NCBI GenBank assembly: GCA_002762865.1
Contig: PCYE01000025.1
Coordinates: 1 to 42,897, forward strand
Direction: 5' to 3'
DNA length: 42,897 bases
From: Candidatus Woesearchaeota archaeon CG10_big_fil_rev_8_21_14_0_10_33_12
GTDB taxonomy: Archaea; Nanobdellota; Nanobdellia; Woesearchaeales; CG1-02-33-12
Shown here: positions 1-42,897 of the stretch, in pieces
Position numbering within the stretch: the first letter of the stretch is position 1
Layout: each line of letters starts with the position of its first letter
Program-made: the position numbers and the translations under genes
Notes under the pieces: model-generated
The model's database searches: none
Seen by the model: only the letters and a program-made list of their open reading frames with translations
Told to the model about the DNA's origin: nothing

Positions 1-83
1 CATTCATAATCGAAAACAGTAGAAAAATGTTATGGAGGTACAAGCTACCATTGGGCTAAAGCCCAAGGTATCCTTTGAATGTA

Positions 84-254
84 ATGAACAAAAAGACAAA
101 ATATGGATATGCAATTGCATTTGTGGCCTTCCTTGGCCTATTAACTCTATTCTTATTCCCTGAGCCAGAGACAAACTTTCTTGCTTATGCGGCCACTGCA
201 TTAATGTTCATTATAATTATTTTTATTTTAATCAAAAAGAAATCAATTCAATAA
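84..254 (+). CDS. small hydrophobic two-helix membrane protein (56 aa, below the ORF track cutoff)
   Basis: Read directly: MNKKTKYGYAIAFVAFLGLLTLFLFPEPETNFLAYAATALMFIIIIFILIKKKSIQ*; two hydrophobic segments and a K-rich C-terminus. The minus ORF 4..201 overlaps and looks spurious. Confidence 0.6.
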   Translation: MNKKTKYGYAIAFVAFLGLLTLFLFPEPETNFLAYAATALMFIIIIFILIKKKSIQ

Positions 255-352
255 TTTTCTGGGTAGTTGGTTTGCATAATATACCAAAATCCCGAAGAAT
301 TTTTAGAAAAAACCAGGCAACACTTATTAAAAAGAATTCTTCTTTAATTCAG

Positions 353-766
353 ATGAAAAGAAAATACTATCTTGATTCTGCAATATGGAGAGACCTTCAC
401 GAGAACAGGCATGACAGATTTAGACCATTGGGTGAATGGGCATTTGAGCTCCTGAAAAAAATAAGAGAGAATAATGAAAAGATCATTTATTCAAACCTGG
501 TTCTTGATGAACTTTCAATAGCTTATGATAAAAACACGATAAGAAATCTTTTTGATAGTGTTTCTGAAATCATGGAAAAAGCAAGTATAAATAAGGAACA
601 GGTAATAGAAGCAAAAAAATTAAGCAAAAAGTTAAACATTCCTTTTGGGGATGCCTTACACTCCATAATTGCAAGAGACAGCAATGCAGTCATGGTCACA
701 AGAGACCATCATTTTGAAGAGCTTCAGGACATAGCTAAGATAAGGAAGCCTGAGGAACTAATCTAG
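353..766 (+). CDS. PIN-domain (VapC-like) ribonuclease
   Basis: MKRKYYLDSAIWRDL...SNLVLDEL...FGDALHSIIARDSNAVMVTRDHHFEEL: spaced acidic residues and the TRDxHFE motif of PIN domains. Internal Met at 353 preferred over 272. Confidence 0.75.
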   Translation: MKRKYYLDSAIWRDLHENRHDRFRPLGEWAFELLKKIRENNEKIIYSNLVLDELSIAYDKNTIRNLFDSVSEIMEKASINKEQVIEAKKLSKKLNIPFGDALHSIIARDSNAVMVTRDHHFEELQDIAKIRKPEELI

Positions 767-1024
767 CTTTACTTTAAATTTCTTAGCATATTTTCTTGCA
801 ATTTCATCCCTTATAAGATGAAGCTTTTCATCACTTATAGATTCCTTTGAAGAACCCTTAAACCTCATTATTTCCATAAGAACAAAATCCTTTTCAATTG
901 AATTAAGTTTTTCCCTTATTGACTCTCTTATGAACTCTGTTCTGTTGCTGAAATTAAGAGGTTTAAGAAGATTGTCCATTTTTTCTATAATATCTCCCTG
1001 AAGTTTAAATGTTACAGTTTCCAT
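758..1024 (-). CDS. ribbon-helix-helix (CopG/VapB-like) DNA-binding protein, probable antitoxin
   Basis: METVTFKLQGDIIEKMDNLLKPLNFSNRTEFIRESIREKL is an RHH signature; convergent and overlapping with the PIN gene. Confidence 0.75.
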   Translation of the reverse strand: METVTFKLQGDIIEKMDNLLKPLNFSNRTEFIRESIREKLNSIEKDFVLMEIMRFKGSSKESISDEKLHLIRDEIARKYAKKFKVKLD

Positions 1025-1241
1025 GATATTACATGTGTAATACAATGTAATATATAAATCTTTCTTTTTATATACTCATTAATTTTCTATTTTCCAGAAA
1101 ATCTTACATTATTTAAGAAACAGCATTTAAAAATTCTTCAAGGAAAATGTCAATATCTTTGTAAATAAAATATTTTTACATTAGAGCCAAACCCCAAGGA
1201 AATACATAATGAGCATAATAAAGGACATAGAGAAACATTAA

Positions 1242-1493
1242 TCATAAATTTTTATAGATATTCTTTCTGTGGCCGATCTTTAACACAACAAGCCTGTTCT
1301 TGTCAATATCAATTATTATCCTGTAATCACCTGCCCTTAATCTGTATCCAGGATCGCCAACTAATTTTGTTACATAGGCCTCTGGCCTGAATCTTATCCT
1401 TTCCAAAGCATTAAATATCCTTTCCTGCATTGGCTTTTCAAGCTTGCCTATCTCCTTAAAAGCCCTTTCAGAAATAATTATCTCATACATCAT
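1242..1493 (-). CDS. RelE/ParE-family toxin
   Basis: YEIIISERAFKEIGKLEKPMQERIFNAL...GDPGYRLRAGDYRIIIDIDKNRLVVLKIGHRKNIY: typical RelE ending. Confidence 0.85.
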   Translation of the reverse strand: MMYEIIISERAFKEIGKLEKPMQERIFNALERIRFRPEAYVTKLVGDPGYRLRAGDYRIIIDIDKNRLVVLKIGHRKNIYKNL

Positions 1494-1708
1494 ATACCAA
1501 GCCTTTTTTTGGCTTCATCAAGCTTAACATATTTGCTGTTTCTTATTTCTGCACGTGCCTGCTCAATCTCTTTTTTGGACTGCTCATTCAGCTCCATTGT
1601 GTCCTCCATCAGATTCCATATAACCTCTTCATAGGTTTCCCTGTCAAAAAGCTTTCTTTTGCTCAGTTCTTCCTGCAGGTTATTGCTTATTTGTATTGTG
1701 GTTACCAT
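1490..1708 (-). CDS. antitoxin paired with RelE-like toxin
   Basis: Small protein directly upstream of, and overlapping by 4 bp, the RelE gene; MVTTIQISNNLQEELSKRKLFDRETYEEVIWNLMED. Confidence 0.75.
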   Translation of the reverse strand: MVTTIQISNNLQEELSKRKLFDRETYEEVIWNLMEDTMELNEQSKKEIEQARAEIRNSKYVKLDEAKKRLGI

Positions 1709-1826
1709 AGTGGGCTGTAATTCACTATAGTATTTAAGGTTTTTGGTTTCCATTAATCAGAACAGAACTAAACTGTTTATTATGCTTTGCCCTAAATTTC
1801 CGATGATTTTACGGAAATTAGAAATC

Positions 1827-2207
1827 CTATATCTGCTTTTTTCCTTGATACATACCAGGTATTTCCCTTAACAGGCCTATTATTCCAAAACCAGAATCTT
1901 TTCCCATAGTTGTTGAGACATATCTTGTACACATATCCAAAAGAAAGCAGATTGCAGGAATTTTGTTTTGATAAAGCACATAACTGTATAAAGAGAGAAT
2001 ACCATCCATAGGCATAAATCTTCCAAGTTGCTCACTGGGACTAATATGTTCATCTCCTGTTCCAAAGAAGCCAGTTGCTATTTTCTCAAATGTTACTCTA
2101 TAAGGGGAATGCCCCTTAGAAGCATCAGAACGAAGAACTGGATTTTCACCCTTATATGAAATATTCTTAAAGATTTCTTCTGTTGCTTCACCAATATTAT
2201 CAAACAT
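1827..2207 (-). CDS. hypothetical protein
   Basis: 126-aa ORF with its own upstream intergenic region; no family recognised. Confidence 0.5.
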   Translation of the reverse strand: MFDNIGEATEEIFKNISYKGENPVLRSDASKGHSPYRVTFEKIATGFFGTGDEHISPSEQLGRFMPMDGILSLYSYVLYQNKIPAICFLLDMCTRYVSTTMGKDSGFGIIGLLREIPGMYQGKKQI

Positions 2208-2336
2208 TGTTTTACCCCTTTTTAATTAGTATAAGGACTATTATATAAATCTTTTTATCAGAAATATCTTGCATAATCACTTTAAAGTTGTTACAAAGAA
2301 AAGATTTATAAATGGTTAGCATTTTATATTACTAAA

Positions 2337-3440
2337 ATGGACTTGGAATTGATATTAAAAACTGCAAAAAAACATTTAGATGCAGGAAAGCTTCCAGGGA
2401 ATGATGGCCATCTTGATATTGCTTGTTATCTGTATGGAAAAGCAATAAAGATTGACCCTAAAAATCCTGTAGTATATACTAATCTTAGTTATGCACTGAT
2501 TTTATTGGAAAAATTTGATGAGGCTGTTCCTCATCTTGAAAAAGTAATAAAGCTTGACCCTGAAGATTATAGAACATTTAACACTCTTGGTCATGCATTG
2601 GAGTCATTAGGAAGGTCTGAGGAAGCTATTCCTAATCTTGAAAAAGCAATAGAGTTTGATCCTAAAGATTATAGGGCATTTAACACTCTTGGTCATGCAT
2701 TGGAGTCATTAGGAAGATTTAAGGAAGCTATTTCTAAATATAAAAAAGCTATAGAGCTTGACCCTAAAAATCCTGTAGCATATAATAATCTTGGTAGTGT
2801 ACTTATTTCATTAGGAAGATTTGATGAGGCTATTCTTAATCTTGAAAAAGCAATAGAGCTTGATCCTAAACATCCTACAGCATATAATAATCTTGGTCAT
2901 GCATTGAGTTTATTAGGAAGATTTGATGAGGCTATTGCTGATTTTAAAAAAACTATAGAAATTGACCCTAAAAATTCTGCAGCATATAATAATCTTGGTT
3001 ATGTATTTAATTCATTAGGAAAATTTGATAAGGCTATTCCCAAATTTAAAAAGGCGATAAAGCTTGATCCTAAACATCCTACACCTTATATTAACCTTGG
3101 TTATACATTTAATTTATTAGGAAGACCTGAGGAAGCTATTCCTAATCTTGAAAAAGCCATAGAGCTTGATTATAAAATTTTTATGGCTTATGGGGGTATG
3201 GGAGACTCCCATAGGTTATTAGGTAATTTAAAAAATGCAAGGCAAGACTATGAAGAAGCACTATTTTTGTTTGAACAAAAAACTAACCCAAATAAAGATG
3301 ATTATAAAGGGGCAATAAGAGCAGAGAGAGGATTAGTAAAACTTGGTATCACAGAACATGGAGCAATTGAAAAAGAAGCATTAAAAAAGGGTATTGTAAC
3401 CAAAGAGGAATTATCCCGATTATATAAACATGAAAAATAA
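2337..3440 (+). CDS. tetratricopeptide repeat protein
   Basis: Tandem 34-aa TPR units (AYNNLGxxLxxLGRFDEAIxxxxKAIELDPK); TATA box TTTATAAA about 25 nt upstream of the ATG. Confidence 0.9.
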   Translation: MDLELILKTAKKHLDAGKLPGNDGHLDIACYLYGKAIKIDPKNPVVYTNLSYALILLEKFDEAVPHLEKVIKLDPEDYRTFNTLGHALESLGRSEEAIPNLEKAIEFDPKDYRAFNTLGHALESLGRFKEAISKYKKAIELDPKNPVAYNNLGSVLISLGRFDEAILNLEKAIELDPKHPTAYNNLGHALSLLGRFDEAIADFKKTIEIDPKNSAAYNNLGYVFNSLGKFDKAIPKFKKAIKLDPKHPTPYINLGYTFNLLGRPEEAIPNLEKAIELDYKIFMAYGGMGDSHRLLGNLKNARQDYEEALFLFEQKTNPNKDDYKGAIRAERGLVKLGITEHGAIEKEALKKGIVTKEELSRLYKHEK

Positions 3441-3469
3441 AAGAGATTAATCCAATTCTTAAAGTAATA

Positions 3470-3543
3470 TGAGCCTGCAGGGATTCGAACCCTGATGAAC
3501 CGGTCCGAAGCCGGTTGCACTGTCCGGGTTATGCTACAGGCCC
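3470..3543 (-). tRNA. tRNA-Arg (TCG)
   Basis: Reverse complement GGGCCTGTAGCATAACCCGGACAGTGCAACCGGCTTCGGACCGGTTCATCAGGGTTCGAATCCCTGCAGGCTC(A): acceptor, anticodon (ACCGG CTTCGGA CCGGT) and T arms all form. Confidence 0.92.
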
Positions 3544-3684
3544 ATGAGAACTAAATAAAACTATTTATTTAAAAAACTTGTTATGCATTATCTAAGTTAG
3601 TATTTACTAGTTGTTTATATTATTACTATATAGTTAATATAAATCGAAAAATTTATATACCTTTAATAACTTATAGAAAGCAAT

Positions 3685-4470
3685 ATGAAAGAATCAACTT
3701 TATTAAATCATCATGCAGCATCACTATTAACCTATTATATTGACTTAAAGGGTGTTTTACATTTTATTCTAGAGCAAAAAGATCCTGATTATAAGGCTCC
3801 ATACTTTGATAATGGGTTAAACTTCATAGGAGGAAACTGGAAAAAAGGTGTTAATGATGATACATCTCCTGTGGGATTAGTTCGCAGAGAGCTAAGAGAA
3901 GAATTCTGGGATAAATATGAAGCACCAGAATCCTTAAACGAGTTGCTTGGTGAAGAATTTCTTAAGAGAGAACCAGAAATTATTGTTAAATATGATTATG
4001 AGTCTGTTCAAAGAATAAAGTCGGTTGGGAAGATTCTTGAAAAGGATGCAAAGTACACAACAGATTATATTGTAAAAATACCTCCTCCAATAACAAAAGA
4101 TGTTTTAACTTATGGGCTAACTGCCTTCACTAATAAATTATCTAAAGAAGAATTTGAAACAATTGAAACTATTATTGATGATTTTGATGGAAAATTAATT
4201 ACTGACAACCTAAAATGGGGAAGTAAAATTGTATCTGTCTCTCTTGATGAGATAAACAAACAAAACAAAAAATTTGCATGGGGTTATGGTCATATTTTAA
4301 ATGATTTGATTAAGTCATACATAAACCCTGGTTCTGTAGGCGTAATCAGACCATTAAACTTAGTAGAAGTTGAAGAAATTAAATATCCTGATAAAACAAT
4401 AAGAATTGTATGCCCAACTTTTAATGATTTCGAAAGCATGGGGTATGAATATATCAAGAACTCTTGTTAA
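3685..4470 (+). CDS. NUDIX-like hydrolase
   Basis: Nudix-box-like GNWKKG...RRELREEFWDKY; promoter TTTATATA 26 nt upstream of the ATG. Confidence 0.65.
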   Translation: MKESTLLNHHAASLLTYYIDLKGVLHFILEQKDPDYKAPYFDNGLNFIGGNWKKGVNDDTSPVGLVRRELREEFWDKYEAPESLNELLGEEFLKREPEIIVKYDYESVQRIKSVGKILEKDAKYTTDYIVKIPPPITKDVLTYGLTAFTNKLSKEEFETIETIIDDFDGKLITDNLKWGSKIVSVSLDEINKQNKKFAWGYGHILNDLIKSYINPGSVGVIRPLNLVEVEEIKYPDKTIRIVCPTFNDFESMGYEYIKNSC

Positions 4471-4478
4471 AAAGAAAT

Positions 4479-4595
4479 CTATCGGAAAGGATTCTTTCCT
4501 TCGCCAACCCAGATATAGGAGCCCATTCTCTTGTTCCTTAATTTAACATATTCATGGATTGAATTTTTTAATTTATCAATTATTTTTTTAAGCAT
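4479..4595 (-). CDS. small protein, 38 aa, not in the ORF track
   Basis: Read directly: MLKKIIDKLKNSIHEYVKLRNKRMGSYIWVGEGKNPFR*; preceded by SD-like AAAGGTGAG. Confidence 0.45.
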   Translation of the reverse strand: MLKKIIDKLKNSIHEYVKLRNKRMGSYIWVGEGKNPFR

Positions 4596-4623
4596 TTACT
4601 CACCTTTATAATAAAATAAAAAA

Positions 4624-4905
4624 TTATTTTCTTTTAAGTGTTATCTCAATTGTTGAAACCCTGACCTGCCTTCCTTCCTTATTTGTAAATTCCTCAGAGT
4701 CAATCTTTATGTCACCAACATCTGCCTGCCCGTTCAAAAACCTTTTTGATGAAACCTCTGCAACATCAACAGCTCTTGAAATAAACTTTCCACGAGCCTT
4801 GATAAATATATCACTTGCATTCTTTGTTGTAAACTGCATCACAACAGCAGTCACATAGTTCATAAAAGGCTTCTCTCCAATAAAAATTGTGTTGTCTTCT
4901 GCCAT
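4624..4905 (-). CDS. albA: Alba nucleic-acid-binding chromatin protein
   Basis: IFIGEKPFMNYVTAVVMQFTTKNASDIFIKARGKFISRAVDVAEV matches the Alba consensus. Confidence 0.93.
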   Translation of the reverse strand: MAEDNTIFIGEKPFMNYVTAVVMQFTTKNASDIFIKARGKFISRAVDVAEVSSKRFLNGQADVGDIKIDSEEFTNKEGRQVRVSTIEITLKRK

Positions 4906-4938
4906 TTTAGTCCCTCCTTACCATTGAAACGATGAACA

Positions 4939-5133
4939 TCAAATGTCTTTTTTAGTATTCATCAGCCTTGTTACATAGCCTGCAATAATATTCCTTATTT
5001 TGGTTGAGCTAATGTTTGCAAACTTACTGACTAATTTCTTGTTCTCTTCAAAATTTTTCTTAAACTCCTGCCTATGTCTGTCTACCAATTTATTAGTTGC
5101 TCCTTTTATCAGTTTAGTCTTTATTCTTCCCAT
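4939..5133 (-). CDS. rps17e: ribosomal protein eS17
   Basis: MGRIKTKLIKGATNKLVDRHRQEFKKNFEENKKLVSKFANISSTKIRNIIAGYVTRL is characteristic S17e. Confidence 0.95.
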   Translation of the reverse strand: MGRIKTKLIKGATNKLVDRHRQEFKKNFEENKKLVSKFANISSTKIRNIIAGYVTRLMNTKKDI

Positions 5134-5203
5134 ATAATCACTTGTCTGCTGAGAAATACAACTTCCTTTATAAACTTAACTAATAGGGCTTTAAAAACAA
5201 AAC

Positions 5204-5998
5204 TTATAAGCTCCTTTTAAAGAGTTCAGAAATGATTTTTGCGCCTGTTTTGCTTGTTAAACTGTTCATATCCAGTTTAGGATTCACTTCAACTAAATCA
5301 AAAGCCTTTAAATTTTTTAAATTAGTTAATCTTTGCAGAAAAAAGATTAATTCCCTGGAACTCAATCCAGCAGGTTCTAAATAGCCTGTTCCAGGCGCAA
5401 AAGCAGGATCCAATACATCAATATCAATAGAAATATATAGTGAGCCAAACTGAAGTGCAGCAGACATCACAGCCTCTGAAACCTCTTTTATCCCTTCGCT
5501 AGCTATCTCTTTCATTGAAAAAAATTTGATTTTATTCTGTTTTAGATAATCATACTCATTCTTATGCCAGCTTCTCAATCCAACCAGGATAACATTTCCC
5601 CTTTTTACATGATTCTCCTCAATAAGAACTCTTAGGAAGTCCTCATGCGTAGGCGGGCTGAAATTGTTTTCGCAGTCAGGATGTGCATCAAAAACAACAA
5701 TGCCTGGATTTTCAAACTGCTTTGAAAAAGCCTTAAAGCATGCATAGGTTATTGAATGATCACCACCTAAAATAATAGGCATTTCATCATTCTGCATTAT
5801 ATGGTTATAGATATTCTCATTTGTCTCTGTTATATTTGAGTTATTTACCTTAACAGACTCCACACTGAATTCCGGCTTAACACCCTGCTCATTTAAGAAA
5901 ATCTGTTTAAGCTCATCAATAATCTTGTCAGGGGCAAGCTCTGTGCCAAGAGTTTTTCCAAGCCCTCCTGCTGAAAAAGGGATTTTAATCAGTTTCAT
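5204..5998 (-). CDS. arginase/agmatinase family ureohydrolase
   Basis: GGDHSITY, FDAHPDC, SIDIDVLDPAFAPGTG motifs. Confidence 0.9.
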   Translation of the reverse strand: MKLIKIPFSAGGLGKTLGTELAPDKIIDELKQIFLNEQGVKPEFSVESVKVNNSNITETNENIYNHIMQNDEMPIILGGDHSITYACFKAFSKQFENPGIVVFDAHPDCENNFSPPTHEDFLRVLIEENHVKRGNVILVGLRSWHKNEYDYLKQNKIKFFSMKEIASEGIKEVSEAVMSAALQFGSLYISIDIDVLDPAFAPGTGYLEPAGLSSRELIFFLQRLTNLKNLKAFDLVEVNPKLDMNSLTSKTGAKIISELFKRSL

Positions 5999-6077
5999 AC
6001 AAACAAGTTATTTACTGAATTATTTAAATATTGTTAAAATGCAAAACTATAAAAACAAATAAGATTAATTTAAAGCC

Positions 6078-6422
6078 ATGGAATATAAACAGGTTATCCT
6101 TGTAAGAGAAGACTTAAAACTTGACAAGGGAAAGATGGCAGCACAGGTTGCTCATGCATCTGTTGAGGCTGCTCTCAGGTCAGACAAGGATATTATCAAA
6201 AAGTGGCGTGCTAAAGGAATGAAGAAAGTTGTACTTAAAGTAAAAAACAAGGAAGAGCTTTTCAAGCACAAAGAAATTGCAAAAAATAATAATCTAAAAA
6301 CAGCATTAATAACAGATGCCGGAAGGACAGCTATCAAACCAGGCACAATAACCTGCCTTGCAATTGGCCCTGATGAGGAAAAAAGCATAGATGATGTAAC
6401 AGGCAGCCTTAAGATGATGTAG
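6078..6422 (+). CDS. pth2: peptidyl-tRNA hydrolase, Pth2 family
   Basis: KQVILVREDLKLDKGKMAAQVAHASVEAAL...DAGRTAIKPGTITCLAIGP. Confidence 0.95.
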   Translation: MEYKQVILVREDLKLDKGKMAAQVAHASVEAALRSDKDIIKKWRAKGMKKVVLKVKNKEELFKHKEIAKNNNLKTALITDAGRTAIKPGTITCLAIGPDEEKSIDDVTGSLKMM

Positions 6423-6474
6423 TAATTTTAAAGCAAAAATTTTTAAATCATCTAATAATTCCTTTAAAACTATT

Positions 6475-6670
6475 GGGCTCGTAGCTCAGCCTGGAAAATA
6501 TGCCTTAAAGCATGTTTTGGGCAATAGTAGCAATCGGCTCTTAACCGATAGGTCGAGGGTTCGAAACAGCTTCTTGCTAAGCTGGCACGCAGGGCAGGCA
6601 TTGAATTAAAAATTCAAGCCCACCACGCTCGCTTCGCCCGCAACAACTGTCGAAAGTCCCTCCGAGCCCA
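6475..6670 (+). tRNA. tRNA-Lys (CTT) gene interrupted by two insertions (probable noncanonical introns)
   Basis: GGGCTCGTAGCTCAGCCTGG + insertion + AGCAATCGGCTCTTAACCGATAGGTCGAGGGTTCGAA + ~91-nt insertion + TCCCTCCGAGCCCA; anticodon arm ATCGG CTCTTAA CCGAT. Confidence 0.88.
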
Positions 6671-6702
6671 TTTTTTATAAAATTATCAAAAGGAGATGGT
6701 AA

Positions 6703-7077
6703 ATGTTAATTAAAAAAAGAATTATTATTGGATGCAGAGAGCCGGTAATTCTTACCCTAGGGAACAAGAAAAAAGAATTTATTGCAAGGATTGATACTGG
6801 TGCCAGGACAAGCTCATTGGATATGCAGCTTGCTGTTGAACTGTCACATTCTAAAATACTCAAAACAAGAGTGATCAAATCTGCTAGTGGGATTGGATTA
6901 AGGCCGATTATAGAAGTTACTATAATGCTTGCAGGTAAAAAAATTATATCAAATTTTACCCTTGCAGACAGGTCACGTATGAAATACAAAATATTAATAG
7001 GAAGGAACATCATTCGCAAGCAAAAATTTTTAATAGACCCCTTAAAAAAACTGCATAAAAAACCAATAGCAATATAA
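6703..7077 (+). CDS. RimK-associated aspartyl-protease-fold protein (ATP-dependent zinc protease family)
   Basis: ARIDTGARTSSLD motif and overlap with the downstream RimK-like gene. Confidence 0.8.
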   Translation: MLIKKRIIIGCREPVILTLGNKKKEFIARIDTGARTSSLDMQLAVELSHSKILKTRVIKSASGIGLRPIIEVTIMLAGKKIISNFTLADRSRMKYKILIGRNIIRKQKFLIDPLKKLHKKPIAI

Positions 7078-8174
7078 TGAAAGCAGCAATAATAAGCCTG
7101 GAAAGTGAAAGTTCAAGATGGACAGTAACAGCCATGCAAAACTATTTTGACAATGTGGATAATATAAACCTCAAGGAAATTGAAGTGCACTCATTAAAAA
7201 ATAAAATAGAAATTTTGCATAATGGAAAGCCGCTGGGAAAATATGATTGTATTTATGTAAAGGGCTCTTTTAGATATGCATTAATCTTAACAGCAATAAC
7301 CTCTGCTTTGTTTGACAAAACATATATGCCGATAGCCCCAGAATCCTTTGACATAGTCCATGATAAGTTTCTTACGCAGTTGGTTCTGCAAAAGCATAAT
7401 ATTCCTATGCCTGATTCTTATTTTTCTCCAACACTTAATGCTGCAAAAAAGATATTAAAAAAAATCAACTATCCGATTATAATAAAGCTTCCCAAAGGCA
7501 CTGGCGGCAAGGGAGTTATGTTTGCTGACTCTTTCCCAGCTGCAAGCTCTATGCTTGATGCAATAGGGCCATTAAAGCTTCAGGTTGTTATACAGGAATA
7601 TATGGAAACAAACAGCACAGACACAAGGGCAATAGTGGTTGGAGATAAGGTTGTTGCAAGCTATCAGAGAAAAGCAGCAGAGGGAGAAAAAAGGGCTAAT
7701 ATCCATATGGGGGGTGTTGGTATAAAATGCATCTTAGATGAAAAAACAAAAAAAGTTGCTGTAAAAACAGCAAAAGCGCTTAAATCAGACATATGTGCTG
7801 TGGATATACTTGAAACTCCGCTTGGACCCTTTGTAATAGAAGCAAACATCTCACCCGGGCTGCAGGGTGTAACAAAATACACAGGAATAGATGTTGCAGA
7901 TATTATTGCTAAATTCTTATATAAAAAAGCAAATGAATTCAAGGATAAGGGCAAGACTAAGGATACCTCTAAGATATTTGCGGACCTTGGGATAAAAGCT
8001 GCATCAGATGAGATAAAGGAAATAATAACAAATGTAGACTTCAGGGGAGATAGAATTCTCCTGCCAGAGCTAATTACAAAAATAACCAAGTTTGATGAAA
8101 AAGATGAGCTGTCTATAAAGGCTGATAAGGGCAGGTTAAACATAGAGAAAATAAAAAAAGAAGAAAACAAATAA
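7077..8174 (+). CDS. RimK-family ATP-grasp ligase
   Basis: PIIIKLPKGTGGKGVMFADS, VVIQEYMETNSTDTRAIVVGDKVVASYQRKA, FVIEANISPGLQGV. Confidence 0.88.
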   Translation: MKAAIISLESESSRWTVTAMQNYFDNVDNINLKEIEVHSLKNKIEILHNGKPLGKYDCIYVKGSFRYALILTAITSALFDKTYMPIAPESFDIVHDKFLTQLVLQKHNIPMPDSYFSPTLNAAKKILKKINYPIIIKLPKGTGGKGVMFADSFPAASSMLDAIGPLKLQVVIQEYMETNSTDTRAIVVGDKVVASYQRKAAEGEKRANIHMGGVGIKCILDEKTKKVAVKTAKALKSDICAVDILETPLGPFVIEANISPGLQGVTKYTGIDVADIIAKFLYKKANEFKDKGKTKDTSKIFADLGIKAASDEIKEIITNVDFRGDRILLPELITKITKFDEKDELSIKADKGRLNIEKIKKEENK

Positions 8175-8182
8175 TAGATCAA

Positions 8183-8869
8183 ATGAGGATTGCATCGTTA
8201 TTTTCTGGCGGAAAAGATAGTGTTTTTGCAGTATATAAAGCAGTGCAAGCAGGTTATGAGGTTGTTTGCTTAATAACAATAAAATCAAAAAGAACTGATT
8301 CTTATATGTTTCACATACCAAACATTGAATTAGCTAAATTGCAGGCAGAGACATTAGAGATTCCTATAATCTATATGAATTCTTCTGGTGTTAAGGAAAA
8401 AGAGCTTGAGGACCTAAAAAAAGCAATTAAAAGAGCAAAAGAGAAATATAATATACAGGGAATTGTATCTGGCGCTCTTGCATCAAATTATCAGGCAGAA
8501 AGAGTAAAAAAAATCTGCGATGAATTAAGCCTCAGGTCAATAAACCCTCTGTGGGGAATTGATGAAGAGCAGTATCTTAAGGATTTGATTAAAGCAAAGT
8601 TTAATGCCATAATAACAGGCATTGCAGCAGACGGCTTAAACAAGGGCTGGCTTGGAAGAAAAATTGATACTAACTGCATTGCTGATTTGAAAAAACTGCA
8701 TGAAAAAAACAAAATCCATATTGCTGCAGAGGGCGGCGAATACGAGACATTTGTCCTGGACTGCCCCATGTTCAAAAGCAAGATTAAGATAAAAGACTCC
8801 AGTATAATAATGGAGAATGAATGCACTGGCCAGTATACAATTAAGGCAGCAGAACTTGTTAGAAAGTAA
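8183..8869 (+). CDS. dph6: diphthine--ammonia ligase / ATP pyrophosphatase
   Basis: MRIASLFSGGKDSVFAVYKAVQAGYEVVCL...VSGALASNYQAERV...NPLWG...EGGEYETFVLDCPMF. Confidence 0.9.
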   Translation: MRIASLFSGGKDSVFAVYKAVQAGYEVVCLITIKSKRTDSYMFHIPNIELAKLQAETLEIPIIYMNSSGVKEKELEDLKKAIKRAKEKYNIQGIVSGALASNYQAERVKKICDELSLRSINPLWGIDEEQYLKDLIKAKFNAIITGIAADGLNKGWLGRKIDTNCIADLKKLHEKNKIHIAAEGGEYETFVLDCPMFKSKIKIKDSSIIMENECTGQYTIKAAELVRK

Positions 8870-8936
8870 TATACTAAAAGGTATATTAATATATTTAAAG
8901 CAATATTAATTAAGGAAAAATTAAAACCTGCTGAAA

Positions 8937-8952
8937 TGCCAGAATTCTGGCA
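8937..8952. repeat. perfect 16-bp palindrome TGCCAGAATTCTGGCA
   Basis: Sequence is its own reverse complement; lies in the dph6-gyrB intergenic region. Confidence 0.9.
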
Positions 8953-9086
8953 GTACAGACCTTGTATTGCCATTTTAAAAACGAAAAATATATAAAGAAC
9001 ACTATCTTCTTTTTTCATATAATTAAATGGCTATATCTCTTGTTAAAATAGTTGATTTTAGCTAATAAAAGTATTAAAGAAACTAG

Positions 9087-10997
<1,911 letters not shown>

Positions 10998-11001
10998 AAT
11001 C

Positions 11002-11286
11002 TTAAGAATCATCTTTTTTATGTAAATCTTCCTCAAATTTTTCTGCGCATTCCTCTGAACAAAACCTATAGATTGTATTGTCTATCTCTTTTTCAATAAT
11101 AGATTCAGGGCCCATTAAAACTTTTCCACAGCGTCTGCATTTCGCTCCCTGCCCATCATCTTCTGCCCCTTCCATAAAGCCCTGCTCCCAAGGCTCCATT
11201 GCATCATCTTCTACAAGAGAGTCTCTACCTTCTTCAGAATAGACTCTTTCAATGTCTTCTGATTCAGCTGTTTCATCTTTTTTCAT
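11002..11286 (-). CDS. small TRASH/zinc-ribbon-like metal-binding protein
   Basis: CRRCGKVLMGPESIIEKEIDNTIYRFCSEECAEKFEEDL. Confidence 0.7.
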   Translation of the reverse strand: MKKDETAESEDIERVYSEEGRDSLVEDDAMEPWEQGFMEGAEDDGQGAKCRRCGKVLMGPESIIEKEIDNTIYRFCSEECAEKFEEDLHKKDDS

Positions 11287-11402
11287 ATCATACCTCTAAC
11301 AGATTATAATAAAAACAGTTTATATATTAAGTTTTTGGTTTTTGGTACGAAAGCTTTATAAACAATCCATTTTTCCTCTCTAGAGTATAAAGGGTTTATA
11401 AT

Positions 11403-12179
11403 ATGGCAAAAGAAAAATTAGTATTAAAAGCATCAAAAATAAAGAAGAAATGGTACCAGATTCTGGCTCCAAAGGAGTTTAATGAAAATTTAATAGGTGA
11501 AACACCTTCTTTAGATCCAAGGCTTCTTATTGGCAAGGTTATAAGAATTAACCTAATGAACCTTACAAAGGATATTAAAAAACAGAACATTAACATAAGA
11601 TTTAAGATAATAGGATTAATTGAAAACAAGGCACAGACAGAGGTTATAGGATATCAAATCATACCTGCATTCATTAAAAGAATAATAAAGAAAGACAGGA
11701 GTAATCTCCATGATTCTTTTGTCTGTGAAACCTCTGATGGAAAGCGTGTAAGGTTAAAAACCTTGATAATAACAATACGCAAAACAAAAGGGGCTGTTAC
11801 TACTTCTTTAACCAATTCAATGAAAGTTAATTTAAAAGATTATGTTAAAAAAATCAGCTATAAAGAACTTATCAACGAATTGATATCTTACAAATTACAA
11901 ATTAATCTGAAGAATTCCTTAAAAAGCATATACCCTTTAAGGAACTGCGAAATAAAAGAAATGATTTTAGAGGCTGAAAAAAAGATTATTGGTAAAAAAG
12001 AAGAGAAAGAAAAAGTTGAAGTTAAAGAAGAAAGCAGTGAAGCAGAAGAAAAGAAACCAGATAAACCTCAAGTTGAAGAGAAGAAAGAGGAAACAAAACC
12101 AAAAAAAGAGAAAGTAAAAAAAGAAGTTAATCAAGATAATTCTAATAAGGAAGAAAACTCTAAAAACACACAAGAATAA
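11403..12179 (+). CDS. rps3ae: ribosomal protein eS1 (S3Ae) with long charged C-terminal tail
   Basis: KKWYQILAPKEFNENLIGETPSLDPRLLIGKVIRINLMNL...RLKTLIITIRKTKGAVTTSLTNSMK...YPLRNCEIKEMILEAE. Confidence 0.93.
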   Translation: MAKEKLVLKASKIKKKWYQILAPKEFNENLIGETPSLDPRLLIGKVIRINLMNLTKDIKKQNINIRFKIIGLIENKAQTEVIGYQIIPAFIKRIIKKDRSNLHDSFVCETSDGKRVRLKTLIITIRKTKGAVTTSLTNSMKVNLKDYVKKISYKELINELISYKLQINLKNSLKSIYPLRNCEIKEMILEAEKKIIGKKEEKEKVEVKEESSEAEEKKPDKPQVEEKKEETKPKKEKVKKEVNQDNSNKEENSKNTQE

Positions 12180-12180
12180 G

Positions 12181-12372
12181 GTGATGAATATGGCAAAACC
12201 AGTTATTGATTATAAAAAATGCACAAATTGCGGCAATTGCATTGATATCTGCCCTATGCAGGTCTTTGCAAAAGAAGATGATAAAGTTGTTGTTAAAAAG
12301 CCAGAAGAATGCATTGGATGCAGGGCCTGTGAAGTCCAGTGCCCAAAAGGGGCCATTAAAGTGGTTGATTAA
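12181..12372 (+). CDS. 4Fe-4S ferredoxin-type protein
   Basis: CTNCGNCIDICP ... CIGCRACEVQCP double cluster motif. Confidence 0.93.
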   Translation: MMNMAKPVIDYKKCTNCGNCIDICPMQVFAKEDDKVVVKKPEECIGCRACEVQCPKGAIKVVD

Positions 12373-12455
12373 TGATTTTTCTTATAATTTTGTTTTTTCT
12401 AAGTTTTTAGTAAGGTTTTTATATATCAAAACCTAAGAATTGATAGTGGGTATTT

Positions 12456-13616
12456 ATGAATATACAATATAATTTAAAACCAAAAGATAAGCGAAGAGAT
12501 AAACCATTTATTCCAGAAAAAATACTCCCATTTGGTAAATTGCGAACAGACCATATGTTTCTTATGAATTATATTGGGGGAGAGTGGAAAAATCCAAGGA
12601 TTACTCCTTATGGTAACCTTAACATTATGCCAGGTGCAATTGTATTACATTATGGTCAGGCAATATTTGAAGGTGCAAAAGCATTTGAACATGAAGATGG
12701 AAATATTTACACTTTCAGGCTTGATAAAAATGCAAATCGCTTAAATGAATCTGCGAAAATTATGTGTATGCCCAAGATTCCAATAGAAGACCAGATAGAA
12801 GCAGTTCATGCATTAATTGATGTAGAAAGATTATGGTTTCCGAAAAAACAGAAAGGTGCATCAATTTACATAAGGCCATTTATGGTTGGAATAGATGACT
12901 GCTTAGGTGTCCATCCAAGCAAGGAATATACTTTCTGTGTAATGCTCTCACCAAGCGGCCCTTACTATAAAGATGGATTTAATAAGCCAATAAATCTTTT
13001 AATCACAAAGAAGTACCACCGGGCAGCCCCAGGGGGAACAGGAGCTGCAAAAGCAGCTGGAAACTATGGTGCCTCATTAATGGCAGGAGAAATTGCAACT
13101 AAATTTGGAACAAAGCAGGTATTATACCTTAACACAAAAAATACTCTTCTGGAAGAAGCAGGAGCAATGAATCATTATCATATTGAGAATGGAACAATTT
13201 TGATACCAAAATTCAATGATACAATACTGCGCTCCATAACTTCACAATCAGTTATGGAATTAAGCAATCAATTAGGAGTTAGTGTTAAGCAGAAAGAATT
13301 AAGGCTTGAGGACTTTCTGATGGGGATTATAGATGGAAGAATTAGTGAAGCTGGTGGATTAGGAACTGCAGCAGTGATATCCCCTGTTGGAACATATAGA
13401 ATATTGAAAGATGAGTTAATTGGTGATTGTACATTAGATTCAATATTAAACAACAAATTATCTAAAGATGAGTTAGCAAAGCTTTGCACGGATATTAAGG
13501 TTGGAGATGGAGAAATTGGTAATATTTCACTGAAAGTTTATGAGATGTATACTAACATTCAGACTGGGAATCTTCCTGCTCCAGACGGCTGGCTACGTAA
13601 GGTTGAACATCAATAA
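12456..13616 (+). CDS. ilvE: branched-chain amino acid aminotransferase (fold IV)
   Basis: FGKLRTDHMFLMNY...GAIVLHYGQAIFEGAKAF...YIRPFMVG...GGTGAAKAAGNYGASL...EEAGAMNHYHIENG. Confidence 0.92.
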   Translation: MNIQYNLKPKDKRRDKPFIPEKILPFGKLRTDHMFLMNYIGGEWKNPRITPYGNLNIMPGAIVLHYGQAIFEGAKAFEHEDGNIYTFRLDKNANRLNESAKIMCMPKIPIEDQIEAVHALIDVERLWFPKKQKGASIYIRPFMVGIDDCLGVHPSKEYTFCVMLSPSGPYYKDGFNKPINLLITKKYHRAAPGGTGAAKAAGNYGASLMAGEIATKFGTKQVLYLNTKNTLLEEAGAMNHYHIENGTILIPKFNDTILRSITSQSVMELSNQLGVSVKQKELRLEDFLMGIIDGRISEAGGLGTAAVISPVGTYRILKDELIGDCTLDSILNNKLSKDELAKLCTDIKVGDGEIGNISLKVYEMYTNIQTGNLPAPDGWLRKVEHQ

Positions 13617-13648
13617 AATAAATTCTAAATAAAATAATAGTATGCAAA

Positions 13649-13664
13649 TAGCCCCGCACGGATT
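13649..13664. repeat. tRNA-Gln 3'-end remnant (putative distal att site)
   Basis: TAGCCCCGCACGGATT, identical to 24922-24937, not followed by the rest of a tRNA. Confidence 0.8.
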
Positions 13665-13748
13665 AGGTACCTTCTATGGCCACTTTTTGGGACTACTTGT
13701 TCTCGATGTATCGTTTCACTCTTTAGATAGAACTTAACTCGCCTAGTA

Positions 13749-14252
13749 TTATGAGCAAGATGAATCAAAAAGGCCTATATTTTTAGCATATTCCTTCTCA
13801 AATCCTTTTTTCTTAGCATATTCATATGATAATATCTTACAAGTATTTTCTTCTGGACCAAAATCAATCATGTCGGGTAAAATTTTTTTAAAATTAGTTT
13901 TATCCCATTCTCTAAGAGAAAATTTTCGATGTATAAATTCGTGAATGAATTCACACATGATATACTCTTTAGGTATTCCTTTTTTTATTGCAATCATATT
14001 TATTTTAGACAAATAGTTAGCATATCTTTGTGGCTTTGTTAAATTGAGTATAGAAGGGGGTAAATTATCAAGACTTAAACCAGCTTTTCGTATTTCTATG
14101 TTTATTTCTGAGATTTCATATTCAAAATATTCAAATGAATCAGAATCTACTTTTAGAATTTCTTTTGCATTACTATCTAAGATTATTGTTTTTCTATTTT
14201 TTTTAAGATATTCTAATATTATTTGTTCAACTTTTTCATGATTTTTATTCAT
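13749..14252 (-). CDS. HEXXH-containing putative zinc metallopeptidase
   Basis: CEFIHEFIHRKF contains HEFIH; acidic residues downstream (GPEENTCKILSYEYA). Function inferred from the motif only. Confidence 0.6.
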   Translation of the reverse strand: MNKNHEKVEQIILEYLKKNRKTIILDSNAKEILKVDSDSFEYFEYEISEINIEIRKAGLSLDNLPPSILNLTKPQRYANYLSKINMIAIKKGIPKEYIMCEFIHEFIHRKFSLREWDKTNFKKILPDMIDFGPEENTCKILSYEYAKKKGFEKEYAKNIGLFDSSCS

Positions 14253-14282
14253 TGACTTACCACCATGGTATAACTCATACTG

Positions 14283-14741
14283 CTATCGTTTCATATGAAT
14301 TTTTATCTTTTTTTCCATTTCTGTTTTTATGTTCATGCCCCTATGATATTGTTCTTCAAAATCAGTCCTTTTGTACTCCCAATACTTTAGAAGATTATGG
14401 GTAAACACAATCCTTTTTATATTGTATTCAAGGAGTTTATCACTCAAGTCATTACTGATAAATCCCTTTTGTAAACAATCCATAATCAGAGTGTGGTGTC
14501 TATAGCTCTTTTCCCATATCTTGTCAACGTTTGGAGTGCAAGTTAAATGATTCTTACCATATTCTATTGTGTAAATGCATTTGAGGTATATTTCGATGAT
14601 GCTGTTTAAGATTGAAAACGCTTCCAACAAAAAACCATAGTTGTATGCTTTCATGATATGGTCATCCACAGTGGAAGCTGATAATAATTCAATATCCTTT
14701 TTAATACAACTGTTGGAATTAATTGAGTTTTCAGATACCAT
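14283..14741 (-). CDS. HEPN-like helical protein
   Basis: All-helical 152 aa with KRIVFTHNLLKY (R-x4-H, HEPN-type signature). Confidence 0.5.
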   Translation of the reverse strand: MVSENSINSNSCIKKDIELLSASTVDDHIMKAYNYGFLLEAFSILNSIIEIYLKCIYTIEYGKNHLTCTPNVDKIWEKSYRHHTLIMDCLQKGFISNDLSDKLLEYNIKRIVFTHNLLKYWEYKRTDFEEQYHRGMNIKTEMEKKIKIHMKR

Positions 14742-14862
14742 AATTCATTACCTAACTTAAACTATGTTTTATTAAAGTATATATATAAATTTACTCTTTT
14801 TATCGCCAAAAAAATCATATGCCTCAATCGGTAATAGATAGTTTTTGTTAGTTTTTAGGGGA

Positions 14863-15807
14863 TTATAAAGAATTATCAAGCATATTATTAAAAAAATCCT
14901 TATTTGAAAATATTGCTTTTTGAAATATCTCAACTAATACATAATTTCTTGCCATTATTGCAGTAAGAGCTTTTAATAAAATCACCGTTCTTGTTTCGTC
15001 AACTTGGTCTAAAGTGTATTTGTCTCTTTCTTCATAAGTACAGTGGCATATATCATTTCTTAGTTTATTATATGGAGAATCCCATAACAAAGGGAATTCT
15101 TTTTGAAAGTAATCATAAATTTCCTTATTATTTTTAATATCTTTAAAAGGGGTACCAGTTAATAGTCTATAGTATTCTTCCAATATCTTAAGGTAAATTT
15201 CCATAGCATCAGAATATAACCTTAGAGAGATATATTCTTTTAATTTAATATCCAATTTTTCTTTTTTTTCATTAATCTCTCGATATTTTTCAATAGCGTT
15301 AAGAACTTGATTGATTCTTTGAGGGTCTATACCTATTTTTTCATTAAGTTTTTTATTTACTTCAGGGGTAATTTTTTTTGTAAGTTGTTTAAATGTTTCT
15401 TCTCTAAAACTAGATGAATCATTAAAATCAGGAATGTTATTTTTATCTAATCCAAATGCTTTCCATATATATCCAGGTTCTATCTTTTCTCCTTTATCTT
15501 GCTTTTCTTTTATTTTCAATAAATCTTCTTTATTAATGCCTAAAGGTTCAGCTATTGTAAAAATATCCAGTTTTTTCCTAACAATATCCTTAAATATTGG
15601 AAGATATGTTTTATAAATATGTGTTTTCTCCAATGGCTCCCCAGTTATTTTATCTTTTCCTGCATCAATGAGTTTCAAGTCCATTCCAATAAAAAGACCA
15701 AACAAAGATAAATTAAGCCCTTTTGGATTTTCTTTTAATATATCATTAAATTTCTCAACATTTTTTAATTGATCTTCTTCTGATAAATATTTTTTCATCT
15801 CATCCAT
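14863..15807 (-). CDS. hypothetical protein with C-terminal HEPN-like module
   Basis: SPYNKLRNDICHCTYEER contains RNxxxH. ATG at 15807 preferred over TTG at 15828 because of the TATA position. Confidence 0.6.
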   Translation of the reverse strand: MDEMKKYLSEEDQLKNVEKFNDILKENPKGLNLSLFGLFIGMDLKLIDAGKDKITGEPLEKTHIYKTYLPIFKDIVRKKLDIFTIAEPLGINKEDLLKIKEKQDKGEKIEPGYIWKAFGLDKNNIPDFNDSSSFREETFKQLTKKITPEVNKKLNEKIGIDPQRINQVLNAIEKYREINEKKEKLDIKLKEYISLRLYSDAMEIYLKILEEYYRLLTGTPFKDIKNNKEIYDYFQKEFPLLWDSPYNKLRNDICHCTYEERDKYTLDQVDETRTVILLKALTAIMARNYVLVEIFQKAIFSNKDFFNNMLDNSL

Positions 15808-15852
15808 AATCAAACTAATGAATTTCAAACTTTAAATATATTACCAATATTA

Positions 15853-15904
15853 TTCAGAAACTCCATAAAAATGCCTTATTTTAAGACAAAAAGCTTATTA
15901 AAAT
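15853..15904. repeat. island intergenic repeat, copy 1
   Basis: TTCAGAAACTCCATAAAAATGCCTTATTTTAAGACAAAAAGCTTATTAAAAT, aligns ungapped to copies 2 and 3. Confidence 0.8.
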
Positions 15905-15917
15905 TAAATCTTTTAAA

Positions 15918-16286
15918 TTATCTTTTTCTTTCAAAAGCTTCTCTCAAAGTAGGAATACTTTCTTGAAATTTTCTTTCTTCAGTAGCTGATGTTGTCCTTA
16001 CGTGTATATCACTTGGAAAACGTGTTTCACCACTATAAACTTTTCTATGTTCTGGGTATTTTTTTCTATAATAACCTATCATTATAAAACCAATTATCAT
16101 AAATACAATACCTAAAACCATGCTAGGATAATAAAGAAAGGAATTTGGTGCTTTTATTCCATAATTTTTTGCTGATAAAATAAATGAATAACCTAAAAAA
16201 AATGTTCCAAGTAAGATAGATATTATAAATGATGCAATAAGCTTTAATCTATTAAAAAGTTCTCTCAAATAGTTTGAAAAACTCAT
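15918..16286 (-). CDS. small membrane protein
   Basis: Two hydrophobic segments (LIASFIISILLGTFFLGYSFIL; MVLGIVFMIIGFIMIGYY) plus a charged cytosolic-type tail. Confidence 0.6.
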   Translation of the reverse strand: MSFSNYLRELFNRLKLIASFIISILLGTFFLGYSFILSAKNYGIKAPNSFLYYPSMVLGIVFMIIGFIMIGYYRKKYPEHRKVYSGETRFPSDIHVRTTSATEERKFQESIPTLREAFERKR

Positions 16287-16341
16287 TATATTAAATTAAT
16301 TGGTTTATAAGTATAAAAATCTTACTATATTTTATTTTTTG

Positions 16342-16704
16342 TTATAATTGTATTTCTATAATTGTTTTTTCAAAACTTAGATTGAATAAAAGGATAAGTG
16401 CTATAATAAGGATAATTGTCATAACAACAAAAAAAATAAATTTAAATCTTTGAGATTTATTTTTAAGAAGTTCCATTAAAAGTGCTGACCATAAACTTAA
16501 AACTATTCCACAAAGTATGGTTAAAAGAAGTGATAACCAAAATGGCAGGGTAATTAATTGTGTAATCCTAGCATTAGCATTTACACTTTCACCTGTTGTT
16601 ATTTGGTCATGAACATTTCTTTCTGTAAGGTTTTGTCCTAAAACTAAGAATGGGAATAGTAAAAGAAAGCATATCAACAGTACGAATAAGAATTTTTTTC
16701 TCAT
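16342..16704 (-). CDS. membrane protein with N-terminal signal-like helix
   Basis: MRKKFLFVLLICFLLLFPFLVLG followed by two further hydrophobic helices. Confidence 0.55.
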   Translation of the reverse strand: MRKKFLFVLLICFLLLFPFLVLGQNLTERNVHDQITTGESVNANARITQLITLPFWLSLLLTILCGIVLSLWSALLMELLKNKSQRFKFIFFVVMTIILIIALILLFNLSFEKTIIEIQL

Positions 16705-16781
16705 TTTAACCCTTAAATCACACTTTATTGGTATCCTTAAAATTTTAAAATATAAAAACCTTTGTATATAAATCAAAATCT

Positions 16782-16833
16782 TTCAGAAATGCCGTAAAAA
16801 TGCCTTAAATAAAGCCACAAAGATTTAATAAAC
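16782..16833. repeat. island intergenic repeat, copy 2
   Basis: TTCAGAAATGCCGTAAAAATGCCTTAAATAAAGCCACAAAGATTTAATAAAC; contains AATGCCGTAAA AATGCCTTAAA in tandem. Confidence 0.85.
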
Positions 16834-16898
16834 ACAAATTGCTTCTCCAATAGTAAATATACAAAATTTATTTAAATTAAGAGATATTATAATGCTTA

Positions 16899-17756
16899 AT
16901 GGCAAAAAAATTAACCAAAAAGAATAAAAAAGAAATGAATGATTCAACAGAGGGTTTAATTACAAAAGGAATTTCTTTAGTAACATTAGGCAAACATGAA
17001 GAAGCTATTAAATGTTTTGATAAAGCTTTAGAGATTAATCCTAATCACGCACTTCCTTGGTATAATAAAGGATTTTCTTTAACAAAATTAGGTAAATATA
17101 AAGAAGCTATTGAATGTTATGATAAAGCTTTAAAGATTAATCCTAATTTTGAATTTGCTTGGAATAATAAAGGAGTTTCTTTAGCAAGATTATGCAAATA
17201 TGATGAAGCTATTCAATGTTATGATAAAGCTTTAGACATTAACCCTAATCTTCATTCTGCTTGGGATAGTAGAGGAGGTTCTTTGTTTGGGTTAGGTAAG
17301 TATAAAGAATCAATAGAATGCTATGATAAAGCTTTAGAAATCAATTCTGATGATGAAATTACTTGGGATAATAAAGGAGGTTCTTTAGCAAGATTATGCA
17401 AATATGATGAAGCTATTCAATGTTATGATAAAGCTTTAGACATTAACCCTAATCTTCATTCTGCTTGGGATAATAAAGGTCGTTCTTTGTTTGGGTTAGG
17501 CAAATATAAAGAATCAATTAAGTGTTTTGATAAAGCTTTAAAAATCAATTCTAATAATGAACATGCTTGGCGATTTAGAGGAGGTTCTTTGTTTGGATTA
17601 GGTAAGTATAAAGAATCAATAGAATGCTATGATAAAGCTTTAAAGATTAATCCTAATGATAAACTCGCTTGGTATAATAAAGGAATTTCTTTAGAAAAAT
17701 TAGGCAAAAATGATGAAGCTAAACGATGTTTTGATAAAGCACTTAAGCTTGGATAA
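16899..17756 (+). CDS. tetratricopeptide repeat protein
   Basis: Tandem 34-aa repeats (AWxNKGxSLxxLGKYxEAIxCYDKALxINPN). Confidence 0.9.
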   Translation: MAKKLTKKNKKEMNDSTEGLITKGISLVTLGKHEEAIKCFDKALEINPNHALPWYNKGFSLTKLGKYKEAIECYDKALKINPNFEFAWNNKGVSLARLCKYDEAIQCYDKALDINPNLHSAWDSRGGSLFGLGKYKESIECYDKALEINSDDEITWDNKGGSLARLCKYDEAIQCYDKALDINPNLHSAWDNKGRSLFGLGKYKESIKCFDKALKINSNNEHAWRFRGGSLFGLGKYKESIECYDKALKINPNDKLAWYNKGISLEKLGKNDEAKRCFDKALKLG

Positions 17757-17786
17757 ATAAGTATTTCATCACTCTATTTAATTTAA

Positions 17787-19103
17787 CTACTCTTCAATCT
17801 TTTTTATTAAATCATCCATATCAACTGGCCGAAATTTCGTCAATTCAGTAGATATGTTTATTCTCTTATTCTTTTTGTCTATGAATGGATATTTTTCTAA
17901 TTTATTGTTGTGGTGATGTCCGCAAATTGCCCAACCATCCCAATCTGAAGGTATATTGGCAGGGTCATGGACAAGGTAAAATTTTTTGCCTTTGTATTCA
18001 ATTATTAGGTTATCAAACACATTCTTTGTTCTGGATATTTTATCGTGTTGATTTCTTTCTTCAGAAGGTTCATAAGAAAAACCTCTAATGAAAAATATGT
18101 CACCATTTAGTTTTTTCATCCAGTAATCTGCTGGTCTGCTTGGGATTTGAATATCTTTATTCTTACCAAAACTCATATCGCCAAGGAAATAAACCCTATC
18201 CCTTCTGCTGACTATATTATTCCAATTATCAATAAGAGTTTTATTCATATCTTCTGTATTAAGAAAAGGTCTTTTGCAATATTTGATTATATTTGTGTGG
18301 TCTAGATGTAAATCTGAGGTGATATATGTTTTAGGTTTCGCAAAAATATCTTTTATTTTAGAAATAATGTTCTTCCTTGGAACTCTTAAACCAGAACCCA
18401 TAAAATCTTCAGGGTTAAACCTGCCTTCAAAATACGCCTTTAATAAGTCAGAAGTTTTTGAGTAAATATCTTTGCTTTTAGCTAATTTCCTATCTAACAA
18501 TCTTCTTAAGAGGAAATCATATTCTTTGAGGATTTTTTGTCCTTTAAGCAAAGTCAACCTAACTACAACATGGTCAAAATTAAGTTTTGGTTTGTTTTTA
18601 ATATAATCTTTAATTCTCTTAAACTTATCTTCTTCTAGTTTCATAGCAATTGTTGCATGAAATGAGAAATCTTTTTCATAATCAAATGGTTTAAGTTCAC
18701 AATATTTTCCCAAAGTTTTAGATAAATTCCATCTAAAGTTATCTAACTCCTTACTTGGCATTATATCCACAAAAACTACATTGCTATGTTCAAATGTGTT
18801 AAATCCTTCAACTTTGAATTTCATCAAAGGATTGTCAACACATAATTGTCTAAAATCTCGAATTAATCTTTCTTCATCATTAGTGTAAAATGGGCCTGCT
18901 AAACTGATATGCGGAACTGCTCTTCTTGTTGTTAATCGGAATTTCTTTTTAACATCATGGATTAACTCTTTGATTTCGTGTTTTGCTTTTCCATGAAACC
19001 TAAATTCTATTAAATAATTTAACTCTCCATTTTCAGAATGTTTTTTCCTAACATGTCTTCTTCTATGATGAATGTGTTTCTTTCTTGTTCTAACTCTAGC
19101 CAT
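17787..19103 (-). CDS. 2H phosphoesterase (2'-5' RNA ligase/LigT-like) fused to calcineurin-type metallophosphoesterase
   Basis: N-terminal HISLAGPF and FHATIAMKL (two HxS/T motifs); C-terminal TSDLHLDH, NWNNIVSRRDRVYFLGDMSFG, ICGHHHN. ATG at 19103 preferred (TATA TTTTATATAAAA reverse strand ~19121-19137). Confidence 0.8.
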   Translation of the reverse strand: MARVRTRKKHIHHRRRHVRKKHSENGELNYLIEFRFHGKAKHEIKELIHDVKKKFRLTTRRAVPHISLAGPFYTNDEERLIRDFRQLCVDNPLMKFKVEGFNTFEHSNVVFVDIMPSKELDNFRWNLSKTLGKYCELKPFDYEKDFSFHATIAMKLEEDKFKRIKDYIKNKPKLNFDHVVVRLTLLKGQKILKEYDFLLRRLLDRKLAKSKDIYSKTSDLLKAYFEGRFNPEDFMGSGLRVPRKNIISKIKDIFAKPKTYITSDLHLDHTNIIKYCKRPFLNTEDMNKTLIDNWNNIVSRRDRVYFLGDMSFGKNKDIQIPSRPADYWMKKLNGDIFFIRGFSYEPSEERNQHDKISRTKNVFDNLIIEYKGKKFYLVHDPANIPSDWDGWAICGHHHNNKLEKYPFIDKKNKRINISTELTKFRPVDMDDLIKKIEE

Positions 19104-19158
19104 TTCATTAGACAATATAAGGTTTTATATAAAAATATTACTATCAATCCTTAAATCC

Positions 19159-19210
19159 TTCAGAAATGCCGTAAGAACGCCTTATTTTAAGTCACAAAGT
19201 TTATTAAAAG
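19159..19210. repeat. island intergenic repeat, copy 3
   Basis: TTCAGAAATGCCGTAAGAACGCCTTATTTTAAGTCACAAAGTTTATTAAAAG. Confidence 0.85.
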
Positions 19211-19382
19211 AAAAATAAGTAGGATACACTATAAACCTTGTTAGCAACCAGCTTATAGGAGAACATTAAATTACAGAAATCACATTATACATCTCTCTCA
19301 TGTAAGTCTTTTACAGCCCAATCAAACAAAAACCATTTTTTATTATAAATATAGGTTAAGAAAAAGACCTACAAAACAAACA

Positions 19383-19390
19383 TTTATATA
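19383..19390 (+). promoter_or_regulatory. TATA box (TTTATATA) of the biosynthetic-like operon
   Basis: Last base is 27 nt before the ATG at 19417; same 27-nt spacing as TTTATATA 24244-24251 to ATG 24278. Confidence 0.65.
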
Positions 19391-19416
19391 TTATTAACTC
19401 TAGTGTAGTAATTAAT

Positions 19417-19509
19417 ATGAAAAATCAAAGTATTTGGAATTTCAAATACATGTGGGGTCAAATGGTTGGTTTGAGTTATAGACTAAGTGATGGAGATAAG
19501 GTAAGTTAA
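19417..19509 (+). CDS. 30-aa peptide ORF, first cistron of the operon (candidate precursor or leader peptide)
   Basis: MKNQSIWNFKYMWGQMVGLSYRLSDGDKVS*; positioned for near-leaderless translation; stop is 1 nt before the next ATG. Confidence 0.55.
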   Translation: MKNQSIWNFKYMWGQMVGLSYRLSDGDKVS

Positions 19510-19510
19510 A

Positions 19511-20890
19511 ATGATAAATGAGTTAGGATACTTAGGTTTAGGAACAAGCAATAAAAGAAATGAAACCAGATGGGACCATCTTCAACTTAGAAAGTTAATG
19601 AATGAGAAATGGGAATCAATAAGAGAGTTCTATAAGAAATCACCAAAAGAGATTAATGACTTTCAATTTAAAAGAATAAAAGAATTAGTTAAACATGCCT
19701 ATGAAACAGTCGATTTGTACAAAGAAAAATATACTAAAGAGGGCTTTGAGCCAGAAGATTTTAAGACATGGAAAGATTTTCAGAAATTGCCAATTTTAAC
19801 AAAAGAGGAATTAATAGAAGGTTTTCCTGAAAAAACAATTAGTAAAGATTATGGAACAGAATTCACAACAAGAAGCTCTGGATCAAGTGGTAAATTTGTT
19901 ACTCTTGCTGTATCTCCTAAAGCAGTTTATATTGACACAATTCAGGGAGCAAGACAATTTTACTTTCAAAGTGGAGAAGAATATGATTCTACAGACTTAG
20001 CATTGTTTATTTATACTAGCCCTTGGTGGGTTTCTTCAATTGATAGCGAGTATCATAGTGAGTTCTTACCAACAACTACTCATGTTGAAGGTGCTATAAA
20101 AACAATCAAAGACTTAAGACCAAAAGTATTATCAACTTATCCTACCTACTTAAAAGAATTAATGAGTGCTGGAGCTGATCTTAAAGGTTCAGGAGTCAAC
20201 CTTGTTGTTATTCATTCAGAGCAGTCAACTGAAAAAGAAAGAAAAGAACTTTCAGATTTTTTCAAAGTAAAGGTATTAGATGAATTTAGTAGCGAAGAGC
20301 TTACACGGATTGCTTTGGAATGCCCATATAGAAAATACCATATTGAGGAGGATTCTTGTTATATTGAAGTTGTTGATCCACAAACAAAAAAAGTATTAGA
20401 TAATAACAGAAGAGGACTTATTATAGGTACAAATTTATTAAATGAGGCTACACCAATAATAAGGTATTCTCAAGGGGATATAGGAACAATTAAACAAGTA
20501 AACAACTGTATATGTGGAAGTAATTTTAGGCTGATTGAATCTCCGCAAGGGAGGTATATGGATTCTATTACTGTTGGAAATAAAGTTATTCCTGCAAGTT
20601 GTTTTATGGATTTAGCATACAATTGGTATTTAGAATTAGATGTGCCAATACATGGGTTAAAATACCAAATTGTTCAAAATAGGAAAGGAAACATTGATAC
20701 ATTTTTAGTTCAAGGAAAATTTGGATTGAGTCCTTCTCAAAAAAGGAGAATACAAGAAAGCTTTTACCAATTAGTTCCAAAAAGCATACAAGTTAAGGTT
20801 CATATAGTTAATGAAACACCTGTAAAAACTGGAATAAAATATAGGCCAATAATTTCATTAATAAATAAAAATTGTGAATCAGTAAAATGA
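19511..20890 (+). CDS. PaaK/CapK-like adenylate-forming enzyme
   Basis: FQFKRIKELVKHAYETVDLYKEKY...FQKLPILTKEEL...TTRSSGSSGKFVTL...LDEFSSEELTRIALEC...PIIRYSQGDIG: PaaK-family layout. Confidence 0.8.
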   Translation: MINELGYLGLGTSNKRNETRWDHLQLRKLMNEKWESIREFYKKSPKEINDFQFKRIKELVKHAYETVDLYKEKYTKEGFEPEDFKTWKDFQKLPILTKEELIEGFPEKTISKDYGTEFTTRSSGSSGKFVTLAVSPKAVYIDTIQGARQFYFQSGEEYDSTDLALFIYTSPWWVSSIDSEYHSEFLPTTTHVEGAIKTIKDLRPKVLSTYPTYLKELMSAGADLKGSGVNLVVIHSEQSTEKERKELSDFFKVKVLDEFSSEELTRIALECPYRKYHIEEDSCYIEVVDPQTKKVLDNNRRGLIIGTNLLNEATPIIRYSQGDIGTIKQVNNCICGSNFRLIESPQGRYMDSITVGNKVIPASCFMDLAYNWYLELDVPIHGLKYQIVQNRKGNIDTFLVQGKFGLSPSQKRRIQESFYQLVPKSIQVKVHIVNETPVKTGIKYRPIISLINKNCESVK

Positions 20891-22071
20891 TAAATGAATC
20901 TAAAGAAGCATTGGGACTTATTGAAAAAAAACTTAAAGAATTGAGAGATGAAGTACCTCCTCGGAACTTTAATCATAAAAAACCTGCTGAAGTTGAAATA
21001 AACCAATTTTGGTTTGAAAATAAAACTATAGATAGAATAATGGTTGTTTTAAGAGCAACAGGATGTAGTCATTATAAGTTGAAGCAAGGCTGTTCAATGT
21101 GTGCTCATTATAATGCAACTACTGAAACTCCTATCAGTGCAGAAGATTATATTACACAATGGAAAAACGTAGTTAATGGAAGTGAAATTGAAAAGAAAAC
21201 TGATTTTGATATTAATAATTATCCGGTGCTTTGCTTATATAATTTAGGAAGTTTCCTTAATCCCGAAGAAGTTCCAATTAAGGCAATGGAAGAAATATTT
21301 GCTTCAATTAATTCATTGCCAGGTATCAAAAAAACAATTATAGAATCTAGAGCAGAATATGTAAACCCAGAGGTACTTGAAAAAATAAGAAAGGTAAATA
21401 ATGGACTTATTGAGGTAGGAATTGGTCTTGAATCAATAAATGATGATGTAAGAGAATTATGCCATCATAAAAATATGCCTGATTTAGCTGTATTTTTAAA
21501 AGCAATTAAAACATTGCATCAATATGATTTTAAAGCTTTGACTTATGTTAACCAAAAACCATCTTTTTTAACTGAAAAAGAATCTATAGATGATGCTATA
21601 GAAACAACAATATTTGCATTTGACAATGGAACTGATGCTGTGTCTATTGAACCAACATCATTACAAGCAAATTCACTTACAGATTACCTATATAGGATAG
21701 GAATGTATAGGGTTCCTTGGTTATGGAGTGTTATTGAAGTTGTTAGAGGTATAACTGAAAAGGTAGGAAGTAATTTAGACTTAAGGATAGGGGGATATTT
21801 TGAGGAAGAAATTTTAAGTGGAAGTCAAGGAATTGCATCTGGAAGCGAAAGAAATGAATTATTTCCTTATACAACTTCTGGAAACTGTGCTAAGTGTAAT
21901 AATAGGATAATTGATGCAATAAAGAGATATAACAAAACTTATGATTCAAACATATTGTTTGATGAAAAACCATGTGAATCTTGCTTTTCTATTTGGAAAT
22001 CTACACTTACAGTTAATGATTCAAGAAGTATACCAAAAAGGATAATAGATTCCTTAGGAGGCATTAAATGA
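20887..22071 (+). CDS. radical SAM protein related to archaeosine synthase RaSEA/Elp3-type enzymes
   Basis: MVVLRATGCSHYKLKQGCSMCAHYN (Cx8Cx2C), GIGLESINDDVRE, C-terminal CAKC...CESC. Confidence 0.8.
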   Translation: MINESKEALGLIEKKLKELRDEVPPRNFNHKKPAEVEINQFWFENKTIDRIMVVLRATGCSHYKLKQGCSMCAHYNATTETPISAEDYITQWKNVVNGSEIEKKTDFDINNYPVLCLYNLGSFLNPEEVPIKAMEEIFASINSLPGIKKTIIESRAEYVNPEVLEKIRKVNNGLIEVGIGLESINDDVRELCHHKNMPDLAVFLKAIKTLHQYDFKALTYVNQKPSFLTEKESIDDAIETTIFAFDNGTDAVSIEPTSLQANSLTDYLYRIGMYRVPWLWSVIEVVRGITEKVGSNLDLRIGGYFEEEILSGSQGIASGSERNELFPYTTSGNCAKCNNRIIDAIKRYNKTYDSNILFDEKPCESCFSIWKSTLTVNDSRSIPKRIIDSLGGIK

Positions 22072-23156
22072 AGATTTCATATTTGTCTTGTGATATTTGT
22101 GGTTTCAAAGGAAAAAACCCTACAGAACACCAACACAAAGAATTAGAAATAGGAGGGGTTCCAATGAATATCTGGACTCTTGTTTATTCATTACCTAAAT
22201 CTTTGAAATTGAATGATTACTGTAAGGGAATTGCAAGATATAAAGAATATATTCCATTTGAGATAAGGGAAAATGTGGTAGATGAAGAATGTAACACCCC
22301 CATGATTAAACTAAAAGAAAATATTTTTTTAAAAGATGAGAGTCAAAATCCAACTCACAGTTTTAAAGATAGAGGCATAGTCATGTTAGTTTCTGATGCC
22401 TTAAAAGCAGGCAAGAAAAAAATAGCAATTCCATCAACAGGTAATGCAGCAATATCTCTTGGGTATTATGCAAATAAAGCAGGATTAGAATCAATTGTAT
22501 TTATTCCAGAAGACACTGCTTTGTCAAAGAAAGAGCAAATAAAAAAGCGTTCTACAATAATTTATGATAAAGATTTAGTCAAAAGTTATGAACATTTTTT
22601 TGATTTTTGTAGAACAGATGATTCTGTTTATAATGGGTTTCCAGTGACTAATCTTCCTTATGCGCAAGGTATAAAGACTATATCTTATGAAATATTTCTT
22701 CAGATGGGTGATGTACCAGAGTGGATTATTATTCCTGTAGGAAGCGGCGGCAATGTTGTGGCTCAATATAATGGATTTAAAGATTTAATAAATATGGGAT
22801 TAACTGATAAGATACCTAGGTTTGCAACTGTCCAAATCAAAGGCGCTGACCCAATAACATTAGGTTATCAAACAAAACAATATGATGATATAATCCTTAT
22901 TGAAGATTCAATAAAATCAAAAGCCGAAGCAATTGCATCGGATACTTGTTTTAATTATTTTAAGATTATGAGCATACTTAATGAAACGAGGGGGATTGCA
23001 ATTTCAGTTACTGATAAAGATATTGAAGAGAATCAACATGCACGTTGGCTTGAATTCTCTTCACAATCCATTTTTCCAGCCCTTGATATGCTTATAAACA
23101 ATACTAACAAGAAAGATACAATTGTTCTAGTAGGAACAGCAATAGATAGAGGGTGA
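22068..23156 (+). CDS. threonine-synthase-like PLP-dependent enzyme (fold type II)
   Basis: N-terminal CDIC; LKDESQNPTHSFKDRGIVMLV; PSTGNAAISLGYYANKAG; IPVGSGGNVVAQYNGF. Confidence 0.85.
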   Translation: MKISYLSCDICGFKGKNPTEHQHKELEIGGVPMNIWTLVYSLPKSLKLNDYCKGIARYKEYIPFEIRENVVDEECNTPMIKLKENIFLKDESQNPTHSFKDRGIVMLVSDALKAGKKKIAIPSTGNAAISLGYYANKAGLESIVFIPEDTALSKKEQIKKRSTIIYDKDLVKSYEHFFDFCRTDDSVYNGFPVTNLPYAQGIKTISYEIFLQMGDVPEWIIIPVGSGGNVVAQYNGFKDLINMGLTDKIPRFATVQIKGADPITLGYQTKQYDDIILIEDSIKSKAEAIASDTCFNYFKIMSILNETRGIAISVTDKDIEENQHARWLEFSSQSIFPALDMLINNTNKKDTIVLVGTAIDRG

Positions 23157-23160
23157 AAAC

Positions 23161-24186
23161 ATGATAAATAATAGAAAAAAACTTAGGATACATGTTCTTT
23201 ATGGAGGCAACTCGGCTGAAAGACCTGGTTCCATTCTTTCAGGTAAAACAATAGAATCTACATTACGCCGTGCAGGATATGAAAATGTGACAAGATATGA
23301 TATTACTTCAGACTCGGTTTTCAGTTTAGTTTCGAATAAACCTGATTTAGCATTTCTTACGTTCCATGGTGGAATGGGAGAGGATGGAACATTGCAAGCT
23401 CTTTTGGAATTGTTAAGGGTTCCATACACTTCCTCAGGGGTTTCTGCTAGTGCAATTTCTGCAGACAAAGTGTTGTTTAATCGTTTTGTTACTTCTTTAG
23501 GATATAATGCTCCAGACCAGTTTCTTATATCAAGCATAAACAAATTAGAAGAAAAAGACTGGGAATATCCCTTAATAATCAAACCGGTTAAACAAGGATG
23601 TTCTTATGGTGTTTTCCTAGTACAAAATCTTGATGAATTGAAAGAAAGGGCAAATTTTTCATTACAATTTGATGGTAGAATTGTAGTTGAGAAGTATATT
23701 GAGGGGAGGGAGTTTTCCGTTGGAATATTTGAATATCCAAAAACAAAACATCCAATAATTTTACCAATATCAGAAACAAAGTTGTCAAAAGGAATTTTGG
23801 ATTTTGAAACAAAATATCCTGGAGGAGAACATCTATATAAGACAATCATTCCAGCTGAATTAAGTGTTGAAGAAAGAGAACAGCTAGAAGATATGTGTAA
23901 AAATGTGTTTACTAAATTAGATTGTAGAGGTTATGTGAGGATGGATTTAAGATTAGATGTTAAAGGTCAATTTTATTTCTTAGAAAATAACACAATCCCT
24001 GGGATACTGAGTCCAACTGAAAGTGATATCCCAAAAATGTTAAATGTGATGGGAATTTCTTTAGAAAAATTTGTGGATATGATTGTTGAATCAACGCTTA
24101 TACACCATTACCAAAAGAAAAATGTGAATGTTCCAAGTGAAAAAGAAATGGTAAAGTACCTTGGACTAAAACTAGCAGAAGACTAA
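23161..24186 (+). CDS. D-alanine--D-alanine ligase-like ATP-grasp enzyme
   Basis: VLYGGNSAERPGSILSG, FHGGMGEDGTLQALLELLRVPYTSSGVSASAISADK, IIKPVKQGCSYGV, VVEKYIEGREFSVGIF, RMDLRLDVKGQFYFLENNTIPGI. Confidence 0.88.
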   Translation: MINNRKKLRIHVLYGGNSAERPGSILSGKTIESTLRRAGYENVTRYDITSDSVFSLVSNKPDLAFLTFHGGMGEDGTLQALLELLRVPYTSSGVSASAISADKVLFNRFVTSLGYNAPDQFLISSINKLEEKDWEYPLIIKPVKQGCSYGVFLVQNLDELKERANFSLQFDGRIVVEKYIEGREFSVGIFEYPKTKHPIILPISETKLSKGILDFETKYPGGEHLYKTIIPAELSVEEREQLEDMCKNVFTKLDCRGYVRMDLRLDVKGQFYFLENNTIPGILSPTESDIPKMLNVMGISLEKFVDMIVESTLIHHYQKKNVNVPSEKEMVKYLGLKLAED

Positions 24187-24277
24187 ATAAGATAAATTAT
24201 TAAAATAAAATGGATTGTGTATGACTAACTAAAATAAGTAAGATTTATATAATAGAAAGATTAAAGAAATCTGAAAC

Positions 24278-24916
24278 ATGATAATAAAAAATATACCTTT
24301 TATAAATGATAGAAAAGAAAAACAACCTTCTTGTCAGGGACCTCCTACTGTAATGATGGTTTTAAAATTTTTTAGCATTGATATACCTTATTCCAAATTA
24401 TATGAAAAAATTAAATACAAAAAAGGAAAATGGTTTTTTGAAACATATATTGTTGAATTATTGTTTTCTTTTGGAATTTCTTGTAAATACTATAGTGATA
24501 TGCAAATACGAAAAATTGAAAATAGTAAGAAGGAATTTAAAAAAGTAAGCAATCTTGAATTTAATGAGAAAAATAAAAAAAAGATAGATATTCCTCGCTA
24601 TGATTCTGGTATTGTATTTGTATTAAATAATAAACTTTTCGAAAAAAGAAAGATTGATATCAACTTCCTAATTGAACAACTTAAAAAAAGAAAACTTGTT
24701 ATAGCTACAATCAATAGAAATAAATTAACAGGAAATAAGGGTTATAAAGGACATTTTATTCTTATTAAAGGTTTTGATAATAAAAATATTATATGTAATG
24801 ATTGCTATTTAGGTGAAAATATAAAAATACCAATAAATAAATTTAAAGATTCCTTTTATTACCCATCTAATCAGAAAAAGACACATCACATTGTTGTAAT
24901 TGATATTTTAAGTTAA
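24278..24916 (+). CDS. peptidase C39-like cysteine peptidase-fold protein
   Basis: NIPFINDRKEKQPSCQGPPTVMMVLKFF (Cys), GHFILIKGFDNKNIICNDCYLG (His/Asn-Asp). Own TATA box TTTATATA 27 nt upstream. Confidence 0.6.
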   Translation: MIIKNIPFINDRKEKQPSCQGPPTVMMVLKFFSIDIPYSKLYEKIKYKKGKWFFETYIVELLFSFGISCKYYSDMQIRKIENSKKEFKKVSNLEFNEKNKKKIDIPRYDSGIVFVLNNKLFEKRKIDINFLIEQLKKRKLVIATINRNKLTGNKGYKGHFILIKGFDNKNIICNDCYLGENIKIPINKFKDSFYYPSNQKKTHHIVVIDILS

Positions 24917-24921
24917 ATAAT

Positions 24922-24994
24922 TAGCCCCGCACGGATTCGAACCGTGGTCACAAGGTCCAGAGCCTTGTATGATTGGCCACTACACTACGGGGCT
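24922..24994 (-). tRNA. tRNA-Gln (CTG)
   Basis: Reverse complement AGCCCCGTAGTGTAGTGGCCAATCATACAAGGCTCTGGACCTTGTGACCACGGTTCGAATCCGTGCGGGGCT(A); anticodon stem CAAGG CTCTGGA CCTTG. Confidence 0.95.
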
Positions 24995-25070
24995 GTAAAC
25001 AGGAGGAAAAGGCCTGTTTTTAAAAAGTTTTCCAAAAGCATTAAATATCCTGCTATTTTCTATATTTTAT

Positions 25071-25673
25071 ATGAAAAAAATAGGGGCTGGCGCAGAGGCC
25101 TTAATCTACCTTGATAAGAAAGAAGTTGTAAAAGAAAGGATAAAAAAGAGCTACCGTTTAAAGCAGATAGATGAAAAGCTAAGGAAGTTCAGGACAAGAA
25201 GAGAAGCAAAAGTCCTTGAAAAGCTTCATTCAATTGGTTTCCCAATACCAAAACTGATTCTTTCAGATGACAAAAAGATGCTCATAAAAATGGAATTCCT
25301 TAAAGGAAAAAAGCTTAGGGATATTTTAAACAAAAAAAACTGCGAAAAGCTTTGCAGAGAGATTGGGGAGGAGGTCGCAACATTACACAAAAAGGGCATA
25401 ATTCATGGAGACTTAACAACGTCAAACATGATTCTTAAAGATAAAATTTATTTTATTGACTTTGGACTAAGCTTTTTCTCAGATAAAATAGAGGATAAGG
25501 CTGTTGATATTCACCTTTTAAGGCAGGCCCTTGAATCAAAACATCATGAAATCTTTAAAAAATCATTTAAAGCTATGTTAGCAGGGTATAAAATAAAAAA
25601 CCCTGATTACAATACCATAATTAAAAGACTTGAAAAAGTAGAAGCAAGGGGAAGATACAAAGGAAAATCTTAA
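25071..25673 (+). CDS. bud32: Bud32/KEOPS-type protein kinase
   Basis: GAGAEALIYLDKKEVVKERIKKSYRLKQIDEKLRKFRTRREAKVLEKL...GIIHGDLTTSNMILKDKIYFIDFGLSF. Confidence 0.93.
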   Translation: MKKIGAGAEALIYLDKKEVVKERIKKSYRLKQIDEKLRKFRTRREAKVLEKLHSIGFPIPKLILSDDKKMLIKMEFLKGKKLRDILNKKNCEKLCREIGEEVATLHKKGIIHGDLTTSNMILKDKIYFIDFGLSFFSDKIEDKAVDIHLLRQALESKHHEIFKKSFKAMLAGYKIKNPDYNTIIKRLEKVEARGRYKGKS

Positions 25674-25716
25674 AATCAAAAGGTTTTTATACTGAAAATT
25701 AAACTAATAATAAAAA

Positions 25717-26970
25717 ATGGGTGTTATTTCAGATACGCTAAAGAAACTTAGTGGAAAAAGGCTTGGAAAAATAGAAAAAAAGTGGGTGTTTGATGCTTCT
25801 TCTTCTATATCATCAAGCCCAATAGCTGCAGAAATAACTAAAGGGCAGGTAGGCATTGTATTTGGCACACAAGATGGAAAAATGTATATGCTTGATGCTG
25901 ATGCCCAAATAAAATGGTTCTATTCAATCCAGGAAAAGATTGGTGAAATACAGCAGATGTTTCTTGATGAAGAAACTGCAAAAAGCATTTATGCCTCACC
26001 AAAACTTGCTGATATAAACAAAGACGGCAAGAAAGAAGTTCTTTTTGGCTCTGATATCGGAAAATTCTATGCTTTAAGCTCATTAGGAAAGCTTTTATGG
26101 GACTTCAGGACAGATGGAGAAATAAGGTCATCTGCCCTTGTGCAGGATAATATGATTATATTTGGCTCTAATGACAAAAATCTTTATGCCCTAAATTTAA
26201 AAGGAAAACTTTTATGGAAATTTAAGGCAGACTCAGGAATTGAATCAAGCCCAGCTGTATTGAAAGGCAAAAAAACTCAGATAATATTTGGCTCTAATGA
26301 TGGCAAAATTTATTCCTTAGATACAAAAGGAAAGTTGTTATGGCAATTCAAAACAAATGGCAAAATAACAGCAAAACCAGCAATAGGGGATATTTATGCT
26401 AATAAAAAAAATTATATTGTTATTGGATCTGCTGATAACAACATTTATGCCTTAAATGAGAATGGCAAACTTGAATGGCTCTATGAAACCGAGGGCAGAA
26501 TATGCTCAAAAGTATGTTTGGCAGATATTAACAATGACAAAAAGCTTGAGATAATCTTTGGATCATGTGACGATAATATATACTGCTTGTCATGCAATGG
26601 AAGCAAAATATGGAGTTATGAAACAGACTTTTGGGTTGTTGCAACTCCATTAATACTTGATATAGATAATGATGGAAAACTAGAGGTTATTGCTGGCTCT
26701 TATGACAACTCTGTTTATGTTCTTGATGCAGAAGGTACATTCCTTCTTGATTACATGCCAGGAGTTTCAGTAGTGACCCAACAGCCTGGCCATTATCATG
26801 ATTTAATAACCGCAGAACCAGGGGAATATGTGGGGAAAAAACTTTGGGAATATAAAACAGAAGGGATGATAATTGGCTCTACATTTATTACAAACAATAA
26901 AAAACAAAAAGAGATGATTATTGGAATAAAAGAAGGAAAACTGGATAATCTCACTTATAAAAAAGATTAA
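25717..26970 (+). CDS. PQQ-like beta-propeller repeat protein
   Basis: Repeated blade motif IIFGSNDGKIYSLDTKGKLLWQFKTNGKI. Confidence 0.85.
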   Translation: MGVISDTLKKLSGKRLGKIEKKWVFDASSSISSSPIAAEITKGQVGIVFGTQDGKMYMLDADAQIKWFYSIQEKIGEIQQMFLDEETAKSIYASPKLADINKDGKKEVLFGSDIGKFYALSSLGKLLWDFRTDGEIRSSALVQDNMIIFGSNDKNLYALNLKGKLLWKFKADSGIESSPAVLKGKKTQIIFGSNDGKIYSLDTKGKLLWQFKTNGKITAKPAIGDIYANKKNYIVIGSADNNIYALNENGKLEWLYETEGRICSKVCLADINNDKKLEIIFGSCDDNIYCLSCNGSKIWSYETDFWVVATPLILDIDNDGKLEVIAGSYDNSVYVLDAEGTFLLDYMPGVSVVTQQPGHYHDLITAEPGEYVGKKLWEYKTEGMIIGSTFITNNKKQKEMIIGIKEGKLDNLTYKKD

Positions 26971-27794
26971 TGGAGGGAAAAATGGTTAAGGAATTAAAAA
27001 AAAATCAGGAGTTAAAGAGAATTAAGGTCTATATAAATGGTTTTGATGAGCAACTGCAGGGTGGTGTTCCAGAGGGATATGTCACACTAATTTGCGGTAC
27101 AGCTGGAACAATGAAAACCAGTATAGCCTTTAATGTCCTATACAATGAGGCACTGGATGGAAAAACAGGATTATATGTTTCACTTGAGCAGTCAGCTAAA
27201 TCTCTGTTGGAGCATGCAGAAAAAATGGGGTATGACCTTTCAAAAATAAACCTTGTTGTTATGTCAGATATAGCAAAACTAAAGGCAACTATCCAGGATA
27301 TTAAATCAGCAAAGGGTGGATCATTAGTTATCTCAGATTTGGGTGCAATAAGAAAGCAGATAAAAGAAACTAAAATTGGGCCTAGCGGTGACTGGCTGAA
27401 TGTTATAAAGAATATAATAAAAAAGCTTAAAGCAGAGGCAAAATGTGATTTGTTTGTCCTTGATTCTTTATCTGCATTATACGTTTTGTCAAGCTTTGAT
27501 GACCCGAGAACAAAACTGTTCTATATATTTGAGTTTTTGAGGGATGCTGAATTAACAACTTTTTTGATTTCTGAGATGCCTCTTGACAAAAGCAGGTATA
27601 GCGAGTATGAGGTTGAGGATTATCTGGCAGATGGAATAATTCTCTTGCAGCATACAGAGAGATTTAGAAAAGTTATAAGGGAAATATCAATTGTTAAGAT
27701 GAGATCCACTGACTGCAATACAGATGTTTTCACTCTTGAATACAAGAATAAGAAATTCTATGCCTTGCAGGGAGGAAAACCTCCTTTAGTGTAA
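26970..27794 (+). CDS. KaiC/RecA-like ATPase
   Basis: INGFDEQLQGGVPEGYVTLICGTAGTMKTSIAFNVLYNEAL (Walker A), DLFVLDSLSALYVL (Walker B-like). Confidence 0.85.
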   Translation: MEGKMVKELKKNQELKRIKVYINGFDEQLQGGVPEGYVTLICGTAGTMKTSIAFNVLYNEALDGKTGLYVSLEQSAKSLLEHAEKMGYDLSKINLVVMSDIAKLKATIQDIKSAKGGSLVISDLGAIRKQIKETKIGPSGDWLNVIKNIIKKLKAEAKCDLFVLDSLSALYVLSSFDDPRTKLFYIFEFLRDAELTTFLISEMPLDKSRYSEYEVEDYLADGIILLQHTERFRKVIREISIVKMRSTDCNTDVFTLEYKNKKFYALQGGKPPLV

Positions 27795-27843
27795 TTCAGG
27801 ATTTTTCGAAAACAATAAATAGTCATGTATAATTTATATTCCT

Positions 27844-28629
27844 ATGGCTAGAATAACCATTGATATTAAAAAATCCATTGAACAGAATGCTGCTGTTTAT
27901 TTTGAAAAAGCAAAGAAATCAAGGAAAAAGCTTGAAGGTGCAAAAAAAGCTTTTGAAAAGAGCCAGGATAAGCTAATTTTGTTAAATGAAAAAAAGAAAA
28001 AAATAGTTTCAAGTGAGAAAATAACAGAAAAACCAGTTAGAAAAAAAGAATGGTATGAAAAGTTCAGATGGTTCTTAAGCTCAGAGGGATTTCTTTGCAT
28101 TGGCGGAAGGGATGCAACAACCAATGATATCATAATAAAGAAACATGCTGATAAGAATGATATTGTTTTCCATACAGATATGGCAGGCTCGCCTTTTTTT
28201 GTTATCAAAGCAAATAACAGTAAAATAAGCCAAAAAACAATGGAAGAGGCAGCGCAGGCAACAGCATCTTACAGCAGGGCATGGCGTTTGGGCTTGTCAA
28301 GCCTTGAAGTGTTTTATGTAAAGCCAGAGCAGCTGACAAAAAAGGCAAACTCAGGCGAGTATATAGCCAAAGGAGCCTTTATGGTGGTAGGCAAGACAAA
28401 CTATATTCATCCTGTGCTGGAGATAGCAGTTGGCATTAAAGATAATGTAATAATTGGCGGCCCTGTTAATGCAATAAAAACAAATTCTGAAAAATTTGTT
28501 ATTATAAAACAGGGAAAAGAAAAAACAAGCGAGATTGCAAAAAAAATTAAAAAAATTATTGGCGGAAGCATTGATGAAATAACCTTGTTTATTCCTGCAG
28601 GCGGCTCAAGAATTCAAAAAACTAAATAA
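27844..28629 (+). CDS. standalone NFACT-R (Rqc2/Tae2 C-terminal type) protein with coiled coil
   Basis: RITIDIKKSIEQNAAVYFEKAKKSRKKLEGA...WYEKFRWFLSSEGFLCIGGRDATTNDIIIKKHADKNDIVFHTDMAGSPFFVIK. Confidence 0.85.
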   Translation: MARITIDIKKSIEQNAAVYFEKAKKSRKKLEGAKKAFEKSQDKLILLNEKKKKIVSSEKITEKPVRKKEWYEKFRWFLSSEGFLCIGGRDATTNDIIIKKHADKNDIVFHTDMAGSPFFVIKANNSKISQKTMEEAAQATASYSRAWRLGLSSLEVFYVKPEQLTKKANSGEYIAKGAFMVVGKTNYIHPVLEIAVGIKDNVIIGGPVNAIKTNSEKFVIIKQGKEKTSEIAKKIKKIIGGSIDEITLFIPAGGSRIQKTK

Positions 28630-28678
28630 AAAGGTTTAAATACAATATAAAAAAGTTTTTATTAAAAAGAGGCATTTC

Positions 28679-30475
28679 ATGGAAAACATATTTTTTGATA
28701 TTGGGCTTATAATAATTGTTGCAACTATTGTTGGCTATCTGGCAAGACTGTTAAAGCAGCCGTTAATTCCTGCGTATATTTTAACAGGGCTTGTAATTGG
28801 CCCAATCCTTGGGTTAGTTGAGGACTCAACTATAATATTAACCTTATCTGAGATTGGAATTGCATTTCTTCTTTTTGTTGTTGGCCTTGAACTTAGCTTA
28901 AAAAAACTGAGGGATGTTGCCTCAATTGCAGTCTTTGGTGGTTTTATGCAGTTTGTTTCACTTTTCTCATTTGGTTTTTTAATATCAATAGCTCTTCATT
29001 TTGCAAAGATTGAGGCAATTTATATTGCATTGATAGTTGCGTTCAGCTCCACAATGGTTGTTGTAAAGCTTTTGTCAGACAAGAGAGAGCTTGATACCCT
29101 TCATGGAAGAATAATCATTGGATTCTTATTAATGCAGGATCTTATAGCCATAATTGCTTTATCTGTACTAACAACACTAAACACTTTCTCAATTGCAATA
29201 CTAATAATCTCCCTGCTAAAAGGAGTTGTCCTGCTTTCAGTAGCAGTGATTGCAAGCAAGTTTATTCTTCCGGGCTTGTTTAGGTTTGCTGCAAAATCAC
29301 AGGAGCTTTTGTTTTTAATGGCCTTAACAACTTGCTTTTCATTTTGTATTTTTTCTAATTACATTGGCCAGATAATCATATGCTTTTTTAGCATTCCTTT
29401 TTTTGATAATATGGTTCTTGGCGATGTTCTTGAATTATTAAAGCCAGGATTTTCAATAGCAATAGGGGCTTTTATTGCAGGGGTTAGCATAGCAAACCTT
29501 CCCTATAATGTGGAGATTATTGGAAAAGTAAAGCCATTAAAGGATTTCTTTGCAACTATTTTCTTTGTATCCCTTGGCTTGGAACTGCTGTTGGGTGAGA
29601 TGCGCACTATCCTCCTTCCATTAGTAGTCTTTACATTATTTGTAATAATCTTCAAGCCCTTGCTGACAATAGTTATATGCAGCCTGTTTAATTACAAAAA
29701 AAGGGTATCTTTTTTAACTTCCATATCACTGGCACAGGTATCTGAGTTTTCACTGATAATAGTCGCCCAGGGGCTTATTCTTGGCCATATATCTGAGGGG
29801 TTATTTTCCTTAACAGTACTTCTTGCAATTATAACAATAACCCTAACCTCTTATTTTATACAATTTGATAATAGCATGTATATCAGGCTCTCAGGATTTT
29901 TGCAGATGTTTGAAAAGATAGGAACTAAAACCAAAAAAATGGAATATCTTCCAGAAGATAAAAAAACAGATGTTATCCTTTGCGGCTACAACCGGATAGG
30001 ATACAGTATTGTCAGAACAATCCAGAAAATTAAGAAAAGCCTGCTAATAGTTGATTTTAATCCAGATGTTATAAAAAGGTTAATAGCAGGAAAGATACCC
30101 TGCATGTATGGCGATGTCGGTGACTCAGAAGTTCTTGAAAGATTAGAGCTGAACAAGGCAGAGATGGTTATATCAACTGTTCCAGAAGAACAGGACAATC
30201 TTCTTTTAATAAAGAAAACAAAGGATGTTAATAAAAAAGCACTTATATTTGTAACTGCAAACCAGGTTGAGGAAGCCCTAAAGCTTTATGATGCTGGGGC
30301 AGATTATGTCATCTTGCCGCACTTGCTTGGCGGAGAACACGTTTCAATTCTTTTAGAGGATTTCACAGGAAATATAAATAAGATCCTTGAAACAAAATTA
30401 AAGCATATAGACGAGCTACACCAAAGAAGAAAACTTGGCAGCGAGCATCCAATGAACCTGAACCATAATGCATAA
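28679..30475 (+). CDS. CPA2-family (Kef-type) cation/proton antiporter with RCK (TrkA-N) domain
   Basis: Multiple TM helices (LLKQPLIPAYILTGLVIGPIL, ATVFVSLGLELLL-type region) plus DVILCGYNRIGYSIVRTIQ Rossmann. Confidence 0.9.
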   Translation: MENIFFDIGLIIIVATIVGYLARLLKQPLIPAYILTGLVIGPILGLVEDSTIILTLSEIGIAFLLFVVGLELSLKKLRDVASIAVFGGFMQFVSLFSFGFLISIALHFAKIEAIYIALIVAFSSTMVVVKLLSDKRELDTLHGRIIIGFLLMQDLIAIIALSVLTTLNTFSIAILIISLLKGVVLLSVAVIASKFILPGLFRFAAKSQELLFLMALTTCFSFCIFSNYIGQIIICFFSIPFFDNMVLGDVLELLKPGFSIAIGAFIAGVSIANLPYNVEIIGKVKPLKDFFATIFFVSLGLELLLGEMRTILLPLVVFTLFVIIFKPLLTIVICSLFNYKKRVSFLTSISLAQVSEFSLIIVAQGLILGHISEGLFSLTVLLAIITITLTSYFIQFDNSMYIRLSGFLQMFEKIGTKTKKMEYLPEDKKTDVILCGYNRIGYSIVRTIQKIKKSLLIVDFNPDVIKRLIAGKIPCMYGDVGDSEVLERLELNKAEMVISTVPEEQDNLLLIKKTKDVNKKALIFVTANQVEEALKLYDAGADYVILPHLLGGEHVSILLEDFTGNINKILETKLKHIDELHQRRKLGSEHPMNLNHNA

Positions 30476-30734
30476 AATGTTAAATAATAAAAAATTAAAG
30501 GAAAAAGCAAAAACACTTGAGCCAGTCATAAGGATTGGAAAAAATGGCCTGACAGAAAGCACAATTAAGGAGATTAAAAAACAGCTCAACAAAAAAAAGC
30601 TTATCAAGGTGAAACTTCTAAGGGCATTTATCAGTGATAAAAACAAAAAAGAAGTTGCAAAAGAGATTGCTGAAAAAACAAGCTCCAATCTTATCTACAT
30701 GGTTGGCTTTGTTATAGTTTTGTATAAAGATTAA
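30468..30734 (+). CDS. CRM/YhbY-type RNA-binding protein
   Basis: LKEKAKTLEPVIRIGKNGLTESTIKEIKKQLNKKKLIKVKLL. Confidence 0.9.
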   Translation: MHKMLNNKKLKEKAKTLEPVIRIGKNGLTESTIKEIKKQLNKKKLIKVKLLRAFISDKNKKEVAKEIAEKTSSNLIYMVGFVIVLYKD

Positions 30735-31447
30735 ATAAGAATATCTTCTGCCTCAGTTAACCTTTTGGTATTGTTTTCAACTATTTTCAGTAAAAATGGT
30801 TTTTTGGCCTCATCTTCAATAACCTTAATATCAGAATCCTTAAGTTTTCCAAATATTTTTTTAGCAAGCTTTATTTTCTCTGTTTCAAGTTGTTTTAAAT
30901 TATTGCTGGTTTTTTTGTTTTTGTATTTAGCAATTAATTTTTGATAATCCTTGTTTTTAGACAAGTCTGTTGAATGCTTAATCTTAAGCCTGTAAAGTAT
31001 GTTGTCTGTTAAAGAGGCTTCCTGTATCAGTATATCTCCCACTAATTTAGAATAATCAGAGTATCTCTTTAGATTGCCCTTTTTTAATTCAAGATTATTC
31101 ATGCACTTGTATGAAGCATCAATCATTTCTTTTTTGTTGAATATAAACTCCTGGATCAAAACCCAGTATGGAAATAAGCGGCAGTTTAATGGCCTTGCAT
31201 CATAAACAGAGCATTTTTCATTTTTGCGCAGTAAGCAGGGCATGTTAATCCCCAGCTCATAACTGAACTTTGTTGGGTTTGCTGGGTCTCCAAATGGGTT
31301 TATTCCAACAAAATTTTTAAGGATATAACTTACTGGCTTTTCTAAAAAATCAGAAATCCTTATCAAATCTCCAATTGTAAGGTTTATCTGGGCATAGAAT
31401 GCGCTGCAGCATTTTCCGCAATTCCTGCACTTAAAGCCTGCTTCCAT
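30731..31447 (-). CDS. YkgJ-family zinc/iron-chelating (CxxCGxCC) protein
   Basis: FKCRNCGKCCSAFYAQI...MPCLLRKNEKCSVYDARPLNCRLFPYW. Confidence 0.88.
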   Translation of the reverse strand: MEAGFKCRNCGKCCSAFYAQINLTIGDLIRISDFLEKPVSYILKNFVGINPFGDPANPTKFSYELGINMPCLLRKNEKCSVYDARPLNCRLFPYWVLIQEFIFNKKEMIDASYKCMNNLELKKGNLKRYSDYSKLVGDILIQEASLTDNILYRLKIKHSTDLSKNKDYQKLIAKYKNKKTSNNLKQLETEKIKLAKKIFGKLKDSDIKVIEDEAKKPFLLKIVENNTKRLTEAEDILI

Positions 31448-31455
31448 TATTGCAT

Positions 31456-31956
31456 CTAAAACCTGTACAGGTTTAAGAATGACTTAACTGTTGTATGAAT
31501 ATGATTAACATCTTCAGCAACCTGGCTTTGGAATCTGGCAGTATAACCCTTATAGACAAATTTGTCAAATATTGTTCTCAAAAAAACATAAGTTGGCTTT
31601 CCTTCCCACTTATTCTCATAATCTGTTGTGAGATACCCATCAAAAACCATCTGTATCCTGCCCTGGTTTAGCTTTACCTTATGCTTATCTTTTTCAACCT
31701 CTACTTCTTTTATGTCAAACATCTGCATTCTTATCTTTATTTCTATCTTGGCATAGTCTGTAATTTTCTTCCATGGCATTATCCAAAGTTCAATGAATTT
31801 TCCCTCTGGCTTTACATGCTCTATGTTCTTTAGCTCTCTTTTGTCATAGCCCTTATCCCTGAACCATTTGTCTATTGTCAGGTAAAGATCATTCGCATCA
31901 AAAAGACCCTCATAATCCAACCTTAATTCATCAATAATTTGTTCTCTTTCAGCCAT
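31456..31956 (-). CDS. uncharacterised paralog family member A
   Basis: LYLTIDKWFRDKGYDKRE...VEVEKDKHKVKLNQGRIQMVFDGYLTTDYENKWEGKPTYVFLRTIFDKFVYK; shares layout with the two neighbours. Confidence 0.7.
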   Translation of the reverse strand: MAEREQIIDELRLDYEGLFDANDLYLTIDKWFRDKGYDKRELKNIEHVKPEGKFIELWIMPWKKITDYAKIEIKIRMQMFDIKEVEVEKDKHKVKLNQGRIQMVFDGYLTTDYENKWEGKPTYVFLRTIFDKFVYKGYTARFQSQVAEDVNHIHTTVKSFLNLYRF

Positions 31957-31958
31957 TT

Positions 31959-32483
31959 TTACCACACATCCCCATATTCTGAACCTTTTGCTTGCATGCC
32001 CAAGCATTCTTTTGTAATATTATGCAGTTTAAAGACATAATAATATAATTTATCAGTGTAGATATTATCAATTTCTGGCTTGATAATGTATTTTTCATAA
32101 AGGTTATTCAGCCATGCCAAAAAAGGGCTCTTGTTCCAGCGCCCCTGCCAGTCTGACTCAACATAACTATTAATGTATATAGTCATTCTTGCCTGGTTCA
32201 TTTTTTTCTTCTTGCCTTTTTCAATAACCTCAATATCCTTGCGCTCCCATGTATGAAAATCAATAACTATCCAGAATTTAAAATAATCTGTTTCCTTTCT
32301 ATAAGACTTCCATGTGATTTCATCCTCTTTTCCGCCCAATGGATTTGGTTTGCACTTGTAAGTGGACTCTTCAAAATAATAATCTTTTCTTGTAAGCCAG
32401 TTTCTCATGGTTTTATAAAGAAGCTCCATATCAAAAATTCCTTTAAACTTAATAATTTCTGTTGGAGCAGGATATTTGTTCAT
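31959..32483 (-). CDS. uncharacterised paralog family member B
   Basis: LLYKTMRNWLTRKDYYFEE...IEVIEKGKKKKMNQARMTIYINSYVESDWQGRWNKSPFLAWLNNLYEKYI. Confidence 0.7.
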   Translation of the reverse strand: MNKYPAPTEIIKFKGIFDMELLYKTMRNWLTRKDYYFEESTYKCKPNPLGGKEDEITWKSYRKETDYFKFWIVIDFHTWERKDIEVIEKGKKKKMNQARMTIYINSYVESDWQGRWNKSPFLAWLNNLYEKYIIKPEIDNIYTDKLYYYVFKLHNITKECLGMQAKGSEYGDVW

Positions 32484-32522
32484 AAACAGAAAATTGCTAT
32501 ATTTATATATAAAACTTTCGAA

Positions 32523-33095
32523 TTACTCGCCAATTCCTTCCTGTGGCCAGAATCCACCTTCATGCTCTGGCTCCTCAGTGCCAGGCATTAGTTTCCAGTA
32601 TTCCTTTATTGTTTCCTGTAACCTATAAGCCTCTCTATAAAGCTCAAGTTTGTGCTTTTCAAGATTTGATTTCATAATAACTTTCCAGTAAAGAGTATTA
32701 AAATGTTTTAGAAGCCAGTGTTTGCTCCATGTCCCGTTATAATCAGTGACTATTCTTGCATAAACAAATATTTCAAGTTCTCCATTTGCTAACTTCAATT
32801 TTTTCCCTTGGTATACTATTTCTACATCTTTGATAGCCACAGTACGCCAATCGATATCTAATTCATATTTGTAATATGCATTTTTATTAGGGATTTTTTC
32901 AAGCCTCCACCAGATGATATGCTCTTTAAGCCCTTTCCCAAATTCATGCTGGCTATGAAAAACCTCAGGGAATTCTGGATCATCAGGGCTTGCATATTCC
33001 TCTTCAACCACCCACAAATGAAGATATTCATATAACCCTTTAAGGTCAAATGTTCCTTTGTTTTTAACCCTAAACTGTGCTGCTAAGATTGTCAT
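32523..33095 (-). CDS. uncharacterised paralog family member C
   Basis: GLYEYLHLWVVEEEYASPD...VEIVYQGKKLKLANGELEIFVYARIVTDYNGTWSKHWLLKHFNTLYWKVI. Confidence 0.7.
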   Translation of the reverse strand: MTILAAQFRVKNKGTFDLKGLYEYLHLWVVEEEYASPDDPEFPEVFHSQHEFGKGLKEHIIWWRLEKIPNKNAYYKYELDIDWRTVAIKDVEIVYQGKKLKLANGELEIFVYARIVTDYNGTWSKHWLLKHFNTLYWKVIMKSNLEKHKLELYREAYRLQETIKEYWKLMPGTEEPEHEGGFWPQEGIGE

Positions 33096-33149
33096 AAAAG
33101 AAATATTGCTAGAATTGTTTATAAAACTTTCGAAAACAACTATAAGAAT

Positions 33150-34451
33150 TTATTTTGCTTTCAAATATTTACATACTTCATTAATCTTGATTTTATTCTG
33201 CTCCCTTGTCTTTAGATTTTTTATTGTTATTGAATTTTCCTTTAACTCGTCCTCCCCAATAATTCCGACATAAGGAATGCCTAATGAGTCTGCATATGTT
33301 ATTGCCTGGCCCATCCTCTTCTCTTTTAAGTCCATATCTACATTTAATCCATTATTTCTTAAAGAACAAGCAATCTTTAAGCATTCTTTTGCTGTGTTGA
33401 TTGGGATAAGATATAATTCTGTATTTGATAATTTAATATTCTTTTTAATATCTTTCAAAATCATGGCAATTCTTTCAAGTCCAAATGAAAATCCAACTGC
33501 AGGAATTTCTTTTTTGATTCCCATAAAAGCCCCAATCATATTATCAAACCTGCCGCCTGCAAGAACAGCTGACTTGACAACAGACTTATCTTTAAGATAC
33601 ACCTCAATTGTTGTTCCGGTATAATAATCCAATCCTCTTGCTAAGCTTGGGTCAAACTCAATAAAGTCAAGGCCCATGCTTTTTGAGTAGTCTAATAACT
33701 GCTTTATCTCATTAAGACCTTGTTTGCCGTTTTTTGATGAAATAATTTCTGTTAGCTTTTTATAGGTTTCATTATTGTTCTTTGCTTTGGTTATTGTAGG
33801 TATTAGCTTATCAACTGTGTTTTTAGGCAATAATGAATTTATTTCCTTTTTAACTCCCTCAATTCCAATCTTATCCATCTTATCAAGGATTATTATAGCA
33901 TTAAACTTATCCTTGTCTGGAACACCAGAATATTCAAGAATTCCATCAAGCAGCTTTCGGTTGTTAATCTTGACTGTAATATTACCGAGCTCCAACTCTT
34001 TAAAGCAATTCTGTGCCAGTGCAAGAAGCTCTGCCTCTGCAATCATATCCTTGACTCCCAGAATATCAACATCGCATTGTGTAAACACTCTGTATCTGCC
34101 TTGCTCTGGCTGTGTTGGTCCGTCCCTGAAAACCTCGCCAATAACATACCTCTTAAAAGGGAATTTTACATCTTTGTTTGATGCAACAAACCTTGCTAAA
34201 GGCAAGGTCTGGTCAAACCTTAATGCCAGCTCTCTCTTGCCCTGATCTTTAAGGGTAAATATCTCTTTTTGAATTTCTTCTCCTCCCTTGAATTTCACTG
34301 TTTCTGCTCTTTCAATCATTGGAGTTTCAATAGGATTATAGCCGTACCTCTCAAAAACTCTTTTGAGAGCATCCTTTATCTCATTCCTGAGTATGGCATC
34401 CTTGCCATACCAGTCCTTTACTCCTTTTGCAATCTTGAATTCTTTTGGCAT
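33150..34451 (-). CDS. hisS: histidyl-tRNA synthetase
   Basis: KGVKDWYGKDAILRNEIKDALKRVFERYGYNPIETPMIE...FRDGPTQPEQGRYRVFTQCDVDILG...ARGLDYYTGTTIEVYL. Confidence 0.96.
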   Translation of the reverse strand: MPKEFKIAKGVKDWYGKDAILRNEIKDALKRVFERYGYNPIETPMIERAETVKFKGGEEIQKEIFTLKDQGKRELALRFDQTLPLARFVASNKDVKFPFKRYVIGEVFRDGPTQPEQGRYRVFTQCDVDILGVKDMIAEAELLALAQNCFKELELGNITVKINNRKLLDGILEYSGVPDKDKFNAIIILDKMDKIGIEGVKKEINSLLPKNTVDKLIPTITKAKNNNETYKKLTEIISSKNGKQGLNEIKQLLDYSKSMGLDFIEFDPSLARGLDYYTGTTIEVYLKDKSVVKSAVLAGGRFDNMIGAFMGIKKEIPAVGFSFGLERIAMILKDIKKNIKLSNTELYLIPINTAKECLKIACSLRNNGLNVDMDLKEKRMGQAITYADSLGIPYVGIIGEDELKENSITIKNLKTREQNKIKINEVCKYLKAK

Positions 34452-34542
34452 TTTAATCTATTCTTAGTCTTTATTGAATCTTAATAAATCTTTTGATTTT
34501 AGTAGAAACTTATTTATATTAATAGCTGCCTTTAAATATAAA

Positions 34543-35751
34543 ATGCTAGTCGGTGTTGTTGGAAAGGCAAATGTTGGAAAGAGCACATTTTTTAAGGCCC
34601 TTACATTGGCAAATGTTCAGATAGAAAATTATCCCTTTGCTACCATCAAGCCAAATCATGGAATGGGTTATGTAAGGATTGAATGTGCTGATAAATTCTT
34701 TAATGTCCAGTGCAATCCAAGAGAGGGGTATTGCATAAAACACAACAGGTTTGTTCCTGTTGATTTAATTGATGTTGCTGGTTTGGTTCCAGGAGCTTAT
34801 GAAGGAAAAGGAATGGGAAACCAGTTTCTTGATGACTTAAGGCAGGCAGATGTTTTAATCCATGTGGTTGATGCATCTGGCGGAACAAATGAGCTTGGAG
34901 AGCCTATAACGCCTGGCTCATATGACCCATGCAATGATATAAGGTTTCTTGAAATTGAGCTGGATATGTGGTATTTGAGACTGATAAAAAAAGGATGGGA
35001 CAGGTTTGCAAAAGCAGTCCAGCAGGAGAAAGACCATAAGGAAAAAATTGTAAAAGATATTACAAAGCATCTCAGCGGACTTAAAGTGGATGAAGAAATG
35101 GTTGAAGAGGTTTTAAGCAAGCTTGATTTAGACAGAAACAATATATACTCCTGGAGCGAAGAAGATTTAAAAAAAATAGCAATAGAACTGAGAAAGAAAA
35201 CAAAAAAGATGATTATTGCTGCAAATAAAATTGATGTGCCTGTTGCAAAAGAAAATCTTGAAAAGATGAAAAAAGAATTCCCTAAATATTTAATTGTTGG
35301 CTGCAGTGCAGAATCAGAGCTTGCATTAAAAGAGGCATCAAAAAATGGCCTGATTGAATATACTCCCGGAGATAGTGACTTTAAAATTTTAGAGCCAGAC
35401 AAGCTTAATGAAAAGCAGAAAAATGCCCTTAATTTCATAAAGAAAAACATTCTTGATGTTTTTGAGAATACTGGTGTCCAGCAGGTTATAAACTTAGCTG
35501 TATTCGATTTATTAAAGTATATTGCAATATTTCCTGGCGGAATAAATAAACTTGCTGATTCAGATGGAAATATTTTGCCAGATTGTTTTTTAATGCCTCC
35601 AGGAACAACTGCGCTTGATTTTGCTTACAGGCTTCACACAGACTTTGGAAACAATTTTATAAAGGCAATTGATGTAAAAAATAAGATAACAATTGGAAAA
35701 GAACACAAGCTAAAAAAAGAGGATGTAATTGAAATTATGAGTGGAAAATAA
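34543..35751 (+). CDS. ychF: YchF/Obg-family GTPase with TGS domain
   Basis: MLVGVVGKANVGKSTFFKALTLANVQIENYPFATIKPNHGMGYV...DVAGLVPGAYEGKGMGNQFLDDLRQADVLIHVVDASGGTNELG; ATG 34543 preferred over 34474. Confidence 0.95.
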   Translation: MLVGVVGKANVGKSTFFKALTLANVQIENYPFATIKPNHGMGYVRIECADKFFNVQCNPREGYCIKHNRFVPVDLIDVAGLVPGAYEGKGMGNQFLDDLRQADVLIHVVDASGGTNELGEPITPGSYDPCNDIRFLEIELDMWYLRLIKKGWDRFAKAVQQEKDHKEKIVKDITKHLSGLKVDEEMVEEVLSKLDLDRNNIYSWSEEDLKKIAIELRKKTKKMIIAANKIDVPVAKENLEKMKKEFPKYLIVGCSAESELALKEASKNGLIEYTPGDSDFKILEPDKLNEKQKNALNFIKKNILDVFENTGVQQVINLAVFDLLKYIAIFPGGINKLADSDGNILPDCFLMPPGTTALDFAYRLHTDFGNNFIKAIDVKNKITIGKEHKLKKEDVIEIMSGK

Positions 35752-35784
35752 TCCGAAAGAATTATAAACAAAAGAAAGTATTTA

Positions 35785-37224
35785 ATGCTTAGAGGTGACG
35801 ATTTGGCAGATCTAAAGGAATTTAAATTTAAAGAAGAAAAAGCAGAGGATGCCCATCTTCAGAAAGATATTCCAACAGGGTATCCAGAACCATTAAAGAG
35901 GTACTGGTTAAGCCTTGAATCGCCAAATGAATCCATTGAAGAGTTTTATTTCTGGGTAGTCAACCTCTTAAAGAATGATTTAGGCTATAATGACATTGAA
36001 AAATTAATGGATGTATTTGCAGCATCACAGCATTCTGCATTTTTTGGTGTTGCAATGCAGCGAACTGGAAGTTACCAAGATAAGGTTTCACAGTTCCTTG
36101 CAACAATAGGCAAGATGGTAAAGGAACTATTCCAGCTTGTCAGGGAAATAAGAATTCTTGATGAAAGGCTTGATTATTATAAGGATAGCTATGATGAAAG
36201 TAGTAAAAGTAAGGAAAGTGCTGAAATCACATTAAAAGGCATATGGATTGATATGGTCGAAGGTGGAGCTAAAAGTCCGGCATCTGTTTATGGCATGGCT
36301 CGTGAATTGGAGTTTACTGTTCTGCCAGACCTTTTCTTTAGCACACATCCAGCAACAAGCAAGGATGTTGATGAGGTTGTTGATAAACTTGAATTTAACA
36401 GAAAAGTAAGAGAAGTCTTGAAAAGAAAGCTAAGGGCTTTTCTTGAATGGAAAGAGCATACTTACAAAGAGCTAAAAACAAGAAGAAAATTCACACTGAA
36501 GTTTCTAAGACAGCACTATGATGTGATAAAGATGTATATGAGCTGGGTAAAGCCATACCTCAAATATATTAAAATGCTGCGCTCATCTGAAAAAAAAATG
36601 GACAGCCCTAATCTTATAGGTGCTTTTGAGGGCTCAATGATTGAGATTGAGATTCTTGCAAAAAAATTACCATTCAATAAAATAACAGGAAAAACAAAAA
36701 ATACTACATATAAAGCATGCATCCTAGCAAATTTTGATTATAGGACAACACCGGATATGAAATTTGTAAGCGAGGGTTATCAAAGGGGGCCAACCCATAT
36801 AGGGCGGGTTGACATGAAGCTTAGATCATATGCCTGGAGTGAAAAAGAGATTGAAAATTACAAAACATATCGCGCTAAGGAAGATATGGAACTTCTTGGA
36901 GAGATTGATCCTTCAATCTCAGCAGCAATGGAAGCCTTGGGTGAGGAGTTTGAGAATTATCTGAGAGAGGCTGGGGAAGAAACAAAAAAAGAAGAAGAGC
37001 CAAAAAAACAGGATTCAGTATTTGAGCCTTTTATTTCAATATTCAATGGATTTAAAGAAATAGGCACAGCATTTACAGGAATAAAAGGTTCTGCGTCTGA
37101 TAAACCCAGTTTATCCAAATTTGAGGAAAATAATGAAAGGAATGCGGCTGGTGGTGAAGCAGGAGCAACTATGTGGTTGATTTATAAGAACTTCAGAAAA
37201 GCCCATGGCATGATAGCCTGGTAA
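35785..37224 (+). CDS. hypothetical helical protein (479 aa)
   Basis: Long ORF, charged helical composition, first gene of a three-gene cluster. Confidence 0.7.
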   Translation: MLRGDDLADLKEFKFKEEKAEDAHLQKDIPTGYPEPLKRYWLSLESPNESIEEFYFWVVNLLKNDLGYNDIEKLMDVFAASQHSAFFGVAMQRTGSYQDKVSQFLATIGKMVKELFQLVREIRILDERLDYYKDSYDESSKSKESAEITLKGIWIDMVEGGAKSPASVYGMARELEFTVLPDLFFSTHPATSKDVDEVVDKLEFNRKVREVLKRKLRAFLEWKEHTYKELKTRRKFTLKFLRQHYDVIKMYMSWVKPYLKYIKMLRSSEKKMDSPNLIGAFEGSMIEIEILAKKLPFNKITGKTKNTTYKACILANFDYRTTPDMKFVSEGYQRGPTHIGRVDMKLRSYAWSEKEIENYKTYRAKEDMELLGEIDPSISAAMEALGEEFENYLREAGEETKKEEEPKKQDSVFEPFISIFNGFKEIGTAFTGIKGSASDKPSLSKFEENNERNAAGGEAGATMWLIYKNFRKAHGMIAW

Positions 37225-37229
37225 CTAAT

Positions 37230-37853
37230 ATGGTTACAAAATTAAATGAAATAAAAAAACTTTCCCCTGAAGAAAGGATAGAAAAACTAAAAAAAATTGA
37301 GGAAGAAAACAAGAAAGAGATTAATGAAGCAGAAAAGATTATCAAGGATTCTATTAGGGAAATTAATGTTAAAGAAAAAATAAGAGATTTGCCAATTCCT
37401 CAAATCAAGGCAGTTGATATAGAAAGCCTTTTTTCGCCAGAGGAGAAAGAAGTTTTTGCAGTAAAAAGATACAAAGATTTAGTGGTTAGACATGCTGAAG
37501 AAGAAAAAGCTGAAATTCCTTTAGAGGAAACAGTTAAGCAAGAAGAACCAAGGGCAACAAAAGAAGAATTAGCAGCGCACATCAAATATCAGGTATTGGC
37601 TAACGAGTTAAGAAGAGAGCCAACAGAAAATGTTGTGCAGGAGTTAGAGAACATATATCATCAGGTAATAGAAGGCACAGGGGTTACAGGAGATCAGATG
37701 ACAATGGCTTATGCTGCAAATGTTGTTGCAAGAGAAAGGCAGCAGGAGATTGAAAGAGGCACTTATGGAAGACTTGATGAACAAGTGTCTAACCAGCTTG
37801 ATATAGCAAGGCAAATATTTAAATCAATACAGGACAAATACAAATTAAGGTAA
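37230..37853 (+). CDS. hypothetical coiled-coil protein (207 aa)
   Basis: E/K-rich; 5-nt gap from the upstream gene and 2-nt gap to the downstream gene. Confidence 0.7.
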   Translation: MVTKLNEIKKLSPEERIEKLKKIEEENKKEINEAEKIIKDSIREINVKEKIRDLPIPQIKAVDIESLFSPEEKEVFAVKRYKDLVVRHAEEEKAEIPLEETVKQEEPRATKEELAAHIKYQVLANELRREPTENVVQELENIYHQVIEGTGVTGDQMTMAYAANVVARERQQEIERGTYGRLDEQVSNQLDIARQIFKSIQDKYKLR

Positions 37854-37855
37854 AA

Positions 37856-39748
37856 ATGATTTACGGATATAACAGCCCAATGGACAGGAATTATGATGTA
37901 AAGAACGGTGAACCAGAAGAAAAAATCCTTGGTATAAAGGATATAGGATTAGCAATGGCAATGGGTATTGGAGCAAGAAACATACCAGAGATTGCAAGCA
38001 AGATACGGTCAGGGGCAGGCAGTCTTGAAATACAGTTTATGGGTGCTGGCCGAGGCTCACAGCAGGGTGAAACACCGGGGATGTTTGGAAAATACCACAG
38101 GCAGGCTTTAAGGGAGTTAAGCAAAGTAAGTGATGTTAGCCTAACAACCCATGCTTCAGTTGGAATTCCTGGGCTTGCCGGCCAGGATCAGCAGGGCAAT
38201 TTCAGTGATGAGCAGAGAAAAATGGCTCTTGATGAAGTCAAGAGGGCAATTGAGTTTGCAGCAGATACTGCGCTTAGCGGCTCTGTTGTTATACATACAG
38301 GCGAGTTTCAGAGGCCAATCTCTGAAGAGCAATGGGCAGAAGGTGGAAAGAAGTTCAGTGGATTTGAAAAAGAGGAGGAAAAAGCTGTTATAAGAGTTGT
38401 AAATAAAAAAACAGGGCAGGTTTTAACACAGATAAGAAAAAATGAAGAAGTTAGCAGGCCTGTCTGGCGTAGGAATAAAAATGATGAGTATATTGATTAT
38501 GATGGAAATGTTGTTTCCAGAGGAGAAAGGGTTCCTGTTTTCAACAAAGAGAAAGGTACATTTGATGTTAAAGATGTGAAGTGGGAATCATTTGTAGATG
38601 AAGCAAAGGAGATGACAGAAGAAAATAGAAAAAAATATGGAGCAAATTTTGATAAAGAAAAACATACTGTAACACCTGAAGAGGCTTTTCTTATAGCAAC
38701 AACAGAAGGACAGGCAAGAATAGCAAAAGGGTGGGCCCTGAATTATTCAGAAGGATTAAACAAAGAATTTGATCTTTTAAAACAATTAAAGGAAGAAAAA
38801 GAAATGCTTGAGGAAAACCTGAAAACAATGCCAGAAGATGAAAAATGGAAAATAAAAAATAAGATTAAAAGGATTGAAGAAGGAGAGGGAAGACAAAACC
38901 CTGGAATAAAAGATTTGGAACAATCAATAAAAGCCCGTCAGGAGATGGTAACAGGGCAATTACAGCAAGCAAATGACCAGGAAAGGCTTGGAGAAAATGT
39001 TATGAGCGCCAAGAAATATGCTCTTGAAAAAAGCTTTAGCGGATATGCTTTAAGCGGCATGCGTGCCATGGAAGAAACAAAGAAAAAAAACCTTGAAAAG
39101 CCGCTTTTCATAACAATGGAAAATATCTTCCCAGAAAGCTATGGAGGGCATCCTGAGGAGCTTAAAAAACTGGTTCTTGAAAGCAGGAAGGAAATGGAAA
39201 AAATGCTTATGAAAAAAGGAAGTTCTGAGTCAGAGGCAAAACAGCTTGCAGAAACGCATATAAAAGCAACGCTTGATACTGGTCATCTAAACCTATGGAG
39301 AAAATATTTCAACGGCCCTGAAAAAGAGTTTGATAAATGGGTATTGGATCAGACAGAAGATTTGGCAAAATCAAAAATTATTGGAAATGTGCATCTGGCA
39401 GATAATTTTGGATATCAGGATGAGCACCTTGCTCCTGGGCAGGGAAATGCCCCTATAAAAGAAATGATTAAGATATTAAAAAAACACGGCTATAAAGGAG
39501 CATACACTGTTGAGTGCGGCTCATCTGCCACAACAGATGCATCTTATTTTCATGGGATGATGAAAACATGGGAATATCTGGGCTCTCCTGTTTATTCAAT
39601 GGGTGCTGCACGCGACGGACTTCCTCCAGCGCAATGGCAAAATATCCAGCATTCGTATTTTGGGCAAACTTATCCTCCATCTTTTGTATTTGGGGCATAT
39701 TCACCTTCAAATGAATGGACGCTGTGGAGCAATGTTCCAATGGAGTAG
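37856..39748 (+). CDS. AP-endonuclease-2/xylose-isomerase-like TIM-barrel protein with large charged insertion
   Basis: SLTTHASVGIPGLAG, GSVVIHTGEF, FITMENIFPESYGG, ATLDTGHLNLW, NVHLADNFGYQDEHLAPGQGNAPIKEMIKILKKHGYKGAYTVECG. Confidence 0.75.
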   Translation: MIYGYNSPMDRNYDVKNGEPEEKILGIKDIGLAMAMGIGARNIPEIASKIRSGAGSLEIQFMGAGRGSQQGETPGMFGKYHRQALRELSKVSDVSLTTHASVGIPGLAGQDQQGNFSDEQRKMALDEVKRAIEFAADTALSGSVVIHTGEFQRPISEEQWAEGGKKFSGFEKEEEKAVIRVVNKKTGQVLTQIRKNEEVSRPVWRRNKNDEYIDYDGNVVSRGERVPVFNKEKGTFDVKDVKWESFVDEAKEMTEENRKKYGANFDKEKHTVTPEEAFLIATTEGQARIAKGWALNYSEGLNKEFDLLKQLKEEKEMLEENLKTMPEDEKWKIKNKIKRIEEGEGRQNPGIKDLEQSIKARQEMVTGQLQQANDQERLGENVMSAKKYALEKSFSGYALSGMRAMEETKKKNLEKPLFITMENIFPESYGGHPEELKKLVLESRKEMEKMLMKKGSSESEAKQLAETHIKATLDTGHLNLWRKYFNGPEKEFDKWVLDQTEDLAKSKIIGNVHLADNFGYQDEHLAPGQGNAPIKEMIKILKKHGYKGAYTVECGSSATTDASYFHGMMKTWEYLGSPVYSMGAARDGLPPAQWQNIQHSYFGQTYPPSFVFGAYSPSNEWTLWSNVPME

Positions 39749-39829
39749 ATTGTTAAATAAATTTTAAATATTTAAAATCAAAAAGCTTAATAAATAAAGG
39801 CATTTAATTTTAAAAAAAGAGGTGTTATA

Positions 39830-40627
39830 ATGAAATTCAGCTTAAAAAAGCAAAATGTTGGTGTTGCCAACTACAAAAAACAGGATTTTGATATTGCCTA
39901 TGAATTCTCAAAAAAGATATATGAAGAAATGAAAGATTTGATAAAGGCAACAGTTTTGTTTGGAAGCTCTGCAAGGAAAACAACCAGCCAGGGAGATATT
40001 GATGTTCTTGTTATTATAGATGACTTAACAGTCAGGCTTACTCCAGAGCTTACTGAAGCATACACCTTAATAACTGAAAAGCTTATTACAGAGATTTCTC
40101 CAATGCTTCATATAACAACATTAAAGCTTACTGCTTTCTGGGAATATGTCAGGGCAGGAGATCCTATTATAATAAATATGTTAAGAGAAGGTATTGCACT
40201 GCTTGACACAGGATTTTTTGAGCCAATACAATTTTTGCTAAAACAGGGCAGGATAAGGCCAACCCATGAAAGCGTGTGGTCATATTTTGCAAAAGCACCC
40301 TCAACTTTGTATAATTCAAAATGGCATCTACTACAGGCAACAATTGATCTGTATTGGGCTGTTATTGACGCAGCACACTCTGCGCTTATGAAGCTTGGCG
40401 AGATTCCGCCAAGTCCAGAGCATGTGGCAGATATGATGCAGATATATATGGTAAACAAGGGCCTTATTGATAAAAAGTATGCAGATACAATGAAAAAGTT
40501 TTATACACTGTCAAAGAATATAAACCATAGGGAGATAAAAGAGATTTCTGGCAGGGATTATGACGCTTATTATAAGGAAGCGCAGGATTTTGTCTATAAA
40601 ATAAGGGAGTTTATTGAAGATAAATAA
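39830..40627 (+). CDS. MNT-type nucleotidyltransferase with HEPN-like C-terminal half
   Basis: ATVLFGSSARKTTSQGDIDVLVIIDD (GSx..DxD), then a helical HEPN-like region DLYWAVIDAAHSALMKLGEIPPSPEHVADMM. Confidence 0.75.
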   Translation: MKFSLKKQNVGVANYKKQDFDIAYEFSKKIYEEMKDLIKATVLFGSSARKTTSQGDIDVLVIIDDLTVRLTPELTEAYTLITEKLITEISPMLHITTLKLTAFWEYVRAGDPIIINMLREGIALLDTGFFEPIQFLLKQGRIRPTHESVWSYFAKAPSTLYNSKWHLLQATIDLYWAVIDAAHSALMKLGEIPPSPEHVADMMQIYMVNKGLIDKKYADTMKKFYTLSKNINHREIKEISGRDYDAYYKEAQDFVYKIREFIEDK

Positions 40628-40714
40628 GCTAATTGTTTTTAAATTTTAACTTGTTTAGTATAGAAATTATTTTATAATAGTTATACTTACACTATAAAAC
40701 TTAAAGGGTATATA

Positions 40715-42895
40715 ATGGAACAAAATCCAAAAACATTAAATGAAATGCTAACTAATAGTGTTAGTTCATATGGTGGCAGGACTGCTTTTAAGGTAAAAAA
40801 AGACAATATATTTGAACCAATATCTTATGAAGAATTCTATAACAAAATTAAAAGTTTTGGAACTGGTTTACTGGCTGTTGGAATAAAGAAATCTGACCAT
40901 ATAGGCATTATAAGTGATAATCGACTTGAATGGATAGTATCCAGCCTGGCTATTAATGGCCTCAGAGCTGTAGATATTCCACTGCCAGGAAGCACTGGAT
41001 ATGAGGATGTCTCTTTCAAGCTTAATCACTCAGATTCAAAAGCTGTTATATTTGAGGGAGAAAAACAATTATCTGAGTTTTATAACGTAAAAAAAGATTT
41101 GCCTGAAATAAAAAATATAATATTGTTTGATAAGGTTAATATGTTTGCAAAAAAAGGAGAGCATATTCCTGAATGGGCAAACCAGTCTGATTTTGAAGAA
41201 AATAAAAAAATAAATAAGGAGTTCTATTCAAAAGTTAAATCATTGATAAATAACAGAAATAAAAATATTATTTTATCACCCGATGCAAAAAAATATCTAG
41301 AAAAATATCTAGATGAAAACACCGAAAATCTTCTAAAGAAGAATAATGAAAAAACTGGCAGCTCTGTGAAAGAAAACATATTGAAAAGAGCAATAGTAGT
41401 AGACAAGAAGTATAATAAAGAACATTCCCACTCAATTTTTTCTTTCGATGAAATAACTAAGAAGGGTAAGAATTTATTAAATAAAGGAAATACATTATTT
41501 GCAGATATATCAAAAAGTGCAGAGCCAGATGATTTGATTACAATAATCTACACTTCTGGAACAACCGGAAATCCAAAAGGTGTTATGCTTACTAACAAAA
41601 ACTTTATGCATAATATAAAGAATGCCCCACCGGCGATAGGAATAAATAAAGAAGATAATTTATTATCAGTTCTGCCATCCTGGCATATCTACGAAAGAAT
41701 AGTAGAATATTGTACAATAAGTGTTGGAGCCTCAACTGCTTACAGTAAACCCTTTAAACAGATTCTTCTGCCAGATCTTAAAGCAGAAAAACCCACGCTT
41801 ATGTGTAGTGTACCAAGAATATGGGAAAGCCTGCATAAGGGAATTAAGGATAATGTTAACAAAAGCAGCTCTATTAAAAGATTTATGTTTAACATGGCTA
41901 TTAATGTAGGGGAAGAATACAAGGAAGCTGAAAGGATATTAGATAATAAGAATCCTTTGTTTGATAGATTAAACTATACACCTGAAGAACTGGAACAAGC
42001 CAGAAGAACGGTTAAAAGATTAGGCTGGAAATATAAACTGGCTGATAAATTGGTCTTTAAAAAGATAAGAGAAGTAACTGGAGGAAACCTAAGGTTTGCT
42101 ATCAGTGCTGGGGGAGCACTTACTGAATCCACAGACATATTTTTTAATACAATTGGGATAAGAGTCTGTGAGGGGTATGGATTAACTGAAACATCCCCTG
42201 TTCTTACTGGCAGAACAGAAAAGGAAGACATTATATTTACAGTAGGAGCACCAATACCTGGTGTAAAAATAAAGATAGTGGATAAAGATAATTATAGTAT
42301 GGAATTGCCTAATGGTAAGGTAGGTATTGTACTGACTAAGGGAGAGATGGTTATGAAAGGCTACTACAAAAACCCGGAAAAAACAGATGAAGTTATTAAA
42401 GATGGATGGTTTAATACAGGGGACTTAGGCAAGAAAACTTATAATGGAAAATATCTTAAGTTAGTTGGAAGAATAAAGGATACTATAGTCTTAAGAGGAG
42501 GAGAAAATATTGAACCATTGGTTCTTGAAGACAAGCTAAATGAAAGCAATTACATTCATCAGGTTATTGTTGTTGGGCAGGACAAATCGCGTTTAGGGGC
42601 ATTAATAGTTCCTGATAAAGAAAAATTAAAAGAATATGCCAAAAATAATAATATTGAATACAAAAATATTGAAGAGTTAATACAAAGTAAAGAGATAATA
42701 TCCTTATTTCAAGAAGAACAGAAAAGACTGGTTTCAAAAGAGCGTGGATTTAAGCCGTATGAATCAGTGATGGGTGTTAGTCTGCTTCCCAAGGAATTCA
42801 CTATTGAAGCAGGGGATTTAACTGAAACCCTGAAAATGAAAAGATTTGAGATACATAAAAAATATAAACAAGATATAGACAGGATATGTGGATAA
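40715..42895 (+). CDS. long-chain acyl-CoA synthetase (AMP-binding)
   Basis: IIYTSGTTGNPKGVMLTNKN...CEGYGLTETSPVL...DGWFNTGDLG...RIKDTIVLRGGENIEP. Confidence 0.93.
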   Translation: MEQNPKTLNEMLTNSVSSYGGRTAFKVKKDNIFEPISYEEFYNKIKSFGTGLLAVGIKKSDHIGIISDNRLEWIVSSLAINGLRAVDIPLPGSTGYEDVSFKLNHSDSKAVIFEGEKQLSEFYNVKKDLPEIKNIILFDKVNMFAKKGEHIPEWANQSDFEENKKINKEFYSKVKSLINNRNKNIILSPDAKKYLEKYLDENTENLLKKNNEKTGSSVKENILKRAIVVDKKYNKEHSHSIFSFDEITKKGKNLLNKGNTLFADISKSAEPDDLITIIYTSGTTGNPKGVMLTNKNFMHNIKNAPPAIGINKEDNLLSVLPSWHIYERIVEYCTISVGASTAYSKPFKQILLPDLKAEKPTLMCSVPRIWESLHKGIKDNVNKSSSIKRFMFNMAINVGEEYKEAERILDNKNPLFDRLNYTPEELEQARRTVKRLGWKYKLADKLVFKKIREVTGGNLRFAISAGGALTESTDIFFNTIGIRVCEGYGLTETSPVLTGRTEKEDIIFTVGAPIPGVKIKIVDKDNYSMELPNGKVGIVLTKGEMVMKGYYKNPEKTDEVIKDGWFNTGDLGKKTYNGKYLKLVGRIKDTIVLRGGENIEPLVLEDKLNESNYIHQVIVVGQDKSRLGALIVPDKEKLKEYAKNNNIEYKNIEELIQSKEIISLFQEEQKRLVSKERGFKPYESVMGVSLLPKEFTIEAGDLTETLKMKRFEIHKKYKQDIDRICG

Positions 42896-42897
42896 TC

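Follow-up and report, generated by a model that had tools for sequence, protein, structure and literature searches.

The window, that is, the whole 42,897-nucleotide stretch of woesearchaeal DNA analyzed here, carries a block of accessory genes next to a tRNA-Gln(CTG) gene. On the left, the gene for ribosomal protein eS1 (11403..12179, + strand), which is present in seven of eight family relatives, is followed by a small ferredoxin gene, recognized by reading the sequence (12191..12372, +), that closes the conserved block; the ferredoxin gene also lies 3' of eS1 in G001, G005, G006, and G008 (G000 is the genome of the window, and the other G numbers are its relatives). Between the ferredoxin gene and the distal repeat lies an accessory ilvE gene (12456..13616, +), identified by branched-chain aminotransferase models. 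The repeat search placed one copy of a 16-bp core at 13649..13664 (+), and a conserved arm follows at 13665..13714 (+). The arm is common to the cassettes of five other genomes, and its score of 57.8 bits in the window was obtained with a model whose building set included that copy. The second core copy (24922-24937) is the 3' end of the tRNA-Gln(CTG) gene (24922..24994, −), beyond which Bud32 (25071..25673, +) forms the conserved right flank.

The cargo starts, on the arm side, with a 167-aa protein that has an HExxH motif and is metalloprotease-like by eye (13749..14252, −; no Pfam match). It continues with two proteins that are HEPN-like by eye, one of 152 aa with an RX4H motif (14283..14741, −; no Pfam or PADLOC match) and one of 321 aa with an RNDICH motif (14863..15828, −; no significant Pfam match), two small putative membrane proteins of 122 and 144 aa (15918..16776, −), a tetratricopeptide-repeat (TPR) protein with 102-bp DNA repeats (16899..17756, +), and a protein with a 2H phosphoesterase (2'-5' RNA ligase superfamily) domain (17787..19115, −; PF13563, 4e-17), the C-terminal part of which is metallophosphoesterase-like by eye. 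Toward the tRNA lie a PaaK-like adenylate-forming enzyme (19511..20890, +), a radical SAM protein near TIGR01210 (RaSEA) with a score slightly below the cut-off (20887..22071, +), a threonine-synthase-like PLP enzyme (22068..23156, +), a D-Ala-D-Ala-ligase-like ATP-grasp enzyme (23161..24186, +), and a C39-like peptidase with a GC content of 22% (24278..24916, +). A sequence search of solved structures found no relative for two cargo proteins, the 321-aa protein among them, and PADLOC returned nothing for the cargo beyond generic TPR matches. For the radical SAM protein, a search of 287 genomes of the order yielded nothing closer than distant relatives.

The core, TAGCCCCGCACGGATT, has just two exact copies in the whole 1.05-Mb draft genome, at the positions and in the orientation given by the original prediction, so it is not a sequence common away from tRNA genes. 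The window holds no further copy at up to two mismatches, nor did 100 shuffled versions. ARAGORN called an intact tRNA-Gln(CTG) at 24922 and no tRNA at 13649, as had been predicted, which gives the layout of a tRNA-integrated island, bounded by an intact tRNA on one side and by a directly repeated copy of the tRNA 3' end on the other. Among the 28 tRNA genes found in the draft genome, only tRNA-Gln has a repeat of its 3' end on its own contig and outside other tRNAs; the remaining tRNAs were rejected as sites, their 3'-end repeats being other tRNAs or lone 14-mers on different contigs. The composition of the interval is atypical, with a GC content of 28.7%, compared with 33.2% for the genome, in the comparison of inside with outside that the original prediction had suggested, and five of its genes rank within the bottom 4% of the genome's ORFs in GC content. 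A repeat of a tRNA fragment arising by chance, for which one can cite only the length of 16 bp, is refuted by the shuffles, by the uniqueness of the core in the genome, and by the recurrence of core and arm at this location in five relatives; we give it practically no probability.

Of eight relatives from the family, five (G001, G002, G004, G005, and G007) have core plus arm 3' of eS1. In these genomes and in that of the window, the arm of about 30 to 40 bp follows the distal core and is missing from the tRNA copy. No core plus arm was found in 51 other genomes of the order. The cargo behind the arm differs in the four relatives in which it could be read. Virus-borne att sites were rejected: a search of IMG/VR gave no exact match to the arm or to the core plus A, and its two loose matches were one unrelated sequence; arm-pattern matches in SAR86, Rivularia, Cellulophaga, and others had no adjoining core and were chance-like. 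Contig C32 also has a lone core plus arm, close to a tRNA-Gly and apart from tRNA-Gln. Recombination of the same kind at tRNA-Gly was rejected for this copy, since the core is unlike the 3' end of that tRNA, which is intact, and the cassette model described below leaves it unexplained.

The boundary at the core is precise in G005 and G001, where the ferredoxin gene directly precedes core and arm. The clean empty site called for by the original prediction was not found in a congener. The nearest to one is G008, whose ferredoxin and tRNA-Gln genes are about 1.3 kb apart on two contigs with a 25-bp overlap; a decayed arm was rejected there, the best score (about 6 bits) being on par with background matches. 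The flanks proposed as conserved were partly upheld: eS1 and the ferredoxin are, and Bud32 adjoins tRNA-Gln in all five relatives that have a close homologue, but ilvE is not a conserved flank, because it was missing from all eight family relatives searched. Judged from this gene content, the conserved left flank is eS1-ferredoxin, and ilvE is part of the variable region. No second core or arm was found to the left of ilvE, and the ilvE stretch is probably the remnant of an older acquisition.

Three congeners carry more than one core plus arm: G001, G004 (with a damaged core), and G005. The extra copies lie between cassettes, and stacking on one att site is thus seen in these genomes and not in the window. 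A GH130/glycosyltransferase cassette adjoins the tRNA in G001, and in G004 and G005 it lies beyond another cassette and is followed by another core plus arm. Its genes share 90-95% DNA identity across the three genomes and are moderately more alike than the core genes (Bud32, 89% for G001/G004; gyrB, 87% for G001/G005; eS1, 76-83%), the excess over Bud32 and gyrB being only 4-7 points. In G001, the contig with the second core plus arm and the tRNA-Gln contig share 95 identical bases at their join. All genomes are draft MAGs, the arrays of G001, G004, and G005 are incompletely assembled, and the linkage in G004 and G005 is gapped, so that an integrase could lie in an unread part of an array. 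With the relatives, the insertion site at the tRNA end proposed by the original prediction is well supported, and site-specific recombination is supported by the shared arm, the differing cargo, and the tandem cassettes. The notion of one island was not upheld, as the congeners stack cassettes in tandem; the locus is better read as a recurrent accretion site than as a single decayed island.

The predicted absence of an integrase was confirmed. The intervals of the window and G002, both complete on one contig, have att sites at both ends and contain no integration genes, neither an integrase nor a recognizable fragment of one. The cassettes that could be read in G001, G004, and G005 likewise have none, no gene adjoining either repeat has a Pfam integrase match, and the contig of the window encodes no tyrosine recombinase. 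No cassette read encodes an integrase, and insertion therefore most likely used a recombinase supplied in trans. Of the two fates suggested for the element, mobilization in trans fits better than decay, because no readable cassette of a relative has an integrase. A serine recombinase acting in trans was rejected, as G000-G005 have none. The candidates in G000 are XerA (on contig C46) and a second Xer (on C38). G007 has the arm and lacks both, so neither Xer tracks the spread of the arm. XerA, which is genus-wide, is a candidate for the enzyme that inserts the cassettes.

We therefore consider it fairly likely that integrase-less cassettes of several kilobases accumulate at an attachment site formed by the 3' end of tRNA-Gln(CTG). 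A cassette would exist temporarily as a circle whose attachment site consists of the 16-bp tRNA-end core and the 30-40-bp arm. A site-specific recombinase acting in trans, most likely a tyrosine recombinase, either XerA or one from a co-resident element, would join this circle to the tRNA. The event would regenerate the 3' end of the tRNA and place a further core plus arm on the distal side of the insert. Each newcomer would enter at the tRNA, so that earlier cassettes move progressively outward. The window would accordingly hold a single cassette of 11.3 kb, flanked by the tRNA on one side and, on the other, by accessory DNA of earlier origin that includes ilvE.

An ordinary tRNA island that has lost its own integrase would have the classic single-cassette layout of the window and G002. 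Integrase loss is common in genomic islands, and the relatives could then hold independent, similar autonomous elements, likewise decayed or with integrases lost to the partial assembly of the draft G001, G004, and G005 arrays. We regard this as unlikely. It must account for two complete intervals free of even an integrase fragment and for the same lack in the readable cassettes of three congeners, and repeated independent loss with the arm retained is less economical.

It is also conceivable that the DNA between eS1-ferredoxin and tRNA-Gln is a hypervariable region exchanged by homologous recombination through its flanks, with core and arm as a fixed local sequence. The flanks do recombine, since G000 and G004 share 95% DNA identity in eS1 and 81% in Bud32, and the two copies in G001 are alike on their left side too, besides core and arm. 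This explanation is nevertheless quite improbable, leaving unexplained the repeat of the tRNA end, the core plus arm between cassettes, and the occurrence of one cassette at differing ordinal positions. That core and arm form a small RNA gene, structured or tRNA-like and retained for a function of its own, with cassette boundaries coinciding by chance, is very improbable. A 7-bp pairing of arm and core is possible on the tRNA-sense strand, and some copies have G-U or compensating changes, but folding energies barely beat shuffles (z of −0.2 to −1.8), several copies fold otherwise, the core is damaged in some copies, and copy number differs between genomes.

Cis-mobilizable elements and accretion arrays of Gram-positive bacteria are att-bounded, lack integration genes, and stack at one tRNA, and related integrative elements with a matching integrase are known for them. 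The tRNA-Gln cassettes resemble these arrays in the first three respects, but no helper was found. The closest precedent is the ssrA island array of Dehalococcoides (PMC3146451). There, too, islands with strain-specific metabolic cargo share the 3' end of a single RNA gene, standing in tandem, with short direct repeats and a conserved motif beside the repeat; 16 ssrA islands encode serine recombinases within an integration module, and some lack integration genes and have been read as cis-mobilizable elements (PMC3146451). In contrast, no recombinase occurs in any cassette read here, the host is an archaeon, and the site is tRNA-Gln instead of tmRNA; the likeness noted is one of layout. Some archaeal elements in tRNA genes carry an integrase gene that is either intact (classical, pNOB8-type) or split (SSV-type), and for the split kind there is a report of excision by an exogenous integrase (PMC8371274). 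The tRNA-Gln interval is similarly inserted in the 3' part of a tRNA that stays intact, but the Pfam search gave no match to an integrase, intact or split, within it or in the genes next to either repeat.

Archaeal integrons and integrase-less attC clusters (CALINs; PMC9668308) likewise consist of cassettes stacked at a single site; every cassette brings a portable recombination site, and the enzyme may act in trans. Unlike them, the tRNA-Gln cassettes are multi-gene units of several kilobases that enter at a tRNA and have no conserved attC-like fold; an attC was rejected, as those folding energies (z of −0.2 to −1.8) revealed no common fold past the possible 7-bp stem. No protein exceeded the TIGR02249 integron-integrase cut-off of 265 bits, the XerA-type proteins scoring 221 and 195. 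It is rather unlikely that the locus is a domesticated integron-like capture platform in which tRNA-Gln is the entry, core plus arm is portable, and a chromosomal XerA-type enzyme encoded outside the cassettes captures them, so that archaea with only about 1 Mb of DNA gain genes for glycans and small molecules.

On the accretion-site reading, the tRNA-Gln locus would be a new archaeal form of tandem cis-mobilizable elements, whose cassettes bring glycan and small-molecule genes and are shared between species. The core plus arm may be used as a handle to find more cassettes, and a helper element, in metagenomes. For the little-understood question of how DPANN archaea of such genome size, about 1 Mb, gain genes, the locus offers a concrete, testable entry point: a single tRNA, a defined core and its conserved arm, and a few candidate recombinases.

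A 16-bp direct repeat had been predicted at 13649-13664 and 24922-24937, and both copies were confirmed in the same orientation, the right one as the 3′ terminus of a tRNA-Gln(CTG) gene that is intact and on the minus strand. This core is not common across the genome: its two copies in the window are the only exact ones in the 1.05-Mb draft, and window shuffles gave zero occurrences. The genome (G000) was rebuilt from 53 contigs, and when the 28 tRNA genes found were tested for 3′-end repeats, tRNA-Gln alone had a further copy of its 3′ end on the same contig at a site apart from other tRNA genes. The interval between the copies (13649-24994) also stands out in composition, with a GC content of 28.7% (genome, 33.2%); five genes in it rank in the bottom 4% of ORFs genome-wide for GC, and ilvE and Bud32 are unremarkable. 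In the relative G002, tRNA-Gln (L054 7092-7219), which a default ARAGORN run misses, contains an extra ~27 nt in the D-arm region with the inverted repeat aaaccaaataattggttt, probably an intron.

The original prediction took ilvE as a conserved flank, a view that has to be abandoned. A search of 40 relatives found IlvE in no member of the family (eight genomes) and gave distant matches elsewhere, which makes ilvE an accessory gene. Conservation on the left instead covers eS1 and the ferredoxin after it; on the right it covers tRNA-Gln and Bud32. In G018 and G016, from other families of the order, eS1 and Bud32 are near neighbors (40 and about 580 bp apart, respectively) and no tRNA was detected between them; both the tRNA and the variable interval therefore belong to this family's own version of the locus. 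No clean empty site was found in any congener. The nearest to one is G008, in which ferredoxin and tRNA-Gln lie on contigs with a 25-bp end overlap, about 1.3 kb between them. In G004 and G008, contigs break off at the tRNA-Gln 3′ end or no more than a few bases from it (L055 14055 end, L058 12287 end, L065 1), a pattern that differences among the assembled populations at this site would produce. The eS1 DNA is 95% identical between G000 and G004 (window 11403-12000, L060 225-820) versus 81% for Bud32, which suggests that the left flank was exchanged between these species.

What follows the core divides the copies into two kinds: tRNA copies continue with CGAACC, the tRNA itself, and distal copies with a conserved segment, the arm, approximating ANGTACCTTCTATGGYNACTTTTTGGGACTAGTT. 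By pattern search, the end of the core followed by the arm is present in G000, G001, G002, G004, G005, and G007, and the 51 genomes examined outside the family all lack it. The same relatives (JAFCEA01, JAHJQG01, JAFCBX01, JAHIFA01, and JAGYOA01) were recovered from the GTDB species collection, along with unrelated genomes in which no core adjoins the arm match. The JAFCBX01 record (L098, L103), labeled "Methanosarcinales archaeon," matches G004, a Woesearchaeota/Nanoarchaeota-labeled genome, and is probably a mislabeled MAG. All five relatives with the arm have one core-arm copy downstream of eS1. To the left of the core the sequence is mostly AT rich, with short stretches common to different elements, and might include a weaker second arm.

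Read on the tRNA-sense strand, arm and core could form a 7-bp pairing, TAGTCCC with GGGGCTA, in which some copies have G-U or compensating changes. The core-arm folds only slightly better than shuffles, and its fold varies between copies; we therefore take the pairing to mark an inverted repeat within a recombination site that acts as double-stranded DNA, rather than an integron-type attC site or an RNA.

In congeners, core-arm copies occur in tandem. G001 has two, and the contig of the second shares a 95-base identical overlap with the tRNA-Gln contig, giving the order core, arm, GH130, glycosyltransferase, 202-aa protein, and tRNA-Gln. In G004, the GH130 cassette comes after the first core-arm on the eS1 side, and its glycosyltransferase end is followed by a core-arm, the core of which is damaged, and by a methyltransferase-like gene; in G005, the same end is followed by a core-arm and an aldo-keto-reductase-like gene, the linkage in both genomes including assembly gaps. 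The GH130 cassette thus adjoins the tRNA in one species and lies beyond another cassette in two, which fits a scheme in which new cassettes would enter at tRNA-Gln and displace older ones outward. Its genes share 90-95% DNA identity among G001, G004, and G005, compared with 89% for Bud32 (G001/G004), 87% for gyrB (G001/G005), and 76-83% for eS1, suggesting that the cassette moved once these species had diverged, though it exceeds Bud32 and gyrB by only a modest margin.

An isolated core-arm with a changed core, TAATCCCGCACGGATT, lies on the minus strand of G000 contig C32 (L076 4432-4505), 2 kb from tRNA-Gly(TCC) (L076 2446-2517). The tRNA-Gly locus is itself variable: the tRNA is directly beside a pilus-like cluster in G002, adjoins the 4646-5208 segment in G001 and G004, and adjoins a three-gene module in G005, where the arm is absent. 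The cassette model does not account for the isolated copy.

The cargo behind the arm differs between genomes. The window carries a block of HEPN-like, membrane, TPR, and 2H-phosphoesterase genes and a second of PaaK-like, radical SAM, threonine-synthase-like, ATP-grasp, and C39 genes. G002 has a GNAT acetyltransferase, a class-III aminotransferase, a GFO/IDH oxidoreductase, a glycosyltransferase, a TPR protein, two radical SAM proteins, and a kinase; G001 has glycosyltransferases and radical SAM proteins; G004 has a GH130 enzyme, whose sequence matches a G001 protein that Pfam names; and G005 has a methyltransferase-like gene, assigned by eye. The G007 contig stops too early behind the arm for cargo to be read. 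Such diversity is predicted by a recombination site on each element, not by common ancestry of the interval.

Within the window, a single run at 19511-24916 encodes a PaaK-like adenylating enzyme, a radical SAM protein, a threonine-synthase-like PLP enzyme, an ATP-grasp ligase, and a C39-like peptidase; it looks like a cluster for a small peptide or amino-acid-derived natural product, unusual for a DPANN archaeon. Two adjacent proteins at 14283-15828, near the 2H phosphoesterase, show, by eye, the RX4H motifs that characterize HEPN RNases; PADLOC returned no match for them. The motif CAGAAATGCCGTAAAAATGCCTTA and its variants lie upstream of three minus-strand cargo genes (15855-15878, 16784-16807, and 19161-19184) and occur also on G000 C35, G001 C93, and G005 C72, possibly as a regulatory element common to accessory genes. 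The neighboring AAGCCACAAAG also comes after the arm in G001 and G004.

Tyrosine recombinases (PF00589) of G000 are encoded on contigs C19, C38, C43, and C46, and none on C45, the window's contig; no serine recombinase was found in G000-G005. By model score, the C46 protein qualifies as an archaeal XerA and falls below the integron-integrase cutoff. It is probably a housekeeping XerA, because orthologues occur in all six genus members (87-93% identity) and relatives in 51 of 60 genomes searched. The second Xer, on C38, is present in G000, G002, and G008 with differing neighbors. Neither Xer follows the distribution of the arm, which G007 carries while lacking both proteins. The second Xer of G002 (L088, contig C26, 949-2280) adjoins a SPASM-type radical SAM protein and an 80-aa small protein with Cys-rich ends that, by eye, looks like a RiPP precursor. 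Because a recombinase is absent from every cassette read, within the limits of the drafts, insertion would use one supplied in trans.

Integrons have been reported in archaea, chiefly as integrase-less attC clusters (PMC9668308), whose attC the tRNA-Gln core-arm does not resemble. The words DPANN and Nanoarchaeota are both missing from a review of archaeal tyrosine recombinases (PMC8371274), and no paper among those searched describes the core-arm site. The nearest precedent is the Dehalococcoides ssrA array, in which tandem islands with metabolic cargo occupy one RNA gene, with 20-bp direct repeats and a conserved neighboring motif, and some, lacking integration genes, were interpreted as cis-mobilizable elements (PMC3146451). 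On the basis of these comparisons, we place the tRNA-Gln locus among tandem cis-mobilizable elements, as a new archaeal form of them.

Follow-up and report, generated by a model that had tools for sequence, protein, structure and literature searches.

A four-enzyme operon with a RaSEA-like radical SAM gene, putative biosynthetic cargo of a tRNA-Gln island in a woesearchaeote

Background

Archaeosine synthesis provides the closest described parallel to the locus reported here, in that ArcS attaches lysine and its complex partner RaSEA converts the product (PMC11298593). For the other enzymes of the locus, the nearest described groups are PaaK, F390 synthetase and DVU_1553-type ligases, threonine and cysteate synthases, and DdlB, VanA and natural-product Ddl-like ligases. 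For its genomic setting, they are the additive flexible islands at tRNA-Lys in Ca. Methylopumilus (PMC10872708) and the Islander tDNA islands (PMC4383910), in which a regenerated tRNA gene is accompanied by a displaced fragment, cargo varies at one tRNA, and apparent tandem copies occur.

Specialized metabolism in archaea with tiny genomes is little known. The window analyzed here (i.e., the whole stretch of 42,897 nt) comes from a woesearchaeote whose genome assembly, hereafter the host genome, comprises 1.05 Mb in 53 contigs and is 93.7% complete; its size and gene content point to a DPANN-type archaeon. It holds a compact, testable operon of four genes in an island at a tRNA-Gln gene, and this mapped exchange site points to where further such operons may sit in the genus.

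Results and discussion

An operon of four coupled enzyme genes

Four genes follow each other closely on the plus strand, encoding a PaaK-like AMP-forming ligase (gene 1; 19511-20890, 459 aa), a RaSEA-like radical SAM enzyme (gene 2; 20887-22071, 394 aa), a PLP enzyme of the threonine-synthase fold (gene 3; 22068-23156, 362 aa), and a Ddl-like ATP-grasp ligase (gene 4; 23161-24186, 341 aa). Genes 1 and 2 and genes 2 and 3 share ATGA overlaps (at 20887 and 22068, respectively), and a gap of 4 nt separates genes 3 and 4. An ORF check returned these reading frames, coordinates, overlaps and gap exactly as an earlier note on this DNA had given them, and the coupled spacing bears out its view that the four enzymes are encoded by one coupled operon, i.e., a single transcription unit.

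A perfect TATA box, TTTATATA (19383-19390, plus strand), is centered 30 nt 5' of position 19417, so that the operon mRNA probably begins at about 19413-19417 and leaves gene 1 a leader of 94 nt. The C39-like papain-fold gene that lies downstream in the same island (24278-24916, plus strand) has its own TATA box (24244-24251) with the same 30-nt spacing to its start, and is probably a separate transcription unit.

The leader is filled by a 30-aa ORF (19417-19509, plus strand) that begins where a leaderless transcript would and stops 1 nt before the ATG of gene 1, as previously claimed. Its codon usage resembles non-coding sequence, and it is probably no gene: no 30-codon stretch of the genes in the window scores as low as its codon log-likelihood of -5.0 (their mean is +4.8), a value usual for wrong frames, of which 71% score at least as high. 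No counterpart was found upstream of the one orthologous operon (L005; see below), and the predicted RNA fold of the leader is ordinary, no better than that of shuffled sequences (z -0.45). The 30-aa ORF is thus likelier to have arisen by chance in the 94-nt leader, or to serve a regulatory role there, than to encode the precursor of a product, and the suggestion that the peptide is a gene or precursor did not survive the codon test and this comparison.

Enzyme families of the four genes

Profile and PDB matches upheld all four family calls of the earlier note (PaaK-like, RaSEA-like, PALP/threonine-synthase fold and Ddl-like), and the catalytic motifs, as read from the sequence, are intact. 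Gene 1 matched TIGR02155 with an E value of 5.7e-35 and 120.6 bits, far from the PaaK equivalog cut-off of 646.3, and PDB entry 2y4o with an E value of 1.3e-21. Aligned with 2y4o, 2y27 and 4r1l, it retains the core adenylation motifs (SSGSSG loop, FSSEE, RYSQGD and the C-terminal lysine), which places it in the PaaK-like adenylating superfamily. It therefore shares these motifs, and by sequence also the fold, with PaaK, F390 synthetase and DVU_1553-type ligases (2y4o, 4r1l), but stands apart from them in its low score and in its operon partners, the RaSEA-like and PLP genes. Its predicted structure (pLDDT 39) was left unused.

Gene 2 belongs to the radical SAM superfamily, with PF04055 above its cut-off, a partial TIM barrel and a three-cysteine 4Fe-4S motif, CX8CX2C (C60, C69 and C72), that is invariant across 10 sequences. 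Four more near-invariant cysteines form a C-terminal CxxC...CxxC arrangement common to RaSEA. Against the RaSEA profile TIGR01210, it scored 205.3 bits, under the curated cut-off of 212.15, and its L005 ortholog 191.7 bits. An AlphaFold model (pTM 0.79) had Elp3 and lysine 2,3-aminomutase as best PDB matches, with modest TM scores of 0.37-0.44; the model is usable, and these matches restate just the radical SAM fold. In a tree, gene 2 and the L005 protein formed a fully supported clade of their own, with the deeper branching left unresolved, and a pattern search of viral contigs returned no match as a viral relative. To our knowledge, the sole characterized relative of gene 2 in the RaSEA superfamily acts on tRNA. 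Gene 2 thus resembles the ArcS/RaSEA system (TIGR01210; PMC11298593) in superfamily, CX8CX2C motif, C-terminal cysteines and an adjacent gene for a ligating partner, but it differs in its score below the cut-off, its separate clade, a PaaK-like ligase rather than ArcS as neighbor, and a genome in which no ArcTGT was found.

Gene 3 matched PF00291 (PALP; E 1.1e-39) and carries the PLP lysine in SFKDR, a GSGGN loop and an N-terminal CDxC. Like threonine and cysteate synthases of that family, it keeps the SFKDR lysine and the STGN and glycine-rich loops, but it is set apart from them by the CDxC segment and by a score of 155.3 bits against threonine synthase PRK05638, for which the cut-off is 421. 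No threonine pathway context was seen around it within the window.

Gene 4 scored as a D-Ala-D-Ala ligase against NF002378 (250.6 bits, over the subfamily cut-off of 243) and fell just under the cut-off of TIGR01205 (229.5 against 245.65 bits). With DdlB, VanA and natural-product Ddl-like ligases it shares the ATP-grasp residues and SAER, the first-substrate site for the N-terminal amino acid. It departs from DdlB in the acceptor loop, where the alignment shows a two-residue insertion and ESDIP instead of the Ser-Leu pair of DdlB, and in a Cys aligned with S150 of DdlB. Judging from this alignment, the altered acceptor-carboxylate loop and the Cys make an acceptor other than that of DdlB likely. 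No second match to gene 4 was found in the host genome.

Relatives and gene neighborhoods

The sole orthologous operon found was in an aenigmatarchaeote (L005/L041), with 56% (PaaK-like), 61% (RaSEA-like) and 50% (PLP) identity and the gene order kept. It is split across two contigs that are inferred to be neighbors because their ends meet inside the PLP gene; another radical SAM gene precedes it, no Ddl gene follows the PLP gene, and none was found elsewhere in that genome. The conserved core is of three genes, with the Ddl-like gene an addition seen in the host genome only. RaSEA-like genes more distant from gene 2 are also paired with PaaK-like genes in two further deep lineages of the host's class. 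In one (L015), the two overlap by 11 nt and are accompanied by genes for a NodU-type carbamoyltransferase and a desaturase; in the other (L014), they are divergent at a distance of 53 nt. The PaaK-like proteins of these two lineages are just 20-24% identical to gene 1, so that the pairing may have several origins.

Elsewhere, a RaSEA-like gene adjoins anthranilate-synthase-type genes (L013), two Paenibacillaceae have RaSEA-like genes near NRPS genes, and the Streptomyces plasmids pFRL5 and pFRL3 (L017/L018) carry one in a conserved and apparently natural-product cluster with P450, SHMT, GT9, carbamoyltransferase and heptose-nucleotide genes. The NRPS and Streptomyces neighbors indicate that the family recurs near genes of specialized metabolism. 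A RaSEA-like domain also ends a long protein of 772 aa (L012:8178-10496, in G081), the rest of which is unannotated.

Within the phylum, the radical SAM family of gene 2 is rare, with matches at E <= 1e-25 in 5 of 371 genomes. None of five congeners was found to carry the operon; their genomes are 75-92% complete, so that its absence is not absolute. This agrees with the accessory status proposed in the earlier note, and the neighborhood search that it had called for recovered co-occurrence in the form of the three-gene core and the two additional pairs. Neither of the outcomes it had named as contrary to its view, i.e., genes separately conserved in relatives with housekeeping roles or a match to a characterized pathway, was encountered. 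No described pathway with such an enzyme set was found in the literature or libraries searched, and we know of no assayed enzymes of such a combination.

A tRNA-Gln island with a genus-specific end motif

The operon is carried by an island of 11.3 kb (13649-24937) delimited by a 16-bp direct repeat, TAGCCCCGCACGGATT. One arm is the 3' end (24922-24937) of an intact tRNA-Gln(CTG) gene, the integration target (24922-24994, minus strand), and the other is a displaced copy of that end at the far boundary (13649-13664, plus strand); by base composition, a 15-mer of this repeat would occur by chance about 4e-6 times per window. Just inside the far boundary lies a 21-bp motif, TTCTATGGnnACTTTTTGGGA (13672-13692, plus strand). 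Seven relatives show synteny with the right flank of the island, and in one of them, G274, this extends to the S3Ae gene on the left. Hence the island location given in the earlier note is borne out, with ends now mapped far more precisely.

At the same tRNA-Gln site, G274 has the same repeat pair (L043: 7160 and 14919), which here bounds different cargo, namely genes for a GNAT protein, a class III aminotransferase, a Gfo/Idh protein, a glycosyltransferase, a PTPS/TPR protein, two radical SAM proteins and a kinase-like protein, and TTCTATGGnnACTTTTTGGGA again lies just within the boundary. Among 353 genomes of the order searched, this motif is confined to the host's genus (7 sites in 5 genomes), and 6 of these sites have, exactly 7 nt 5' of the motif, a stretch that matches the tRNA-Gln 3' end in 13-15 of 15 bases. 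In another of these genomes, G395, one copy sits between S3Ae on one side and genes for glycosyltransferase and radical SAM proteins on the other, and a second is flanked on both sides by biosynthetic-like genes, which suggests tandem insertions. Overall, the cargo of congeners at this site is rich in glycosyltransferases, sugar-type aminotransferases, Gfo/Idh oxidoreductases, PIG-L deacetylase and methyltransferases.

With an intact tRNA gene and a displaced 3' fragment in direct orientation, the locus is a tDNA island in the Islander sense, except that Pfam and PHROGs scans found no integrase inside it. Five tyrosine-recombinase matches occur elsewhere in the host genome, and thus integration in trans may be possible. 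The structure of the island suggests that it is mobile. It adds a new, archaeal case to the flexible islands described at tRNA genes (PMC10872708, PMC4383910), which it resembles in all the features outlined above and from which it differs in its archaeal host, genus-specific end motif, biosynthetic-type cargo and the lack of an integrase found inside. An integron cassette array was considered and rejected, as the boundary strands, which would have to fold like attC sites, fold no better than shuffled sequences.

Proposed function of the operon and alternatives

On balance, we favor the explanation that the tRNA-Gln island carries the operon as accessory biosynthetic cargo, and that the operon product is an amino-acid-derived amide or acyl compound. 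In its favor are the coupled spacing, the gene order shared with L005/L041, the RaSEA-like/PaaK-like pairs, the RaSEA-like genes near specialized metabolism in bacteria, the failure to detect the operon in congeners, and island ends that in congeners enclose other biosynthetic-like genes. Counting against it are the single orthologous operon, split and with a radical SAM gene before it in place of a Ddl gene after it, the low identity of the paired PaaK-like proteins to gene 1, and the glycan-type cargo of several congeners. We infer the reactions, substrates, product and step order as follows. The product would be a small amide-linked, amino-acid-derived metabolite or building block, and no ribosomal peptide. 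The PLP enzyme would make a non-standard amino acid by elimination or replacement on an activated hydroxy-amino acid, after which the PaaK-like ligase would adenylate a carboxylic acid and hand it over to a thiol or amine. The RaSEA-like enzyme, as the partner of the ligase, could then perform radical chemistry on the ligated product, in analogy to ArcS and RaSEA, where an amino acid is ligated and then cleaved with its nitrogen staying behind; here the ligase would take the place of ArcS. In the host genome only, the Ddl-like enzyme might add a further amide bond, probably to an acceptor other than D-Ala. The recurrent ligase neighbors of RaSEA-like genes suggest, again by analogy, a ligate-then-cleave logic on small molecules. 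Of the earlier proposal of a modified peptide or short amide-linked product, the accessory and biosynthetic-like character and the lack of a described pathway stand, and the 30-aa precursor falls away. More speculatively, and with considerable doubt on our part, RaSEA-like and PaaK-like enzymes may constitute an undescribed ligate-then-radically-cleave module that adds nitrogen (as amide or amidine) to small molecules, with the genus swapping such operons between species through tRNA-Gln cassettes integrated in trans.

The main rival to biosynthetic cargo of this kind is an amino-acid-derived decoration of a cell-surface glycan or lipid, with the tRNA-Gln site swapping surface cassettes, e.g., for virus evasion or fit to a host surface. 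Since several congeners carry glycan-type cargo at this site, and some flexible genomic islands characteristically hold glycocalyx genes (PMC10872708), the product of the operon could be such a decoration; yet no glycosyltransferase or sugar-nucleotide gene was recognized in the operon or the rest of the island, and we regard this reading as a real but minor possibility. We give hardly any credence to a chance grouping of catabolic or housekeeping genes (aromatic acyl-CoA ligase, threonine synthase, Ddl): every one of the families does include housekeeping members, but equivalog cut-offs are missed by far by the ligase and the PLP enzyme and narrowly by the radical SAM enzyme, the three-gene order is repeated in another archaeal group, and the operon was not detected in congeners.

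If gene 2 encoded a genuine RaSEA, or a relative with tRNA as its substrate, its near-threshold score and RaSEA-type C-terminal cysteines would be accounted for, but its partners are amino-acid and acyl enzymes, it forms a clade of its own with the L005 protein, the only TGT match in the host genome reaches 104.4 bits against an ArcTGT cut-off of 350, and the genome with the ortholog (G525) has ArcTGT and a separate canonical RaSEA (217.7 bits) apart from the operon. Nucleic-acid modification is accordingly very improbable, and identity as the archaeosine RaSEA was rejected on the sub-cut-off score, the negative ArcTGT search of the host genome and the second RaSEA of G525; the earlier label "RaSEA-like" holds for the superfamily and fails for the tRNA-archaeosine enzyme. 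A RiPP pathway, in which the radical SAM enzyme and the ligases would act on the 30-aa peptide as a precursor before its cleavage by the C39-like protein, draws on the position of the ORF at the expected transcription start next to gene 1 and on the C39-like gene downstream. The conserved precursor peptide gene that marks a RiPP cluster is missing, however, given the wrong-frame-like codons and the lack of a counterpart in L005, on which this reading was dropped, and the C39-like gene has a TATA box of its own; we consider it extremely unlikely.

Additional features of the island and its genus

A second copy of TTCTATGGnnACTTTTTGGGA in the host genome (L063, contig C32, 4457-4477) follows a tRNA-3'-like stretch, AATCCCGCACGGATT, with no tRNA-Gln found nearby, and is possibly a second integration site or a relic. 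In G274, the tRNA-Gln at L043:7070-7175 appears to be interrupted by an intron-like insertion; ARAGORN made no call there, though the flanking tRNA sequence is present. Within the island, a 90-nt intergenic repeat occurs in three copies (15821-15910, 16750-16839 and 19127-19216; 60-72% identity to the reference copy), each located upstream of a gene on the minus strand. The block TTATTTTAAG(C/T)CACAAAG occurs both in these repeats and in the island-end region of G395 (L064, L065), so that the repeats may represent former internal boundaries of the island or a shared promoter element. The island also encodes a TPR protein of similar 102-nt repeats (16899-17756) and, on the minus strand (17787-19103), a 2H (2'-5' RNA ligase-like) phosphoesterase domain fused to a phage-type phosphoesterase domain (PHROG 547). 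On another contig of the host genome (L072, contig C46), a genus-conserved tyrosine recombinase is followed by genes that, by eye, look like WbqC and PIG-L types.
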